This document shows, in pieces, positions 1 through 64,000 of a stretch of DNA of 64,000 bases. The notes beneath the pieces are model-generated. The model was not told where the DNA came from, ran no database searches, and was given only the letters and a program-made list of their open reading frames with translations. Source of the DNA: Niabella aurantiaca DSM 17617 (lineage in GTDB: Bacteria; Bacteroidota; Bacteroidia; Chitinophagales; Chitinophagaceae); NCBI RefSeq assembly GCF_000374125.1, contig NZ_KB893627.1, positions 1-64,000 of the forward strand. Direction: 5' to 3'. How positions within the stretch are numbered: position 1 is the stretch's first letter; each line of letters opens with the position of its first letter. Position numbers and translations under genes: made by a program.

Positions 1-1
1 A

Positions 2-334
2 CTACTATTTGAACGATATCCGCTTATTGAACAAGCCTATAAATTATCAAGAAAATTAAGTGCTGTTTTTTCAACCTGTACCGCTAAAATAATAGCATTC
101 AAAAAACTGGCCCTCTGGTATAATGAAGTGGAAGATTCCGGATTAAAAGTATTTCGAACGGTGGCCAGATCCATTGAAACCCATCATCAAAGTATCCTTA
201 ATTATTTTAATAATCGAAGCACCAATGCAGCGGCAGAATCTTTTAACGCTAAAATTAAGGCCTTCAGGGCCGCTGCAAGAGGCGTAAGAGATATTAACTT
301 TTTCCTATTCAGACTCGCTAACATTTATGCCTGA
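2..334 (+). mobile_element. ISAon1-type transposase, C-terminal part (cut by window edge)
   Basis: The reading frame is open from the window edge and ends at a TGA. The end contains NRSTNAAAESFNAKIKAFR followed by FFLFRLANIYA, the ending I associate with DDE transposases of the ISAon1 group in Bacteroidota; the AESFNAKIK stretch includes the last catalytic Glu. The N-terminal part lies outside the window, so intactness cannot be judged. The sequence just after the stop (about 331-360) repeats TGATCC and probably includes the right end of the insertion sequence. The neighbouring minus-strand gene ends exactly there. Confidence 0.8.
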
Positions 335-346
335 TCCCCCAATTTT

Positions 347-679
347 TCAACCTGATCCAATAAATGCCTGGTTATTACAGTCCCGTCCAATCATGGAGGC
401 TGTTGAGCTTATTCCATTAATAGCGACAAGGGGAATTTGATCGAACGACTCTAAAAGGCGGTTCAAATCATAACTTGGTAAATGAGGGGCTATTTGGAAA
501 AGAGAGACTGCCATTTCTCCGATATGTTTAACGCCTGTAATCCCCATGGATATCTTGTCGATTATTCTAAATACTTTAGAACACTCATCACTGACAACAA
601 AATCTTCGTTTATTTCTCTTCTGTCACCAGCGATAACACAAACGCCTGTTGATGCGATCACAGAAATTACTATACTCAT
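347..679 (-). pseudogene. Ntn-hydrolase-like protein, 3' end lost at the IS
   Basis: The 110-residue product begins MSIVISVIASTGVCVIAGDR. This resembles the opening of proteasome-like N-terminal nucleophile hydrolases, where a short start is followed by a G-x-x-x-A-x-D-x-R segment. A usual member is roughly twice this length. Here the frame stops in sequence that looks like the end of the adjacent insertion sequence, so the C-terminal half appears to have been replaced when the element inserted. The family call rests on the N-terminal pattern only; the truncation is inferred from length and position. Confidence 0.5.
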
Positions 680-787
680 ACATAAAGCTTTAGCATTAAT
701 GTTTCCTTATTGGATTCACTTCCTTGATTAAATTTCAAATAGGGTTATTTATCCAATACGTGCTGCAAACCTATCCTGGTCCTAAAC

Positions 788-1117
788 TCATCTGCACCAC
801 GATTCGCCCAACAATCGACCGTAAGCATTATCTCTATCCGAGCTATTCATGCTGCCCGCCGCAACTACCTTAACGCGGCCAGCTTCTGCGCGATACTCTT
901 TAAGTAGCTGACACAAGTATTCCGCATAACCATCTCTTCGGGTGCCGTCATCATGTACGGCAGCGTATAATACCCCGGCATCTGTTATGGTAGCATCAAC
1001 AACCTTTGATTCTTTTTTAACTGCCATCAATGCATATTCATCGTTGGCGCTGCGCTCTTTTGATCCGCCGCATGAGGCGTAGACAAGTAGCAGTAATGCA
1101 ATTTTGATTGTCTTCAT
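788..1117 (-). CDS. small lipoprotein, unknown function
   Basis: A 109-residue product with a type II signal peptide: MKTIKIALLLLVYASCGGSK, with the lipidated Cys at about residue 16. The mature part is short and polar and I do not recognise its family. Lipidation implies export and anchoring in a membrane. It stands alone between an IS-damaged gene and small orphan genes, so context gives no function. A consensus -7 box lies about 40 bases upstream. Confidence 0.7.
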   Translation of the reverse strand: MKTIKIALLLLVYASCGGSKERSANDEYALMAVKKESKVVDATITDAGVLYAAVHDDGTRRDGYAEYLCQLLKEYRAEAGRVKVVAAGSMNSSDRDNAYGRLLGESWCR

Positions 1118-1154
1118 GCAAATAGTTTTATTGGTGTCAAAGGAACGAAAGTAT

Positions 1155-1180
1155 CAAAATTACCGATACGGTATTCCGTA
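1155..1180 (-). promoter_or_regulatory. Promoter -7 box with adjacent dyad for the small lipoprotein
   Basis: On the minus strand TAATTTTG (1155-1162) matches the Bacteroidota -7 consensus TAnnTTTG. Immediately upstream, TACGG and CCGTA form a 5+4+5 dyad at 1167-1180, between the -33 and -7 positions, where a repressor could bind. No clear TTG -33 element is seen. Confidence 0.4.
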
Positions 1181-1430
1181 AACTGACTTTTAGAGTTTCA
1201 CCTACCTTTGTATCGGACGCGGTTCTGCCAAGTCCACCGAGCGTAATTGCGGCACTTTACCGAAGCTCATTTTATAGGTTGTCTCTGGATGGCCTATAAT
1301 TTTTTTATTGGGCGGCCCTGGCTGGGGGAACCATGTTATGTAAAAAACCGGAGCATGACCCGGTTTGAAAATTGAGAGCAACTAAAAAGCTACCTATCCA
1401 GTACCTTCGCAAAAGTGAAACAATACCGCT
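1181..1430. other. Spacer without recognised gene
   Basis: No convincing reading frame or RNA was seen between the lipoprotein promoter and the next small gene. The last part presumably carries the promoter of the plus-strand gene at 1431, but no consensus box stands out. Confidence 0.4.
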
Positions 1431-1682
1431 ATGAGCAAGAAACAGATTGCTATCAAAATAGCCAACGCCAACAATTTCGATTCCGCTTCATTCTTCAAGG
1501 AATGGAAAGGGTATGCTGTGTACGAGGCTTTCGACGAAACCGACGCCGACGAAACCCCCATCGTGGGCTACCCCACTTTTATTGTCGTTGACGGGGCCGG
1601 AAAGGGCCGCATGGCTACGCCCAATGAAATATTTGAAATAATGGATAGTAGGGAGCAAGGGCCCACCGGTGGTTCATTATAA
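1431..1682 (+). CDS. Hypothetical protein, 83 residues
   Basis: A small soluble acidic protein starting MSKKQIAIKIANANNFDSA. No signal peptide, membrane segment or known motif is seen. The middle has an acidic run (DETDADETP) followed by a hydrophobic beta-like stretch (GYPTFIVVDGAGKGR). It faces a minus-strand small gene downstream. The frame is clean with an ATG start, but with no family match it could be a short accessory gene of a mobile element, like its DUF3853 neighbour. Confidence 0.5.
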   Translation: MSKKQIAIKIANANNFDSASFFKEWKGYAVYEAFDETDADETPIVGYPTFIVVDGAGKGRMATPNEIFEIMDSREQGPTGGSL

Positions 1683-1739
1683 CCGCCCAATAAAACCATC
1701 ATTTCCGGTGGTCCTGTTCAGTCTCTTTGCGTTCATTTT

Positions 1740-1988
1740 TTAGGCGGCTGCAGCCTTCGCCATTTTACGCAGGTTTTCCACTACCTCAAAGTCGTAACAA
1801 TCTATCCGCTTCCTTAAAATACCTGCAAGCTCAACGATTTGGCAACCTCTTTCCGAAATCTGTATATCCCGTGAAGCTATCAAAGGTTCCGCCAGGTTGG
1901 CTATTGCCCCTACCAGGTTGATTAACTCCATGCAGTAGCCATCGTCGATCCTTTCAAGTTCGTTTATTTTTTTGACAATCTGTGTCAT
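1740..1988 (-). CDS. Hypothetical protein, 82 residues
   Basis: A small, probably all-helical protein (MTQIVKKINELERIDDGYC...). It is rich in Leu, Ile and Glu, with two Cys residues and an Ala-rich tail, and has no signal peptide. It lies 38 bases downstream of the DUF3853 gene on the same strand, so the two are probably cotranscribed. Family unknown. Confidence 0.5.
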   Translation of the reverse strand: MTQIVKKINELERIDDGYCMELINLVGAIANLAEPLIASRDIQISERGCQIVELAGILRKRIDCYDFEVVENLRKMAKAAAA

Positions 1989-2026
1989 GTTGAAATTTTA
2001 AATTGTTGATTGAATTGAATCCTACA

Positions 2027-2311
2027 TTAAAGGGCCTTTGTTTTTAAAAGCGATATAGCCTTGTCTGCGTCGATAATTATTTTTCTCCCGTGCTGGCTAA
2101 TGGCGGCATCAATCTTCCCGCTTTTTTTAATCTCGTGAGCCTTCGATTTGGAGCAATTAAGCGCGGCCATTAACCCCGCAAGGCCGTATACGTATCGCTT
2201 TTCCGTAAAATCTTTGGCAGGAGGTTGAGTTGCCTCAGCCATTATTTTTTTGTTCAGATCAATAAAATCGGCGACAGTTAACTGCCAGATAGGGGTGTCA
2301 AGATTGTACAT
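2027..2311 (-). CDS. DUF3853 family protein
   Basis: A 94-residue protein whose pattern (TPIWQLTVADFIDL, then RYVYGLAGLMAALNCSKSKA, then KIDAAISQHGRKIIIDADKA) fits the DUF3853 family. Members are small, excisionase-like winged-helix proteins common in integrative and mobilizable elements of Bacteroidota. The central part looks like a helix-turn-helix (CSKSKAHEIKKSGKI), suggesting DNA binding. Full length for the family. No integrase or mobilization gene is visible next to it, so it is probably a leftover of an element. Family call is from memory of its motif. Confidence 0.75.
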   Translation of the reverse strand: MYNLDTPIWQLTVADFIDLNKKIMAEATQPPAKDFTEKRYVYGLAGLMAALNCSKSKAHEIKKSGKIDAAISQHGRKIIIDADKAISLLKTKAL

Positions 2312-2336
2312 AGTCGTATTAAATTAAGATGAATAA

Positions 2337-2473
2337 TTATCTTCTTTTTATGGAAAGGGTTCGAACAACCTTACCAGAAATCAAATTAGCATCGTTTAGC
2401 TGCGGTCTCCTCGTGTTCTTTTTTATATTCTCCCTGGTCCCACTAAAAAGCCACCGCTTGTTAATATAACGGC
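2337..2473 (-). other. Unassigned open frame at the island junction
   Basis: On the minus strand an open frame, one base out of phase with the broken SDR gene, continues to a stop at 2337-2339 (includes ECYEVHRVGRYINKRW and NLISGKVVRTLSIKRR). It has no start of its own and I do not recognise it. It could be the tail of a gene fused to the SDR remnant by deletion, or chance. Confidence 0.2.
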
Positions 2474-2797
2474 CTACACGATGCACCTCATAGCACTCAA
2501 TGATATTCGTCGCCAAGGAACGTCCCCCACAAATTCGATTCCATTGATTCCTGCATTGTTAATCAGGATGTCCAGCACATCGGTCTTTTGACTGATTTCC
2601 GCAAAAGCATCTTTTACGGATTCATCATCCGTAACGTCAAGCTGGACTGCTTCAACGTTTTCCAGTCCATTGATGGCATCCAATCCATTTCTCAGATTTC
2701 TACTTGCCGCAAACACATAAAAACCTTGCTGAGCCAATTGTTTTGCTATTTCCAAACCAATCCCTTTGTTAGCTCCGGTAATGAGTACTTTTTTCAT
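2474..2797 (-). pseudogene. Short-chain dehydrogenase/reductase, truncated
   Basis: The 107 residues are the N-terminal half of a classical SDR. The NAD(P)-binding glycine motif TGANKGIG lies at residues 7-14, and the structural NNAGI lies near residue 86. After NNAGINGIEF the similarity ends and the frame stops within about 20 residues. The catalytic Ser, Tyr and Lys of the family are therefore missing; normal members have about 240 residues. The gene is broken by a deletion or rearrangement at about 2510-2530. It is divergent from the flavin monooxygenase remnant. Confidence 0.75.
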
Positions 2798-2892
2798 TTT
2801 ATACGATTTTTAAATTATGACACAAAAGTCATGACCTAAAAAATCATAACTGTAACCAAAATGAGGAAGCTTGTAACCAAAGCAAGGAATAG

Positions 2893-3102
2893 AAGGCCTT
2901 TCAAGAATACAATAAAGAACTACGACCTTTTATAGAAGACGCGCAAACAGAAGCCGTAAAAGTTGGATTAGAATCTCTTCTTCCAAGAACAGAAGAAGCT
3001 ATTCGTGTTAGAGAAACACAACCGTCTTTTAGAATTTATCCACATTTCAAAAAGCGCAGATTGATCCTGATTATCTCTGTTTGTAAGAATTGTTCATTTT
3101 GA
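2893..3102 (+). pseudogene. C-terminal remnant of an FAD-dependent monooxygenase
   Basis: An open frame with no start (a TAG lies directly before it) encodes EYNKELRPFIEDAQTEAVK and then GLESLLPRTEEAIRVRE. This resembles the last helix region of UbiH/TetX-like flavoprotein monooxygenases. The rest of the gene (FAD-binding GxGxxG, DG and GD motifs) is absent. With the truncated SDR next to it, it suggests this spot has lost several hundred codons. The family assignment is tentative because only the tail remains. Confidence 0.4.
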
Positions 3103-3177
3103 CTTCAAAAACAGTCGTTTTGGCTACATCTGTTTTTTGAAAGCGCTGCATTTTTGTACTAACAAAAAAGGAAAAAT

Positions 3178-4029
3178 ATGAATATCGTAATTACAGGCTC
3201 ATTGGGTAACATCAGTAAGCCACTTGCAACAGCATTGATTGCAAAAGGGCACTCGGCAACCGTTATTAGTACCAATCCCGAAAAACAAAAAGAAATTGAA
3301 ACCGTTGGAGCAAAAGCAGCAATCGGCTCAATTGAGGACATTAATTTTCTAACAAGAACTTTTGCAGACGCAGACGCTGTGTATTGCATGATACCTTTCA
3401 ATTTTATGGAAGAAGACCAAGCGGCTTATTTCAAAAAAATTGAAAACAATTATGTGCAAGCGATCAAGCAGAACGAAATTGAGAAAGTTTTATTTCTAAC
3501 GGGTTGGGCAGCTAACGTGGAAGATTCTCCCCTGCTTAATCAGCTCTCGGACAGAACAGTTATCGAATTGCGTCCGGGTTCTTTTTACACCAATTTTTAC
3601 AATGATATTAAAACCATAAAAGAATATGGTGCCCTAATGGCAGGCTATGGGGAAAATGATAAAATTGCTTTTGTTTCACCACATGATATTGCGGAGGCGG
3701 CTTTTGAAGAACTGACTACACCGTTTCAAGGGAAAAAAATCCGCTATGTGGCAAGTGAAGAATTGACCTGTAATGAAGCGGCTAAAATTTTAGGCGAGGC
3801 CATTGGCAAGCCTGACCTGAAATGGATAGCGCTATCAGAAGAGCAATTACTAAATGGTTTACTTCAAGCAGGCTTTCCACAGCAACTTGCACACACTTTC
3901 GTAAAAATGCAGATGGAAACGCATAGCGGAAAAACATTTGAGGATTATCTCAAAAACAGACCTGTGCTAGGTAAAACAAAATTGAAAGAGTTTGCAGAAG
4001 AATTTGCGAAAGCATATCATCAAGAATAA
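3178..4029 (+). CDS. NmrA-like NAD(P)-binding protein
   Basis: A 283-residue Rossmann protein beginning MNIVITGSLGNISKPLATAL. The dinucleotide loop is near residues 7-13 and there is no classical SDR Tyr-x-x-x-Lys pair, as in the atypical NmrA/HSCARG group. Such proteins sense NAD(P)(H) or act as quinone or azo reductases. The start is preceded by an A/G-rich stretch and looks correct. It lies 12 bases before an AraC regulator on the same strand, which probably shares its transcript. The AT-rich base use differs from the core genome and suggests transfer. Confidence 0.8.
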   Translation: MNIVITGSLGNISKPLATALIAKGHSATVISTNPEKQKEIETVGAKAAIGSIEDINFLTRTFADADAVYCMIPFNFMEEDQAAYFKKIENNYVQAIKQNEIEKVLFLTGWAANVEDSPLLNQLSDRTVIELRPGSFYTNFYNDIKTIKEYGALMAGYGENDKIAFVSPHDIAEAAFEELTTPFQGKKIRYVASEELTCNEAAKILGEAIGKPDLKWIALSEEQLLNGLLQAGFPQQLAHTFVKMQMETHSGKTFEDYLKNRPVLGKTKLKEFAEEFAKAYHQE

Positions 4030-4041
4030 TTATATTTATAT

Positions 4042-4968
4042 ATGCACAATTCGAAACCCCATAGAATAAAATCAATTGGTGATTTTCACAGGTTAAGGGG
4101 CTTTTCCAAGCCTGAGCATCCCTTGATCAGTGTAATAACAGCGGATGATTTTACCAGGTTGTCCGATCAGATCGCTATGAATGCGGTATTTGATTTTTAT
4201 TTTATTGCTTTGAAACGTATGAAAGGGGTTAAGTATAAATACGGGCAGCTGCAATACGATTTTGAGGATGACGGTATACTGTTTTTCATGTCACCAAATC
4301 AAGTGCTCGAACTTGAAATTAATGAACAAGTAAATTCCGAAAAACAATCAGGTTGGGTGTTGCTCATTCATCCTGATTTTATTTGGAATACGCCACTTGC
4401 AGAAACAATTAAACAATATGAGTTTTTTAATTATTCGGTAAATGAAGCGTTACTGTTATCAGAAAAAGAGGAAATAACACTAAATGGTATCATACAAAAT
4501 ATCAGGCAGGAATATCATTCCAATATTGATCGATTCAGTAAACAAATCATCATTACACATATTGAAAACTTGCTTAGCTATTCCGAACGATTCTACAACC
4601 GGCAGTTTATTACAAGGGAAAAAGCCAACCATCAAATTTTGGGACGTCTGGAAAAACTGTTGACAGATTATTTTAACAGTGATGACCTGATAACAAGAGG
4701 CTTACCATCTGTTCAATATGTTTCGAAAGAACTGAATGTTTCGCCAGGTTATTTAGGAAGTTTGCTGCGAGCGGTAACCGGTCAAAACACACAACAACAT
4801 ATCCACGACAAACTGATAGAAAAAGCCAAGGAAAAACTGTCTACTACAAACCTTTCAGTAAGCGAAATTGCTTACGAATTAGGATTTGAGCATGCACAGT
4901 CGTTCAGTAAATTATTTAAGTCAAAGACCAATGTTTCCCCTTTGGAGTTTAGGCAATCGTTTAATTAA
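4042..4968 (+). CDS. AraC family transcriptional regulator
   Basis: 308 residues. The N-terminal ~190 form a sensory domain of the cupin-like kind common in Bacteroidota AraC proteins. The C-terminal ~100 contain two helix-turn-helix units, VSPGYLGSLLRAVTG and then LSVSEIAYELGFEHAQSFS with FKSKTNVSPLEFRQ, the classical AraC signature. It is probably cotranscribed with the preceding NmrA-like reductase and may regulate it or the quinone reductase downstream. Complete, with no missing parts. Confidence 0.9.
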   Translation: MHNSKPHRIKSIGDFHRLRGFSKPEHPLISVITADDFTRLSDQIAMNAVFDFYFIALKRMKGVKYKYGQLQYDFEDDGILFFMSPNQVLELEINEQVNSEKQSGWVLLIHPDFIWNTPLAETIKQYEFFNYSVNEALLLSEKEEITLNGIIQNIRQEYHSNIDRFSKQIIITHIENLLSYSERFYNRQFITREKANHQILGRLEKLLTDYFNSDDLITRGLPSVQYVSKELNVSPGYLGSLLRAVTGQNTQQHIHDKLIEKAKEKLSTTNLSVSEIAYELGFEHAQSFSKLFKSKTNVSPLEFRQSFN

Positions 4969-5046
4969 TACAGTTTAACGGAGGTGGTTGACACTATTCT
5001 ATCTATAAAAAAACATGCGAAGCCGATATTGGGTGATAAGTCTTTG

Positions 5047-5054
5047 TAATTTTG
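5047..5054 (+). promoter_or_regulatory. Promoter -7 box for the Crp/Fnr-like gene
   Basis: TAATTTTG matches TAnnTTTG and lies 42 bases before the start codon. The only TTG upstream (5029-5031) is closer than the usual 19-20 bases, so the -33 element is weak. Confidence 0.45.
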
Positions 5055-5096
5055 CATATTTATGTACAAATAGTAATAACAAATTGCCCATAAACA

Positions 5097-5618
5097 ATGA
5101 CTGGTGATTGGGATAAATTCGAACATCTTTTAAAGCGTCTGGAAGTTCCTGCCAAAACAATCCTTTTACAGGAAGGAGAAATTTCGAGAACAATGTTCTT
5201 TCTTGAGAAGGGTTGTTTGCGGACTTGGCTTAATAATGACGGTAAGGAAATTACTACCCAATTTTTCTTTGAAGGTGCTAAGGTATCTTCTATTGAAAGT
5301 TTCCTAACAAATCAACCGAGTTTATATAGCATTGAAAGCATAGAACCATGTATTTTACAGACTATTTCCCAAAAGGATTTTCAAGATGTTTTAGAGCATT
5401 TCCCCGAAATCAAAGAGGAAATGCATCAACATCTGTTCAGACGATTTTTAAACTCTCAAAAAACATTCTATTCCTATCTTAAAAATAATCCTCAAAAACG
5501 ATACGAGGAACTTCTTGAAGATCATCCTCATATTATCCAGCGTGTTCCCCAACATTATATAGCATCCTATTTGGGGATTACCTCCGTTTCTTTAAGCCGA
5601 ATTAGAAATAGGCGATAG
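5097..5618 (+). CDS. Crp/Fnr family transcriptional regulator
   Basis: 173 residues. An N-terminal cyclic-nucleotide-binding fold (about 15-110; LLQEGEISRTMFFLEKGCLR and the following beta strands) leads to a C-terminal helix-turn-helix, PQHYIASYLGITSVSLSRIR. No Cys cluster for an iron-sulfur centre is present, so it is the effector-unknown type common in Bacteroidota. It ends right after the recognition helix (RIRNRR), slightly shorter than the usual ~190 residues, so a few C-terminal residues may be lost. It precedes a quinone-reductase gene it may control. Confidence 0.85.
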   Translation: MTGDWDKFEHLLKRLEVPAKTILLQEGEISRTMFFLEKGCLRTWLNNDGKEITTQFFFEGAKVSSIESFLTNQPSLYSIESIEPCILQTISQKDFQDVLEHFPEIKEEMHQHLFRRFLNSQKTFYSYLKNNPQKRYEELLEDHPHIIQRVPQHYIASYLGITSVSLSRIRNRR

Positions 5619-5707
5619 TTTCAATAACAAAGCATTTCTTTACAATTGTTATCGTTCAGGCATTCGCTACGTCACAACTTTGCAATATAAAACCAAGCAA
5701 AGTAAAA

Positions 5708-6298
5708 ATGAAAGTAGTAATAGTATTTAATCATCCTTATGAGGGAAGCTTTGGAAACGCAATTTTAAATTCCGTAATCAAAGGGCTTAAAAGTGCAAAT
5801 CACGAGATTGACCTGATGCATCTTGATAATGATGGCTTTAATCCTGTAATGTCAAAGGCAGATTTGAAAGCGTTTATGGATCACAAACCTGTGGACATAC
5901 AAGTAATAGCTTATAATGAACGGTTGGAAAAAGCAGACCATCTGATTTTTATTTTTCCTATCTGGTGGGATTTGATGCCTGCAATGACCAAAGGATTTAT
6001 TGATAGGGTGCTCACTCCGGGTGTTGTTTATGATCACCATCCAAGAGGTTTCGGTTTAGTACCACTTTTAAAAAACCTAAAAGGTGTAACAGTGATCACT
6101 ACCATGAATAAACCCAAAATAATGTACTCACTGCTCATTGGCAACTTAATCAAAAAGGCAATAATAAAAAGTGTTTTCAAAACAATGGGGTACAAAAATC
6201 TTAAATGGATTAGCTATAATATGGTAAAGTCAGTCAGTCAGGGAAAAAGAGTAAAATGGTTGACTGATATTGAAATCAGGTTTTCAAAAATTGATTAA
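5708..6298 (+). CDS. NAD(P)H-dependent oxidoreductase (flavodoxin-like, MdaB/KefF type)
   Basis: 196 residues with a flavodoxin-like fold. It starts MKVVIVFNHPYEGSFGNAIL, the FMN/FAD phosphate loop. The central FIFPIWWDLMPAMTKGFIDR is the typical signature of NQO1/MdaB/KefF-type two-electron quinone reductases, and GVTVITTMNKP follows. Cytosolic, no signal peptide. It follows the Crp/Fnr-like gene by about 90 bases on the same strand and may be its target. Complete length for the family. Confidence 0.88.
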   Translation: MKVVIVFNHPYEGSFGNAILNSVIKGLKSANHEIDLMHLDNDGFNPVMSKADLKAFMDHKPVDIQVIAYNERLEKADHLIFIFPIWWDLMPAMTKGFIDRVLTPGVVYDHHPRGFGLVPLLKNLKGVTVITTMNKPKIMYSLLIGNLIKKAIIKSVFKTMGYKNLKWISYNMVKSVSQGKRVKWLTDIEIRFSKID

Positions 6299-6313
6299 GC
6301 AATTCTTGATATT

Positions 6314-6379
6314 ATGAAACTGAATAGAAACCATATTACTTCTTTTATTTACCTGGTTCTTCTTGTATATGAAAAATAG
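6314..6379 (+). pseudogene. Possible start of a MauE/DoxX-like membrane protein, truncated
   Basis: A 21-codon frame reads MKLNRNHITSFIYLVLLVYEK and stops. It resembles the first transmembrane helix with which MauE/DoxX-type membrane proteins often begin. Nothing continues it in any frame, so at most it is a fragment. The AT-rich island ends about 100 bases further on. Confidence 0.2.
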
Positions 6380-6725
6380 AAAAGTTCGAACCATTTATTT
6401 TTTTGCATTATTTGATCTTTAAATTTAAAACTTTAAATTAGGATAATACATTGATAGTCAATTGAAAATACTCTCATTTGAACTGACCAGTTTTTTCAAA
6501 TCATCCAAGAAATGGTTCGGAAATTGTCCCGGCAGGACTGCATGGCCTGTTCACGGGCGTTTCCTAAAATGACCAACACTGCGCTGCAGCTTTTAAATAG
6601 TACCATCAACTTAACGTGCATGCGGAGGCCGATAACCCTCCCTGGTCTGCCGGAAAAATATGCAGACCAGGGAAGGGGCACCCCGCCTTTCCGGTTTACG
6701 GAAAAGGATCCTGTAATGGCGGTAT
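6380..6725. other. Spacer spanning the base-composition boundary
   Basis: The first ~100 bases are very AT-rich, with runs such as TTTAAATTTAAA. From about 6500 the composition switches to the GC-balanced core style. No gene is supported. The downstream end of the Gfo/Idh gene lies at 6726. Confidence 0.5.
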
Positions 6726-8066
6726 TTAAAAATTCCGCATGGTGCCTGTCAGGAATTTGTTTGCTTTCGTTTCTTTGAACTGGGCCTGTTCGCCATCCCA
6801 GTGAAGCGTTTCGTTGGGGAACCGGGCCGCAATAACACCCAGCAAGATCACTTCCGTCAACCTGGCCGAATAGGAGAAAGGGGCACTGCATGCCGCCTTT
6901 CCCAAACAGGCGTCTACAAACTCGTGGTAATGCCTGGGCGTTTCAGCGTCGTAGCTGGTAGTGGGTTTGCCTGCTTTTCCGTCGGGGTCATATTTTTTGA
7001 TGTCGATGGGTGCAAACTGGTCTTTGATGACGAGTTTTGGCAATTGCATAAAATGAGGCAACAGCAGGCGTCGCCCGTTTTCGCCGATGAACATGGCACC
7101 CTGGTCCGGCAATGCTTCCCCGCCGGGGAGCAGCAGCTCAGCCTGTGGCTCCGGGGCTCCTTTGCCATCATACCATACCCATTCCAGCGTTTGGGCGGTA
7201 TAAGGCGTTCCCGGGAAAACATAGGTTACATGATTCTTTTCTGCATGGCCAAAATCGTTAGGAGCCCGGCATTCATTTTTTACGGTCAACGGCACGCCCA
7301 GTTTTAGCGCATTATAAGGCGTATCAAAAATATGAACGCCCATATCTCCTAATGTGCCGCAACCGTAGTCGATGCATTTTCTCCAGTTGCCCGGGTGGTA
7401 AAATCCTTTTTTATAGGGTCTTTCTTTCGCAGTTCCCAGCCACAGGTTCCAGTCCAGTCCTTCAGGAACGGGATCGCTTCCCGCGGGTGCGGGGCCATCG
7501 TATCCCCAAACCTTCGGTGACCAGGCAATGACTTTTCTGACCTTGCCGATTATTCCTTTCTGAATGAGGATCGTTGCCAGCTTGTAATCATAGAATGAAT
7601 GTACCTGGATGCCCATCTGGGTCACCAGCTTTTTCTCTGCCGCAACAGCATCCATTTTCCGGGATTCGGAAATATAGTGTGTCAGCGGCTTTTGACAATA
7701 CACATGTTTGTTCAGATCCATGGCCATCAGCGAAACGGGGGCGTGGGCATGATCCGGTGTGGATACGACCACCGCGTCGATCTCGTTGCCCATGCTCTTA
7801 AACATTTCCCGGTAATCGGCAAATGTTTTTGCATTGGCATGTTGGGCTTTTGCGGTGTTCAGGTTGTTCATATCCACATCACAAAGCGCTACAATGTCTA
7901 CCAGTGGGTGCGACGCAATGGCCTTCAGATCATTGGCACCCATTGAGCCCAATCCTACGTGGGCCACTCTTAATTTTTTTCCGGGAGCAAAAGCCGATGA
8001 CGGGAACGGAAGCATGAAAGCCATCGTTCCTGCCGCCGTGGTTTTTATAAAATTTCTTCTTTTCAT
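6726..8066 (-). CDS. Gfo/Idh/MocA family oxidoreductase, Tat-exported
   Basis: 446 residues. The N-terminus MKRRNFIKTTAAGTMAFMLP is a twin-arginine signal, so the enzyme is probably periplasmic. The Rossmann domain follows (VAHVGLGSMGANDL), then the variant lysine motif YCQKPLTHYISES in place of the usual EKP, and the Gfo/Idh C-terminal beta-sheet domain. Such proteins oxidise or reduce sugars and inositols with bound NAD(P). It lies 47 bases after a DUF1080 gene on the same strand; the pair suggests processing of 3-keto-glycosides or related sugars. Substrate unknown. Confidence 0.9.
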   Translation of the reverse strand: MKRRNFIKTTAAGTMAFMLPFPSSAFAPGKKLRVAHVGLGSMGANDLKAIASHPLVDIVALCDVDMNNLNTAKAQHANAKTFADYREMFKSMGNEIDAVVVSTPDHAHAPVSLMAMDLNKHVYCQKPLTHYISESRKMDAVAAEKKLVTQMGIQVHSFYDYKLATILIQKGIIGKVRKVIAWSPKVWGYDGPAPAGSDPVPEGLDWNLWLGTAKERPYKKGFYHPGNWRKCIDYGCGTLGDMGVHIFDTPYNALKLGVPLTVKNECRAPNDFGHAEKNHVTYVFPGTPYTAQTLEWVWYDGKGAPEPQAELLLPGGEALPDQGAMFIGENGRRLLLPHFMQLPKLVIKDQFAPIDIKKYDPDGKAGKPTTSYDAETPRHYHEFVDACLGKAACSAPFSYSARLTEVILLGVIAARFPNETLHWDGEQAQFKETKANKFLTGTMRNF

Positions 8067-8113
8067 ATGTGTATTTTTGTTTTTCTGAATGTAAACCTGT
8101 GATGCATGCCTGC

Positions 8114-8914
8114 TTACTGAAGCGGTTTTACGGTAATGTTCTTAAACCATAAAGAACTTCCGTGATACTGAAAGCCGATGTACCCCGTTTTGAATGTGCC
8201 GTAGCGATCGCTTTTGGCCCATTTGCCCGCTTTTTTGCGGGCATACCAGTCTGCCGACCAGGGTTCAAAGCTCAGCAGCTTCACCCCATTCAGCCAGTGC
8301 TCCGTCCTGCCGGGGGCCACCACTATTTTGGTGGTATTCCATTGGCCAACCGGATGCAGCAGCTTTTTTACTTCTTTTACCGGGTGCATGGCATAATCGG
8401 CTCCGGTCTTTTGCCAGTCCTGCAGCTCTTCAGGATTTTTGGCGCCGAACTGGGCATTATAATTTTTCAGATCGCTGTGCATGCGGGCATAGTTCTCGTC
8501 ATCGATCAGCTGGTACTCCGGGCTGATGCTGGAAGGTGAGCCATATCCTTCGTTTATATGGTAAAAGATGCCACTGTTCCCGCCTTTGGCTATTTTCCAG
8601 TCAACCGTCAGTTCAAAGTATTCAAATTCCTGACCGGTAAAAATAACGTCGCGTCCGCCTTTATAGGTGGTATCCGGCAAGGCATGGTCGTTCATCCACA
8701 GCATACCATTGCTGATGGTCCAGCCTGGCGGCAGCGTTTTTCCATTGTATCCGCGCCATTTCGGGATATTCGCTTTGTCCAGCAGGTTGATGGGCTTCTT
8801 TTTTGTTACGGAGGGCACCGTATCCGTCTGGCCGGCCGATGAGCGGGGTAAGTCCATTCCCAGAGCCATGAAAATAGGGACCAGGAAAAGGAGCGGAGTC
8901 AAAATTAGCTTCAT
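8114..8914 (-). CDS. DUF1080 (3-keto-disaccharide hydrolase-like) secreted protein
   Basis: 266 residues with an N-terminal hydrophobic signal (MKLILTPLLFLVPIFMALG). A concanavalin-like DUF1080 domain covers roughly residues 40-265: NLLDKANIPKWRGYNG, GGNSGIFYHINEG, WNTTKIVVAPGRTEHWLNG and GYIGFQYHGSSLWFKNI. Members cleave 3-keto-glycosides or bind glycans. It is the first gene of a two-gene operon with the Gfo/Idh enzyme, whose oxidation chemistry would make the 3-keto substrate. That pathway link is inferred from the pairing. Confidence 0.88.
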   Translation of the reverse strand: MKLILTPLLFLVPIFMALGMDLPRSSAGQTDTVPSVTKKKPINLLDKANIPKWRGYNGKTLPPGWTISNGMLWMNDHALPDTTYKGGRDVIFTGQEFEYFELTVDWKIAKGGNSGIFYHINEGYGSPSSISPEYQLIDDENYARMHSDLKNYNAQFGAKNPEELQDWQKTGADYAMHPVKEVKKLLHPVGQWNTTKIVVAPGRTEHWLNGVKLLSFEPWSADWYARKKAGKWAKSDRYGTFKTGYIGFQYHGSSLWFKNITVKPLQ

Positions 8915-9151
8915 AAAAACAAGATCAATGGAAGGAAATGAATAAACCGGTCTTTCGTATTTCTTTTAATACGGGGGCTAAAATAATAAAATAACCTTTA
9001 TAAAGGGCATATAAATTTCGAAAGCCAGGATCAGTAACGGTGTTTACAGAGGGTGGAGGGTGGGTACCAGGCGTACACCGGCATGGGAGGATAACCGGCA
9101 ATAGCGGGCAAAAGGATAAAAAAACGGTGTGCAGGCAGGAAACGGGAAGGA

Positions 9152-9592
9152 CTATCTCCTCCTGAATTTGAAAACCCTGGTTCGTGTTCCGTTCACCATG
9201 GTGCCGTTGAACCGGTCGGTGCCGGTAAATTTAATTTCATTGAAATAGTCTGCCTTCAGTTCGCCGGACCGGTTGTCCACAGCGCTGACCATCAATGTAC
9301 GGATGTTGTCGGAACTGCAACCATCACAGTTGTTATTTGTCCAGTACTTCTTTATTTGCCATTTTCCCGTATATGCAACACCATTTATGTCGGTAAAAAT
9401 AAAACTGCGGTCTTCGCCAAAATGATAGGCCCCCTCGCCGAAGTTCATGGGCATACTCCCGAAACCATAACTATTGATGTCTTCCACTTCCCAATCGCCG
9501 ATGATCCGTTTTTCGTATCGTTTAAAAATATCTTTGCTGCAACTGATGAATAGCAGCGTAACCAGTAAAACAGACAGGTATCCTTTTTTCAT
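9152..9592 (-). CDS. Lipocalin-like lipoprotein, unknown function
   Basis: 146 residues. The signal MKKGYLSVLLVTLLFISCSKD has its lipidation Cys at about residue 18. The mature part starts with IIGDWEVEDI and continues with alternating beta strands (FGEDRSFIFTDINGVAYTGKWQI), a pattern of small lipocalin-like or immunoglobulin-like lipoproteins in Bacteroidota. A C-x-x-C pair (NNCDGCSSD) may form a disulfide. It stands alone; no operon partner. Confidence 0.7.
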   Translation of the reverse strand: MKKGYLSVLLVTLLFISCSKDIFKRYEKRIIGDWEVEDINSYGFGSMPMNFGEGAYHFGEDRSFIFTDINGVAYTGKWQIKKYWTNNNCDGCSSDNIRTLMVSAVDNRSGELKADYFNEIKFTGTDRFNGTMVNGTRTRVFKFRRR

Positions 9593-9804
9593 GATCGGGT
9601 CGCTTTAGCAGTAAATAAAACAGGCGGCTGTCATACGTTAAAGCAGCTATCGGGAGCACGCATCATCGTCAATTTCATAAGTGCCTTGATGGTCGAATGA
9701 CAGCGTCTTTTTTCTGATATTGAAGGTAACAATAATTATGATGGCCGGACGACGACTGATACCGGTATGGCGATAAACAAATGTTAATTGTTTTTAATGA
9801 GCAT

Positions 9805-9838
9805 AAAAAAACGCACCCGGTAAAGAGTGCGTTTTTTT
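9805..9838 (-). terminator. Rho-independent terminator of ahcY
   Basis: CGCAC and GTGCG arms extended by A and T runs (9805-9816 with 9827-9838) form a hairpin with a 10-base loop, ending in a T run on the minus strand just after the ahcY stop. The A/T tails on both sides could make it work in both directions. Confidence 0.8.
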
Positions 9839-9852
9839 TATGAAAGGTTTTA

Positions 9853-11181
9853 TTAATACCTGTACAGCTCCGGTTTGAACGGTCCCTCTGCGGGGATGCC
9901 CAGGTAGGCGGCCTGTGCCGGAGTGAGTGTATCGAGCTCAACACCTATTTTGGCAAGGTGCAGGCGGGCTACTTTTTCATCAAGATGTTTGGGCAGTACA
10001 TACACGTTGTTCTCGTATTGATCGTGATTGGTCCACAATTCAATTTGGGCCAGGGTCTGGTTCGAGAAGGAGTTGCTCATTACAAAGCTGGGGTGACCGG
10101 TGGCGCAGCCCAGGTTTACCAGGCGTCCTTCCGCCAGCAGGAGGATGTCCTTGCCATCGATGTTATAAAGATCCACCTGTGGTTTAATGGTATCCTTGGT
10201 GTCGCCGTAATGCTGGTTCAGCCAGGCTACATCGATCTCGATATCGAAGTGCCCGATGTTGCATACAATGGCTTTATCCTTCATGGCTTTGAAATGTTCC
10301 CCGGTGATCAGGTCGCGGCATCCGCTGGCGGTAACGATGATGTCTGCTTCCTTAACCGCATCGATCATCTTCTTTACCTCGTAACCGTCCATTGCCGCCT
10401 GAAGCGCACAGATGGGGTCGATCTCCGTTACGATCACGCGGCAACCGGCTCCGCTCAAAGAGGCGGCAGATCCTTTACCTACGTCTCCATAACCGCCTAC
10501 TACGGCTACTTTGCCTGCCAGCATTACGTCGGTAGCGCGGCGGATGGCATCTACCAATGATTCTTTACAGCCGTACTTATTGTCGAACTTGGATTTGGTA
10601 ACTGAATCGTTTACATTAATGGCCGGCACGGGAAGGGTTCCTTTGGTCACTCTTTCATATAAACGGTGCACACCGGTAGTGGTTTCTTCGGAGATGCCTT
10701 TTATATGCTGGACCAGCTCGGGGTAAGTATCCAGCACCATATTGGTCAGGTCTCCGCCATCATCCAGGATCATGTTCAGCGGACGGTCGGCCCCGCCGAA
10801 GAATAAGGTCTGCTCAATACACCAGTCGGCTTCCTGCTGGGTTTGTCCCTTCCAGGCAAATACACCGATCCCTGCAGCAGCGATGGCCGCAGCAGCGTGG
10901 TCCTGGGTTGAGAAAATATTGCAGGAGCTCCATTTTACCTCGGCTCCGAGAGCAACCAGTGTTTCGATCAGTACGGCCGTTTGAATGGTCATGTGCAGGC
11001 ACCCGGCAATACGCGCTCCCTTCAGCGGCTGGGATCCGGCGTATTCCTTACGGATACTCATCAAACCGGGCATTTCTGCTTCGGCCAGTCTTATTTCTTT
11101 ACGACCCCAATCTGCGAGGCTGATATCGGCAACTTTGTATTTCAGATCAAAGTCTATCCGGGTTTTTGTTTCAGTGGACAT
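9853..11181 (-). CDS. ahcY: Adenosylhomocysteinase
   Basis: Cytosolic NAD-dependent enzyme that splits S-adenosylhomocysteine into adenosine and homocysteine and so relieves inhibition of methyltransferases. I take the ATG giving [11 protein letters not shown] as start (about 442 residues). A TTG 27 bases upstream is also in frame, but it lies on the promoter -7 box. Visible family marks are [14 protein letters not shown], the catalytic region [20 protein letters not shown], the NAD loop [14 protein letters not shown], and the conserved C-terminal KPELYRY that reaches into the neighbouring active site. Complete. Followed by a strong terminator; divergent from an Lrp/AsnC regulator. Confidence 0.97.
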
Positions 11182-11205
11182 ATCTGTATCTAATTTTTTA
11201 GACCT

Positions 11206-11213
11206 CAAAGGTA
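11206..11213 (-). promoter_or_regulatory. Promoter -7 box of ahcY
   Basis: The minus strand reads TACCTTTG, a full TAnnTTTG match 24 bases before the chosen ATG. This supports the internal start, since the upstream TTG codon overlaps the box. No clear TTG -33 element is present. Confidence 0.5.
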
Positions 11214-11280
11214 AGATTTAGAAGAAAGCACTATGTTAATTCTTTTCAATAAGTGTTATTCACTAATAATTTTTAAATTT

Positions 11281-11297
11281 ATAGTATTAAATACTAT
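11281..11297. promoter_or_regulatory. Perfect 8+1+8 palindrome, probable Lrp-type operator
   Basis: ATAGTATT-A-AATACTAT is a perfect inverted repeat. It ends six bases before the ATG of the Lrp/AsnC gene, in the spacer divergent with ahcY. Lrp-family proteins bind such AT-rich dyads and usually control their own gene, so autoregulation is the simplest reading. Confidence 0.55.
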
Positions 11298-11303
11298 ATC
11301 CGG

Positions 11304-11810
11304 ATGAAGAGAACCGTTAAAACAGAAGAATTGGCTATAAAGGACCTGTCACCGGAACTGGATGAGAAAGACCGGGAAATACTCAAACATTTGCAGGAGC
11401 ATGCCCGTATGTCGGTAACAGAGATCGCCGCCCGGGTGCACCTGAGCCCAACGCCGGTACATGAACGCATCCGCCGGCTGGAGGAATCGGGTGTTATCCG
11501 GCAATATGCAACCCTGCTGGATGCGCAAAAGCTGAACAAGGGCCTGATGGTAATCTGCTATGTATCGCTGAAGCAGCATGATAAAAAGGCGGGTTTAAAA
11601 TTCATCCAGGCCATTAACGGGCTGCATGAAGTAGTGGAGTGCTACAGCATTTCCGGTGAGTTTGATTTTATGCTGAAGGTAATGGCAAAAGACATGGCTG
11701 GTTTTTATGATTTTCATGTGAACCGGCTGAGCCAGGTAGAAAATCTGGGGCATGTACAAAGCGTTTTTGTAATGGGTGTCATCAAGGAAACACATAAGAT
11801 CATCTTTTAA
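11304..11810 (+). CDS. Lrp/AsnC family transcriptional regulator
   Basis: 168 residues. An N-terminal winged helix-turn-helix (LDEKDREILKHLQEHARMSV, then HLSPTPVHERIRRLEESGVI) is followed by the AsnC ligand-binding/RAM domain (residues ~80-165, with YSISGEFDFMLKVMAKDM). These proteins form octamers that sense amino acids. It is divergent from ahcY, so methionine-cycle control is possible but unproven. A perfect palindrome directly before its start suggests autoregulation. No Shine-Dalgarno site, which is usual here. Confidence 0.93.
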   Translation: MKRTVKTEELAIKDLSPELDEKDREILKHLQEHARMSVTEIAARVHLSPTPVHERIRRLEESGVIRQYATLLDAQKLNKGLMVICYVSLKQHDKKAGLKFIQAINGLHEVVECYSISGEFDFMLKVMAKDMAGFYDFHVNRLSQVENLGHVQSVFVMGVIKETHKIIF

Positions 11811-11987
11811 GTCGTACCTACGCACTGGTGACGTGACCGGAAGCAGCCGGATCCGAAAGCGGAGTTAAATTATTTTTAGATTAATTTTATTTAAAAAGGT
11901 TTAAAAACTTTCTTTTGTTCGTTTAAAACTGTTATTTTTAACATCTTATTGACGATTTTACCCAAATTACTAAAATTCAATTACGAA

Positions 11988-13751
11988 ATGAGAGCGTTCC
12001 GATTCTACAGACTGCTGCCGGTATTCTTGGTACTTTTTGCCTGTAATAAAGATTATGTTCCGTCGACGACCGCAGAAGAGGGCGGTAAAGGAACCTCCCG
12101 GATCGATGCCGTGAGCAAGCTTTCCGGAAATGCGGGCGATACCCTCGTGCTGAACGGCACGTTCGGGAACAGTGATGTGATAATGTTCGGCTCCCTGGGT
12201 GTTGAACCTTTCAGCCGGTCTTCTTCAGAGCTGAAATTTGTAGTGCCCGGCGGAACAGGCAGCTCTTATATATCGGTAAAAACGGGCGGGATCGAGTCCA
12301 ACAAATGGGTGTTTAGCTACCTGCTGCCTCCTCCTCCGCAAGGATATAAAATTGGTGCGGTTTATTATGATATAGATACCACGGCATTATATGCTGCGGG
12401 CCCCGGCACGAAATACCTGAAGCTTGATTTTCGTGATCAGGCAGGCGAAAGCCCCATCAGGGTCCATCTGATGGTGATCGATGTGGCCAATCCCTATGTG
12501 CAGTTCCGGTCGGTATTGGCCATGGATTCTGTTTTAAATGTGGAAACGGTGCCGGCAATGGCCGGCCGGAAGTCGGCGGCGGGACAGAACTATTTTGCCG
12601 GCATCAATGGAGACCGGTTTAATAATGATGCAAATAATGCCAATTTTGGCCGGGTGAGCGGTGCCTGTGTGGTAGACGGCACCATCACCAACAGCAATAG
12701 CTCCATCCAAAGTTATGCACCGGTATATTTTAACCAGAACACCATTTATTTTGATGATATCCGGCTGAACACTTCGCTGACCCTTGCAAATGGCAGCAGC
12801 ATGAGCTTCAGGACCATCAATAATTCACGTGCGGCGGACGACCTGGTGCTTTATAATGTGTACCGGGGAGTGAACAGTGCTACCAACATCTTTGGTACGG
12901 AACTGGCGGTAGTACCGGCAGACGGCAGTTGGGGCGATCACCAGGACGTGCCGGTAAAAGTATTGACGAAAACAACAGAGGCGGATAAAAAGGGCTCTAC
13001 CATCATTCCTGCGGGTGGTGCCGTATTATCGGCGCATGGCACACAAAGCGCTTCTTTTTTGACTGAGGCCGGCGTGGGCGATGTGCTGAAAGTGACCGCC
13101 AATATCAGCAACGACCGGGGGGTGATAGCGGAGCAGCTGATCTCCGGCGACTTCCGGATACTGAAGGACGGTGCTGCCATCAATGGCGACGGGACGCGCT
13201 CCGGCCGTACCGCGATCGGTGCCACACAGGATAAATCAAAGATCATCTTCTGTGTGGTTGAAGGTGCAATCGAAGGTGTATCGGTAGGTGCTTCCCGTGC
13301 GGATCTTGCTGATATTTTAAAGATCGCGGGTGCCTATAACGCGGTGAACTTAAACGGGGGAGACCTTAGTACCCTGTATCTGAAGAATAGCGGCTACAAC
13401 CACACCGGTCTCATGAACCAGCCGGGAGGAACAACGGCCGCACCCAATGCCGGAAACGGGTTGTTTGTGGTTTCCACTGCACCGGCCGACGCGGTTGTGA
13501 GCCGGCTGGTTTCGGATGTTTATTCCATCCGTCTTCAAAAGGGCGAAACCGTTACCCCCAATTTTTATGGGTTGAACCAGTATGACCACATCGCAGATCC
13601 GGCACCGGCCGGAGTAACACTATCGGGGGCGCCGGGGCTGGGTATCATTGAAGGCGCTTCTTTTAAGGCAGGGGAAACGGCGGGCCACGGCGTGCTGACC
13701 GCTTCCTACAACGGACTAACCACAACCATCCACCTAAATGTAGTGGACTGA
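11988..13751 (+). CDS. Secreted phosphodiester glycosidase-like lipoprotein with IPT/TIG domain
   Basis: About 587 residues from the ATG giving MRAFRFYRLLPVFLVLFACN; an upstream TTG is less likely. Cys ~18 is the lipidation site. Residues ~35-110 look like an IPT/TIG immunoglobulin-like fold (GNAGDTLVLNGTFG). The main body fits the NAGPA-type phosphodiester glycosidase family: YFAGINGDRF near 210, then GVSVGASRADLADILKIAGA and NLNGGDLSTLYLKNSG. Members uncover sugar phosphodiesters. A final Ig-like segment ends the protein. It stands alone, and an AT-rich TTTTG...TATTTTTA promoter-like pair lies upstream. Confidence 0.8.
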   Translation: MRAFRFYRLLPVFLVLFACNKDYVPSTTAEEGGKGTSRIDAVSKLSGNAGDTLVLNGTFGNSDVIMFGSLGVEPFSRSSSELKFVVPGGTGSSYISVKTGGIESNKWVFSYLLPPPPQGYKIGAVYYDIDTTALYAAGPGTKYLKLDFRDQAGESPIRVHLMVIDVANPYVQFRSVLAMDSVLNVETVPAMAGRKSAAGQNYFAGINGDRFNNDANNANFGRVSGACVVDGTITNSNSSIQSYAPVYFNQNTIYFDDIRLNTSLTLANGSSMSFRTINNSRAADDLVLYNVYRGVNSATNIFGTELAVVPADGSWGDHQDVPVKVLTKTTEADKKGSTIIPAGGAVLSAHGTQSASFLTEAGVGDVLKVTANISNDRGVIAEQLISGDFRILKDGAAINGDGTRSGRTAIGATQDKSKIIFCVVEGAIEGVSVGASRADLADILKIAGAYNAVNLNGGDLSTLYLKNSGYNHTGLMNQPGGTTAAPNAGNGLFVVSTAPADAVVSRLVSDVYSIRLQKGETVTPNFYGLNQYDHIADPAPAGVTLSGAPGLGIIEGASFKAGETAGHGVLTASYNGLTTTIHLNVVD

Positions 13752-13940
13752 TCCCGGATGACCGCCTTCTGTTTTTGCGCAGAAAAAGGGATCGTCATTC
13801 ATTCCGGAGCGGTGGCCTGAGGGGCTGGTTTAATAAGATTGATCGATCAGGAGTTCCCCAAAAGAAACCGCCTGTACCGGTCTGTATAATTCAGCAGGCG
13901 CAGGCGGACAGGGGTGTACCGGTTATTGATCCGGGAGCGG

Positions 13941-14675
13941 TCAGCTTCCTTTCTTTACGTCCAGCAATTCTACTTCAAAGATCAGGACGCTTCCCCCGGG
14001 AATGGTGGGTGGAGCACCTCTCAGCCCGTAACCCAGTTCGTAGGGGATGAAGAACCGATATTTGGACCCTTTGCTCATCAGTTGCAGCCCTTCGGTCCAT
14101 CCTTTGATGACACCGGATACCGGGATGGTAAGCGGCTCTCCACGGTCGTAGGAGTTGTCAAACTCTGTACTGTCCAGCAACGATCCCCGGTAATGACAGA
14201 TCGCCGTATCGGCAGCACCCGGTTTTTCACCGGTGCCTTCTTTCAATACGAGGTATTGCAACCCGCTTGCCGTGGTCTTTACGCCTTGCTGTGTCTTGTT
14301 CTTTTCAAGAAATGTGTGGCCGGCATCTATCGTTGCCTGCGCCTGGGCTTCCTTGGCTTTTTCAGAATAAGCCATGATGACGTTCATTAAAGCGTCCTCG
14401 TCCAGGAGGGGCTTTTTCCCGTCGAATGTTGCTTTCATTGCATCAAGCAGGATACCGGTATTCAGATCTCCGAGATCTTTTTTCATCGATTGGGCAATAT
14501 TGACCCCGATCGCATAACTGGCAGAATCTGCCATGGTCTTTAACGGTGCCGTTGCAGAAGCGGATGCCGGAACGGGCTTTTTTGCCGTCGCCGGTTTGGG
14601 TTTGGCCTTGGGCTGGGCCAGAAGGGATAAACTGCCGGCAGCCAGAAATCCGATTGTGAAAATGTACTTCATCAT
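13941..14675 (-). CDS. FKBP-type peptidyl-prolyl cis-trans isomerase, exported
   Basis: The ATG pair before MKYIFTIGFLAAGSLSLLAQ is chosen as start because it gives a clean signal peptide; upstream codons would bury it. After a Lys/Pro/Ala-rich linker, an FKBP N-terminal dimerisation region (SYAIGVNIAQSMKKDLGDLN) leads to the FKBP domain in the last ~110 residues. Key stretches there are CHYRGSLLDSTEFDNSYDRG, GVIKGWTEGLQLM and PYELGYG. Similar to FkpA/Mip-type periplasmic folding catalysts. Monocistronic, convergent with the glycosidase gene. Confidence 0.92.
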   Translation of the reverse strand: MMKYIFTIGFLAAGSLSLLAQPKAKPKPATAKKPVPASASATAPLKTMADSASYAIGVNIAQSMKKDLGDLNTGILLDAMKATFDGKKPLLDEDALMNVIMAYSEKAKEAQAQATIDAGHTFLEKNKTQQGVKTTASGLQYLVLKEGTGEKPGAADTAICHYRGSLLDSTEFDNSYDRGEPLTIPVSGVIKGWTEGLQLMSKGSKYRFFIPYELGYGLRGAPPTIPGGSVLIFEVELLDVKKGS

Positions 14676-14801
14676 TTTTTGTTTTACACACTGTTGAAAC
14701 GTTAATTCGTCTAAGTTGAAACGGTAAATATAGGGACCCTTTTTCACAATTTTAACAGTAAACATGATGTAAGTTTGTTAATAATACAGAAAAAGATCGT
14801 T

Positions 14802-15248
14802 ATGGAACCTTTTATCCGGGAATTGCAGATCCGCTGGTCCGATCTGGATCTTAATGGCCACTTGCGGCACAGTGTTTATTATGATTGGGGCGCTTACTGC
14901 CGGATCCGGTTCCTTTCGGAAAAGGGACTGACCACAACGCGCATGATGGAGCTGCGCGTGGGGCCGGTTATCTTCCGGGAAGAATGTGTCTTTAAAAAAG
15001 AGATCAGGCCGGGAGATCCCGTCTTTATCGATCTGGAACTGACCCGGTCGCGCAGGGATTTCAGCCGCTGGGGGATGCAGCACCGGATCTATAAAGATGC
15101 ACATACCCTGGCAGCTATTATTTCGCTGGAGGGTGCATGGATGGATACCCTGAAACGAAAACTGACAATTCCGCCTTCAGAAGTCGCTGCCGCCTATAAT
15201 GTAATGCCGCTGGCCGGTCATTTCAGGTGGCTGGAGGATGCCTCCTGA
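14802..15248 (+). CDS. Hotdog-fold acyl-CoA thioesterase
   Basis: 148 residues from ATG (MEPFIRELQIRWSDLDLNGH). The opening IRWSDLDLNGHLRHSVYYDW matches the catalytic Asp region of the 4-hydroxybenzoyl-CoA thioesterase/YbgC/FatA-like hotdog family, with an Asn-Gly-His in the usual D-x-N-x-H place. Later strands (GDPVFIDLELTRSRRDFSRW) fit the fold. It would hydrolyse acyl-CoA or acyl-ACP; substrate unknown. An in-frame TTG 27 bases earlier is less likely as start. Divergent from FKBP. Confidence 0.82.
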   Translation: MEPFIRELQIRWSDLDLNGHLRHSVYYDWGAYCRIRFLSEKGLTTTRMMELRVGPVIFREECVFKKEIRPGDPVFIDLELTRSRRDFSRWGMQHRIYKDAHTLAAIISLEGAWMDTLKRKLTIPPSEVAAAYNVMPLAGHFRWLEDAS

Positions 15249-15259
15249 ACCGGTAGCTC

Positions 15260-15743
15260 TCAGGTTTGCGCTCTGAATGCTTTGGGCGCGACGCCGGTAT
15301 GTGATTTGAAAAAATTTGAAAAATTGGCGGTGTCGCAGAACCCCAGTTCATAAGCGATCTCTTTAATGCTTTTGCCCGAAATTCCCAAAAGGCGCTTTGC
15401 TTCGAGGATGAGCCTTTTCCGGATCAGCTCGTTGGCGGACGCGAACAGGGATCTTTTACAAAGGATATTGAGATAATTGGGCGTGATGTTCAGCTGGCGG
15501 GCATAGTAAGCCACAGACCGGTGCTCTCTGAATTAAAAAGAATAAATAGAAGTCATGCTTATGCGGTTTTGTGATCCGGTTGTTTCCTTTGAGCACATGA
15601 TTCAGGATGGTGATGCCGTTGACATCATTGAAGGCAAAACGATCAAGGTTCAATATCGCAAAGCTGCCGCAGGCTCGCAGCAAAAAAATATAAGGACCAT
15701 TCCAGTTCTTGTGTAAATTATAACTAAGCCGGTGTTGAGGCAT
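15260..15743 (-). pseudogene. AraC family regulator, internal deletion and frame break
   Basis: Two pieces of one AraC gene. The 5' piece carries the start of the cupin sensor (FNDVNGITILN, then KPHKHDFYLFF). The 3' piece, in another frame, carries the complete double helix-turn-helix (EHRSVAYYARQLNITPNYLN, GKSIKEIAYELGFCDTANFS, NFFKSHTGVAPKAFRA). The ~150 codons that normally lie between are missing: the pieces meet at about 15525, and a TAA stands just before the 3' piece in its own frame. The product is therefore not functional as an intact regulator. Confidence 0.8.
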
Positions 15744-15763
15744 ACCCGTGTACTGCCTGCCGG

Positions 15764-17296
15764 TCACTCTTCTTCCTCAAATCCGTAATTTTCATAATCG
15801 CCGGCAGTGGCAGACCCCAGCATACTGCCAAAGAGATCCTTGAATTCGACCCGGGTTTCGAAAAGCTTTTTGCTGATCAGCGAATAAGAGGCCAGGCCAA
15901 ACAGTACAAATTCCATTAAAAGCGCGGCCTGCAACTCATCGGTACCGGGAAAGTATTTTTTGACCAGTGCATGCAGCCCGTCTACCCGGTACAGCTGCTG
16001 TATTTTGGAGGCATCTGTTGTGTTGAAATCAACGTTCAGCAAATTGCCTTTGTCGAACCAGCTGATGACCGGCTTGTATGGATTTTCGTCTGCTTTGTTT
16101 TGTGCTGAGGGCTTGCCGGTGTTCTTTTTTTTGCTGAGCTGCTCGGGGTTGGGAAAATACTGAACGAACTGCGACCGGATGGCTTTATCGACCAGGTTCA
16201 TCGCTACCTGGAAGGGGCCTTCCTGTTCGCCCTCGTAAACCAGTTCTACCTTGCCGGTTATGGAAGGGATGATCCCCGAGAGGTCGGAGATCCACACTTG
16301 TGTGGAGGGTTCATTATTGATCAGGGCCCGGTGTTCGGCGGTGCTGACCGCATTCTCAAAAGCGGAGATGGTCAGCCGGGCGCTGACCCCGCTTTTTTTG
16401 TCGACCAGCTCACTGTTCCGTGCTTCAAAAGCGACCTGTTCGATCAGCCGTTTTACAAGGTCGCTGACCGTTACCCGTTCTTTTTGTTCGTCGTGGATGC
16501 CTGCTTCCTGCCCGGTGATCTCCAGCGCATGCTCCAGCGTTTTGGGGTAATGGGTCAGTATCTGGCTTTGTATGCGGTCCTTTAAGGGGGTTACGATAGA
16601 CCCGCGGTTGGTATAATCTTCGGGGTTGGCCGTAAACACAAAAAGAATATCGAGGGGCAGCCGCAGCTTGAACCCCCGGATCTGGATATCGCCTTCTTCA
16701 AGAATGTTGAATAAAGAAACCTGTATACGGGCCTGCAGGTCCGGCAATTCATTGATCACAAAAATACACCGGTTGCTCCTGGGGATGATGCCGTAATGCA
16801 GCACGCGCTCGTCATCAAAGCTCAGTTTCTGGTTGGCGGCCTTGATGGGATCAATATCTCCGATCAGGTCGGCTACGCTTACATCGGGTGTCGCCAGCTT
16901 TTCGCCGTAGCGCTGATTGCGGGGCAGCCAGGTGACGGGCGTGTCTGCACCTTTTTCTGCAATGAGGTCCCGTGCGTATTTTGAAACGGGGTTCAGCGGG
17001 TCATCATTCAGATCGCTTCCTGCCACAATGGGAATGTATTCGTCCAGCAGGGCGGTCATCTGGCGCGCCATCCGGGTTTTTGCCTGTCCGCGCAAACCCA
17101 GGAAAAGGATATTGTGTTTGCTCAGCAATGCCCGTTCTGTTTCCGGTATCACGGAATCTTCATAGCCTACAATGCCGGGAAAGGAAGTTTCGCCCGCCCT
17201 TAATTTTTTCATAAGGTTCTGCCGGATCTCTTCTTTGATGGATTTTTGCCTGTATCCGCTTTCTTTTAATTGTCCCAGAGTCTCAATATTGTTCAT
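15764..17296 (-). CDS. AAA+ ATPase of the magnesium-chelatase (ChlI/MoxR-like) type
   Basis: About 510 residues from the ATG giving MNNIETLGQLKESGY. The P-loop is a variant, GLRGQAKT (near residue 70), and the Walker B is variant too, CIFVINELPD, with Asn-Glu for Asp-Glu. The FVFTANPEDYTNRGSIVTPL stretch holds sensor-1 and arginine-finger-like residues, as in ChlI/BchI. The C-terminal ~180 residues form a separate domain ending in an acidic EEEE. It is partnered with the VWA protein upstream on the same strand, as BchI/BchD, MoxR/VWA and CoxD/CoxE are. Target unknown; a chaperone or metal-insertion role is inferred. Confidence 0.85.
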   Translation of the reverse strand: MNNIETLGQLKESGYRQKSIKEEIRQNLMKKLRAGETSFPGIVGYEDSVIPETERALLSKHNILFLGLRGQAKTRMARQMTALLDEYIPIVAGSDLNDDPLNPVSKYARDLIAEKGADTPVTWLPRNQRYGEKLATPDVSVADLIGDIDPIKAANQKLSFDDERVLHYGIIPRSNRCIFVINELPDLQARIQVSLFNILEEGDIQIRGFKLRLPLDILFVFTANPEDYTNRGSIVTPLKDRIQSQILTHYPKTLEHALEITGQEAGIHDEQKERVTVSDLVKRLIEQVAFEARNSELVDKKSGVSARLTISAFENAVSTAEHRALINNEPSTQVWISDLSGIIPSITGKVELVYEGEQEGPFQVAMNLVDKAIRSQFVQYFPNPEQLSKKKNTGKPSAQNKADENPYKPVISWFDKGNLLNVDFNTTDASKIQQLYRVDGLHALVKKYFPGTDELQAALLMEFVLFGLASYSLISKKLFETRVEFKDLFGSMLGSATAGDYENYGFEEEE

Positions 17297-17339
17297 AATC
17301 TGTCGGGTTGGGAAAGATGGAGAACGCTTCCCATATTGT

Positions 17340-17519
17340 TTATTCAAGGCAATATCGCCTGATTCTGTTTTTTATTTTTACGAGGTTGAAATTAATAAGA
17401 AAACCGACATGTTTCCCGGTTAACTTTAAATGACTTAAGATTTGCGCCTCCCAAACGGGATTAACAATACCTACTGCTTTTAGTTCGCAGACGATAAGAT
17501 CTTTTCTTTGATAATTCAT
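17340..17519 (-). pseudogene. GxxExxY (PDDEXK_3) family remnant
   Basis: A 59-codon minus-strand frame reads KDLIVCELKAVGIVNPVWEA, then QILSHLKLTGKHVGFLINFN. This is the C-terminal half of the GxxExxY family (PD-(D/E)XK nuclease-like), where an E-L-K-A strand holds catalytic Glu and Lys. Upstream, to about 17575, translated pieces (CLARDHLKNL, NKHLP) still resemble the family but are broken by stops, and the defining GxxExxY motif is gone. It sits between two genes that normally adjoin, so it looks like a decayed insertion. Confidence 0.65.
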
Positions 17520-17768
17520 GGCAGATGCTTATTTCATAAATTTTTCAGGTGATCCCGGGCCAGGCAAGGTAGTACTTTAAAGGCGCAGCCGGTAATCTCC
17601 GGGCAAGGTGATGTTCTTTTCCAGTGAGCTGGTATAAGTTTGACTGGTTTTTAGTGGTTTGAAATTTGGTTTTCCCGGGAGGCAGAAAAAGGGTAAGCCG
17701 GTAAAGTGCTTTTGGTCATCAAGGCTAAATTAAGAGAACTTCCCGTGTTTCGTCTTCCCGGTAGTAAA

Positions 17769-18866
17769 TTAATAAACAGTTTTTCTTTTCCCACTTTCAA
17801 AGTCCTTGAAAATAAAAGCGCCCAGGTTATCCAAAGAAGCGAAATACGCTTTTCCATGGTTCATCTCGGTAAATTCCTGAACAAAATGTTGCAGGTAGGG
17901 GTCGGTGGCGATCATAAAGGTAGTGATCGGGATCTTTAATTTTTTGCAGGATGCTGCCAGGCTCATGCACCGGTTAACGACCTTCCGGTCGAGCCCGAAG
18001 CTGTTTTTATAATAACGTTTGCCTATTTTCAAACAGGTAGGTTTCCCATCTGTGATCATAAAGATCTGTTTATTGGGATTCTTTCTTCTCCGCAACAGGT
18101 CCATAGCCAGCTCCAGGCCGGCCACGGTATTGGTATGATAAGGCCCTACCTGCAAATAAGGAAGGTCTTTTATTTCCACCGGCCAGGCATCATTGCCGAA
18201 TACCACGATATCCAGGGTGTCTTTTGGATAGCGGGTAGTGATCAGTTCGCTCAGGGCCATGGCCACTTTTTTTGCCGGCGTGATCCGGTCTTCGCCATAA
18301 AGGATCATCGAATGCGAAATATCGATCATGAGCACCGTTGAGGTCTGCGTTTTAAAATCTGTTTCCCGGATGCTCAGGTCATCTTCCCCGATCCGGAAGG
18401 AATCAATGCCATGGTTGATCTGGGCATTGCGGATGGACTCGGTGAAATCGATCTGCTCCAGCATGTCTCCAAACCGGAAAGGACGTGTTTCCGGGTTCAG
18501 CTCGTCTCCCTGCCCGGGTTTGAATGTTTTATGATCACCCTGGCCGGCTTTTCTCAGCTTTCCGAAGATCTCCTCAAGGCTCTTTTTCCGGATCCCCTGC
18601 TCCGTCTTTGGCGTGATCCTGATCTCGCCCTTTTGCTGGTCTTCCGTTATATAACCTTTTTGCTTCAGGTCGTCGATAAAGTCGCCCATGCCGTACTCAC
18701 CGTTGCCCAGCTGGTATTCTTTGTCCAGTTCATTCAGCCATTGAAGGGCCTCTCCTGCATCGCCGCTTGTGTAGGTAAGCAGCTGCATGAAAAGATCCAG
18801 CATGGTATCGAAAGGGGATTTGCCCTGACCGCGGGGATCTAACCCGGAGAATTGGAAACCGCTCAT
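17769..18866 (-). CDS. von Willebrand factor A domain protein (ChlD-like partner)
   Basis: 365 residues, no signal peptide. The N-terminal ~150 are charged and helical. The C-terminal VWA domain (about 170-350) shows the MIDAS metal site DISHSM, the later Thr (HTNTVAGL) and the MITDGKPT strand. This is the layout of BchD/CoxE-type partners of AAA ATPases. Its natural partner is the ChlI-like ATPase downstream, separated here by ~470 bases containing a decayed GxxExxY gene. Probably cytosolic; the client is unknown. Confidence 0.87.
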   Translation of the reverse strand: MSGFQFSGLDPRGQGKSPFDTMLDLFMQLLTYTSGDAGEALQWLNELDKEYQLGNGEYGMGDFIDDLKQKGYITEDQQKGEIRITPKTEQGIRKKSLEEIFGKLRKAGQGDHKTFKPGQGDELNPETRPFRFGDMLEQIDFTESIRNAQINHGIDSFRIGEDDLSIRETDFKTQTSTVLMIDISHSMILYGEDRITPAKKVAMALSELITTRYPKDTLDIVVFGNDAWPVEIKDLPYLQVGPYHTNTVAGLELAMDLLRRRKNPNKQIFMITDGKPTCLKIGKRYYKNSFGLDRKVVNRCMSLAASCKKLKIPITTFMIATDPYLQHFVQEFTEMNHGKAYFASLDNLGAFIFKDFESGKRKTVY

Positions 18867-19123
18867 ATTATTAAATGTAAAACTATTTTTCTAAAAAAGG
18901 TGTAAATGCCTTGCCCCGGTGCAGGTGCAATGATCGCGTAACTGCAGATACACCTGCTCCGATTTGGAATATTGAGACAAATAAACGGCCGCCGGCACCT
19001 ACAGGTGTGAGCCTGCGCGTCAGCTGCATTCATATACCGGGCCGGGGGCAATGAATCTGATCTTTTTCAGCGCTTGCCGGGCCCCTTGCTCATTACAACA
19101 GCGGATGCCATAAAATGGTTGCG
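18867..19123. other. Spacer upstream of the VWA gene
   Basis: No gene is supported. The minus strand just before the VWA start is AT-rich with a near-consensus TAGTTTTA. The rest holds nothing recognisable before the DUF2723 terminator. Confidence 0.4.
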
Positions 19124-19152
19124 AAAAAATCCCCTCCGGAGCGGAAGGGATT
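19124..19152 (-). terminator. Terminator of the DUF2723 gene
   Basis: AATCCC-c-TCCG, loop GAG, CGGA-a-GGGATT forms a hairpin (19128-19152) with one internal mismatch. It is followed on the minus strand by a run of T (19124-19129), shortly after the DUF2723 stop. Confidence 0.8.
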
Positions 19153-19176
19153 GAGGTTGTTCCTATGACCTGTATT

Positions 19177-22100
19177 TTATTTTTTTGTACTGTCTGCTCC
19201 CGCGGGTTTGGCCGCGCCGCTGTCAGCTGCCTGAGCGGGGACATTGTCTGTCGGCAAAAGTTCCTGAACCGGCGATTTTTCTCCTTTTTTCAGGGGATCG
19301 TAATGCGCTTCGATCGCATTGGCCGCAACTTCCGCGATCTCGTTGAGCGGATCTTCAATGCCGGCCAGGCCCTGGAAGTATTCCGGTTTCTCCGCTTTCA
19401 GGTAATTATAATATTTCCGCTGATCGGCCACATCCTTTTTGACCGCAGCGATCACTTTCCGGGCCATATCCAGCTTGCCTGCTTTATAATATGCTTCGGC
19501 ATACATCAGGCCGGCCTGGTTGTGCTGGTTATAACGGCTGGTCATTGCATAGGGCAGGTTTTCGGGCAGGATGCCGGCTTCTGCCTTATTCAGCAACTTG
19601 ATGGCTTCTTCTTTTTTACCGGCGTCCGCAAGATTTCCGGCAGCTTCTGCGAAGATGCTGCGGATGTTGAGCAGGTATTGCCGGTTGGTTTCATCAAAGT
19701 AAACGCCTTTTTTATTGGCCCCGCCAAACTCAAACTTGGTGAGCAGGTTCTTTGCCATTACCTCTTGGTTATTGTCCCGTATGGAAGTACCACCGGCCCT
19801 CATCTGGCGGTAGGTTTGGTCCACCACCCAGTTGGCCTGGGGCGTTTTTACGTTAAACGGAACGAGGCGGTAGGTGAGTCCGTCCTTCCTCAGGTTTTGC
19901 CCAAAACCAAGATCCCCGTAAGGCGCCGTAAAGTAAATGGGGCGTTTCCACTGGTTGGAGGCGATGATAGCCAGCACCATCAGGTCGTTGCGCTGAAGGC
20001 CGCCTTTGGATGCCGGGATCTCAAAAGACATCTGATCCGGAACGCTGTCGGTTGGGTTGGCTGTTCCGTTTTTGTGTACCAGCTCTTTATTTACCGGAAC
20101 AAAAAATTTGCGCAGCGGCAGGGCATTGGAACCTACATCCCGGCCGGTTTCGGGGTCAGCCAATTTGGAGCCTACTACTTCCCGGATCACCCGGTCTAAA
20201 GGAAAATACGCATTGGGGTCAATATTCTGACCCGGCTGGGGCGCCACAAAACGCAGGTATTCCCGGTTATGCCCTTCGATCTGCTCGGGAGTCAGTATCA
20301 CATCTACTGCATCCGCATCGTTTATTTTATAGCGCAGCTGGTTGATGTACCAGTCGATACCCAGCAGGCTGGTATTGATCACACGGATATCGGGTCGTAT
20401 ATTTTCGACCTCCTGTGCGTACCACAGGGGGTAGGTATCATTATCGCCAACCGTGAATACAATAGCATTCGGTGCGCAGCTTTCGAGATAGTCCTTGGCA
20501 AGATCCGGCGCCATTGTTTTCTGGCTCCGGTCGTGATCGTCCCATTCCTGCTGTGCCATCAATACCGGAACGGCCAGGCAAAGGACGGCGGTCAGCACGT
20601 TTGCAGCCCTGATATTTGTTCCTCCGGATGAAAGCGCCCTTGCTGCAAATGTTACGATATAGAGCACCGCAGCATAAATAGCAGCAGCCACCAGACTGGC
20701 AATAATGATGGCGCTAAATGTACTGGACATGCTGCTGAGCGCAGTGATCAGGAAGGTACCGGATGCGCCGTAAACGAGCAGTTTCTGGAATGATTCTTTG
20801 TCTTCTTTTTCCAGGGCCGACCGGAGCAGCGCTACGACCGCCAGACCGATCCATACCGCAAATGCGTAAAAAGATCCTACATAGGCGTAATCCCGCTCGC
20901 GCGGCTGATTGCCGGGCTGGTTCAGGTACAGCACAATGGCCATACCTGTGAAAAAGAACAGGAGGAAGGTGACCACCCAGTCTTTCCGGTTCTTCAGGAA
21001 CTGGTACACAAAACCAATGATACCCAAAATAAAGGGCAGCATGAAAAACACATTGTGCGCTTTGTTTCGCTTTAAGCTTCCCGGCATCTGGCCCTGGTCG
21101 CCCAGGCGGGCATTATCCATAAGCGAGATGCCGGAGATCCAGTTTCCGTCTCTTTTATTGCCATAGCCCTGCAGATCGTTCTGCTTGCCTGCAAAGTTCC
21201 ACATAAAATAGCGCATGTACATAAAGCTGGTCTGGTAGCTCATGAACCAGTTGATATTGTCTGCATAACTGGGAGCGCCATAGGAGCCCTGGCCGGTAGC
21301 CGGGTCGGGTTTGGGAAGCCCCAGCCACTCTGCATAGAAATCGGCGTGCCCCTGGTCATTACTGGAATCCCAGACCCGTACGAATAATTGTTTATCCGAA
21401 CTTTTATAGCGGACGGTGCGATCTCTCCCGATGGGGATATATTTGCTTTCGCCCTTTACGTATTTCATTTCACCGAGATCATAATAGCTTCCGGTTTCAG
21501 GATCCGGCTCAGGTTCGGCAGCATAATGCGCGCCATACAGCAGTGGTTGGGTACCGTATTGTTCCCGGCTGAGATAGTAAACGAGGTTAATGGGATTGTC
21601 CACATTATTCATATCAATGGCCGGATTGGCACTGCTGCGGATGATGTTGGTGAAGTACATGAAATAGCCCAGCATCATGAAGGCAAAACACCAAAGAAAT
21701 AGTTTCATGATCTTCAGCGCCGTTGGGCGGATAAAATAGCCCAATACGGCACCCACGATCAGCAGCAGGATGATCTTCAGCGCGGCCAGGGTTCCCCCGA
21801 AGGCAAAGGGTAAAAACGCCAGCAGGAAGAAAGCGGCCGTCCAGAGAATGATCGCAGTCTTTGACACGTTTGCCTTAAACCGGATGCCGACGGCTACCAG
21901 CAGGGCGATCAGGATGAAGTAGACCGTGAACCCGGAGAAGAAGGGCATCCCGAAGCTGTTGACGAACATAATATCAAACAGGCCGGCAGCTTTCATACTG
22001 TACTGGACAATGGCCACCTGGATGATGCCGGTAATGATACAGCCAATGATGAATGCACCGATGGCTCCTTTCACAGAGGGAGTATAGCGCCGGTAGTAAT

Positions 22101-22737
22101 AGATCATCACAATAGCGGGTATCGTCAGCAGGTTCAACAAGTGTACGCCTATAGACAATCCCATCATAAAGAAAAGGAATACGATCCAGCGGTCGCTCCG
22201 CGCACGTGCATGCTCGTCCGTTCCCGCTAGTTCATCGGCATGCTCCCATTTGAGCATGGCCCAGAATACGAGTCCGGTGAAGAAGGACGATAAGGCATAC
22301 ACTTCACCTTCTACAGCGCTGAACCAGAATGAGTCAGAAAAAGTATAGGCCAGGGCGCCCACGGCGCCTGCTGCCATTACGGTGAATGTCTGCTGACCGG
22401 TAAGCGATTCGCCGGACCGTACAAACATCTTTCGCGCAAAGTGGGTAATGGTCCAGAAAAGAAACAAAATGGTGGCGGCACTGACCAACGCACTCATGAA
22501 GTTTACCGCATTGGCAGCCGTTTGGGGGTTATCTCCAAAGAACAGGATGAATAACCGGCCCAGCAAACTGAACATCGGCGCGCCCGGGGGGTGGGCCATC
22601 TGTAATTTGTAAGCAGTGGCAACGAATTCACCACAATCCCAGAGTGATCCGCGGGCTTCCCTGGTTAGTGAATAAGTAAGGGTAGCAATGGCAAATACCA
22701 CCCATCCGGTTAGGTTGTTTACTTTTCTGAAGTTCAT
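19177..22737 (-). CDS. DUF2723 (TMEM260-like) membrane protein
   Basis: About 1186 residues from the ATG giving MNFRKVNNLTGWVVFAIATL. The N-terminal DUF2723 signature SLWDCGEFVATAYKLQMAHP PGAP is clear, followed by about a dozen membrane helices and a large soluble C-terminal part with TPR-like helices. The family is related to GT-C type O-mannosyltransferases (human TMEM260), and Bacteroidota have very long versions. A role in transferring sugar to exported proteins is plausible but unproven. Single-gene transcript with its own terminator; the tail is Ala/Lys-rich. Confidence 0.92.
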   Translation of the reverse strand: MNFRKVNNLTGWVVFAIATLTYSLTREARGSLWDCGEFVATAYKLQMAHPPGAPMFSLLGRLFILFFGDNPQTAANAVNFMSALVSAATILFLFWTITHFARKMFVRSGESLTGQQTFTVMAAGAVGALAYTFSDSFWFSAVEGEVYALSSFFTGLVFWAMLKWEHADELAGTDEHARARSDRWIVFLFFMMGLSIGVHLLNLLTIPAIVMIYYYRRYTPSVKGAIGAFIIGCIITGIIQVAIVQYSMKAAGLFDIMFVNSFGMPFFSGFTVYFILIALLVAVGIRFKANVSKTAIILWTAAFFLLAFLPFAFGGTLAALKIILLLIVGAVLGYFIRPTALKIMKLFLWCFAFMMLGYFMYFTNIIRSSANPAIDMNNVDNPINLVYYLSREQYGTQPLLYGAHYAAEPEPDPETGSYYDLGEMKYVKGESKYIPIGRDRTVRYKSSDKQLFVRVWDSSNDQGHADFYAEWLGLPKPDPATGQGSYGAPSYADNINWFMSYQTSFMYMRYFMWNFAGKQNDLQGYGNKRDGNWISGISLMDNARLGDQGQMPGSLKRNKAHNVFFMLPFILGIIGFVYQFLKNRKDWVVTFLLFFFTGMAIVLYLNQPGNQPRERDYAYVGSFYAFAVWIGLAVVALLRSALEKEDKESFQKLLVYGASGTFLITALSSMSSTFSAIIIASLVAAAIYAAVLYIVTFAARALSSGGTNIRAANVLTAVLCLAVPVLMAQQEWDDHDRSQKTMAPDLAKDYLESCAPNAIVFTVGDNDTYPLWYAQEVENIRPDIRVINTSLLGIDWYINQLRYKINDADAVDVILTPEQIEGHNREYLRFVAPQPGQNIDPNAYFPLDRVIREVVGSKLADPETGRDVGSNALPLRKFFVPVNKELVHKNGTANPTDSVPDQMSFEIPASKGGLQRNDLMVLAIIASNQWKRPIYFTAPYGDLGFGQNLRKDGLTYRLVPFNVKTPQANWVVDQTYRQMRAGGTSIRDNNQEVMAKNLLTKFEFGGANKKGVYFDETNRQYLLNIRSIFAEAAGNLADAGKKEEAIKLLNKAEAGILPENLPYAMTSRYNQHNQAGLMYAEAYYKAGKLDMARKVIAAVKKDVADQRKYYNYLKAEKPEYFQGLAGIEDPLNEIAEVAANAIEAHYDPLKKGEKSPVQELLPTDNVPAQAADSGAAKPAGADSTKK

Positions 22738-22766
22738 GTTAAAACGCGTCTTTTTTTCAATGATGA

Positions 22767-22774
22767 CAAAAATA
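22767..22774 (-). promoter_or_regulatory. Promoter -7 box of the DUF2723 gene
   Basis: The minus strand reads TATTTTTG, a TAnnTTTG match about 30 bases before the start. No good -33 TTG is visible. Confidence 0.4.
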
Positions 22775-23096
22775 GGGATAAACACGCCATTTTGGTTGAT
22801 TGCCAGACAGTATTACAGATATTTTATCACCGGCGGAAGGAAGGTACTGAATGGTATTTGAAAGCGATTGTCAAACAGTTGATCCCGGGGCATATCGCGG
22901 CTCATTTTCTCTTCCCGGTTTGCCCGTTGCCGCTTAGGGATCATTGCGGTTTGCTCCTTGTTCCGGGGCGGCAATGAGGTCATGTTCAGGCCCCCTGATC
23001 TGCCGGATAAGAGCCTTGTGCCCCGGCAGGCCCTGAAAACCGCTTTTCCATTTTCACATCGCTTTATACGAAATGCGCCTTTAGGAATCAAACCGG
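22775..23096. other. Spacer without supported gene
   Basis: Frames on both strands here are low-complexity, lack family features and overlap one another. Nothing recognisable was seen beyond the DUF2723 promoter at its edge. Confidence 0.4.
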
Positions 23097-23822
23097 CTAA
23101 AATGCCGCTGCCCGGTTGCGCCGGTATGGATTATCATACCAGGTGCTGTTTATCTCCTGCACAAAATCTTCGATCTGGCGGTCGAATTCATTCTTCCGGA
23201 TGTCATAGTCCTGTTTGAGGCTGCTTCCGTAAAAAAAAGCGACGGTCTGGTACACACGGGCGTTCAATCCGCCTTTGTATTCTTTGATGATCTCATAACA
23301 ATCGTCACCGGTCTGGCGATAGATCAGCTTCATCAATACTTTACCCTGATATACCGAGAGGTTGGAAAGCGGGTCGGAGAATTGCTTTTTCAACTCTTTC
23401 TCTTTGGCTTTTATGATGGCTTTCCGGGCCTTTTTGTCGCTGACGCCCTGCAACTGGCGGCTGATCTGGTTGATGGTAGCGCCGGCTACCCGGGCATAAG
23501 GATAGCAAACATAGACGGCATTCCGCAAGCGGTTCCATTCCTTCTTTACCTTTTCCAGCTGGGCCGGCGGAAGTTTTGAGATCCAGATATTCTCTTCCTC
23601 GGAATAAGGCATCATTTTAAACGAGTTGTAATCGGGGCCGTACCATATTGCGGCAACTTTTGTAGAATCCCGCGGGCCCCAATCCTTCATGATCTCCTGC
23701 AGGGAAGGCATAGGGGGGACGCGTACAGTATCCGCCGTTTGCGCACGTGCAGTTGTCTCAAAAGCAAATGGCATTAAAAGGGATACTGTCAGTACTGCCA
23801 GGTATCGATATCGCTTATTCAA
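23097..23822 (-). CDS. DUF4294 domain protein, exported
   Basis: 241 residues with a signal peptide (MNKRYRYLAVLTVSLLMPFA, cleavage after ARA). The body (WISKLPPAQLEKVKKEWNRL, VYPYARVAGATINQI-like stretch, YQGKVLMKLIYRQTGDDCYE, FFYGSSLKQDYD) fits DUF4294, a Bacteroidota envelope protein family of unknown function. Helical and basic. Monocistronic; full length. Confidence 0.85.
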   Translation of the reverse strand: MNKRYRYLAVLTVSLLMPFAFETTARAQTADTVRVPPMPSLQEIMKDWGPRDSTKVAAIWYGPDYNSFKMMPYSEEENIWISKLPPAQLEKVKKEWNRLRNAVYVCYPYARVAGATINQISRQLQGVSDKKARKAIIKAKEKELKKQFSDPLSNLSVYQGKVLMKLIYRQTGDDCYEIIKEYKGGLNARVYQTVAFFYGSSLKQDYDIRKNEFDRQIEDFVQEINSTWYDNPYRRNRAAAF

Positions 23823-23826
23823 TACA

Positions 23827-23834
23827 CAAATTTA
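23827..23834 (-). promoter_or_regulatory. Promoter -7 box of the DUF4294 gene
   Basis: The minus strand reads TAAATTTG, matching TAnnTTTG, a few bases upstream of the start. The transcript would have almost no leader. Confidence 0.4.
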
Positions 23835-23953
23835 ATATTGGTACGCGTAACTTCGTAAAGTAACCGCAGATAGATCTGTTTTCGGGTGTTAATATTAGTT
23901 TAATTTTTTTAAGAACTTATTTTTTTTGAACTTTTGCCCATTATTTCCCAGGT

Positions 23954-24697
23954 ATGATCTTGAACTTCAGTAAACCACCATCCGCTTTTATGAAATCATG
24001 GAAGGCTGTTTTTTTTATGATTGCCACTGGATGCTTTCTATTTTCGGCAGCACAACCCAACAAGCTGCCTGATTATTTTGAAACCGCAATTCCTAAGGGC
24101 TGGGTGACCGACACGCTGATAACCGGTGATCTGAATAAAGACCTGCAGCCGGATGCAGTACTGGTGATACGGAACACCAGCGTAAGAAATTTTAAGCTGC
24201 ATGATGGGTTGGGACAGGATACACTGGACCTGAATCCGCGCCGGTTAATGATTTATTTCAGGGAAGGGAAGGGCTACCGAAAGGTTTTAAGTACCGATAA
24301 ATTCCTGCCTTCTGTAAACAGCGCTGTCACCCCCTGTTTGTCGGATCCTTTCGTTGACGGCAGCATTGGTATTGATAAGGGGGTATTAAAAATGGGGTTT
24401 CATTACTGGCTGAGCTGTGGCAGCTACGAGGTTACAGACCGGGATTACAGGTTCCGGTTCCAGCATGGGCGGTTTGAATTGATCGGACTGGATGTGTCGT
24501 CGCTGCACCGGGCCAGCGGGGAAACGTCAACGACCAGCTATAATTTTATGACCGGTAAAAAACAGGAAATTTCCGGGGGAAATGAATTCTTTCCTGAAAA
24601 TGATCATCCCGGGGAACGTTGGTCTGTAATCAAGAAGCGCCCGTTGTTCGATCTGGCAGCAATGACGGACGAGACCGTAAAGAACAGGGATTTGTAG
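23954..24697 (+). CDS. Exported protein of unknown function
   Basis: 247 residues with an N-terminal signal (KAVFFMIATGCFLFSAAQP). The first ATG (MILNFSKPPSAF) has a weak purine-rich site, and the ATG at 23990 (MKSWKAVFF) gives a more typical signal peptide, so either may be used. The mature part has an FG-GAP-like Asp-rich loop, TGDLNKDLQPDAVLVI, and many beta strands (PVDGSIGID-like and FHYWLSCGSYEVTDRDYRF). It resembles secreted repeat-fold proteins, but I do not recognise a family. Stand-alone. Confidence 0.65.
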   Translation: MILNFSKPPSAFMKSWKAVFFMIATGCFLFSAAQPNKLPDYFETAIPKGWVTDTLITGDLNKDLQPDAVLVIRNTSVRNFKLHDGLGQDTLDLNPRRLMIYFREGKGYRKVLSTDKFLPSVNSAVTPCLSDPFVDGSIGIDKGVLKMGFHYWLSCGSYEVTDRDYRFRFQHGRFELIGLDVSSLHRASGETSTTSYNFMTGKKQEISGGNEFFPENDHPGERWSVIKKRPLFDLAAMTDETVKNRDL

Positions 24698-24801
24698 CCG
24701 CAATAGATGCTTTCGTTCAATGACTGACAGGGCCGTTTTTTGACCAAAGAGACATTGGGGTATGCAAAAGGACGCTGTAACGGCCTTCCGGCAACGGCTG
24801 C

Positions 24802-25392
24802 TTATCTTTTATGTCTGGCTTCCAGCACCTGTAACACATCTTTCAGCTCAAATCCCTTGGCCTGCAGCAGTACCAGGTAATGGAACATCAGGTCGGCGGC
24901 TTCTCCAAGGAATAATTCTTTATTGTCATCCTTTGCCTCGATCACAATTTCCACGGCTTCTTCACCGACCTTTTGCGCGATCTTATTGATGCCCTTCGCA
25001 AAAAGAGATGCGGTATAGGACTTTTCCGTGGGATTGTTTTTCCGGTCCCGGATCACCTGCTCCAACGCCTGTAGTGAGAAGGTATCATTGACGGTTCCAA
25101 AACAGCTGGTAGTTCCGGTATGACAGGTAGGCCCCTGCGGATCGGCCTTGATGAGCAGGGTGTCTGCATCGCAGTCCTCCAGGATCTCTTTTACCAGCAG
25201 GAAGTTATTGGATGTTTCTCCCTTGGTCCACAGGCGCTGCTTACTACGGGAGTAGAAGGTGACCTTGCCTTCGGTCCTGGTTTTTTCCAGCGCTTCGGCG
25301 TTCATAAATCCCAGCATCAATACCTGTTGGGTAGCGGCGTCCTGGATGATAACCGGCGCAAGGCCGTCAGCGTATTTTGAAAAATTGATCAT
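24802..25392 (-). CDS. hisIE: Bifunctional phosphoribosyl-AMP cyclohydrolase / phosphoribosyl-ATP pyrophosphatase
   Basis: Steps 2 and 3 of histidine synthesis in one cytosolic protein of 196 residues. The HisI part (about 1-110) shows FYSRSKQRLWTKGETSNNF and the metal/catalytic Cys-rich DCDADTLLIKADPQGPTCHT. The HisE part (about 115-196) shows the pyrophosphatase helix KVGEEAVEIVIEAKDD and GEAADLMFHYLVLL. Last gene of the his operon, after a 90-base spacer containing a palindromic repeat. Complete. Confidence 0.97.
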   Translation of the reverse strand: MINFSKYADGLAPVIIQDAATQQVLMLGFMNAEALEKTRTEGKVTFYSRSKQRLWTKGETSNNFLLVKEILEDCDADTLLIKADPQGPTCHTGTTSCFGTVNDTFSLQALEQVIRDRKNNPTEKSYTASLFAKGINKIAQKVGEEAVEIVIEAKDDNKELFLGEAADLMFHYLVLLQAKGFELKDVLQVLEARHKR

Positions 25393-25407
25393 CTTTTAAT
25401 ATTTGAA

Positions 25408-25472
25408 GTTTAACGTCTGATGTCTGATGTTCAGGTCTGCAATATAACAACTTCAAACATCAAACGTCAAAC
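25408..25472. repeat. Imperfect palindrome in the hisIE-hisF spacer
   Basis: GTTTAACGTCTGATG (25408-25422) pairs with CATCAAACGTCAAAC (25458-25472) with two mismatches. It shares the core GTTTAACGTC with the repeat between hisB and hisH, so both look like copies of one intergenic element. Confidence 0.55.
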
Positions 25473-25482
25473 AGGGAACAAA

Positions 25483-26238
25483 TTACAGCCGGACTGGAAT
25501 ATTGTTTTCTTTTAAATAATTTTTTAGTGCGCCGATTCCGATCTCTCCGAAATGGAAAATGCTGGCTGCAAGGGCGGCATCTGCGGCGCCCTCCTCAAAT
25601 ACTTCTTTGAAATGCGGCATCGTTCCGGCCCCACCGGAGGCGATCACCGGTATGGACAGGGCTTCGCTGATCTGCCGGGTAATATCGATGGCAAACCCGT
25701 TTTTGGTACCGTCATTTTCCATGGAGGTCAGCAGGATCTCCCCGGCACCAAGATCGGCCACTGTTTTAGCCCATTCGGCAGCGATCCGATCCGTGGCATT
25801 CCGCCCGCCATGAGTGACCACTTTCCAGACGCCGTTGAACAATTTTATGTCGATAGCCACCACCACACACTGGCTGCCAAAGTTCCTGGCCAGATCACTT
25901 ACCAGCTGCGGGTTTCTTACAGCAGAGGTGTTCACGGAGATCTTGTCGGCACCGTGCTCCATCAGTACCGACACGTCGTCTACTGTATTAATGCCGCCTC
26001 CGACGGTAAACGGGATATTGATATGCGTGGCAATATTGCGTACCAGATCGGCAAGGGTCTTGCGCTTGTCTACTGTTGCGGTAATGTCGAGAAATACCAG
26101 TTCGTCGGCACCTTCCGTGCAATAACGCATGGCCAGTTCTACCGGATCGCCGGCATCCCGTAACTGTACAAAATTGGTGCCTTTTACCGTACGTCCGTCT
26201 TTTATATCCAGGCAGGGTATGATTCTTTTTGACAACAT
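25483..26238 (-). CDS. hisF: Imidazole glycerol phosphate synthase, cyclase subunit
   Basis: 251 residues, the usual length. It opens with [20 protein letters not shown], including the catalytic Asp in CLDIKDGR; the second catalytic Asp lies in [16 protein letters not shown]. Phosphate-binding loops are [11 protein letters not shown] and [12 protein letters not shown]. It works with HisH: ammonia from glutamine passes through the barrel to make IGP and AICAR. A four-helix-bundle gene is lodged between it and hisA. Confidence 0.98.
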
Positions 26239-26253
26239 TTATTCCTGATTTGA

Positions 26254-26686
26254 AATTTCTGATTTCCGATTTAATCGCGGTTCTTGAATTTTTGTCCTTT
26301 TATCGATGTTTTGTTGAGATAACCCATAAAGCCTGCAATAGTTGCAGAAAGCCGGTCATAGCTCTCATACAGCTCCGCAAAAAACGCTCGGTTATATATA
26401 GTCGGTTTTTTGCACGATGCAGCTGTGATTGCACTGCTCCGCATGACCCTTTGGCGAAGCCGGGGAAGTTAATGAATTCCAGCCTGGAAGATCTTTCAAA
26501 ACCTTCTGCAATATTGTCCATAATAGAACCCGAAGCGGCCCGGATCTGATCTCTGAAACGGAAATCTTTTAAGAAGGCCCCATCAGTAGATGCTGTAAAG
26601 ATCCTCAAAGGAGGTTTTTCGGCAATTTGCCATATTTCCTGGTCTTCAAACTTTTTAATGGTGCTCATAATCTCAAATTAGAAATT
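26254..26686. repeat. Inverted repeats bracketing the four-helix-bundle gene
   Basis: Left copy AATTTCTGATTTCCGAT (26254-26270) touches the stop codon of the frameshift-corrected frame. Right copy ATCTCAAATTAGAAATT (26670-26686) begins two bases beyond its start codon. The right copy reversed matches the left at 13 of 17 positions. A near-identical solo copy lies at the hisC/hisD junction. Confidence 0.5.
26271..26668 (-). pseudogene. Four-helix bundle (23S rRNA IVS-type) protein, frameshifted
   Basis: The N-terminal part has the family pattern: FRFRDQIRAASGSIMDNIAE, then GFERSSRLEFINFPGFAKGS and CGAVQSQLHRA. Near 26385 a run of six T marks a one-base shift. The annotated frame ends with a foreign-looking tail. 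The other frame continues the family (FFAELYESYDRLSATIAGFM, then YLNKT) to a stop at 26271. The family includes proteins coded in 23S rRNA intervening sequences and the Avd factor of diversity-generating retroelements. Here it sits inside the his operon, on the his strand, between inverted repeats. Confidence 0.75.
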
Positions 26687-26702
26687 ACAAAGATTGAAAC
26701 GT

Positions 26703-27425
26703 TTATTTCTTATGAAATTGTGCCAAATCTTTCAAACCGATCCGTCCCTCATAAATGGCTTTTCCCACAATTGCCCCGCTGCAGCCGATAGCCGCCAGGC
26801 TTTCCAGGTCCTGCATGCAGCTGACCCCGCCACTGGCGATCAGGTTCAGATCTTTTACTTCATCGATGATCTTTTTGTACAGGTCGTTGGAGCTGCCCTG
26901 AAGGAGCCCATCTTTGCTGATATCGGTGCAAAAGAATTGTTGAATACCTTTGGTGCGGTAATGTTTCAGAAAATTAAAAATATTGATTTCTGTAGCCTCG
27001 GTCCAGCCTTTGATCATTATTTTTTCATCGAGCACATCCGCCCCCAGGATGAATTTTTCAACGCCAAATGCCGTCAGCCAATCCTGGAATACCACGGGTT
27101 TTTTAACGGCCATACTGCCTACAGCCGCATAGGCAGCGCCTGACTCAAAAGTGATCTGTACATCCTTTTCGCTGCTGATCCCGCCGCTGAAGTCGATGAC
27201 CAAACCGGTTTTGCCGGCAATGTTCTCTAGCACTTTCCAGTTGGTAACGCGGCCGGCCTTCGCCCCATCCAGGTCTACCAGGTGCAGGCGTTTTAAACCT
27301 GCATCTTCAAATTGCCGGGCTACCTCCAGCGGATTCTCATTATATACTGTTTTCTGCGTGTAATCGCCTTTACTCAACCGTACGGCTTTCCCTTCTATGA
27401 TATCTATTGCAGGTATGATTTCCAT
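26703..27425 (-). CDS. hisA: ProFAR isomerase (1-(5-phosphoribosyl)-5-[...]imidazole-4-carboxamide isomerase)
   Basis: Fourth step of histidine synthesis, an Amadori rearrangement in a TIM barrel. 240 residues. Catalytic Asp in IIPAIDIIEGKAVRLSKGDY; the second acidic site lies in FFCTDISKDGLLQG. Phosphate loops are FSGGISSEKDV and IASGGVSCMQDL. Normally adjacent to hisF and hisH; here separated from hisF by the four-helix-bundle gene and from hisH by a KilA-N fragment. Confidence 0.97.
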   Translation of the reverse strand: MEIIPAIDIIEGKAVRLSKGDYTQKTVYNENPLEVARQFEDAGLKRLHLVDLDGAKAGRVTNWKVLENIAGKTGLVIDFSGGISSEKDVQITFESGAAYAAVGSMAVKKPVVFQDWLTAFGVEKFILGADVLDEKIMIKGWTEATEINIFNFLKHYRTKGIQQFFCTDISKDGLLQGSSNDLYKKIIDEVKDLNLIASGGVSCMQDLESLAAIGCSGAIVGKAIYEGRIGLKDLAQFHKK

Positions 27426-27495
27426 TTATGCTCTACTATTTAATTTGTTTGATCGTGTTGTTTTTTAGCAGTGAAGTGAGCTGTCTGATTGAGCT

Positions 27496-27774
27496 TTAAC
27501 AACTGTTCATTTTGGCCAAGACCAATAACTGCTCTATAGTTGCTTGGCCTCTTATATTCCTCTTGGGTAATTGCTGCCGGGCTTTCCATTGTTTTGCCGT
27601 AATGCTGAACAATGCCATATTTAGCAGGTCCGTCTCATGTGCATATATTACTGCTGCCTGTTCTTTGGTAATGCTTTTGGGGATGATATTTTCTTTAATG
27701 GCATCGGTATGCATACGGTAATTGAGCTTTGACAGGGTTCTGTTCAGGTTCCATCGCTGATTTTTTAGTGTTCT
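27496..27774 (-). pseudogene. KilA-N domain protein, internal/C-terminal fragment
   Basis: The minus-strand frame is open from a TGA at 27775-27777 and reads QRWNLNRTLSKLNYRMHTDA, then IKENIIPKSITKEQAAVIYA, then ETDLLNMALFSITAKQWKAR and IRGQATIEQLLVLAKMNSC. This matches the region after the DNA-binding part of KilA-N-type proteins of phages and Bacteroidota accessory DNA. The N-terminal KilA-N domain and the extreme C-terminus are missing. It lies on the his strand between hisA and hisH. A 14-base near repeat (27488-27501 and 27721-27734) marks its ends. Confidence 0.65.
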
Positions 27775-27782
27775 TCAATTGC

Positions 27783-28367
27783 TCAAAGTTCTAAAAAATT
27801 TCTCAATATCTGTTCTCCGGCTTCCGCGCTCTTTTCCGGGTGAAATTGAACGCCATAAAAATTATCCCGGTGTATGCCGCTGCTGAATTCCGTTGCATAG
27901 CTGGTGGTGGCAATGGTGGCGGGGTTCAGCTCGGCATAGTAACTGTGTACAAAATAACACCAGGCATCTGCGGGCACATTTTTGAATAACGGACTGTCCT
28001 TTGTGTGGATACGGTTCCAACCCATTTGCGGGATCTTCAGATCGGGGCTGATAAATTTCTTAACAGCTACATCAAAAATGCCCAAACAGGGCGTGTCGTT
28101 TTCTTCGCTGTGCGCGCACAGTAATTGCATTCCGAGGCAAATGCCCAAAAGGGGTTGCGTTGCTTCCCGGATCAGCCGGTCCAGCTTCCGCTCTTTCAGG
28201 TAATTCATCGCGGTACTGGCTTCCCCCACGCCGGGAAAGATAAGCTTGTCTGCCCTGCGGATGGCCTCGGGGTCGTCGGTAACGGTGGCTGTTGCACCAA
28301 TGCGCTCGAGAGCAAAGAGCACCGATTGAATATTGCCGGCGTTGTATTTTATGATTACGGTATTCAT
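27783..28367 (-). CDS. hisH: Imidazole glycerol phosphate synthase, glutamine amidotransferase subunit
   Basis: 194 residues, class I glutamine amidotransferase. The nucleophile Cys lies in LLGICLGMQLLCAHSEEND, the oxyanion region in LIFPGVGEAS, and the His-Glu of the triad in YGVQFHPEKSAEAGE. It supplies ammonia to HisF. Complete; preceded by a spacer with a triple GTTTGAA repeat and hairpin. Confidence 0.97.
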   Translation of the reverse strand: MNTVIIKYNAGNIQSVLFALERIGATATVTDDPEAIRRADKLIFPGVGEASTAMNYLKERKLDRLIREATQPLLGICLGMQLLCAHSEENDTPCLGIFDVAVKKFISPDLKIPQMGWNRIHTKDSPLFKNVPADAWCYFVHSYYAELNPATIATTSYATEFSSGIHRDNFYGVQFHPEKSAEAGEQILRNFLEL

Positions 28368-28371
28368 TTTT

Positions 28372-28420
28372 GTTTGAAGTTTGAAGTTTGAAGTTTAACG
28401 TCAAATATTAAACCTCAAAC
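28372..28420. repeat. Triple GTTTGAA repeat and hairpin between hisB and hisH
   Basis: Three head-to-tail GTTTGAA units (28372-28392) run into GTTTAACGTC. The arm 28386-28398 pairs with 28408-28420 (13 bases, one wobble). The GTTTAACGTC core is shared with the hisIE-hisF spacer. Confidence 0.55.
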
Positions 28421-28431
28421 CAGAAACGTTA

Positions 28432-29571
28432 TTACAGTATTCCTTTAGTGCTGGGCAGCTGGTCGTTTCCCGGGGTTCGTTTAATGGCCATTTTGATGGC
28501 TTTTGCCAGCGCCTTGAAAATGGCTTCTATTTTGTGATGCTCGTTCTCGCCTTCGGCCTTAATGTTCAGGTTCATCTTTGCTGCATCGCTGAGCGATTTG
28601 AAGAAATGATAGAACATTTCCGTGGGCATTTCGCCGATCTTTTCCCGTTTGAAGGACGCATCCCATATCAGCCAGGGGCGGCCGCCAAAGTCCAGTGCTA
28701 CCTGCACCAGGGCATCATCCATGGGCAGACAGAAACCATAACGTTCAATACCCGCCTTGTTGCCCAATGCAAGCGCCAGCGCTTCTCCGAGGGCGATGGC
28801 CGTGTCTTCAATGGTATGATGCTCATCAATGTGCAGATCGCCTTTGGTAACAATGCCCAGGTTCATACCGCTGTGCCGGCCCAGCTGGTGCAGCATATGA
28901 TCAAAAAAACCGAGCCCTGTATCAATGGAACATTGCCCGGTTCCATCGAGATTAATGTCGATCTTTATTTTGGTCTCATTGGTATTGCGCTCGTGCGTTA
29001 TTACTCTTGATTGCAATTGCAGCAGCGCATAAATGTCCTGCCAGTTGATGGTCTTCAAGGCAATGGTGGATTCCAGCTCTTTAACAGAGCCGGAGATCTC
29101 GGCGGCGCCCAGCGCTTCGTCCTGTGCCAGCCAGATGCCCTTGCAGCCCAGGTTCTTTGCAAGCTGGATATCGGTGATCCGGTCGCCGATGACATAGGAG
29201 CCGGCAAGATCATAGTCCGGACTATTGATGTACCGGGTAAGCATGCCGGTGCCCGGTTTACGGGTAGGCGCATTTTCTTCCGGATACGTTTTGTCGATGA
29301 ACACTTCGCTGAAATGGATCCCATCCGCTTCCAGGTTGCGCATCACCAGGTTTTGTGTGGGCCAGAAGGTCTCTTCCGGGAACGTGCCGGAGCCCAGTCC
29401 GTCCTGGTTGGTCACCAACACCAGTTCATAGTCCATTTCCCGGGCAATTTTCCCCAGCCAGGTGAACACGCCGGGATAGAAAGTGACTTTGTCGATGGAG
29501 TCCAGCTGATAGGTGGGGGGCGCTTCGTAGATGAGGGTGCCATCCCTGTCGATAAACAATACTTTTTTCAT
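28432..29571 (-). CDS. hisB: Bifunctional histidinol-phosphatase / imidazoleglycerol-phosphate dehydratase
   Basis: 379 residues. N-terminal HAD phosphatase (about 1-165): nucleophile motif [13 protein letters not shown], then [10 protein letters not shown] and [17 protein letters not shown]-terminal IGP dehydratase (about 185-379): [18 protein letters not shown] and [17 protein letters not shown], the metal-binding His/Glu motifs, then a second HHK site. It covers steps 6 and 8 of histidine synthesis. Four bases separate it from hisC, so they are translationally linked. Complete. Confidence 0.98.
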
Positions 29572-29575
29572 TTTT

Positions 29576-30649
29576 TCAGGCAGTGTATGCTTTTAAGGTA
29601 TCAATTAAAATTCGGTTTTCATTTTCTGTACCGACCGTAATCCGCAAACAGTCCGCACATCCCGGAATATTGCTGCGGTTGCGCACGATGATCCCTTTTT
29701 GCTGCAGATATTTGAAGATGTCGTTTGCACCGGTCATTTTTACCAACAGGAAATTGGCATCCGATGGATATACTTTTTGTGTATAGGGCAACTGCTTCAA
29801 TTCTTTTTCCAGCCAATCACGTTGTTCAATACAATCATGGATCCAGGTGTTTACTTTTTCGATCTGCTGCAGTCCCTGTAAGGCCAGTTCCTGTGTGGCG
29901 ATATTAATATTATAAGGGTATTTTACGTTGTTCATCAGCTGGATGATCTCCTTTCCCGCAAAGGCCAGTCCCAGGCGCAGGGCCGCCAGCCCCCAGGCTT
30001 TGGAGAGCGTTTGCAATACTACCAGGTTGGGGTGGTCCATGAGCTGGAGCGAAAGCGTCTTTTGCCGGGCATAGTTGATGTAAGCTTCATCTACTACCAC
30101 AATGCCGTCAAAATTATTCAGGATGATCTCGATGTCCTGGCGGGTGATGCTGTTGCCGCTGGGATTATTGGGGGAACAAATGAAAATGATCTTTGTGTAT
30201 TCATCCACAGCGTCGGCAATACCCTGTATGTTCATCTGGAAATCGGCATTGAGGGGTACTTCTTTTACCTTTATATTATTAATAGCGGCAGCCACGCTGT
30301 ACATGCCATATGTAGGCGGCAGGGTAATGATGTTGTCAAAGCCGGGCTCGCAGAAGATGCGGATCAATACATCTATGGCCTCATCGCTGCCGTTTCCGGC
30401 AAAGATGTTTTCGAACGGTATTCCTTTGATGGCACTGATGCGCTCTTTCAGCTTCAGCTGTACCGGGTCCGGGTAACGGTTCAGCAGCTCGTGCTGCTCA
30501 TTGATGCTGAGGGTTACCGGAGAGCCGGTGGCGTTCTCATTGGCATCCAGCATCACCCGGGCCTCACCGCTGAACTCATGACGGGCAGTGGAGTAGGGAC
30601 TGAGGTTTTTAATGTTTTCCCGTACGAGGTATTCTAAATTAAACTCCAT
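29576..30649 (-). CDS. hisC: Histidinol-phosphate aminotransferase
   Basis: 357 residues from the ATG giving [20 protein letters not shown]. An in-frame ATG 30 bases earlier would add residues coded by an intergenic repeat and is rejected. PLP enzyme of fold type [37 protein letters not shown], and [20 protein letters not shown] with the Schiff-base Lys in SKAWG. Converts imidazole-acetol phosphate to histidinol phosphate. Four bases from the hisD stop. Confidence 0.97.
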
Positions 30650-30653
30650 GTTT

Positions 30654-31949
30654 CTAATTTCTGATTTCTGATTGCTCATTTCTGATGCGCACGTTAACGG
30701 CGTTGCTGTGCGCCTGTAATCCTTCTGCTTCGGCCATTGTGGTCACCGTGCCTGCGATATGCTTCAATCCCTGTGTGCTTAGCTGCTGGAAGGTGATCTT
30801 TTTATAAAAGCTGTCGAGCGAAACGCCGCTGTATGCAGTGGCATAACCATTGGTAGGCAGCGTATGGTTCGTACCGCTGGCGTAGTCGCCCACACTTTCC
30901 GGAGAGTGGTTGCCAATAAACACAGACCCTGCTGCTGTAATACTTTTCAGCAGGCCATTCCCTGTTTTGCAGGCCAGGATCAGGTGTTCGGGCGCATAAA
31001 AATTGGATAAGGCAACGGCTTCTTTGAGGTTTTTTACTACCACGATACGGGAATGTTCCAGCGCCCTGGCGGCAATGTCTTGCCGGGGCAGGGCTTTCAG
31101 CTGGGCCGCTAGGGCCGTTTCAATTTTTTTAACCATACCCGTTTGCGTGGTAATACAGATCACCTGGGAGTCCGGACCATGCTCTGCCTGGGCCAGCAGA
31201 TCTGCTGCCACAAAACGGGGGTCCGCAGTTCCGTCGGCGATCACCAGTACTTCGGATGGCCCGGCCGGCATATCAATGGCTACACGATTCTGCACCAGCT
31301 GCTTGGCAGTAGTAACATATTGATTACCCGGCCCGAAAATTTTAAAGACCTGCGGAATGCTTTCTGTACCATAAGCCATTGCCGCAATGGCCTGTGCGCC
31401 TCCGGTTTTGAATATGTTGCGAATGCCGCATAAGGATGCTGCATAGAGGATGGCCGGATGTACGTTGCCTTCTTTATTACAGGGGGTGCACAGTACGACT
31501 TCCCTGCATCCGGCAATGCGGGCTGGCAGGCCCAGCATAAGGACCGTGGAAAAGAGCGGAGCAGAGCCTCCCGGGACATACAGGCCTACCTTTTCAATGG
31601 CCCGGCTCTCACGCCAGCAGGTGATGCCTTTTTGGGTCGTGATCTTTTTTACGGGCTCTTTTTGAGCACGGTGGAAAGCTTCAATGTTCTTTTTAGCCTG
31701 TTTCAGCGCCGCTTTCAGCCCGGGGGGGAGTTGCCGGGAGGCTTCCTTTATCTCGGCGGGCGCAACGGCGAGGGAGGTCAGCTCCACACCATCAAATTTT
31801 TTACTGAAGCTCCGGAGCGCTGCGTCACCCTTCTTTTGAACGGCCGACAGGATCCCGGTCACCGCAGGGATGAGCTTCCGGTCGTCCTGAAGCGGACGGG
31901 CACCAATTTCCGGCCAGAGATCGCGGGTTGGATATTTATAAAGTTTCAC
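30654..31949 (-). CDS. hisD: Histidinol dehydrogenase
   Basis: 431 residues, zinc enzyme for the last two oxidations to histidine. Visible marks: YVPGGSAPLFSTVLMLGLPA, GGAQAIAAMAYGTESIPQVF, AGPSEVLVIADGTADPRFVA, QAEHGPDSQV, and APEHLILA near the metal site. The last residues (RNEQSEIRN) are coded by the repeat that fills the hisC junction and extend beyond the usual family end. A 184-base spacer separates it from hisG. Confidence 0.97.
   Translation of the reverse strand: MKLYKYPTRDLWPEIGARPLQDDRKLIPAVTGILSAVQKKGDAALRSFSKKFDGVELTSLAVAPAEIKEASRQLPPGLKAALKQAKKNIEAFHRAQKEPVKKITTQKGITCWRESRAIEKVGLYVPGGSAPLFSTVLMLGLPARIAGCREVVLCTPCNKEGNVHPAILYAASLCGIRNIFKTGGAQAIAAMAYGTESIPQVFKIFGPGNQYVTTAKQLVQNRVAIDMPAGPSEVLVIADGTADPRFVAADLLAQAEHGPDSQVICITTQTGMVKKIETALAAQLKALPRQDIAARALEHSRIVVVKNLKEAVALSNFYAPEHLILACKTGNGLLKSITAAGSVFIGNHSPESVGDYASGTNHTLPTNGYATAYSGVSLDSFYKKITFQQLSTQGLKHIAGTVTTMAEAEGLQAHSNAVNVRIRNEQSEIRN
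30656..30673. repeat. Solo AATTTCTGATTT repeat at the hisC/hisD junction
   Basis: AATTTCTGATTTCTGATT differs by one base from the left repeat beside the four-helix-bundle gene (26254 onward). It overlaps the 3' end of hisD and the hisC leader; a further TTTCTGAT follows at 30679. Confidence 0.5.
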
Positions 31950-32133
31950 TGTTTATCTATTTAAGGTGAAGTGGGAAGCTTTAAAGTAAAAGTTTAAAGA
32001 GAGAAGTTTGAGAGGAGATGTGCAACAACCCATAAATGGGGAGTGACAAAAAAATACAGGTTACCTGTTTTATTATTTTATCTTGCTTTGCATCGTTTAC
32101 TTTTTACCAAATACTTCACACTATTCATATCCC

Positions 32134-32994
32134 TCAGTCAATCATCTTCTCAATCGGAATGATCAGGATGCCTTCGGCGCCGGCAGCTTTCAGGTTTTCG
32201 ATCACATTCCAGAAATCGGATTCGCTGATCACGGAATGCACCGAGCTCCAGTCTTTTTTTGCCAGCGGCACGATGGTGGGACTGTTGATACCCGGCAGGT
32301 AAGAGCAGATCTTCCCGATGCTTTTGTTGGGTGCATTGAGCATGACGTACTTGTTGTATTTTGCTTTTTTTACCGAACGGATGCGGAACAGCAGCTTTTC
32401 CAGCAGCGCCCGGCGTTTCGGGCTAAGCTTTTTGCCGGAGATCAGTACAGCCTCTGATTTTAAAATGGTCTCAAATTCATAAAGTTCATTGCTGAACAAG
32501 GTGCTGCCCGAGCTTACGAGATCACAGATCGCATCTGCCAGACCAATACGGGGTGCAATTTCCACCGATCCGCTAATGACGTGAATGTCGGCTTTCAGTC
32601 TGTTCTGTTTGAGCCATTTGTTCAGGATAAAAGGATAGCTGGTCGCAATCTTCATTCCATCCAGGTCCTTTACTGTTCGTTTTTTCCGGGTCTTGGGCAA
32701 CGCAATGGACAACCGGCATTTGCCATAGCCCAGCCGTTCTACGATATCCGCCGTCTTGTTCTTTTCCAGCACCACATTCTCGCCTACGAAACCGATATCG
32801 GCCACTCCGTCCTGTACGTATTCGGGAATGTCGTCGTCTCTTAAAAAGAGGATCTCGGCGTCAAAGTTCTCGGCATTGATCTTTAACTGGTTGTTGCCGT
32901 TCGGCACACCAATGCCGCATTCCTTCAGCAATTTTAAGGAGTCTTCACTGAGTCGTCCGGATTTTTGGACCGCGATTCTTAATTTTTCCTGCAT
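32134..32994 (-). CDS. hisG: ATP phosphoribosyltransferase, long form
   Basis: 286 residues, the long form with its own C-terminal ACT-like regulatory domain that binds histidine. The catalytic part shows RIAVQKSGRLSEDSLKLLKE, DGVADIGFVGENVVLE and the PRPP region DAICDLVSSGSTLFSNEL. The C-terminal domain runs from about residue 210 (SPTIVPLAKKDWSSVHSVIS). First and feedback-controlled step of the pathway, and first structural gene of the operon, right after the predicted attenuator. Confidence 0.98.
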   Translation of the reverse strand: MQEKLRIAVQKSGRLSEDSLKLLKECGIGVPNGNNQLKINAENFDAEILFLRDDDIPEYVQDGVADIGFVGENVVLEKNKTADIVERLGYGKCRLSIALPKTRKKRTVKDLDGMKIATSYPFILNKWLKQNRLKADIHVISGSVEIAPRIGLADAICDLVSSGSTLFSNELYEFETILKSEAVLISGKKLSPKRRALLEKLLFRIRSVKKAKYNKYVMLNAPNKSIGKICSYLPGINSPTIVPLAKKDWSSVHSVISESDFWNVIENLKAAGAEGILIIPIEKMID

Positions 32995-33012
32995 AGCTTT
33001 ATTTTTTTTAAA

Positions 33013-33042
33013 TAAAAAAGGCTTACAAATCTTGTAAGCCTT
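33013..33042 (-). terminator. Intrinsic terminator in the his leader (attenuator)
   Basis: On the minus strand AAGGCTTACAA and TTGTAAGCCTT form a perfect 11-bp stem with a 3-base loop (33018-33042), followed at once by a T run. It lies between the His-rich leader peptide and hisG, so read-through must be controlled. Confidence 0.85.
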
Positions 33043-33079
33043 CTTCTATAATTTGGATACATATCAGCACCGGCCTACA
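33033..33079 (-). promoter_or_regulatory. Predicted his antiterminator pairing
   Basis: TGTAGGCC (33072-33079), which overlaps the leader peptide's TAG stop, can pair over all eight bases (one G-U) with GGCTTACA (33033-33040), the 5' arm of the terminator. A ribosome that reaches the stop would cover TGTAGGCC and let the terminator form. A ribosome stalled at the His codons would leave it free. Confidence 0.65.
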
Positions 33080-33125
33080 CAGGTATGTCTGCTACATGAT
33101 GATGAATATGTACAAATATTTTCAT
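33075..33125 (-). CDS. hisL: His operon leader peptide
   Basis: A 16-codon frame, MKIFVHIHHHVADIPV, has four His codons, three of them consecutive, directly before an intrinsic terminator and hisG. This is the layout of ribosome-mediated attenuation: stalling at His codons when charged tRNA-His is scarce would favour the antiterminator. The ATG lies only a few bases beyond the expected transcription start, so the leader would be nearly leaderless; Bacteroidota tolerate this. Too short for ordinary gene callers. Confidence 0.75.
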   Translation of the reverse strand: MKIFVHIHHHVADIPV

Positions 33126-33132
33126 TGCGGTG

Positions 33133-33162
33133 CAAATATATACGAAATTTATGATTTCCCAC
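33133..33162 (-). promoter_or_regulatory. his operon promoter
   Basis: On the minus strand TATATTTG (33133-33140) matches the -7 consensus. Nineteen bases upstream stands GTG (33160-33162), one base off the usual TTG. Transcription would start just before the leader peptide ATG. Confidence 0.6.
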
Positions 33163-33241
33163 TTTTTTGGTAGAAAATTTTGAGCGGAGAAATCCAGCTA
33201 CAGCGGAAAATGCCCTATCTTTAAATTTTTAAAAAGGATAC

Positions 33242-34009
33242 ATGCTACAACTTACCAAGCCCCTCGCTTTTATTGACCTGGAGACCACAGGAGTGAACCT
33301 GGGTTCCGACCGCATCGTAGAAATAGCCATTGTAAAGATCCTTCCGGACGGAACACGGAATGTAAAACGAAAACTGATCAACCCCGAGATGCCCATACCC
33401 AAAGCAAATACAGAGATACATGGGATCACAGACGAAATGGTGAAGGATGCCCCCACTTTTGCGCAGGTGGCACAGGAGCTGAAGCAGGTACTGGATGGCT
33501 GTGATCTTGCCGGCTATAATTCCAACCGGTTTGATGTTCCGCTGCTGGTAGAGGAGTTCCTCCGGGCGGGTGTTGATTTTGATATGCGCGGACGCCGGCT
33601 TGTTGATGTACAGAATATTTTTCATAAAATGGAGCAGCGTACGCTGTCCGCTGCATATAGGTTCTATTGCGAAAAAACACTGGAAGACGCACATTCTGCA
33701 GAAGCGGATGCTTCGGCCACGCATGAAGTGCTGCTGGCACAGATCTCCCGTTACCCTGAGCTGGGAACAACCGTTGACTCGATCAATAAGGCGATCGGGG
33801 AAGAGATCATTGTGGATTTTGCGCGCCGTTTTGTAATGGACAATGGGGTGGAAGTATTTAACTTTGGAAAGTACAAGGGAAAGGCCGTTGCCGATATTTT
33901 AAAAGCGGAACCGCAATATTATGACTGGATGATGAAAGGCGATTTTCCGCAACATACCAAACAGAAACTGACTGAGATCTTTACAAGAAGCAAGCTGAGG
34001 AAAAATTAA
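33242..34009 (+). CDS. DnaQ-like 3'-5' exonuclease
   Basis: 255 residues. DEDD exonuclease fold: ExoI motif FIDLETTGVNLGSDRIVEIA, ExoII around GCDLAGYNSNRFDVPLLVEE, and ExoIII HSAEADASATHEVL with the DEDDh-type His. The C-terminal ~60 residues carry a small separate unit, FNFGKYKGKAVADILK, found at the end of several DnaQ/ExoX-like proteins. Likely a repair or proofreading nuclease rather than the replicative epsilon subunit. Divergent from the his promoter; first of a plus-strand gene group. Confidence 0.9.
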   Translation: MLQLTKPLAFIDLETTGVNLGSDRIVEIAIVKILPDGTRNVKRKLINPEMPIPKANTEIHGITDEMVKDAPTFAQVAQELKQVLDGCDLAGYNSNRFDVPLLVEEFLRAGVDFDMRGRRLVDVQNIFHKMEQRTLSAAYRFYCEKTLEDAHSAEADASATHEVLLAQISRYPELGTTVDSINKAIGEEIIVDFARRFVMDNGVEVFNFGKYKGKAVADILKAEPQYYDWMMKGDFPQHTKQKLTEIFTRSKLRKN

Positions 34010-34066
34010 GCGTATTGTCCGACTGTTGCCTGAATATCATTTAAGTGTGCTGTTATTATCGAATGA

Positions 34067-34816
34067 ATGGATAGCGTGGATAAAGTTGTAATCATACCCA
34101 CATATAATGAAAGGGAGAATGTGGCCAAAATCATCAGGGCCGTTATGGACCTGGAAGGTGGCTTTCATGTGCTGATCGTGGATGACGGGTCTCCGGACGG
34201 TACGGCGGATATTGTGAAAGCGTTGCAGGGACTCTACGACAGGAGGCTGTTCCTGGAGGAACGCCGGGGAAAACTGGGACTGGGCACAGCGTATATTCAT
34301 GGGTTCAGGTGGAGCCTCGCAAGGGGGTACCGGTTCGTATTTGAAATGGATGCTGATTTTTCGCACAATCCGAATGATCTGATCCGGTTGCATCAGGCCT
34401 GTGTGGAAGGCGCTGACCTGGCGATCGGCAGCCGGTATGTAAAAGGAGGCGGTATTGTGAACTGGCCCGCCGACCGGATATTCATTTCCAAAGGCGGATC
34501 GTTGTACACGCGTATCATTACGTGGATGCCGGTGAAGGATCCTACCGCGGGCTTTATGTGCTATACTGCAAAGGTGCTCCGGGCCATTAATTTTGATAAC
34601 ATCAGTTTTGTGGGGTATGCCTTCCAGATCGAAATGAAATATGCTACCTGGAAGCTGGGTTTTAAGATAAAGGAAGTGCCGATCGTTTTCCGGGATCGCA
34701 CAGAAGGACAATCGAAAATGAGCAAGGGCATCTTAAAAGAAGGGATATTGGGTGTACTGAACCTGCGCTGGCAAAGCCTGTTCAAGAATTACAGAAACCG
34801 GGTATCAAATAGCTGA
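34067..34816 (+). CDS. Polyprenol-phosphate mannosyltransferase-like glycosyltransferase (GT2)
   Basis: 249 residues without membrane helices. GT2 A-type fold: IIPTYNERENVAKIIRAV, the nucleotide/metal Asp region LIVDDGSPDGTADIV, the DxD-like EMDADFSHNP, and GSRYVKGGGIVNWP. The length and the end (FRDRTEGQSKMSKGI) match DPM1-type dolichol/polyprenol monophosphomannose synthases. It would charge a lipid carrier at the inner membrane. Twelve bases before the DUF4268 gene, so probably cotranscribed. Confidence 0.9.
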   Translation: MDSVDKVVIIPTYNERENVAKIIRAVMDLEGGFHVLIVDDGSPDGTADIVKALQGLYDRRLFLEERRGKLGLGTAYIHGFRWSLARGYRFVFEMDADFSHNPNDLIRLHQACVEGADLAIGSRYVKGGGIVNWPADRIFISKGGSLYTRIITWMPVKDPTAGFMCYTAKVLRAINFDNISFVGYAFQIEMKYATWKLGFKIKEVPIVFRDRTEGQSKMSKGILKEGILGVLNLRWQSLFKNYRNRVSNS

Positions 34817-34828
34817 TCGTACGTTCTT

Positions 34829-35305
34829 ATGTATAGTAAAAATGAGGCGGCGCTGATCAAAAGGGCATTCTGGACCTCGCTGGGTGCTTACCTGAAACCG
34901 GTTTTAAATGCCGATGGAGCAACGATAAACTGGGTGAATTATAAGACCGGGGTCAAGGGCATCTATTTCAGGACCGACGTGACCAAAAGAGCGGCCAGTG
35001 TTGCCATAGAACTGACGCATCCGGCCGTGGATAACCGGATGATAGCCTTTGATAAGCTGGTGTCGCTAAAGCCGGTATTTACTGAAATGGCAGGGGAAGA
35101 CTGGGCCTGGCAAAGAGAAGTGTATGACGAATCCGGCCGGCCCATTTCGCGAATCATTGTGCAATTGGAACAGGTAAACGTTTTTAATAAGAATGACTGG
35201 CCGGCGATCATCTCCTTTTTCAAACAACATCTGATAGCCCTGGATGCGTTTTGGCTCATGGTAAAAGACTATTTTGAAAATGGCAACGGAAGCGGCCTGG
35301 TTTAA
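34829..35305 (+). CDS. DUF4268 family protein
   Basis: 158 residues matching the stand-alone DUF4268 form of Bacteroidota: FWTSLGAYLKPVLNADGATI, KGIYFRTDVTKRAASVAIEL, and WPAIISFFKQHLIALDAFW. The domain is also found at the C-terminus of restriction-like proteins, but here it is alone and its function is unknown. Cytosolic. Likely cotranscribed with the preceding glycosyltransferase. Confidence 0.88.
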   Translation: MYSKNEAALIKRAFWTSLGAYLKPVLNADGATINWVNYKTGVKGIYFRTDVTKRAASVAIELTHPAVDNRMIAFDKLVSLKPVFTEMAGEDWAWQREVYDESGRPISRIIVQLEQVNVFNKNDWPAIISFFKQHLIALDAFWLMVKDYFENGNGSGLV

Positions 35306-35371
35306 GTTTTACCGAAACAGCCTTGCGGCAGCAACCCGGCTGCTGACCGTTGGTTAAAAAAGCAAAGAAAT

Positions 35372-36283
35372 ATGAAAAAAATGGCGATTGGTTTGCTGGC
35401 CCCTTTTATTTTACAGATAACGGCCAATGCTCAGCAGGAAGTGCCTTTATACACGACGATACCGAACAGCATACCTGCTGAAAACATAGAAAAAGCGGTG
35501 ACCGGTGCTGACGGCCTTACCCGGATCAGCAATGTATCGGTGCCTACAATAACAGTGTACCAGCCAGCAGGAGCAAAACCCAATGGGCCGGCCGTTATTA
35601 TTTGCCCGGGAGGCGGCTATGCGATCCTTGCCATAGGCCATGAAGGCGTACAGGTGGCAGAGGCGCTGAACGAATGGGGGGTAACAGCCTTTGTGCTGAA
35701 ATACCGGCTGCCCGATGATCGAACGATGGCAGATAAATCAATAGGACCTTTGCAGGATGCCGAGCGGGCGATCCAATGGGTGCGTGAACACGCAAAGGAC
35801 TATCATATCGATCCCCGTAAGATCGGGATCATGGGCTTTTCTGCCGGCGGACATCTTGCCGCAACGCTTTCTACCCATTACGGGGAAACCCTGATCGACA
35901 ATCCCAAAAAGATTTCTTTAAGACCTGACTTTTCTGTGCTGGTATACCCGGTGATCAGCTTTACCGACAGTCTGATGCACCGGGGCAGCCGTGACCGGCT
36001 ACTCGGGAAAACATCTACACCTGAAGCTGTCAAAAAATATTCGAACGAACTTCAGGTCACAAAGGAAACACCACCTGCATTTTTGGTGCATGCAAAGGAT
36101 GATAAGGGTGTACCCTGGAAGAACAGCCAGCGGTACTATGAAGCTCTGTTACAGCATAAGGTAAAGGCCCGTGTATTTTATTATGATAAAGGCGGGCATG
36201 GCTTTGGATTGCATAACAAAACCTCCGATGTTAACTGGATGAATGTATTGAAAGAATGGATGCAGCAGCAGGGAATCCTCTGA
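35372..36283 (+). CDS. Secreted alpha/beta hydrolase (carbohydrate esterase-like)
   Basis: 303 residues with a signal peptide (MKKMAIGLLAPFILQITANA). Oxyanion loop VIICPGGGYAILA, nucleophile elbow GIMGFSAGGHLAATL, acid in LVHAKDDKGVPW, and catalytic His in YDKGGHGFGLHN. This is the pattern of BD-FAE/acetylxylan-esterase-like enzymes that remove acyl groups from plant polysaccharides. Periplasmic or secreted. No polysaccharide locus is adjacent, so the substrate is open. Confidence 0.88.
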   Translation: MKKMAIGLLAPFILQITANAQQEVPLYTTIPNSIPAENIEKAVTGADGLTRISNVSVPTITVYQPAGAKPNGPAVIICPGGGYAILAIGHEGVQVAEALNEWGVTAFVLKYRLPDDRTMADKSIGPLQDAERAIQWVREHAKDYHIDPRKIGIMGFSAGGHLAATLSTHYGETLIDNPKKISLRPDFSVLVYPVISFTDSLMHRGSRDRLLGKTSTPEAVKKYSNELQVTKETPPAFLVHAKDDKGVPWKNSQRYYEALLQHKVKARVFYYDKGGHGFGLHNKTSDVNWMNVLKEWMQQQGIL

Positions 36284-36395
36284 GATGACGGGCCGGGCGA
36301 TCAAAGCAGTGCCTGGTCAGCAGCGGCTGCGAATCCATAATTTATCGTAATTTAGGAGCACTTAAACAACAAGCCATTCTATAAATATCTATTCC

Positions 36396-37064
36396 ATGAA
36401 GTATGCTGCAAAAATAATATCGATCGGAAATGTGACCCATGATGTGCTGGGAATAAGCGTAGAGAAACCGGAGGGGTTAACCTATGTTCCGGGACAAGCC
36501 ACTGAAATTTTTATTGATAATGAAGCATGGAAAGAGGAGGGGCGCCCGTTTACCTTTACCTCGCTGCCGGACGACGATCACCTGGAGTTTACCATAAAAA
36601 CTTATCCCGAACGCAATGGGGTCACTGCCCAGTTACGGCATTTGAAAGCAGGGGATTCACTGCTTCTGAATGATATATTTGGAGAAATAGCGTATAAAGG
36701 CGAAGGCCTGTTTATTGCCGGAGGGGCAGGAATCACTCCCTTTATAGCGATCTTCCGGCAACTAAATAAAGAGGGCCGGATCGGGAATAACCGCTTGCTT
36801 TTTGCCAATAAGCGGAAAGAAGACATTATTCATGAGGAAGAGTTTCAACGCCTTCTCGGAACAGGGTTTGCAAATATTCTTTCCGACGAGGATCTTCCGG
36901 GCTACGAGCATGGATATATTTCTGAGTCTTTGTTGAAAAAAATGATGTCCGGCGGCGGAAAATACATCTATCTATGCGGGCCACCTCCGATGATGGACGC
37001 CGTGGAACGGCAACTGGCAGTGCTTGAAATTGACCCGGCACTGATCGTTAAGGAAGGATTTTAG
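36396..37064 (+). CDS. Flavodoxin/ferredoxin reductase-like FAD-binding oxidoreductase
   Basis: 222 residues. The FAD part holds RPFTFTSLPDDDHLEFTIKT and the NAD(P) part IAGGAGITPFIAIFRQL with the terminal CGPPPMMDAVERQL. It lacks a 2Fe-2S cluster domain, so it is the short two-domain ferredoxin-NADP reductase type. Cytosolic. Partner protein unknown. Complete, ATG start. Confidence 0.88.
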   Translation: MKYAAKIISIGNVTHDVLGISVEKPEGLTYVPGQATEIFIDNEAWKEEGRPFTFTSLPDDDHLEFTIKTYPERNGVTAQLRHLKAGDSLLLNDIFGEIAYKGEGLFIAGGAGITPFIAIFRQLNKEGRIGNNRLLFANKRKEDIIHEEEFQRLLGTGFANILSDEDLPGYEHGYISESLLKKMMSGGGKYIYLCGPPPMMDAVERQLAVLEIDPALIVKEGF

Positions 37065-37205
37065 CTGCGGCCTCCATTTTTCATTTCCGGGTTGCAGAAT
37101 AAAATGGTGATGTGCCGGGATCATTGCACCATAGATAGGTATCAAACATTCATTATGCGTCATTGCCGGCAGGCCTGGCGGAAAGGTTCAATAAACAAAA
37201 TAAGG

Positions 37206-38120
37206 ATGCGGATTTTTATTTTAGGAGGACTGTTGTTCCTGGGCTCTGTATTAAATGCCCAGCAGCCCGGCACTCCTTTTTTTGACTCTTTAAGGATCAT
37301 CGCGAAAAACGCGGCGCTGGTAAAAGTAAGTACACAGTTTTCCTTTACAGAAGGACCTGTAGCCGACCGTTCCGGTAATATCTACTTTACGGATCAGCCA
37401 AATAATAAAATATGGCGCTACAACTTGGACGGGACGCTTACCGAATTCAAATCGGCGTCTGGCCGTGCCAATGGTCTCGACATGGACGCCCGGGGGAATA
37501 TTGTAGCCTGTGCAGACGAACACAATGAGCTTTGGTCGATCACTCCGGCCGGAAAAGTAACGACTCTTTTAACCGATGTGCAGGGGAAGAAACTGAACGG
37601 CCCTAACGACCTCTGGATCGATCAAAAAGGAGGGATCTATTTCACGGATCCGTATTATCAGCGGAAGTACTGGACCCGGACGGCTCCGGAAATAGAGGCG
37701 CAAAAAGTATATTACCTGCCCAAAGGTGCAAGGCAACCGATCGTGGTTACCGATGAGCTGGTGAAGCCCAACGGGATCGTGGGGTCCGGAAATGGTGCGC
37801 TCCTGTATGTGGCCGATATTAAAGGCGACAAGACCTACCGGTTTTCTGTGAATAAGGACGGTACGCTTTCCGGCAAGACGGTGTTCGTGCCCCGGGGCGC
37901 AGATGGTATTACCGTTGATGAAAAAGGAAATCTTTACCTGAGCGGCAATGGGATCACCGTGTTTGATCCGGGAGGCCGGCAGATCGCATATATCCCGGTT
38001 CCGGAACGGTGGACGGCGAATGTTTGTTTTGGCGGTAAAAACCGGGACCTCCTTTTTATGACGGCGGGAACGAGCATCTATACCCTGCGGATGCGGGTAA
38101 AGGGCGTAAAGAAGTTTTAA
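37206..38120 (+). CDS. SMP-30/gluconolactonase family protein, exported
   Basis: 304 residues from the ATG giving MRIFILGGLLFLGSVLNAQQ, a clean signal peptide; a longer frame from 37092 has no such signal and is rejected. Six-bladed propeller of the SMP-30/LRE group: FTEGPVADRSGNIYFTDQPN, NGLDMDARGNIVACADEHNE, GPNDLWIDQKGGIYFTDPYY, and KPNGIVGSGNGALLYVADIK. Metal-dependent lactonases of this type open sugar lactones such as gluconolactone. Periplasmic; stand-alone. Confidence 0.9.
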   Translation: MRIFILGGLLFLGSVLNAQQPGTPFFDSLRIIAKNAALVKVSTQFSFTEGPVADRSGNIYFTDQPNNKIWRYNLDGTLTEFKSASGRANGLDMDARGNIVACADEHNELWSITPAGKVTTLLTDVQGKKLNGPNDLWIDQKGGIYFTDPYYQRKYWTRTAPEIEAQKVYYLPKGARQPIVVTDELVKPNGIVGSGNGALLYVADIKGDKTYRFSVNKDGTLSGKTVFVPRGADGITVDEKGNLYLSGNGITVFDPGGRQIAYIPVPERWTANVCFGGKNRDLLFMTAGTSIYTLRMRVKGVKKF

Positions 38121-38237
38121 CAGCCGCTCACGGGAATGTCTTTTCCCCGGCAGGGCAGCCGTACAGACAATGCCGTTGGCCTGTATCCTATGGCAAATGA
38201 CCTGCAATACCAAAAGGACTGTATGGATCCATCCCGC

Positions 38238-38615
38238 TTACTTCTTTCGTACCACCAGTAACCAATCGTTTTCCAAAAGGAGGTAGCCGTAGTCGTAGCA
38301 GAAGAAATAAGTAAGGCCTTTCTTTGTCTGATACTGGCTGGTTATATATTTGAACTGAAACCCGGATAATCGCAATTTGTCCCGGTGCACTGCTATCGTT
38401 TTCTCCGTTAGTTTTAATTGCTCCTGCAATATTTTCCGGTTTTTCCGGAGGATGGCATTGATACTCCGGATGAGTTTTTCAGGCCCGCTTTTCATGGAAT
38501 TATTGTACTGATTCCTGCAAAAATCATCACAGAATTTCTTGTCAGCCCTGCCTTTTAATGGTTTCTGGCAAGAGCGGCATAGTTTCTCTAAAGCATCGGT
38601 GTTTGGCATATTCAT
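38238..38615 (-). CDS. Zinc-ribbon protein of unknown function
   Basis: About 125 residues from ATG (MNMPNTDALEKLC). A CxxC...CxxxC zinc ribbon (CRSCQKPLKGRADKKFCDDF CRNQ) lies near the N-terminus. A basic helical part follows, then YFFCYDYGYLLLENDWLLVV. The ribbon with KKFC and FCRNQY resembles the family of small Bacteroidota proteins with a DUF2116-like zinc ribbon. Possibly nucleic-acid-binding. Divergent from ssb; the shared spacer carries a phased palindrome. Confidence 0.7.
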   Translation of the reverse strand: MNMPNTDALEKLCRSCQKPLKGRADKKFCDDFCRNQYNNSMKSGPEKLIRSINAILRKNRKILQEQLKLTEKTIAVHRDKLRLSGFQFKYITSQYQTKKGLTYFFCYDYGYLLLENDWLLVVRKK

Positions 38616-38637
38616 TTGATTTTCTACGTACAATATA

Positions 38638-38667
38638 CAAAATTATTCTATTATAAGTGTTTGTAAA
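38638..38667 (-). promoter_or_regulatory. Promoter of the zinc-ribbon gene
   Basis: TAATTTTG on the minus strand (38638-38645) matches the -7 box, with TTT nineteen bases upstream (38665-38667) as a -33-like element. The upstream half-site TAAACG overlaps the -33 region. Confidence 0.5.
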
Positions 38668-38703
38668 CGCTTATAAACGTTTACTTACGTAAGTAAACGT
38701 TTA
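38664..38703. promoter_or_regulatory. Helically phased palindromic operator between the zinc-ribbon gene and ssb
   Basis: Bases 38674-38703 form a perfect 30-bp palindrome. It is made of two 10-bp palindromes TAAACGTTTA (38674-38683 and 38694-38703) around CTTACGTAAG. A third TAAACG half lies at 38664-38669. The TAAACG units start at 38664, 38674 and 38694, so they are spaced by 10 and 20 bases, on one face of the helix. Confidence 0.65.
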
Positions 38704-38830
38704 ATAACCGGATAACGCTTTTAAAGTAGTGCAATTTTGGAGTGTTGATCCGATAGCGCTGTTGGTTCAACCGGAATAAAAACAAACAATGATCATCGCC
38801 GCAAGGCCCAAAACCAATGTTATGTACACA

Positions 38831-39175
38831 ATGAAAAACAAAGTCCAATTGATTGGTCATTTAGGAAATGATCCCGAAGTAAAAGCGATCGCAAGCGGGA
38901 AAAAGATGGCCCGTTTCAGTATTGCAACCAATGAACGTTACCAGAACACCAAGGGAGAAAAGGTCACGGAAACCCAGTGGCACAACCTGGTGGCCTGGGG
39001 AAAGCTGGCAGATATTGCCGCCAGGTACCTGGAGAAGGGCCGGGAGGTTATGGTTGAAGGAAAGCTGGTGAACCGCCAATACGATGACAAGAACGGCCAG
39101 AAAAAATACACGACCGAAATACAGGTGCAGGAATTACTGCTTTTGTCCGGCGGTCACCGGAACGCCGCGGAATAA
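38831..39175 (+). CDS. ssb: Single-stranded DNA-binding protein
   Basis: 114 residues from the ATG giving MKNKVQLIGHLGNDPEVK; upstream in-frame ATGs at 38789 and 38822 are possible but add non-family residues. OB fold with KMARFSIATNERYQNTKGEK, TQWHNLVAWGKLADIAARYL and EVMVEGKLVNRQYDDKNGQK. It lacks the long acidic tail of the replicative SSB, so it is a short second SSB, as seen in competence or stress. Divergent palindromic operator upstream; terminator downstream. Confidence 0.92.
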   Translation: MKNKVQLIGHLGNDPEVKAIASGKKMARFSIATNERYQNTKGEKVTETQWHNLVAWGKLADIAARYLEKGREVMVEGKLVNRQYDDKNGQKKYTTEIQVQELLLLSGGHRNAAE

Positions 39176-39211
39176 TATCTTTCTATAGAAAAGCGCCGTT
39201 GCTAATCAACA

Positions 39212-39242
39212 GGGTTGCCCTCTCTACTGGCAGCCCTTTTTT
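39212..39242 (+). terminator. Terminator of ssb
   Basis: GGGTTGCC pairs with GGCAGCCC (one wobble) and is followed by a T run. Confidence 0.8.
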
Positions 39243-39481
39243 GACGTTGATACACCCTGTGCTATTTTTGCGGGACGGTGTAGATACAGTAACAGGGGGC
39301 CTCGCAGAGTACCTGGATCCCCGAGGCACGTCGTTCCGGGTCTGTCCTGTTGCATCACGTGGTGTATCCCATTCAGCACAGATGAAAGCGTTGAAGACCT
39401 CGCAGAACGCCGCGTTCTGAAGAGTGCCGCGATTGACGTATCTTTATAGTGTCTAAACTTTCCTACACCATATGTAAACCA

Positions 39482-40291
39482 ATGATCATGGGAAAAATAA
39501 TATTCTGCTCTGCGCTGTTCAGCGTTATGGTTCTTTTTGCATGCAATTCCTCAAAGAAATCTGCTTCGCCAAATGAACCCCCGGCGGATGATCCTGCTGC
39601 CGGTATTACTACAACGAAATGGAAGCTGGTGGAACTGGCGGGTAAACCTGTTCCGGATAAGATCAATAATAAGGAACCGTTCATACAATTGCAGGAAAGC
39701 GATCACCGTTTTTCCGCGTCGGCCGGCTGCAATGGCCTGGGCGGAACCTTTGTATTGCAGGACCATAACCGGATCCGTTTTACGCCAGGGCCGTCGACAA
39801 TGATGGCCTGTGCACATATGGATATGGAACAGGGACTGATCAAAGCCCTTAAAACCGCTGATCATTATTCAATAAGCGGAGACCAGCTTTCCCTGAACAG
39901 GGCACGGATGGCACCCCTGGCGCGTTTCCGGGCAACGGGTACAGCCCCGGAAAGCAATGCACTGAACGGCACCTGGGAGCTGAACTATATTTCCGGTGCA
40001 AAGATCGCGTTTGAAGGGTTGTATCCTCAAAAACGTCCTACGATCACTTTTGACCTTCCGCAGACCAATGCTGCCGGTAACAGCAGTTGCAACCGTTACC
40101 GTGTATCATTCACCATAGATGGGAATGCCATCCAATTCAAGGATCCGGCAAGTACCAAAATGGCATGTGAGGGAGCGGGGGAGGCAACGTTTTTCCGCAC
40201 ATTAAAAACAGTTACGAATTTTGATGTTGCCGGTGATACGCTGCATTTGATTATGGGCGACATCGCCGTGATGCGGTTTGTTCGTAAATGA
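39482..40291 (+). CDS. META domain lipoprotein, two tandem META domains
   Basis: About 269 residues from ATG (MIMGKIIFCSALFSVMVLFAC; the ATG two codons later is equally possible). Cys near residue 21 is the lipidation site. Two META/HslJ-like domains follow. The first (about 45-150) has TKWKLVELAGKPV, ASAGCNGLGGTFVL and MMACAHMDMEQ. The second (about 155-268) has NGTWELNYISGAKI, NSSCNRYRV and TKMACEGAGEATF. Each carries the typical C-N and M-A-C residues. Envelope protein; function in the family is poorly known. Confidence 0.87.
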   Translation: MIMGKIIFCSALFSVMVLFACNSSKKSASPNEPPADDPAAGITTTKWKLVELAGKPVPDKINNKEPFIQLQESDHRFSASAGCNGLGGTFVLQDHNRIRFTPGPSTMMACAHMDMEQGLIKALKTADHYSISGDQLSLNRARMAPLARFRATGTAPESNALNGTWELNYISGAKIAFEGLYPQKRPTITFDLPQTNAAGNSSCNRYRVSFTIDGNAIQFKDPASTKMACEGAGEATFFRTLKTVTNFDVAGDTLHLIMGDIAVMRFVRK

Positions 40292-40396
40292 ATTTAAAAT
40301 AAACTTCTGCCCGGGCTGCCATACTTCCCGGTAAATAATCTTCGATTAAACTTTTTTGATTTGTAACCGTCAAAAAAGCACCAAACCAATTTCAAT

Positions 40397-41482
40397 ATGC
40401 AAAAGGAGCAAAGAGAACGGAAGCAGGCAGGGCTGAAGATATTACTGAGCCTCCTGTTATTCCTGGGCCTGGGTTGTAAAACCACGGCACCGGTTACCGG
40501 CTATGGCGTAGATAAGGGCGATGCGTATTTTTCTATTGTTGTATTGCCGGATACCCAGTATTATACCGCTATGCGGCATGGAGGGAACATGTCGATGTTT
40601 ACGAACCAGATCAGCTGGATCACAAAAAACCGGCGCACGGAGAAAATAGCTTATGTGATCCACCTCGGAGATATTACCGATCATAATGCGGAGGAAGAGT
40701 GGGTCCGGGCAAAAAATGAAATGTATCGTCTTGACCGGTATCAGATCCCTTACGGACTGGCAGTGGGCAATCACGACCAAACGCCCAATAGCAAACCGGC
40801 GGCGGGGGATCCGAATACCGGGTATTCAAAATATTTTGGGAAAGCCTATTTTAAAACAAAAAGCTGGTACGGCGGAGGCATGGGAGCCACCAACAATAAT
40901 GACAACCACTTTGACCTTTTTACCGCGAACGGGCAGGGCTTTATGGTGCTTTACCTGGTATACAATCAACCGGGTCATAAATATCATAACCCGGGTTATG
41001 AAGCGGCAACGATGCAATGGGCCGACAGCGTGTTAACGGCGCATCCTGGCCGGAAAGCGATCATCGTGTCTCATGGAACAATTGGAAGACCGAAGAGCAG
41101 CAACAGCAATTTTGTGCCCGGACAGGGAACAAATACAAAACCCGGACCGCTGACCAACCAGGGAAAAGTAATTTACGAGATGGCAAAACATCACCCGAAT
41201 GTATTTATGATGCTGGGCGGACATATTGCCGGAGAAGCTTTTCGTAGGGACACATTTCAAAACAATGTGATCAAGACGTATCTTACAGATTACCAGTCGC
41301 GCCGTAATCCACCCTATGCGGGTGCTGAGGACCGCAATGGTGGCAACGGGCTTATGCGCCTGCTGCGTTTTAATACGAGCAAACAAACCGTAAGCGCACT
41401 TACATTTATTCCTCAAAAGGACGGGGAGGTGATTTTTGAAACAGATGGAGACAGCCAGTTTACCGAGCCGGCTTATCAATAA
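40397..41482 (+). CDS. Calcineurin-like metallophosphoesterase, lipoprotein
   Basis: 361 residues. The N-terminus KILLSLLLFLGLGCKTTAPV is a lipoprotein signal, Cys near 27. Metal-site motifs in order: VVLPDTQYY, HLGDITDHN, LAVGNHDQTP, IIVSHG and MLGGHIAGEAF. The order and spacing match calcineurin-like phosphoesterases with two metals. Substrate unknown; membrane-anchored at the envelope. Stand-alone, following the META lipoprotein by about 100 bases. Confidence 0.88.
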   Translation: MQKEQRERKQAGLKILLSLLLFLGLGCKTTAPVTGYGVDKGDAYFSIVVLPDTQYYTAMRHGGNMSMFTNQISWITKNRRTEKIAYVIHLGDITDHNAEEEWVRAKNEMYRLDRYQIPYGLAVGNHDQTPNSKPAAGDPNTGYSKYFGKAYFKTKSWYGGGMGATNNNDNHFDLFTANGQGFMVLYLVYNQPGHKYHNPGYEAATMQWADSVLTAHPGRKAIIVSHGTIGRPKSSNSNFVPGQGTNTKPGPLTNQGKVIYEMAKHHPNVFMMLGGHIAGEAFRRDTFQNNVIKTYLTDYQSRRNPPYAGAEDRNGGNGLMRLLRFNTSKQTVSALTFIPQKDGEVIFETDGDSQFTEPAYQ

Positions 41483-41637
41483 AGGCCGGCGTTCTTATAG
41501 AGAAGCCTGCTGTTCTATAAGGCACGGGAAGCAATGGACGATGGATGCAAATGAAAAGAAACGTCCATGCGTTCCCCGGAAATTGGGAGTACATGAACGT
41601 TTATTAATCATCCGGGAACGGAGCCGGTACCTAGGAG

Positions 41638-42111
41638 TTATGCCACTTTTATTTCCTGTCCGGGTTTATTGGTTTCCGGGTTCTTTTGAAGAGTGATCTT
41701 CAATACACCGTCTGTATAGGAGGCGCTGATCTCATTCGTAAGCACTTTATTGCTTAACTGGAAGGAGCGCTCAAACGATGCGGGCCGGTATTCCTGATAG
41801 ATGAAATTGCCAGGTGCTGCGCTGTCCGGCACGGTATAGGCAACGGTCAGCACATCCTCGTTCACAGAGATTTTAAAATGCTCTTTTTGAAGACCGGCTG
41901 CATATAGGGAAATGATAAAAGCCGATGCAGCTTCTTCAATATTGGCGGGCTTCGCATCGTTCATGTACTGATGCAGCTTATGCATCCAGGGGTGTCCGCC
42001 ACCAAAGGCGTGTCCGCCGAATTTTTTGCCAAAGAAACATCCGCGTTGTTTAAAGCGGGGGTCGAAGGACCCGGATTGAGTAGGGCCGCTTATGGATTGA
42101 TTTGTAAACAT
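41638..42111 (-). CDS. Hsp20/alpha-crystallin small heat shock protein
   Basis: 157 residues. After a Gly/Phe/His-rich N-terminal arm, the alpha-crystallin domain runs from about 55 to 145 (ISLYAAGLQKEHFKISVNED, YQEYRPASFERSFQLSNKVL, ISASYTDGVLKITLQKN). The I-x-I/V oligomerisation motif (EIKVA) is at the C-terminus. ATP-independent holdase chaperone. It follows a small membrane protein gene by about 30 bases on the same strand, likely one transcript. Confidence 0.92.
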   Translation of the reverse strand: MFTNQSISGPTQSGSFDPRFKQRGCFFGKKFGGHAFGGGHPWMHKLHQYMNDAKPANIEEAASAFIISLYAAGLQKEHFKISVNEDVLTVAYTVPDSAAPGNFIYQEYRPASFERSFQLSNKVLTNEISASYTDGVLKITLQKNPETNKPGQEIKVA

Positions 42112-42141
42112 GATCTTTTATTTTTTGTGTGGGTTATAAAA

Positions 42142-42435
42142 TTAATGAATGGGAACAATGGCCGGAGTTTGTGCCTGTCGGTGCATGACGGGGTGCATTG
42201 AGCTGTTATTACCCGCAACCCCAACGGGTGCTTGTTGCGACCAGAGGGAGCTGTTGCCGGCTGCCCACCGGGCCCGGACTCCAGAAACGATTTTTGCGGT
42301 AACGGCAACAATAACGCCGATCACAATTGCTAGCAGCAACAACTTAAACAGCAGGAATAATACCAGCGAAGCCAACCCGATCAGCAGCGTAAACCCGGCC
42401 AGACGGGGAAGCAGGAACATGATTTTGTGTTTCAT
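42142..42435 (-). CDS. Small membrane protein cotranscribed with Hsp20
   Basis: 97 residues. A long hydrophobic stretch (LLPRLAGFTLLIGLASLVLF, then FKLLLLAIVIGVIVAVTAKI) makes one or two membrane helices; the tail is polar, rich in Gln, Asn and His. No family recognised. The tight spacing with the Hsp20 gene suggests a stress-linked membrane role, which is inference. Confidence 0.6.
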   Translation of the reverse strand: MKHKIMFLLPRLAGFTLLIGLASLVLFLLFKLLLLAIVIGVIVAVTAKIVSGVRARWAAGNSSLWSQQAPVGVAGNNSSMHPVMHRQAQTPAIVPIH

Positions 42436-42647
42436 TTTTTTTCTTTTTATGATTTTAAAACGGTTGTTTCTATAGAAGACGGGGGACGTTTATTTTTACT
42501 TTAAAAAGAAGAAAAGTATTTTCAGGGCCGTGACGACGGATGATTGTATCCGATCGGCAGCGGATGAAAGATGATATCATAATTGCGCTGAATAGTAGCA
42601 GGGGCAACCTGTTTTAAAACAGATCTTTAACAAAACCATAGAACGAT

Positions 42648-43916
42648 ATGTTTCGATACGATCTCTCCTGGAAGAAGGCAAGGGCCCTGGGCTGCCCTTG
42701 TGATAGAAATAATACCCAATACCTGCATAACGGACTACTGCGGGGGATGGTGGGGGTTGTTGTGATGTTCCTTTCGGGCGTCCTTTATGGGCAACAAAAC
42801 AACCCGGCCGGAGTGCGGAAGATCAGGGATATGATCATTTATGAGGATAGCCTGTTTTTTTCGTCGTTCCCGTCGGTTATAAAGAAGAAAGACGGAACGC
42901 TGTTTGTGGCATTCAGGCGAGCACCGGAGCGCAGGGCACTCGGTGAGCTAAGTACGAACCATGTGGATCCCAATAGTTACCTTGTTGCCGTTACTTCAAA
43001 GGACGGTGTTTCCTGGAGCAGGGAGCCCGCACTCATTTATGCAAACCCTTTTGGCGGGTCGCAGGATCCCTGTTTACTGCAGCTGAGGGACGGCACATTG
43101 CTATGCGCCAGCTATGGATGGGCTTTCCTAAAAGAAGATGCAAAAGCAAAATTGAAAAAGCCGCTGTTTAACGCTGCTCATGCAACTTTTCTGGGCGGAT
43201 ACGTGCTTCGCTCAACGGATGGTGGAAAAAGCTGGCAGGCCCCTGTTTATCCACCTCCCGTTCCGGATGAGCTGAATTACAGCCCTTATGGGAACAGGAT
43301 CCCGGCCTATAACCGGGGGGCCATGTATGAAGGGAAAAGCGGGCGGATCTTTTGGGTAGTGGCGGCCTCGGACCGGCTGCCCAATAACAAAAAGACTTCA
43401 ACCTATCTGTATATATCTGATGACAAAGGCCGTTCGTGGCGGCTGCAGGGGGTGGTTGCAAAAGATGAAAAAGTCTCTTTTAATGAAACTTCCGTATACG
43501 AAACGCCGCGGGGAGAGATCGTAGCTTTTTTGCGTACAGCCGGCTTGGAGGACGAAGCCTGTATTGCCCGGTCAACCGATGGCGGCAAAACATTTCAATG
43601 GGAAAAAATGGGGTTCAAAGGCCATCCCTTTCATGCTTTGCGACTCCCCGACAACCGGGTGTTGATCACCTATGGTTACCGGCACCAGCCTTATGGTATC
43701 AGGGCGCGTATACTGAATGCCGACTGTTCTGATTACAGGACGGCACCAGAGATCATTTTGCGAACCGATGGCGGCAGCACGGACCTGGGGTATCCATGGT
43801 CTGTGCAGCTTGATAAAAAGCATGTTCTGGTGGTGTACTACTATAATATCGGGAAGGGGACGCGGCATATTGCAGGCAGCATTATAGAGATCGATCCACA
43901 AAGAAAGGAGCCCTGA
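42648..43916 (+). CDS. Exported BNR-repeat (sialidase-fold) protein
   Basis: 422 residues with a signal-like stretch MVGVVVMFLSGVLYGQQ near residues 34-50. The ATG at 42747 may be the true start, because the 33 residues before it are not signal-like. Asp-box (BNR) motifs are visible: SKDGVSW, STDGGKSWQ, SDDKGRSWR and STDGGKTFQ. This is the six-bladed sialidase fold, but catalytic Arg triads were not verified by eye, so it may act on other glycans. Stand-alone. Confidence 0.82.
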   Translation: MFRYDLSWKKARALGCPCDRNNTQYLHNGLLRGMVGVVVMFLSGVLYGQQNNPAGVRKIRDMIIYEDSLFFSSFPSVIKKKDGTLFVAFRRAPERRALGELSTNHVDPNSYLVAVTSKDGVSWSREPALIYANPFGGSQDPCLLQLRDGTLLCASYGWAFLKEDAKAKLKKPLFNAAHATFLGGYVLRSTDGGKSWQAPVYPPPVPDELNYSPYGNRIPAYNRGAMYEGKSGRIFWVVAASDRLPNNKKTSTYLYISDDKGRSWRLQGVVAKDEKVSFNETSVYETPRGEIVAFLRTAGLEDEACIARSTDGGKTFQWEKMGFKGHPFHALRLPDNRVLITYGYRHQPYGIRARILNADCSDYRTAPEIILRTDGGSTDLGYPWSVQLDKKHVLVVYYYNIGKGTRHIAGSIIEIDPQRKEP

Positions 43917-44046
43917 TCGCCGGCTGCTCTTTGCCGCCCGCGTTTTTATGAAGGTTCCATTGCTAATGATCATGTCGGTCGATCTTTATAAGGGATCAGT
44001 GACTGGTATTTTACCGGAAGCGCCGGAAGAAAAGCCTAAAAGTTTT

Positions 44047-44076
44047 TTGCAGGAACCAAAGAAATGCCTATCTTTG
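44047..44076 (+). promoter_or_regulatory. tRNA-Arg promoter
   Basis: TTG (44047-44049), then exactly 19 bases, then TATCTTTG (44069-44076): the best match to the Bacteroidota consensus in the window. The mature tRNA starts 15 bases later. Confidence 0.8.
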
Positions 44077-44090
44077 CCTCCCACAAAAAT

Positions 44091-44164
44091 GGCTGCGTAG
44101 CTCAACTGAATAGAGCATCTGACTACGGATCAGAAGGTTTCAGGTTTGAATCCTGACGCGGTCA
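44091..44164 (+). tRNA. tRNA-Arg(ACG)
   Basis: A 74-base cloverleaf. Acceptor GGCTGCG/CGCGGTC (two G-U pairs), D arm GCTC/GAGC, anticodon stem TCTGA/TCAGA with loop CTACGGA and anticodon ACG at 44125-44127, and T stem TCAGG/CCTGA. No CCA is encoded. Position 19 is A and position 56 is T, in place of the near-universal G19-C56 pair. A terminator follows. Confidence 0.93.
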
Positions 44165-44168
44165 CTAG

Positions 44169-44193
44169 GCCTTGGCGAAAGCCAGGGCTTTTT
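44169..44193 (+). terminator. Terminator after tRNA-Arg
   Basis: GCCTTGGC, loop GAAA, GCCAGGGC (one wobble), followed by five T. Confidence 0.85.
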
Positions 44194-44405
44194 GTTTGAA
44201 AATGCCGGAGCGCTTCTTGTACAGGCAGGGCGGAGTGCAGCAGGGCGTATAAACGGCAGCGGTGGAGGTGGCTTTTTTATATGTTTCATATCCATTTGGT
44301 TGCATAACCCGTTGGTTTCTTCCTTTCACCTGTAGTCTTTGGTATGATCCTTGACAAATTTGTTAGAATTTTTGAACGGTATCACCATTTTTAAAAGCAT
44401 CGTAC

Positions 44406-44879
44406 ATGAAAATTGCCTTTTGGGCGCTGGGAAAGAATCATGAAGCATATGTAAAAGAAGGGGTGGAGGAATTTTCCGGTCGCATCGGGAATTATTTCCG
44501 GCTGAAATGGGAATTGATCCCCGTGCCCAGGGAAGCGGCGCATCTTGCTCCGAAAGAATTAAAGAAAAAAGAGGCTGAGATCATCCTGCCGAAAATAGCC
44601 CGTGAGGATTATCTCGTGGCCCTGGAAGAGCGGGGGCGTCAATTGACCTCAGAAGGGCTTGCTGCTTTTTTGCAGGGCCGGGCCAATGCCGGAACCCGGC
44701 GTATAATCTTTTTGATCGGCGGTGCTTACGGATTGGATGAAACCGTTCTGCGAAGGGCGAATACATTGTGGAGCCTGTCGCAACTGGTGTTCCCGCATCA
44801 GCTGGTGCGCCTCATCCTGGCAGAGCAGGTATACCGGGCCTGTACGATCATGAAAAACGAGAAATACCATCATTCTTAA
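44406..44879 (+). CDS. rlmH: 23S rRNA (pseudouridine-1915-N3)-methyltransferase RlmH
   Basis: 157 residues, the normal length. SPOUT fold: FSGRIGNYFRLKWELIPVPR, the trefoil-knot SAM loop FLIGGAYGLDETV, then SLSQLVFPHQLVRLILAEQV and the C-terminal YRACTIMKNEKYHHS, which contributes to the active site of the dimer. It modifies helix 69 of 23S rRNA in assembled ribosomes. A rhomboid protease gene follows on the same strand. Confidence 0.97.
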   Translation: MKIAFWALGKNHEAYVKEGVEEFSGRIGNYFRLKWELIPVPREAAHLAPKELKKKEAEIILPKIAREDYLVALEERGRQLTSEGLAAFLQGRANAGTRRIIFLIGGAYGLDETVLRRANTLWSLSQLVFPHQLVRLILAEQVYRACTIMKNEKYHHS

Positions 44880-44935
44880 TTTTGAAAAGAACATTGAGAT
44901 TTGAGAAATGGGAAAAATGTCGCTATTTTTAGCCG

Positions 44936-45580
44936 ATGGAAATAACCGTTACACTCATTATCACGGTGATCACAGTAGCCGTTTCATTAGGAGGGTTCAG
45001 CAGCCCGAAAGTTATTGATAATCTTATCTTCTTTGGACCTGCTATCTCCCGAAACCACCAGTACTACCGCTTTTTAACACATGGGCTGATCCATGCGGAT
45101 CTGATGCACTTGGCGTTTAACATGATAGCGCTGTTTACTTTTGGCGAATTCCTGGAGTCGCCCATGCTATTCGGGAACCCGGTGATTTTTGGCGCCGACG
45201 CCCCGCTTTATTTTGCCGGGTTGTATATTGGCGGGCTGATCATTGCAAGCATACCGGACTATTTCAAGCATAAAGATGACTATGCGTTCAGAAGCCTTGG
45301 CGCTTCGGGGGCCGTTTCCTCGGTGATCTTTGCAGGGATCCTCCTGTATCCTTCCCTTCCCATCCGCTTTATCTTTATTCCGATTGATATCCCCGGCTGG
45401 ATCTTCGGTGGACTGTATCTTTTGATATCGGCATACTTAGACCGGCAGGGCGGCGGACGCATCAATCATGGAGCGCATTTATGGGGCGCCATCTTTGGGA
45501 TCGTTTTTGTCATTTTGTTTGTGGGGCTAAAAGGCCAGTTCCCCGTTTTTGAGAACTTTATCCGCCATATCCGGGGGTGA
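44936..45580 (+). CDS. Rhomboid family intramembrane serine protease
   Basis: 214 residues with about six membrane helices. The family marks are the loop/helix HGLIHADLMHLAFNMIALF, the catalytic Ser in SLGASGAVSSVIFAG, and the catalytic His in NHGAHLWGAIFG. Located in the inner membrane and cleaves membrane-helix substrates. Follows rlmH by 56 bases; the two may be cotranscribed, though a functional link is not known. Confidence 0.92.
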   Translation: MEITVTLIITVITVAVSLGGFSSPKVIDNLIFFGPAISRNHQYYRFLTHGLIHADLMHLAFNMIALFTFGEFLESPMLFGNPVIFGADAPLYFAGLYIGGLIIASIPDYFKHKDDYAFRSLGASGAVSSVIFAGILLYPSLPIRFIFIPIDIPGWIFGGLYLLISAYLDRQGGGRINHGAHLWGAIFGIVFVILFVGLKGQFPVFENFIRHIRG

Positions 45581-45668
45581 TCAGTAATGGTCCGGGATTT
45601 GCCGCTTCAGTTCAACGTTGGATCGGTCTCATGCATGGTGGCTGATTTTCACGTTTCCACACTTTCAA

Positions 45669-45702
45669 TTTCTGAATTGATCGCAGATGCTCAATTCTGA
45701 AA
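45669..45702. repeat. Imperfect palindrome between rhomboid and mntH genes
   Basis: TTTCTGAATTGA (45669-45680) pairs with TCAATTCTGAAA (45691-45702) with one mismatch. Its AATTTCTGA content resembles the repeats in the his operon. Confidence 0.45.
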
Positions 45703-45726
45703 TCTCAATCCTGTATTGCTGACCGC

Positions 45727-47619
45727 TCAGATCTTACTGCCGATAATAAGTATCGGGATCTTTAGGCGGTGGCGTACATTATTGATGGTACTGCCATAGA
45801 TAAAGTCTTTCAGGCCCTTGTGGCCATGGGCGCCCATAACCAGAAGACTGGCCTGCTGGCTGTTGACAATTTTTGGGATCTCCCGTGATGCAATTCCATA
45901 GCCCAGTTCCCATACCACTTTGTATCCTTTTTGCCGGATCTGCCGGGCATACCCGTCTAAATATGCCTTGTCGGTTTTGGATTCCTGGTCCTTTATTTCC
46001 CGGTTGTTAAAGCGGGCGGCCACACTTTCTACGACATGGATCAATACGAATTTTGTCTGGAGGTTGCCCTGTTTGAGCGCCTGCGTAATGAGAGCGCTGT
46101 CGTTTTTGCCAAAATCAACCGCAATGGCGATGGTCTTATGGGGCCCGGAGCCTTGCGAAAGATCCAACGGAGCCGGCTCCGGATGAACAGGGGAGAAACT
46201 GGGGAACAGGCGCTTTTTACGAAAAGGATATAGGATCGTGTAGCCCAGGAGGGTCAGGATCCCACCGCTGGCAAGGATGATCAGCAGCTTCCAGCTCCAG
46301 GAGGAGGTGGTTGCGAAATAGCCGGTAATCGCATCTGCCACCATCCGGCCGTTTAGGTAGATCAGCACTGCTGTGATGACCCATGCGAAAAATTTGGTAA
46401 GGGGCCTGATGGTAAAAGCGCCCATCGTTTGCCGGTCGCTTACAAAATGGATAAGGGGGATGATGGCAAATCCCAGCTGCATGCTCAGCACCACCTGGCT
46501 GAAGATCAGCAGTTGGTCTACCTCGTCTTCTCCATACAGCCCGATAACGAGTATTGCGGGTACAATGGCGATCAGCCGGGTCAGCAAACGCCGCACCAGG
46601 GGGTTGATCCGCAGTTTTAAATAGCCTTCCATTATGATCTGGCCGGCCAGTGTGCCGGTTACCGTGCTGCTCTGACCGGCTGCGATAAGCGCAATGGCAA
46701 AGAGCTTGGAGGCAAAATCGCTGCCCAGGTGGCTGGGCAGGAGCTCATAGGCCTGGCGGATCTCTGCCACATCGGTCCTGCCCGTTTTGAAGAAAATAGT
46801 GGCCGCCAGGATCAGGATGGCTGCGTTCACCAGGAAGGCCATGTTCAGAGCAATGGCACTGTCCCAGAAATTGTATTTTAATGCCTTCCGGATCCCTTCC
46901 TCCGTGTTCTTGAATTTGCGGGTCTGTACCAGGGCCGAGTGCAGGTATAGATTGTGTGGCATTACCGTGGCACCGATGATCCCGATGGCGATATACAGGG
47001 CAGCATCGTTCTGAAGCCTCGGTACAAAACCGGACGCCATTTCTCCCGGGTTGGGAGAGGCGATGATGATCTGCACCAGGAAGGACATGCCAATAATAAA
47101 GATCAGACCGATGACAAAGGCTTCGAGTTTGCGCATACCAAAGCGTTGCAGGAGCATCAGCAAAAAAGTATCCAGCACAGTGATAAGCACGCCGTACATC
47201 AGTGGCATGCCGGTCAGCAGCTGCAAGCCGATCGCCATACCCAGCACCTCGGCCAGATCGGTGGCGGCAATGGCTATTTCTGCCAGCAGATAAAGGATAA
47301 AGTTAACCCCCCTGGGATAGGTCTCCCGGTTGGCCTGGGCAAGGTCTTTATGCCGCACGATCCCCAGCCGGGCCGAAAGACTCTGCAGCAGCAATGCCAT
47401 AAGATTGCTCATCAGCAACACCCATAGCAGGCTGCAGCCGAACTGACTGCCCCCCGCCAGGTCCGTAGCCCAGTTCCCGGGGTCCATATAGCCCACGCTT
47501 ACAAGGTAAGCCGGCCCGAAAAAGGAAAGAATGCGCCGCCACTTGGGCTTATTGGTCTGGGTGGTATCTACGGATTGATGTACCTCGCTCAGCGAGATGT
47601 CGGAATGATGCCTATTCAT
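45727..47619 (-). CDS. mntH: Nramp divalent metal transporter with C-terminal UspA domain
   Basis: 630 residues: an Nramp transporter of about 11 helices (residues ~25-465) fused to a universal-stress (UspA) domain (about 485-630). The Nramp metal motifs are YMDPGNWATDLAGGSQF and VMPHNLYLHSALV. The UspA part has the ATP loop GAHGHKGLKDFIYGST, with G-2x-G-9x-G-S/T intact, so nucleotide binding is expected. Proton-driven Mn(II)/Fe(II) import. It overlaps the upstream DtxR-type regulator by 8 bases, so they share a transcript controlled by the operator before that gene. Confidence 0.93.
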   Translation of the reverse strand: MNRHHSDISLSEVHQSVDTTQTNKPKWRRILSFFGPAYLVSVGYMDPGNWATDLAGGSQFGCSLLWVLLMSNLMALLLQSLSARLGIVRHKDLAQANRETYPRGVNFILYLLAEIAIAATDLAEVLGMAIGLQLLTGMPLMYGVLITVLDTFLLMLLQRFGMRKLEAFVIGLIFIIGMSFLVQIIIASPNPGEMASGFVPRLQNDAALYIAIGIIGATVMPHNLYLHSALVQTRKFKNTEEGIRKALKYNFWDSAIALNMAFLVNAAILILAATIFFKTGRTDVAEIRQAYELLPSHLGSDFASKLFAIALIAAGQSSTVTGTLAGQIIMEGYLKLRINPLVRRLLTRLIAIVPAILVIGLYGEDEVDQLLIFSQVVLSMQLGFAIIPLIHFVSDRQTMGAFTIRPLTKFFAWVITAVLIYLNGRMVADAITGYFATTSSWSWKLLIILASGGILTLLGYTILYPFRKKRLFPSFSPVHPEPAPLDLSQGSGPHKTIAIAVDFGKNDSALITQALKQGNLQTKFVLIHVVESVAARFNNREIKDQESKTDKAYLDGYARQIRQKGYKVVWELGYGIASREIPKIVNSQQASLLVMGAHGHKGLKDFIYGSTINNVRHRLKIPILIIGSKI

Positions 47620-48280
47620 GCTCCTGTACTAATATATTTTGTGATAATTCTTTTGATATCTGGGTGATCTGTTTGCCGCCTGCTTTTATTTCCAGGGACT
47701 GGTCATAGGAAAACCGCTTGCGGATCTCCAGGATGGTGCCGATCCGGATATTTTTTTCATTGAGCAGCTCCAGTATATTGGCCGACTGATCGCCGATCTG
47801 TACCACTTCAACCGGGGTGTGTAGCGGCACTGCAGATAACAACTTGTTTTGCAGCTTTATGATATGGCCCTGTTCGTCCGGGATCGGGTCTCCGTGCGGG
47901 TCAAACCGGGGATAGCCCAAAAAGGCATCCAGCTTGTTGATGAGGCTGGTACTGCCCACGTGTTCCAGCTCTTCGGCAATGTCGTGCACCTCATCCCAGT
48001 TGAATCCCAGCTTTTTTGACAGGAAATACTCCCACAGACGGTGCCGCCGGATGATCATCAGCGCGTGCTTCCGGCCATTGTCGGTAAGATTACACCCATA
48101 ATAGGCTTTATAATGCACTATTTTTTTCTGTTTTAGCTTTTTGAGCATATCCGTAACAGAAGCGGCGGCCGTTCTCAGTTGTTCCGACAGATCGTTGGTG
48201 TTTACCGGTTTCCCGTCCTGTTCCAGGCGGTAAATGGCCTTTATATAATTTTCTTCCGTATATGAAAGGTTTAATAACAT
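47612..48280 (-). CDS. DtxR/MntR family metal-dependent repressor
   Basis: 222 residues. N-terminal winged helix (EENYIKAIYRLEQDGKPVNT, DLSEQLRTAAASVTDMLKKL). Metal-binding dimerisation domain with HRLWEYFLSKKLGFNWDEVH and EELEHV. C-terminal SH3-like domain from about 145 (HTPVEVVQIGDQSANILELL). Binds Mn or Fe and represses metal import. First gene of the operon with the Nramp transporter. An operator of three TCTAAA half-sites covers its promoter and touches its start codon, so it is self-regulated. Confidence 0.94.
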   Translation of the reverse strand: MLLNLSYTEENYIKAIYRLEQDGKPVNTNDLSEQLRTAAASVTDMLKKLKQKKIVHYKAYYGCNLTDNGRKHALMIIRRHRLWEYFLSKKLGFNWDEVHDIAEELEHVGSTSLINKLDAFLGYPRFDPHGDPIPDEQGHIIKLQNKLLSAVPLHTPVEVVQIGDQSANILELLNEKNIRIGTILEIRKRFSYDQSLEIKAGGKQITQISKELSQNILVQEHE

Positions 48281-48307
48281 CTAAATAAAAATTTAGACAA
48301 ATCTAAA
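48280..48307. promoter_or_regulatory. Three-half-site operator of the metal regulator
   Basis: TCTAAAT (48280-48286), inverted ATTTAGA (48291-48297) and TCTAAA (48302-48307) start exactly 11 bases apart. They form two overlapping palindromes, one abutting the ATG and one covering the -7 box. Confidence 0.75.
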
Positions 48308-48328
48308 AAAAATAGAACAAGCGGTCAA
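48298..48328 (-). promoter_or_regulatory. Promoter of the mntR-mntH operon
   Basis: On the minus strand TTG (48326-48328), 20 bases, TAGATTTG (48298-48305). The -7 box is shared with the operator, consistent with repression by blocking RNA polymerase. Confidence 0.75.
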
Positions 48329-48387
48329 AATTTATTTTTTTATGCAGATGCTGGGATTTTATTTATTTTGTTGCATAATCCATATGT

Positions 48388-49377
48388 ATGCGTAAACCTT
48401 TATACTGGTTCCTGATCGTCGCTGCGATCCTATTTGTGGCCTGTGGCGGAAAGAAGAAAAAGACAATGACCGGGGATGATGTGGTGAATATTGAAGAATT
48501 CATGGAGGCATACCCGGCGTTATCGCTTCCTTTTACCTTTAGCGATACGTCCTTTCCTGCAAGGGAAAATGACTCACTCCGCATTGCCCCTGAGGTCCTG
48601 CACCAGTTCATACCGGATTCGGTCACACAGAAGGCTTTTGGCGCGACTTCCCGTCCCCGTTATTATCCGGTGGGCGCTGTGGAGGCCGGTGACGGAGAGC
48701 GCTACCTGCTGACCAGGGGAATTGATAAAGAGCGGAAGGTGCTGCTGATCACCGCCCACGATAAAAAGAAACAGTTCATCGCGGGGTTTCCGGTGATCAA
48801 GCTTACACGGAATACCAATGTGGCGGTGAGGGTGACCATTGACTCCCGGCTGAATATCAGTAAAGACCTCACGCAAACCTTACCCAATGGTATTGAAATA
48901 AGCGGGCACGATGTTTTTGTACTGAATAGCGCAGCGAAGAATTTTTCGCTGATCATGACGGACAGTCTGGGAGACGGCTTTACGGAGCTGATCAACCCGA
49001 TCGATACGCTGGAACGCAAGCAAAAGTATTCGGGCGACTATGGCAACAGCAAAATGAACCTGGTTTCCATCCGCGACGGGCAGCGCGAAGGGCGGATCCA
49101 TTTTTTTATCCATCTGGAAAAAAATGATAAGGAATGTGTGGGCGAATTAAAAGGGGACGCGGTGTTTACTTCTGCTTCCGTGGCCGAATACCGGCAGGGA
49201 GGGGATCCCTGTGTACTGCGTTTTATCTTTGATAAGAACAGTGTTTCCCTGGAGGAAGTGGAGGGCTGCGGTTCCCGCCTTGGCGCATTGCAATGTTCTT
49301 TTAATGGCAAATACCCCCGGAAGAAGGAAAAGAAAAAAGCCACCGCAGAGCCGGAGAAAGCGAGATCCAGATCCTGA
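48388..49377 (+). CDS. Lipoprotein of unknown function
   Basis: 329 residues. The signal MRKPLYWFLIVAAILFVACG has its lipidation Cys near residue 19, then a Lys-rich linker. The body has many Asp/Ser-rich beta-type stretches (FPVIKLTRNTNVAVRVTIDS; INPIDTLERKQKYSGDYG) and ends with a Lys/Glu-rich tail. I do not recognise a family. Divergent from the metal regulator; no link is implied. Convergent with the M16 pair. Confidence 0.7.
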   Translation: MRKPLYWFLIVAAILFVACGGKKKKTMTGDDVVNIEEFMEAYPALSLPFTFSDTSFPARENDSLRIAPEVLHQFIPDSVTQKAFGATSRPRYYPVGAVEAGDGERYLLTRGIDKERKVLLITAHDKKKQFIAGFPVIKLTRNTNVAVRVTIDSRLNISKDLTQTLPNGIEISGHDVFVLNSAAKNFSLIMTDSLGDGFTELINPIDTLERKQKYSGDYGNSKMNLVSIRDGQREGRIHFFIHLEKNDKECVGELKGDAVFTSASVAEYRQGGDPCVLRFIFDKNSVSLEEVEGCGSRLGALQCSFNGKYPRKKEKKKATAEPEKARSRS

Positions 49378-49433
49378 CAGCTCAATATGACCCAAAGAAA
49401 TACACCGCGTGTATAAGGCTCACAGACTTCACC

Positions 49434-49469
49434 GACGGGCACAGAGATACAAAGCCTTCGGTGCCCGTC
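49434..49469. repeat. Inverted repeat between convergent genes
   Basis: GACGGGCAC (49434-49442) and GTGCCCGTC (49461-49469) are perfectly complementary with an 18-base loop. No T run follows, so a terminator is not certain. Confidence 0.4.
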
Positions 49470-49572
49470 CGTGGCATCCGTGAGGAAATAACCATATCAT
49501 CTGAAAGGGCTGCGCCATCAGGATACGATTACTTTTGGTATCCATCGCTTTTACGATCAGGAGGCTTTGATC

Positions 49573-51651
49573 TTATTTAAAATCTTCCGCACTTACGCCT
49601 TCATTCAGCTTTATTTCTTTGAGGGTTATGGTGAACTCCTGGGTACCCATCGGCGTTTGAACGGAAGTGACAAATGTCTTCGGAAAAAGAATGCTGCCTT
49701 CTTTGATATAGTCAGAAAAAATTACTGACTGCGCTATTTCCTGCCCTTCTGCAGTGACCGTGTTATCTTGCCGGATCAGCAGGCCCGATTTCACATCGTA
49801 ATATTCCGTTGCTGAATTTCCGGACGGCTTGATTACTTTTATTTTGTAGGTATCCTTGCCTTCTATCTTTTCGGCGCCGGCCAGTTCAAGTTTGTATTTT
49901 CCCTTGTTGTATTCCAGCTGAGGAATAATGCCATTCTCATTTACGTCTGCGATCTCGCCGGCGGTCATTGCTTTTTTTTGTCCCATTTGCATACTGTACC
50001 CTGCTTTTCCATCAAATACCCGTTTCATTACCGTATTCTCGCCCATGGAGATCTGCATAAGCGAAAGGTTGGGTATCTTGTTTTTCATGACAACGTTCAG
50101 GTTCATGCCCTGCATCGTCATGGTCCCTTTGGCGGACACAGCCGTTATTTTACCCCATTCATTTGCTCCTCCTGTTGCTGTAAGATATCGGGCGACCACG
50201 TCTTCAGCTTTTACCCCGGCAACGGGTGCCGTTGCAGCTTGGGCTGTTGCGGGAGCTGCAAATTTATCGTATTCTTTTACCGGGTGGCCCAGCTTTAGCA
50301 GGCCGTCTTTTATTTCGCCGGCCTTACCGGTTACCACAATACGGGTATTGTCATAATTGAAATATTTTTTTGCTACCCGCAGGATGTCATCAGCGGTTAC
50401 GGCATTGATCTTTTGCAGGTAGGTACGGTAAAAGTCTTTGGGAAGCCTGTTGGTAAGAATATTGAGCGCATAAGTAGCAATGGTTTCCGGATTTTCCGTA
50501 CCCAGTGCAAATTTTCCGTTGTAAAGCGCTTTGGCATTCTTCAGTTCTTCGTTCGATACTTTTTCCGTGCGCATGCGTTTGATCTCGTTCAGAAATTCGG
50601 TAACAGCGCTATCCGTTACGGCGTTGCGCACGGAGGCACTTTCAGAAAAGGCGGCCTGTGTACGTCCGCTGCCTATACGGGAGTAGGCGCCATACGTGAA
50701 TCCGTGTTTTTCCCGCAGGTTTTTAAAGAGCCTTGCTTCGGCGCCGCCTCCAAGAATGTTGTTGGCAAGGATGGCCGGAAAATAATCCGGGTTGCTCAGC
50801 GGAAGCGAAATTAAATTGGTAACCGTGATCACCGACTGTACGGCATTGGGAACGTCTATCAGGTTGATCTCTGTCTTGCCGGGGTTGCTGACGAGGGCAA
50901 GGTCCGGCCAGGAGAGGGAGGTGCCTTTCCAGGAGCCAAACGCTTTTTGAGCAAGGGCTTTGGCTTTTGCCGGGGTAATATCCCCCACAAAGACCAGGTA
51001 GCCCCGGGATGGGGTAATGTATTTTTGATAGGCGCTTTTTACGTCCTCAAGCGTGAGGGCATTGACACTCGTTTCTGTTTCAAATTCACCCAGGGGATGG
51101 TCTTTCCCATATAACAGGGCATTGGTCACCCTGCCTGCAATGGCCTTGGCATCCTTTTCCTGTGCTTTCAGACCCGTGATGGTCTGGGATTTTAATTTGT
51201 CGAAGGATTCCTGCGGAAAGGCCGGCTGCTGTAAGGCTTCGGCGAACAATTCAAATGCTTTGTCGAAATACCGGTTCAGCGCAGAAACGCCTCCGCCTCC
51301 GGCGTTGAGGGACACACTGGCGCCCATCTGGTCTACGGCTTCGTCAAACTGGGCTTTGGTTTGCTTTTGAGTTCCTTCATTCAGCATGGCCCCCATCAGT
51401 TCTGTTACGCCCGCCTTACTGCCCTCGGTAATAGGACCTGCATCAATGGAGTAGGTTGCGGAGATCTTCGGAACTTTTTTGTTTTCGACGACGAGCACAG
51501 TAATGCCGTTAGGCAGGATAAAGGTTGCCGGGTCATTTATTTTAATAACCGGTGCCGGTCCTGCCTTGGGAGCATGGGTCCGGTCTATTTTTTGTGCAGT
51601 AACAGGTTGCATCATCAGTGCTGCAGCTGTTATCAGTATATATTTTTTCAT
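49573..51651 (-). CDS. M16-family protein without zinc motif, fused to a LolA-like domain
   Basis: About 692 residues from the ATG giving MKKYILITAAALMMQPVTAQ (signal peptide). Residues ~45-470 have the M16B fold, but the zinc motif HxxEH is replaced (GVTELMGAMLNEGT), while the R/Y-type C-terminal part is kept (RLFKNLREKHGFTYGAYSRI). From about 495 a beta-rich domain (VARYLTATGGANEWGKITAV, TEYYDVKSGLLIRQDN) resembles LolA-like lipid-binding folds. It is the non-catalytic partner of the active M16 enzyme directly upstream. Periplasmic. Confidence 0.88.
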   Translation of the reverse strand: MKKYILITAAALMMQPVTAQKIDRTHAPKAGPAPVIKINDPATFILPNGITVLVVENKKVPKISATYSIDAGPITEGSKAGVTELMGAMLNEGTQKQTKAQFDEAVDQMGASVSLNAGGGGVSALNRYFDKAFELFAEALQQPAFPQESFDKLKSQTITGLKAQEKDAKAIAGRVTNALLYGKDHPLGEFETETSVNALTLEDVKSAYQKYITPSRGYLVFVGDITPAKAKALAQKAFGSWKGTSLSWPDLALVSNPGKTEINLIDVPNAVQSVITVTNLISLPLSNPDYFPAILANNILGGGAEARLFKNLREKHGFTYGAYSRIGSGRTQAAFSESASVRNAVTDSAVTEFLNEIKRMRTEKVSNEELKNAKALYNGKFALGTENPETIATYALNILTNRLPKDFYRTYLQKINAVTADDILRVAKKYFNYDNTRIVVTGKAGEIKDGLLKLGHPVKEYDKFAAPATAQAATAPVAGVKAEDVVARYLTATGGANEWGKITAVSAKGTMTMQGMNLNVVMKNKIPNLSLMQISMGENTVMKRVFDGKAGYSMQMGQKKAMTAGEIADVNENGIIPQLEYNKGKYKLELAGAEKIEGKDTYKIKVIKPSGNSATEYYDVKSGLLIRQDNTVTAEGQEIAQSVIFSDYIKEGSILFPKTFVTSVQTPMGTQEFTITLKEIKLNEGVSAEDFK

Positions 51652-51717
51652 TTGTTGTAAGTTGGGTGAATGGTGCATGGCCAATAATAGTATATGTATC
51701 GCTCCGGGTACCTGCGG

Positions 51718-53037
51718 TTATTTTTTGGGTAAATAATAAAGGACCAGTCGCTGATTCTCTCCCAGGTATTTCTTTGCCACCTCCCGGATGTCTTCGCGGG
51801 TGATCGATCGTATTTCATCCAGCTCCGTATTTACAGCGTTGGTGTTACCCTGGAACGTATAGGCATCCGCCAGGTTGTTTACCACACCCAGGTTGGTTGT
51901 GTTTTGCCCTACGAATGCATCTTCGGCCTGGTTGATCAGCTTCTGGTATTCTTTTTCACTGATCAAATTGGTTTGCAGGTCTTTGATCTCAGAATCAATA
52001 TCCTGCAGAAGGGTATTCAGGGGCGTAGCGCCGTTTGGCAGGGCAAATACAATATAGCCGCCACCATTCTCAAGCGCCAGATTAAAGGCTTCAATGGTGA
52101 GGGCCTCTTTTTTTTCGTCTACCATTTTTTTAAGGAGCCGCGAGCTGCCGCCACCGGATAAAATGGACGAGATCAGGCTGAAGGTTTTTGCTTCTTTTGA
52201 TTTCAGGGGAACGGAGCGATAACCCACCAGCAAGGCCGGGATCTGGATGTTGGCATCATAGGCGGTATCGATGATCGCCGTTGTCAGCGGCGGGATGGCG
52301 CCTTCGGGTTGTGCTACCGGTGTTCCTTTGGGCACTTCGCCAAAATAAGCCTGCACCAGGGATTTTGTTTTGGGGATGTCGATATCACCGGAGATGACCA
52401 GGGCGGCATTATTGGGCACATAGTATTTTTTAAAAAAGGCGATGAATTCTTCCAGCTTTGCCTGGTTCAGATCTTCCATGGATCCGATGGGCATCCATTC
52501 ATAAACCGTATTGCGGAACAACCGTTTTGCTACTGCTGCCAGCAATCCCCCGTAAGGCGTATTTTCATAGCGTGTCCGCCGCTCTTCCTTTACAACTTCG
52601 CGCTGAACGTTAACACCCGAGTCGGCAATAATGGGATGCAGCATCCGCTCACTTTCCAGCCACAGGCCAAGCTCCAGCTGATTGGAGGGGAATACCTCAT
52701 AATAGAACGTGCGGTCAAATGAAGTATTGGCATTATTCTGTCCGCCATTTGCAGACACATATTTCATGAACTCGCCGCGTTTGATGTTGGGTGAGCCTTC
52801 AAATAAAAGATGCTCGAAGAAATGGGCAAAACCGGTGCGGCCTTTTACTTCATTTTTTGATCCTACATGATACATCACAGAAACGGCTACAACGGGCGCG
52901 GATTTATCCTGGTGGAGGATCACATGAAGCCCGTTGCTCAGCTTGTATTCGGTGAATTCCACTTTCTGTGCCCTGACCGCAACGGAGGAGATCATGAACC
53001 CCGCCGCCATACAGGCAGTAATCAACCTTTTTTTCAT
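51718..53037 (-). CDS. M16 family zinc metallopeptidase
   Basis: 439 residues with a signal peptide (MKKRLITACMAAGFMISSVA VRA). The zinc site is intact, GFAHFFEHLLFEGSPNI, with the distal Glu about 75 residues later (VVKEERRTRYENTPYG). M16B enzymes work as a pair of half-clamshells; the partner is the zinc-less protein 66 bases downstream. Degrades peptides in the periplasm. First gene of the operon. Confidence 0.95.
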   Translation of the reverse strand: MKKRLITACMAAGFMISSVAVRAQKVEFTEYKLSNGLHVILHQDKSAPVVAVSVMYHVGSKNEVKGRTGFAHFFEHLLFEGSPNIKRGEFMKYVSANGGQNNANTSFDRTFYYEVFPSNQLELGLWLESERMLHPIIADSGVNVQREVVKEERRTRYENTPYGGLLAAVAKRLFRNTVYEWMPIGSMEDLNQAKLEEFIAFFKKYYVPNNAALVISGDIDIPKTKSLVQAYFGEVPKGTPVAQPEGAIPPLTTAIIDTAYDANIQIPALLVGYRSVPLKSKEAKTFSLISSILSGGGSSRLLKKMVDEKKEALTIEAFNLALENGGGYIVFALPNGATPLNTLLQDIDSEIKDLQTNLISEKEYQKLINQAEDAFVGQNTTNLGVVNNLADAYTFQGNTNAVNTELDEIRSITREDIREVAKKYLGENQRLVLYYLPKK

Positions 53038-53405
53038 TTGTGTATTTTTTTTAAATGGAAATCGATTAGCATGCTAAACAGTTACTGTCTTAATGGACAA
53101 TTTTCCGGCCCGAAGATATTATATTTTCTTCATTAACTGCGAAACATGCGCCGTTCGGCAAAGGGGATCCCGGAGGAACTGGGAATTGATCAACCGTTTG
53201 CCCCGCGATCCTTTGCATGCAGGAAATCACTGTGCCGTCAAGGGAACCCCCGCGTCCCTGCGGGAAATAAATAGCCGATACCCGAAGGCATCAGGCGTTA
53301 CAAAAACAGGTATTAACGCTGCGACCGCCCTTAGCGTTGTTGCGGGAAATCTTAATGCCGTTACGTGCCTCTTTGCTCCTGCTATTTAAATCAGCCGCGA
53401 AATCG
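53038..53405. other. Spacer between the M16 operon and the PmoA-like gene
   Basis: Contains the M16 upstream region, with a perfect TTAGCATGCTAA palindrome near 53065-53080. No frame here has family features. Nothing else recognised. Confidence 0.4.
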
Positions 53406-54446
53406 TCAATATCGCGTTTGCTTAAATTCGGCTTCCATTTTTTTCATTTCGGTATCAGAAAGATCCTGCTGTGCAACGACGATGCGGTAGGTGAATTTTT
53501 TTGACTGGTGTGGCTGAAGCGTAAGGTTTAGAGCGTCCTTACCCTTGCTGAATACGGACCGGCCCAGGGGGTTGAGGGCAAAGAGCCCATAGCCGCGCGC
53601 ATGCCAGTAGGTGGGGTAACCGGTATTGGAAGGATGATCGAACATACCGATGGATATGGGCGCACCGTCTTTTTTTCCCTTCAGCATGGCCCAGGTACCC
53701 TGGCTGCTCCATACTGCATCGCCTTTGAGCCCGTTGGAGGCATAGTACATGCCTGTAGGTACATTGGCGCCGGAGGCTTTTACTTTTGTTACGTTTCCCT
53801 GGTTATCTGTAAATGACCGGGGTTCGGCGGAGGGCATTTCCAGCTCCTTGGCAAGCCGGATGGCAAAGAATCCATCTTTTACGTCCTTAAATACCATGGG
53901 TTTGTCCAGCGCTGTCAGTGTCGTAGACCGCGTTATATAAAACCGGTTGTCCTTTACTTCAAAAAAATACGTGGTGGATTCGTTCAGGAAGGGTTCGCCG
54001 GAATGGTTGACCCAGGTTGCCGTGGTTTGCAATTGCGCCTGGTTTTTTGATGCGGTCTGTTTCAGGATCTTCTTGTGCAGAATGGTCCCGTAATGATCCT
54101 TTTTGGCAGCAGGAATGGCCGAGGAGTTGTTCCAGAAATCAATGCCGTTTACCGATTCATAGTTCATCCAGATGCCCACGTGGTGCGGATGGTCGGTGCT
54201 TTCGCCGGGTATGGTCTTTACCGGGAACCCGCGGGTAACGGTAATGCCATCGAGGGTATTGACGGGGTAGAGGAATGGTTTGGCAATGGAGTCTGTATAA
54301 CAGTAGGCCGTAAGCAGGTGCCCGTTATAGGTGACATCTACCTGTTTCTGATCCGGGCGTGCGACCAGGGCAAAGCCTTTTTCAGAAGATTGCGCGGTGG
54401 CGGCGAGGGTATATAGCAGGAACAGGGCCAGAAAATTACTTTTCAT
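53406..54446 (-). CDS. PmoA/DUF6807 family exported protein
   Basis: 346 residues with a signal peptide (MKSNFLALFLLYTLAATAQS). The body (LLTAYCYTDSIAKPFLYPVN, ESTDHPHHVGIWMNYESVNG, MFDHPSNTGYPTYWHARGYG, and LNPLGRSVFSKGKDALNLTL) fits the PmoA/DUF6807 family. The name comes from automated similarity to a methane-oxygenase label and does not imply methane oxidation. Members often lie near sugar oxidoreductases. Function unknown; envelope. Complete. Confidence 0.87.
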   Translation of the reverse strand: MKSNFLALFLLYTLAATAQSSEKGFALVARPDQKQVDVTYNGHLLTAYCYTDSIAKPFLYPVNTLDGITVTRGFPVKTIPGESTDHPHHVGIWMNYESVNGIDFWNNSSAIPAAKKDHYGTILHKKILKQTASKNQAQLQTTATWVNHSGEPFLNESTTYFFEVKDNRFYITRSTTLTALDKPMVFKDVKDGFFAIRLAKELEMPSAEPRSFTDNQGNVTKVKASGANVPTGMYYASNGLKGDAVWSSQGTWAMLKGKKDGAPISIGMFDHPSNTGYPTYWHARGYGLFALNPLGRSVFSKGKDALNLTLQPHQSKKFTYRIVVAQQDLSDTEMKKMEAEFKQTRY

Positions 54447-54576
54447 ATCATTTGTTTTGAAAGATCGTTAAGAAGATCAAAGATAAGAAAGGCCGGCAAC
54501 GGGATGAAAAAGAAAAACCGCCGTCCGCAGGACATATAAGAATGCAGACAGCAGTTTTTAAGATGAACGGTCCGGA

Positions 54577-56991
54577 TCAGAAACGGTAGCTTACGCTGAA
54601 CCGTATATTGCGCGGTGGTTCGGTCTGATAATAGTAGGCCGGTTTTAACGAGGCTTGACTCCAGTCGCCATAGATCGAAGGCATTTCGTAGTACGAGCCG
54701 GTATAGAGGTAGCTGTCAAGGATATTAAAGACATTCAGCGTGAAGCGGTATCGGTCCCGTGTATAGAACAACCCGCCGTCCAGTTTTAAATAATCGGGCA
54801 ATTGCTGTCCTTCAATGGACCACCCGGTGTAGCGGCCAATAAGAGACGTGACTCCTCCGGAAAGGCCCAGGCCCTGTAATGCCCCCGTTTGCAACTCATA
54901 GGAGAACCAGGCGTTGGATGTATGCCTGGCGTAGCCGGGTACGATCTGACCTACGGTATATAGGCCGGCTGCGCCGGGAGCTACTTTCGTAATAAGGCCT
55001 TCTGTAAAGGCATAGTTGGCCATAGCGGTAAATCCCGGAAGGATCGTGCCCCTTATGTCCAGCTCAACACCCCTGGCTACTTTTTCTCCCAGCACAATGC
55101 TGGTAGGCGCGCCGGGGTCGGATTGGGGGTCGGCTGTCAATTCATTTTGTTTTAGTATGCGGTAAACGGAAAGCGTGGTCATCCAGCGGTTGTGGAACCA
55201 GTTCTTTTTGATGCCCAGTTCCATATTATTGCCGGTGACCGGTTTTAGTTTTCCTCCGTTGGTAAGTACACCGGTCTGCGGAATAAAAGCCTGGTCGTAT
55301 AAACCGTACACAGAAAGGGTCTGATCGATCGAATAACTCAGACCCGCTCTTGGGGTGAAATGCCTGGCTTTTGAAAAATCTGTACCGGTGCCATAGATCT
55401 GGCTTACATCAGTGTAACGGCCGGCAAGGGTAAGTCTTAAACGCTCGCGGAAAAAGGCCAGTTCGTCTTGTACATAAATGCTGGAATACCGCTGGGTCTG
55501 GATCCCGCCTGCGGCAATTGCCCGCTCTTCCAGCGGCTTGCTCCGGTCAAAGACCGGGTAGCCGTTGTCTGGAACGCCATAGCCGGGATTTTCCGGATCA
55601 AACAGGGCGCCCAGGGTATCGAGGTCGTGCGACTGCCCCCAGTCGGCATAGTATTTTTTGTCGGCGGCATCCACGCCTGCTAAAATCCGGTGCCGGACGG
55701 TACCGGTGCGGAACTCTCCGTTTAAGAATACCTGGCCCAATGCCATATTGCTTTTTGCATCCCAGAGACCGATGTTCCGGATCAGGTGACCGGTAACAGA
55801 GTCCATAAGAGAGGGCCAGGAGCTCATGCCGGCCTGGTTGTACCGGAAGTAGGAGCCTTGTGCCGTCAGCTTCCAGTTGGGGTTAAAAGCATGCTCGAAA
55901 GTAAGGTAACCGCTCTGGTCGTTGATCCTGGTAGGAGGCAGGCCGGGATTGGTAAAAGTCAGGTTCCGGGGGTAAGTGCCATAGCCGGATCTGGAAAATA
56001 TATAATACGAGCCTACCTCGGTCATCTTTGCGAACTGGCCGTTGTACTCCAGCGTTACTTTGGTCTTTTCATCCAGCTGGTAGGAGATTACCGGGGCAAT
56101 AATGTAGCGGTTGTTGTATTCAAAATTGCGGTGGGAGCCTCTGTTCTGCGCCGCTATGTTTAAACGGTATAATAATTTTTTGTCTTTGCTCAGGCTTCCG
56201 TCCAGGTCCAGGCCGGCCCGGTACAGATCAAAGCTTCCCAGGGTAAGATTGACTTCGCCTTTTGTGATCCCCGTCGGTTTTTTGGTAACGATGTTGTACA
56301 AACCACTTGGGTCGCCGTTGGCCAGCATGAACCCGGCTGGTCCTTTTACAAATTCCACCCGGTCCACAAAGCTCATATCTTCTGTTAACGGCCCCCAGTA
56401 TGAAGCCACTACATTAAAGCCGTTCCGGAATGCCTGTATCTGGGAGCCCCTGGCAGTAATATTCGCATACAGATCGCCCCAGTGCTCTACTCTTGTAGCG
56501 CCGCTTACATTCCGCACCAGTCCGTCGCTCATACTGATCACCTGTTGTTGCGCCAGAGCTGCCTGATCTACTACCTGTATGTTCTGCGGCGTTTCCAGCA
56601 GTGATGTTTTCAGACGCAGGCTTACGGATGCATGTTCGGTGCTTTTGCGCGCGTTGACAAATACCGCGTCCAGTTCCCGGGCCGTTTCCTTAATGACGAA
56701 ATGCTCGGTGAGCATTGCTCCCTTAGCGATCACAATGGCCCGTTCCTGGGGAGCAGCTTCTGCGGCGGATACGGACAGGGTCCAGTTCCCGGGCTTTATA
56801 TTCTTTATTTCATAATAGCCCTCTTCATTACTCAGGGATGTTTGTTGTGTACCCCGTATAGCAACGGTGATATACGGCGCAGGTTTACCGTCAGATGTGG
56901 TAATGACGCCGCTGATCTTTCCGGACTGCGCCATAAGAAAAGAGGTGATCAAAAAGGAACAAAGGAGTAGGAGGGTATGCTTTTGCTTCAT
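54577..56991 (-). CDS. TonB-dependent siderophore receptor
   Basis: 804 residues. Signal peptide MKQKHTLLLLCSFLITSFLM. A carboxypeptidase-regulatory-like beta domain follows (about 25-100, GKISGVITTSDGKPAPYITV). The plug then has the siderophore-receptor signature LLETPQNIQVVDQAALAQQQ and FVDRVEFVKGPAGFMLANGD, and a ~22-strand barrel ends in aromatic Phe (VSYRF). It imports ferric siderophores across the outer membrane with TonB energy. A consensus -7 box without -33, and a tandem 17-bp direct repeat upstream, point to activator control. Complete. Confidence 0.93.
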   Translation of the reverse strand: MKQKHTLLLLCSFLITSFLMAQSGKISGVITTSDGKPAPYITVAIRGTQQTSLSNEEGYYEIKNIKPGNWTLSVSAAEAAPQERAIVIAKGAMLTEHFVIKETARELDAVFVNARKSTEHASVSLRLKTSLLETPQNIQVVDQAALAQQQVISMSDGLVRNVSGATRVEHWGDLYANITARGSQIQAFRNGFNVVASYWGPLTEDMSFVDRVEFVKGPAGFMLANGDPSGLYNIVTKKPTGITKGEVNLTLGSFDLYRAGLDLDGSLSKDKKLLYRLNIAAQNRGSHRNFEYNNRYIIAPVISYQLDEKTKVTLEYNGQFAKMTEVGSYYIFSRSGYGTYPRNLTFTNPGLPPTRINDQSGYLTFEHAFNPNWKLTAQGSYFRYNQAGMSSWPSLMDSVTGHLIRNIGLWDAKSNMALGQVFLNGEFRTGTVRHRILAGVDAADKKYYADWGQSHDLDTLGALFDPENPGYGVPDNGYPVFDRSKPLEERAIAAGGIQTQRYSSIYVQDELAFFRERLRLTLAGRYTDVSQIYGTGTDFSKARHFTPRAGLSYSIDQTLSVYGLYDQAFIPQTGVLTNGGKLKPVTGNNMELGIKKNWFHNRWMTTLSVYRILKQNELTADPQSDPGAPTSIVLGEKVARGVELDIRGTILPGFTAMANYAFTEGLITKVAPGAAGLYTVGQIVPGYARHTSNAWFSYELQTGALQGLGLSGGVTSLIGRYTGWSIEGQQLPDYLKLDGGLFYTRDRYRFTLNVFNILDSYLYTGSYYEMPSIYGDWSQASLKPAYYYQTEPPRNIRFSVSYRF

Positions 56992-57013
56992 TATAGATTT
57001 ATTTTAGACGGCG

Positions 57014-57021
57014 CAAATCTA
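57014..57021 (-). promoter_or_regulatory. Promoter -7 box of the TonB receptor
   Basis: TAGATTTG on the minus strand is a perfect -7 match 23 bases before the start. The -33 position (57041-57043) reads AAC, so the promoter likely needs an activator. Confidence 0.6.
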
Positions 57022-57042
57022 TTTTTTGAAGCAGGAAAACGT

Positions 57043-57080
57043 TTACGGGATCAGGAAAAGAAGTTACGGGATCAGGAAAA
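57043..57080. promoter_or_regulatory. Tandem 17-bp direct repeat, probable activator site
   Basis: TTACGGGATCAGGAAAA occurs exactly twice, at 57043-57059 and 57064-57080. The starts are 21 bases apart, two helix turns. The proximal copy abuts the -33 position of the TonB receptor promoter. Direct repeats with this spacing are typical of activators such as AraC-type or LytTR proteins. Confidence 0.65.
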
Positions 57081-57243
57081 AATCAGCAGTTGATGGTGCA
57101 AAAGAGGCGGTTGGTAATGAACCGGTGTCAAAAGGGTCTTTATAAACTTATCGTCCGGTCGGTGAAACACTGACCGCGACGCAGGCCATGGCCGGTGAGA
57201 CTTTTTTCTTTTCGGGGTTTCCGGAGGGGACCTGGGAAAAATG

Positions 57244-57273
57244 AAAAAACCGTATCAGATCCTGATACGGTTT
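57244..57273 (-). terminator. Terminator of secDF
   Basis: AAACCGTATCAG and CTGATACGGTTT form a perfect 12-bp stem with a 3-base loop (57247-57273), followed by T on the minus strand. Confidence 0.85.
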
Positions 57274-57299
57274 CTATTGATAGATGCTATCTGTTTTGT

Positions 57300-60200
57300 T
57301 TAATGATGCTCCGGCTGTACTTTAACAGCAGCGTTGCTCTTTCCTTTTCTGGAGAGGCCTCCTCTAAGGTCTACCAGTACCGGTGCTGCTACAAAGATAG
57401 AAGAGTAAACCCCGGTAACCACACCGATCAGCATGGCGAAGGCAAACCCTCTTACAGCCTCGCCTCCGAAAATGAACAGGATCAGCACGGTAATGAACAC
57501 GGTGAGGGAGGTCATAATGGTACGGCTCAGGGTATCATTGATCGCTTTATTCACCAGCGTTTTCTGATCCAGGTTCGGATACAGTCTTCCATCTTCCCGG
57601 ATCCGGTCAAATACCACCACCGTATCGTTCATGGAGAAACCGATCACCGTCAGGATCGCCGCAATAAAATGCTGATCAATTTCCAGCGGGAAAGGCACCC
57701 ATTCTCTTGCATAGGAGAACACGATCAACGTTACCAGAGCATCGTGCAGCAGCGAGAAGATCGTACCCAAAGAGTACCTCCAGTCGCGGAACCGCAGGAA
57801 GATGTACACGAAGATGGCCAGTATTGCCAGCACGGTTGCTGTAACAGCACCTCTCTTCAGATCATCAGAGATGGTGGGCAATACCTTTTTGGTACCTATT
57901 TTATATTGTGTATCGAACTGCTCAAAGCTGGTTCCCGGTGGTAGATGATTTTTTAATCCGTCATACAGCTTATGGGCTACGACGGAGTCGGCCCTGGTCG
58001 TATTCGGATCAGTGATGAGGTAGGAAGTGGTGATGTCCAGTGCGCTGGCGTCGCCTACGGTCTTGATGAACGGATTTTCGTCATTAAAGGCAACCTTCAC
58101 ATCATCCCGTATTTTTTCTACGTCTACTTTTTTACCAAAGTCTACCCGGAAGGATCGTCCACCATTGAATTCCACACCATAGTCGAAGCCGTGGAAAATG
58201 GTACCGATCGATAACAGCAGGATCACTACGGAGATGCCGTAAGCGATTTTCCTGAACTCAATAAATTTAAAAGCACTGTGCTTGAAGATACTGCGGCTCA
58301 GACCGGTAAAGTATTTCAGGTGGCGGTTCTTGTTGGTGAACCAATCAGTTACCCAGCGGCTTACCAGGATCCCGCAGAACAGGGAAAGCAGCAGACCGAG
58401 GATCTGTGTGGTTGCAAAACCTTTCACCGGTCCTAACCCGAAGTAATACAGGATAAAGGCCGTGATCAATGTGGTTACGTGACCATCCAGCACCGGTGCC
58501 AGGGACCGGTTATAACCGTCATTGATGGCCGATATATAACTCTTACCCTTGGTCAGCTCTTCCTTGATCCGTTCATAAATGATTACATTACTGTCTACCG
58601 CCATACCAATGGTCAGCACCAGACCGGCAATACCGGGTGCGGTGAGGGTAGCGCCCAGACCGGCCAGTACGCCTACAGTGAACAGCAGGTTCAGGATCAA
58701 TGCAATATTGGCCACCCATCCGCTGGTATTGTAGTAGATCAGCATCAATATGAAGATCACAATAAAGGAGATGGTAAAGGACATCAGTCCGCCTTTGATC
58801 GCTGCTTCACCCAGGGTAGGTCCTACGGTTTCATCCGATACGATCTTGGCCGGTGCCGGCAGTTTACCGATCTTGAGGATGTTGGCCAGATCCTTAGCTT
58901 CTTCTGCGCTGAAGCTGCCGGAGATGCTGGAACGGCCGCCTTCGATAACATCGTTTACAACAGGAGCGGAATACACCTGGTTGTCTACTACAATGGCGAT
59001 ATGTTTACCTTTATTGGCGCGGGTCATATCGGCCCATACGCGGCTTCCGATCGCATCCATTTCAAGGGATACATTGGTTTTACCGGTCTGATCATAGTCG
59101 GCGCCGGCATTGGTTACGTGTTCCCCTTCCAGTTTGGCTTTATCACGTCCGTTGGTTTTGATGGCATAAAGGGCCACCATATTGCTTTTCTTGTTGCCGA
59201 TCTTATCCGGCATACCATACATCCAGGCAATTTCGGAAGGGAACTGGGACCGGATGGCTGGTGCCGTAAGCATGGCTCTTACATCCGCAGTATCTTTAAT
59301 ATTCACCTGTCCGATGATGCCCATATCCGACAATGAACCCCGCTCATCTACCGGGGGGATCAGTGTGCCCCAGATATGCTTTTTCAGTTCCTGCTGCTGG
59401 CTTGCAGCGGCGTCTCCTGTTTTAGCAGCGTTCTTATCCGCATTGGCTAATTGTGACAGCTGATCCTGTAATTTTTTTGCCGTATCTGTTCCTGCTGTTT
59501 TTGCAGAGTCCGTTTGGGCAACCGCGCCGGCAGCTACACTTGCAGAATCGGCTTTAACCGTGCTGTCTTTTGCAGATTTGCCGGAATTCTGGGCGAAGTA
59601 GATCTCATCCGCCTTCTGAAGATTGCCCCACAGTTCAGAAATGTTATACACTTCCCAGAACTGCAGGTTGGCGGAGGCCTGTAAGTTTTTACGTACCCGC
59701 TCTTTATCCTGAACACCCGGCAATTCTACAGAAATGATCTGTTTGCTGGGATCCGGGTTGATGCTGGGTTGGGCCACCCCGAATTTATCGATACGGGTAG
59801 TGATCAGCCGGGCTGTATTGTCAAAAGCCGCTTTGGCCTGCTCCTGGAGGAACCGGGTTACCTTGGCATCGTTATCGGTTACTTTTAAGCTTTCGCGGTT
59901 TGCGGTAGCAAAAAGGGAGGCAAGGGGCGTATTGGGGCTTAATTTTTTAAACTCTTCTACAAACAGGGTAATGAAATTGGCATCACTGTTCCCTTTGCGT
60001 TTATCAGCATTTGCAAGCGCTTTTAAAAAGTTGGGGTCTTTTGAATCGTTGGCAAGGGTCTGCAGCAATCCGTTCATTTCCACTTCCATGGTAACGTTCA
60101 TCCCGCCCTGGAGATCCAGGCCAAGGTTGAGCTCTTCTTCTTTCGCTTTCTGGTAGCTGATGGCACCGGTGATTCCGTAAGTGATGGTTTCGTCTTTCGT

Positions 60201-60446
60201 ACTGTCTTTTAAACGGGTCAGGCGATCGTTGTAGAGCTGGTTCAGCTTTTCCTGGTACACCTCCTGCGAGTCTTTATTGGAGGGGAATTTCTGGGCAGCA
60301 GTCTGGTAGTTCGCATTTACATAATTGTGCGCAATCGTTTCCAATTTCTTTTCGTGGTTGCGGACAAACCATGTAAATGACAGCTGGTAGAGTGAGTAGA
60401 TAATGAGTAAGATTGTAAAAAATCTAACCAGTCCTTTAAGTTGCAT
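57300..60446 (-). CDS. secDF: Fused protein translocase subunit SecDF
   Basis: 1048 residues. The SecD half has helix 1 at the start, a large periplasmic P1 region, and the membrane motif DVGAGLAL-like block (NLGLDLQGGMNVTMEVEM near 95-112; IGMAVDSNVIIYERIKEELT). The SecF half begins near 720 (GFDYGVEFNGGRSFRVDFGK; FSMNDTVVVFDRIREDG). Twelve helices in total. It uses the proton gradient to pull exported proteins out of SecYEG. A low-complexity Ala/Lys/Asp linker (about 290-360) enlarges the P1 region compared with most SecD. Fusion is usual in Bacteroidota. Confidence 0.97.
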   Translation of the reverse strand: MQLKGLVRFFTILLIIYSLYQLSFTWFVRNHEKKLETIAHNYVNANYQTAAQKFPSNKDSQEVYQEKLNQLYNDRLTRLKDSTKDETITYGITGAISYQKAKEEELNLGLDLQGGMNVTMEVEMNGLLQTLANDSKDPNFLKALANADKRKGNSDANFITLFVEEFKKLSPNTPLASLFATANRESLKVTDNDAKVTRFLQEQAKAAFDNTARLITTRIDKFGVAQPSINPDPSKQIISVELPGVQDKERVRKNLQASANLQFWEVYNISELWGNLQKADEIYFAQNSGKSAKDSTVKADSASVAAGAVAQTDSAKTAGTDTAKKLQDQLSQLANADKNAAKTGDAAASQQQELKKHIWGTLIPPVDERGSLSDMGIIGQVNIKDTADVRAMLTAPAIRSQFPSEIAWMYGMPDKIGNKKSNMVALYAIKTNGRDKAKLEGEHVTNAGADYDQTGKTNVSLEMDAIGSRVWADMTRANKGKHIAIVVDNQVYSAPVVNDVIEGGRSSISGSFSAEEAKDLANILKIGKLPAPAKIVSDETVGPTLGEAAIKGGLMSFTISFIVIFILMLIYYNTSGWVANIALILNLLFTVGVLAGLGATLTAPGIAGLVLTIGMAVDSNVIIYERIKEELTKGKSYISAINDGYNRSLAPVLDGHVTTLITAFILYYFGLGPVKGFATTQILGLLLSLFCGILVSRWVTDWFTNKNRHLKYFTGLSRSIFKHSAFKFIEFRKIAYGISVVILLLSIGTIFHGFDYGVEFNGGRSFRVDFGKKVDVEKIRDDVKVAFNDENPFIKTVGDASALDITTSYLITDPNTTRADSVVAHKLYDGLKNHLPPGTSFEQFDTQYKIGTKKVLPTISDDLKRGAVTATVLAILAIFVYIFLRFRDWRYSLGTIFSLLHDALVTLIVFSYAREWVPFPLEIDQHFIAAILTVIGFSMNDTVVVFDRIREDGRLYPNLDQKTLVNKAINDTLSRTIMTSLTVFITVLILFIFGGEAVRGFAFAMLIGVVTGVYSSIFVAAPVLVDLRGGLSRKGKSNAAVKVQPEHH

Positions 60447-60494
60447 ACGTTTTTGTTATTTAATCTTTGGTTCCTCTTTTGAATTTAAAGGCAG

Positions 60495-60502
60495 CAAAGA
60501 TA
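60495..60502 (-). promoter_or_regulatory. Promoter -7 box of secDF
   Basis: TATCTTTG on the minus strand, 48 bases before the start. No TTG is seen at -33. Confidence 0.45.
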
Positions 60503-60634
60503 AGGGTTATAGCGATATAGTGGATTTGGTTTTATACACGGGTTTTCTACTGTATAAATTTCTGTTTATACCCGCTTTTTATAGAATATTTCGATTTTTT
60601 CGGATTTGAAGTTCGAAGCTGTCTTTGTAACCCC

Positions 60635-60642
60635 TAAATTTG
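60635..60642 (+). promoter_or_regulatory. Promoter -7 box of the aminotransferase gene
   Basis: TAAATTTG, a perfect -7 match. TTCG lies 19 bases upstream (60612-60615) as a weak -33. Confidence 0.5.
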
Positions 60643-60679
60643 CCTGAATTTGTTTAAAAATCAATCATAAACGTTTAAA

Positions 60680-61870
60680 ATGTCGTTATCTTCTCTTTTG
60701 CAGCGTTTTAGCGAGCCTGAAACGCTGAAAATGGCCAAGTTAGGCCGCGAACTGAGGGCCCAGGGGATTGATGTGATCGATCTGAGTCTGGGTGAACCCG
60801 ATTTTGATACGCCCCAGCACATCAAGGAGGCTGCCATTAAGGCCATTCATGACAACTGGAGCCACTATTCACCGGTGCCCGGCTTTTTAGATGCCCGGGA
60901 GGCGGTTTGTACCAAGCTGAAAAGAGATAATAACCTGGATTACAAGCCGGAGCAGATCGTTATCTCTACCGGGGCCAAGCAAAGCCTGGCGAATGTGATC
61001 CTCGCATTGGTTGACGATGGAGAAGAGGTGATCATCCCCACTCCGTATTGGGTAACGTATTCCGAGCTGGTGAAAATTGCCCGGGGTAAGGTAGTGGAGA
61101 TCCGGACAACGGTGGAGCAGAAGCTCAAGATCTCTGCAGCCGACCTGGAAAAAGCCATTACCCCCAATACCAAAGCCTTCCTGTTCTCTTCTCCCTGTAA
61201 CCCTTCAGGGGCTGTTTACAGCCAGGAGGAGCTGGCCAGCCTGGTGGAAGTATTTAAAAAGCATCCGCAGGTCTACATCATTTCTGATGAGATCTATGAG
61301 TATATTAACTACGTAGGCAAGCATGAAAGCATCGCACAATTTGATGCCATCAAAGACCGGGTGATCGTTGTAAACGGGCTGGCAAAAGGGTTTGCCATGA
61401 CCGGCTGGCGTATCGGGTACACGGCGTCGACCGTAGAAATTGCAAAAGGAATGGAAAAGCTGCAGGGGCAGATCACCAGCGGAACCAACACCATTGCGCA
61501 AAAGGCAACGGTAACGGCGCTGACCGCGGACCTTACAGCTTCCCTTGAAATGACAAACGAATTTACCCGAAGGAAAAAACGCGTGATGGAACTGATCAGC
61601 GATGTTCCGGGTATTACCTGTACCGAGCCGGATGGCGCTTTTTATATCTTCCCGGATATGAGCAGCTATTTTGGAAAGTCGGACGGGGAAACGGCGGTCA
61701 AAGATTCTGCGGATCTTTGTATGTATATCCTGAATAAGGCGCATGTATCGTCTGTAATGGGTGCCGCTTTTGGAGAGCCGAATTGTGTCCGCTTTTCCTT
61801 TGCGAACAGTCTCGAAAAGATTGAAGAGGGCTGGAGCCGCATCAAAAAGGCATTGGCGCAGTTGAAATAA
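60680..61870 (+). CDS. aspC: Aspartate aminotransferase (class I, type Ib)
   Basis: 396 residues. LSLGEPDFDTPQHIKEAA and HYSPVPGFLDAREAV open the substrate/PLP region; SSPCNPSGAVYSQEE, ISDEIYEYINYVG and NGLAKGFAMTGWRIGYTAST (Schiff-base Lys in LAKGF) follow; the substrate-binding Arg lies in CVRFSFANS. The length and motifs match Ib aspartate/prephenate aminotransferases. Links oxaloacetate and glutamate to aspartate. The exact substrate range is not fixed by sequence. Terminator downstream. Confidence 0.93.
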   Translation: MSLSSLLQRFSEPETLKMAKLGRELRAQGIDVIDLSLGEPDFDTPQHIKEAAIKAIHDNWSHYSPVPGFLDAREAVCTKLKRDNNLDYKPEQIVISTGAKQSLANVILALVDDGEEVIIPTPYWVTYSELVKIARGKVVEIRTTVEQKLKISAADLEKAITPNTKAFLFSSPCNPSGAVYSQEELASLVEVFKKHPQVYIISDEIYEYINYVGKHESIAQFDAIKDRVIVVNGLAKGFAMTGWRIGYTASTVEIAKGMEKLQGQITSGTNTIAQKATVTALTADLTASLEMTNEFTRRKKRVMELISDVPGITCTEPDGAFYIFPDMSSYFGKSDGETAVKDSADLCMYILNKAHVSSVMGAAFGEPNCVRFSFANSLEKIEEGWSRIKKALAQLK

Positions 61871-61901
61871 ATGAAATGACAGCTCGCTGCTGAAGATTAA
61901 G

Positions 61902-61934
61902 AAGGACGCCCGGAAACGGGGGTCCTTTATTTTT
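61902..61934 (+). terminator. Terminator of the aminotransferase gene
   Basis: AAGGAC/GTCCTT outer stem and CCCG/CGGG inner stem with a GAAA loop, then a T-rich tail. Confidence 0.85.
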
Positions 61935-62155
61935 AGCGCAGAGCACCATTAGGTTCCAGGCGTCATCCGGGCCGGGTTCATTTTATTGCTCATGGACCAA
62001 CGGCCGGGTTTAAGGTGCCTTCCGGTTGCCCCTGGATGATGAACGACAAAATGATGCTTGCTCCCAACTGCCGGTTGGCCACTGTTTTACGTGGGATTTT
62101 AGTAACTTTAAGGGCCGGATCTGAGAAAAAATTGGTCTATTTTCCTTACAAAAAC

Positions 62156-64000
62156 ATGAAAATTGTTCGTCCCTATGGTTTGCTTTTAATAGCAGGGTTG
62201 CTGCTTGTATGGGCTGCAGGCCGGGGTGCGTCCTTACCCCAGCCCGGCATGCCGGAAAGCGCTGACACAAGGGCGCTGCTGAACCGGCCGGACAGCAAAG
62301 CCAAAGTGGATTCGATCATCGCCTTCGTGGTGCGCCACCGGAAAAGCAACTTCATCGACACCCTGTTCAAGATAGGCTTTGAATTGGTAAAGCGGTTGCC
62401 GTATTACGAAGCGGAGCCCCGCCTGCTCGACGCTTACGGCGTTTATAACCGCGATTTTTCGAGGTATGCGCTGGCATTGGCCAATCATAAGGACAGCAGG
62501 GAGCTTGCCCGCAAAACAGGAGATGTCAGAACGGAGATCCATGCAACCAATAATATGGGAGTAGTGTACCGGCGGCTGGATGAGAACGGAAAGGCACTGA
62601 CTCTTCATATGGAAGCATTGCGGCTTGCAGAAAAAGTAGGCGATGATTACAGTGCCAGTGTTTCACTCAACAGCATCGGTAATATCCACATTGTACTGGG
62701 CAATTATGAAGATGCCATTGTGTACTTCAGGAAGAGTTTGCCGATCGCCCAAAAAGCCCATAACCTGCTGGGGATGGCCATGAACTACAATAACATCGGT
62801 GAAGCCTATGAGTATATGGGAAAGCTTGATTCTGCGGACCTGTACTATAAACGATCACTGTTCTATAACAAAAAAATAAACAATCATAAAGGACTGGCCA
62901 TCTGCTATAACTCTATTGGCAATGTATTGAAAAAACAAAACAAAGTGCATGAGGCGATCTTGTTGTTTGAAAGGGCAAAGCGGATCACCGATACATTGGG
63001 CGATGGATTGTACAGTGCCAATAACTATAATAACCTGGGAACTGCTTACCTGCTGCTGAAGCGGTATGACCAGGCCAAGAGCATGTTTTTCGATGCCCTG
63101 GAGATAGCGCGTAATATTGGCACGATGACGGAGATCAAAGCGGCTTATGAAGGCCTGATGAAAGCGAATGAGCGGACCCGGCATCTGGATTCAGCGTTGT
63201 TCTATAGCAAGCTGTTTAAAAAATACGGCGACAGCATTGTAACGGAGAGCAATAACCGGCATGTGCGGCAAATGGAAGTGATCTACGATACGGAGAAAGA
63301 AAAGGAGCGGATCGCGTTCCTGGAAGCCAACCGGAAAAAAGACAGCATTTTGCGGAAGAATGACCGTGTTTTTTTATTTGGGGCACTGATCCTGTTCCTG
63401 CTGATCCTCACCTCCGGCATCCTGTACTATTTACGGTACCGGCTGCTGGAGCGCAATAAGCGGCTGCGCCAGGAGCTGGAGATCCGCTCCCAGATCGCTT
63501 CGGATCTGCATGACGATATGGGATCTACATTAAGCAGCATCCATATTTTCAGCGAGCTGCTCCGGACCTCGGGCACCAATAAAGAAGAACTGCTTTCCAA
63601 AATAGAGGCGAATGCAAAAGATACGCTTGATGCCCTGGATGATATCATCTGGCTGGTAAAACCTTCTAACGATAAGTTCAGCAATCTGTGCCAGCATATC
63701 CGGGAATATGCCATCCCCATGTTCCAGTCGAAAGGGATCGAATTCGTCATCGACTTTCCCGAGTCTATTTCAGAGATCCCGTTGCCGATGGACACCCGCA
63801 GGAATATCTTTCTTATCGTAAAAGAAACTGTAAACAACCTGGTCAAGTATTCCCGGTGTACGGAGGCGTCTATTGTGGCCAGGGATGAAGATGCGGCGAT
63901 CTTTTTTGCCGTAAAGGATAACGGGATCGGATTCGACGCGGACAAATCCACTGATCGCAACGGCGTAAAGAATATAAGATCCCGGGCGCAAAAGATCAAT
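62156..64000 (+). CDS. TPR-containing sensor histidine kinase (3' end outside window)
   Basis: 615 codons from ATG, open to the window edge. A signal peptide or first helix (MKIVRPYGLLLIAGLLLVWA) precedes TPR units over about residues 90-385 (e.g. NNMGVVYRRLDENGKALTLH, SLNSIGNIHIVLGNYEDAIV). A membrane helix lies near 405-430. The HisKA_3-type H-box IASDLHDDMGSTLSS has phospho-His near residue 452. Then come the ATPase N-box VKETVNNLVKYS and the G1 motif VKDNGIGFD. It is the NarX/LytS-like kind paired with LuxR-type regulators, here unseen. Confidence 0.92.
   Translation, partial: MKIVRPYGLLLIAGLLLVWAAGRGASLPQPGMPESADTRALLNRPDSKAKVDSIIAFVVRHRKSNFIDTLFKIGFELVKRLPYYEAEPRLLDAYGVYNRDFSRYALALANHKDSRELARKTGDVRTEIHATNNMGVVYRRLDENGKALTLHMEALRLAEKVGDDYSASVSLNSIGNIHIVLGNYEDAIVYFRKSLPIAQKAHNLLGMAMNYNNIGEAYEYMGKLDSADLYYKRSLFYNKKINNHKGLAICYNSIGNVLKKQNKVHEAILLFERAKRITDTLGDGLYSANNYNNLGTAYLLLKRYDQAKSMFFDALEIARNIGTMTEIKAAYEGLMKANERTRHLDSALFYSKLFKKYGDSIVTESNNRHVRQMEVIYDTEKEKERIAFLEANRKKDSILRKNDRVFLFGALILFLLILTSGILYYLRYRLLERNKRLRQELEIRSQIASDLHDDMGSTLSSIHIFSELLRTSGTNKEELLSKIEANAKDTLDALDDIIWLVKPSNDKFSNLCQHIREYAIPMFQSKGIEFVIDFPESISEIPLPMDTRRNIFLIVKETVNNLVKYSRCTEASIVARDEDAAIFFAVKDNGIGFDADKSTDRNGVKNIRSRAQKIN

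Follow-up and report, generated by a model that had tools for sequence, protein, structure and literature searches.

The analysed window, a 64,000-nucleotide stretch of the Niabella aurantiaca DSM 17617 genome, contains a complete histidine operon on the minus strand. Eight genes in the order hisG-hisD-hisC-hisB-hisH-hisA-hisF-hisIE run from position 32994 down to 24802 (NCBIfam). The first gene, hisG (32994–32134), matches TIGR00070 above cut-off, and hisD, hisC, hisB, hisH, hisA, hisF and hisIE (31949–24802) show NCBIfam matches above the curated cut-offs. The feature described here lies directly upstream of the operon, at 33140–33014 of the same strand. On the other side of a common short intergenic stretch, an exonuclease-like frame (33242–34009, plus strand) runs divergently from the his leader.

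Structure of the his leader

The feature begins with TATATTTG (33140–33133, minus strand), a putative Bacteroidota promoter box of the -7 type, which matches TAnnTTTG exactly and is located 7 nt before an ATG. This ATG opens a leader frame of 16 codons, MKIFVHIHHHVADIPV (33125–33075), which ends with a TAG stop and carries His at codons 6, 8, 9 and 10. Segment 1, TACATATTCATCATCA (33112–33097), extends over the His codons and forms the 5′ side of a protector helix in the predicted fold, the 3′ side being segment 2′, GGTGCTGATATGTA (33071–33058). Segment 2, TGTAGGCC (33079–33072), lies on the leader stop codon and provides the 5′ side of the antiterminator. Its partner GGCTTACA (33040–33033) is contained in segment 3, the terminator 5′ arm AAGGCTTACAA (33042–33032), while segment 4 (33028–33014) comprises the terminator 3′ arm TTGTAAGCCTT (33028–33018) and the remaining T run. 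The terminator hairpin AAGGCTTACAA-GAT-TTGTAAGCCTT (33042–33018) thus consists of 11 perfect pairs closed by a 3-base loop and followed by a T run, and the antiterminator TGTAGGCC/GGCTTACA of 8 pairs including one G-U. All the parts named in the first-pass annotation of this DNA, a promoter-like box, the 16-codon leader with its four His codons, an 11-bp terminator with a T run and hisG, were located on the minus strand; the eight-base antiterminator on the leader stop codon, with its one G-U, was found as it had been described.

The 125-nt leader RNA has a predicted folding energy of -32.5 kcal/mol compared to -20.7 +/- 3.4 kcal/mol in dinucleotide shuffles, none of 200 being as stable. The antiterminator pairing was matched by 0 of 200 shuffles with a 15-nt terminator arm and by 40 of 5000 with an 11-nt arm. 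The protector helix between segments 1 and 2′, which had been missed in the first reading, is present in the predicted leader fold; 31 of 200 shuffles were as good, so that at this locus it does not exceed 95% of shuffles. A simple promoter scan of the leader region gave no excess over shuffles. The same was true of a simple terminator scan (region total of 8 versus 11.9 in shuffles), which did not list the his hairpin itself, probably because the extended stem includes the T run.

Folding predictions were also made for the RNA lying past a ribosome. With the ribosome stalled on His10 and the RNA cut after segment 3, the predicted fold was the antiterminator; with the ribosome at the stop codon, it was the terminator. 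Once segment 4 was included, the terminator was favoured even with a stalled ribosome, indicating that the choice between the two structures must be kinetic and made during RNA synthesis.

At gathering score, a tRNA was the sole Rfam match in the window, and the 20 related loci compared gave none. His_leader (RF00514) was matched neither in the window, nor among 12 weak matches near the leader, nor in the 20 related loci. A sub-threshold match to Thr_leader near the leader (25.2 bits, gathering score 55; E 0.012) probably reflects a similar hairpin layout.

Recurrence and conservation of the leader in relatives

After removal of 11 duplicates and 2 too-short stretches from 100 hisG loci, a named sample of 87 distinct upstream stretches was available for comparison. 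A His leader was defined as a short frame that opens with ATG and holds 3 or more His within 7 codons, and a strong terminator by a score of at least 25. His-rich leaders were present before hisG in 80 of the 87 loci, compared to an average of 1.9 in shuffles (20 rounds, maximum 5) and to 1 on the reverse strand. The remaining seven (L057, L064, L079, L088, L089, L097 and L099) are without an ATG-started His leader; L064 carries a five-His run inside a longer frame. Strong terminators were found in 71 of the 80 leader loci versus 1.0 in shuffles (5 rounds). Pairing of the terminator 5′ arm with an upstream segment exceeded 95% of shuffles in 61 of the 80, where 4 would be expected. Nine loci with Acidobacteriota titles (L047, L048, L052, L060, L065, L071, L081, L084 and L087) also have His-rich leaders upstream of hisG, and L071 alone among them has a terminator score of at least 25. 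All nine belong to the 19 loci that fail the antiterminator comparison. The same antiterminator in Acidobacteriota was rejected on this count, 0 of 9 loci being above 95% of shuffles.

The spacing of the conserved parts was tested using the 13-nt footprint of a ribosome. In 59 of the 61 antiterminator loci, 13 nt or more separate the first base of the last His codon from the start of segment 2, so that a ribosome stalled on this codon should leave the segment free. In all 61, segment 2 reaches no further than 13 nt beyond the first base of the stop codon, which is a one-sided test. Judged by eye, its start falls within 15 nt before the stop in 57 of the 61 and further upstream in L043, L076, L078 and L094. 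The antiterminator core, GTAAGCC or GTAGGCC, is conserved also where the frame differs, the peptide then ending in ...SRP or ...GRP. This suggests that selection acts on the RNA and not on the peptide. The protector helix exceeded 95% of shuffles in 15 of the 61 loci (3 expected; mean z -1.0).

Covariation was examined in loci with GGCTT or AGCTT in the terminator arm, an antiterminator reached by at most 20 of 200 shuffles and a leader of at most 30 letters including the stop, which left 55 of the 80. In a first alignment of these 55 some distant rows were out of register, and it did not enter the pair counts; eight loci were then omitted as hard to align, and 47 were used. In these, 99.3% of the terminator cells are paired, versions slid along the alignment reaching at most 62.3%, and 38 cells are changed on both sides versus 9.2 in shuffles, in two pairs. 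The corresponding values for the antiterminator are 94.1% paired versus 90.8% shuffled and at most 48.5% slid, with 15 both-side changes versus 6.1, all in one column pair. For the protector helix, 78.8% of the cells are paired versus 76.7% shuffled and at most 48.4% slid, with 12 both-side changes versus 5.5. Since the selection of rows favours pairing, these counts support rather than prove the helices. The alignment of his leaders from relatives that the first-pass annotation had proposed thus shows His runs, terminator and antiterminator to recur, together with some two-sided paired changes.

A second sample covered the class. Of its 197 genomes 89 have a hisG match, and the upstream stretches of all 88 other than the window's own genome were examined; some genomes may occur in both samples. 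An ATG-started His leader precedes hisG in 74 of the 88, a few of them, such as L167 and L180, looking weak. Among the other 14, a His cluster was flagged in six. Three of these (L113, L125 and L137) resemble leaders that use a different start codon, L162 is a possible further case, and L127 and L170 were not convincing as leaders. Strong terminators accompany 56 of the 74 leaders. Four of the 74 had no hairpin to test, and in 31 of the 74 the antiterminator exceeds 95% of shuffles. Of these 31, the spacing from the last His codon is as required in 24 and that from the stop codon in 29.

Start of the leader and sister leaders on other operons

In Flavobacterium psychrophilum the TAnnTTTG box is reported at -12 to -5 (PMC9723704). 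In this register, the AUG is at +1 when 4 nt separate it from the box, and the gap of 7 nt at the N. aurantiaca leader would leave about 3 nt of 5′UTR. In the named sample, 52 of the 80 loci have a TAnnTTTG box 3–11 nt upstream of the leader ATG, with a gap of 4 in 16 and of 7 in 19. Shuffles gave 1.04 (100 rounds, maximum 3), the best in-frame ATG being used for the observed loci and one ATG only in the shuffles. As a further control, none of 39 long open reading frames of the window has such a close box. In the class sample, the box gap is 3–11 nt in 22 of the 74 leaders and longer (12–37 nt) in 32, and 20 have no box. At the N. aurantiaca locus, inspection by eye found no TTTG, the -33 element, at 19–21 nt before the box. 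Eight loci (L049, L058, L059, L068, L070, L073, L083 and L092) have in common a stretch similar to TTTTTGGCGATAATGTTTTT, some 20 nt ahead of the -7 box. It is longer than a -33 element needs and is perhaps a protein-binding site.

Leaderless or very short 5′UTRs account for 5.5% in F. psychrophilum (PMC9723704), and 5′UTRs of less than 10 nt for about 3.7% in Bacteroides thetaiotaomicron (PMC7366714), while 87% of the predicted transcripts of F. johnsoniae have a 5′UTR of more than 10 nt (PMC6847099). A single leaderless rule for the whole phylum was rejected, as the box is close in only 22 of the 74 class-sample leaders. Judged from box spacing, a near-leaderless start would thus be a trait of part of the class, above all of the window's nearer relatives. 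The nearly leaderless reading given in the first-pass annotation agrees with the -7 box spacing at the locus itself and in the 52 named-sample loci, but does not extend to the class in general.

Leader frames also precede other amino acid operons of the genus. At trpE, a leader with a Trp run, a strong terminator and a box gap of 5–8 nt was found in 14 of 14 loci (L202 in the own genome, and L189–L201), for example MNYLNNNNWWWHRNSSGAR followed by a stop; of these 14, only two had an antiterminator pairing above 95% of shuffles. At pheA, all 15 loci (L256–L270, L262 being that of the own genome) have a Phe-rich leader with a box gap of 6–10 nt, such as MIRATKFYTWFYFSFFFFSGKPGAFLLK and its stop. 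The scripted search recovered the Phe leader in 14 of the 15, and 13 of these 14 have a strong terminator. In all 14 pheA leaders tested, the antiterminator pairing exceeded 95% of shuffles. Both remaining types are without a close box: an Ile/Val leader with a strong terminator occurs at ilvD in 7 of 15 loci, including the own genome (L221), and a Thr leader at thrA in 13 of 13 (own genome L236), with no strong terminator by the score used. Second aspartokinase copies of the genus showed no convincing leader, weak frames being present in 4 of 13. In three genomes of the same genus (G004, G006 and G008), the frames of hisG and of other biosynthesis genes are broken up or contain inner stops, perhaps due to sequencing errors in the assemblies.

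Proposed mechanism, alternatives and known systems

The leader combines a His-rich frame, an intrinsic terminator and an antiterminator that excludes the terminator and is placed for control by a ribosome. We are confident that it is a ribosome-mediated transcription attenuator, a reading drawn from sequence. Its parts, their recurrence, pairing and spacing are seen in the DNA, and from them we infer the transcription start, translation, stalling, timing and histidine response as follows. RNA polymerase would start about 3 nt upstream of the leader AUG, given the Flavobacterium -7 register, and a ribosome would load near the 5′ end. With charged His-tRNA in short supply, this ribosome would stall on the His codons in the region of codons 6–10 and cover segment 1, leaving segment 2 free to pair with segment 3 on its emergence; the terminator would be blocked and the his genes transcribed. 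When His-tRNA is charged, the ribosome would reach the stop codon and cover segment 2, so that segments 3 and 4 could pair and transcription would terminate before hisG. If no ribosome were present, segments 1 and 2′ would pair as the protector helix and loop out segment 2, and termination would again be favoured. The recurrence of leader, terminator and antiterminator, measured against shuffles, supports the first-pass proposal that the logic is that of enterobacterial his attenuation, the regulation itself being predicted from structure.

The attenuator might have an ordinary 5′UTR, either because TATATTTG is not a promoter or because transcription starts further upstream. We consider this version unlikely, albeit the most serious of the alternatives. 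It would fit the finding by eye that this genome has no TTTG at the -33 position, the 52 of 74 class-sample leaders with gaps of 12–37 nt or without a box, and the rarity of leaderless mRNAs in the phylum. However, it leaves the close box in 52 of 80 named-sample loci, compared to 1.04 in shuffles and 0 of 39 long window ORFs, to be accounted for, as well as the close box in the Trp (14/14) and Phe (15/15) leaders of the genus. An improbable reading dispenses with attenuation and assumes a constitutive terminator or processing hairpin next to a small functional His-rich peptide, which might, for instance, bind metal. A complementary segment that excludes the terminator, present at the leader stop in 61 of 80 loci and conserved across differing reading frames, would have no place in such an arrangement, even if the frame is conserved with His as its most constant part; moreover, trpE and pheA show the same layout with codons for Trp and for Phe.

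T-boxes are described as controlling his genes in Firmicutes and Actinobacteria (PMC9413887), but a T-box was detected neither at gathering score in the window nor among the 12 weak matches near the leader, and government of the operon by this or another RNA sensor is highly improbable. That a short frame and hairpins without function came together by chance is scarcely credible in view of the recurrence across many genera and the shuffle controls on leader, terminator, antiterminator and fold, even though the simple promoter and terminator scans were without excess here.

As a ribosome-mediated attenuator, the his leader would belong to a larger set. We lean towards the view that Bacteroidota carry old and widespread attenuators of this type, represented in this genus by his, trp, phe, ilv and thr, several of them near-leaderless in the window's relatives, where ribosomes would load at the very 5′ end in the absence of a Shine-Dalgarno sequence. 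If so, transcription and translation would be tightly coupled at these leaders. The leaders would also double as sensors of histidine, tryptophan and phenylalanine in these bacteria. Bacteroidota mRNAs are described as naturally lacking Shine-Dalgarno sequences (PMC6847099), and the attenuator would place classical his attenuation in such a phylum. As attenuation of this kind requires a ribosome close behind RNA polymerase, the leaders offer a direct test of both coupling and leaderless initiation in the phylum.

The principle of attenuation and leaderless attenuators are already known elsewhere; what is of interest here is the breadth of occurrence, the near-leaderless start and the sister leaders. 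A literature search by title and start of the abstract, with subscription journals partly covered, found no named his attenuator of Bacteroidota. Work by Lopatovskaya et al. from 2010 may cover Bacteroidetes and so may already predict such attenuators. Another paper of 2010, presenting a leader peptide system of Firmicutes, knew of earlier ones from Proteobacteria and Actinobacteria alone (PMC2965389). In a further paper, his attenuators are assigned to Proteobacteria and to part of the Firmicutes, the word 'Bacteroidetes' being absent from its main text (PMC9413887). The Firmicutes his attenuators predicted there resemble the present leader in having a terminator, an antiterminator and a leader, there with three to five consecutive His codons, but belong to other lineages. 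Enterobacterial hisL of E. coli and Salmonella shares the His leader before the first his gene, the terminator, the antiterminator, the helix over the His codons (predicted here) and the regulatory logic. It differs in its seven consecutive His codons versus 3–5 here, whereas the present leader has a very short predicted 5′UTR, gives no RF00514 match and comes from another phylum. Its predicted start at or near the RNA 5′ end would link the present leader to Sinorhizobium meliloti trpL, in which the leader AUG is at the 5′ end (PMC7298713), and to Corynebacterium glutamicum ilvBNC, which is treated as leaderless and has a three-hairpin attenuator (PMC11857589). These two concern other amino acids and phyla, and the start predicted here is derived from a promoter box rather than mapped. 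F. psychrophilum belongs to the same phylum as N. aurantiaca, and strong, transcript-based clues of leader peptide attenuation before its amino acid operons have been reported in a paper whose main text does not contain 'histidine' or 'his operon' (PMC9723704); as in the window, the leaders there precede amino acid biosynthesis operons.
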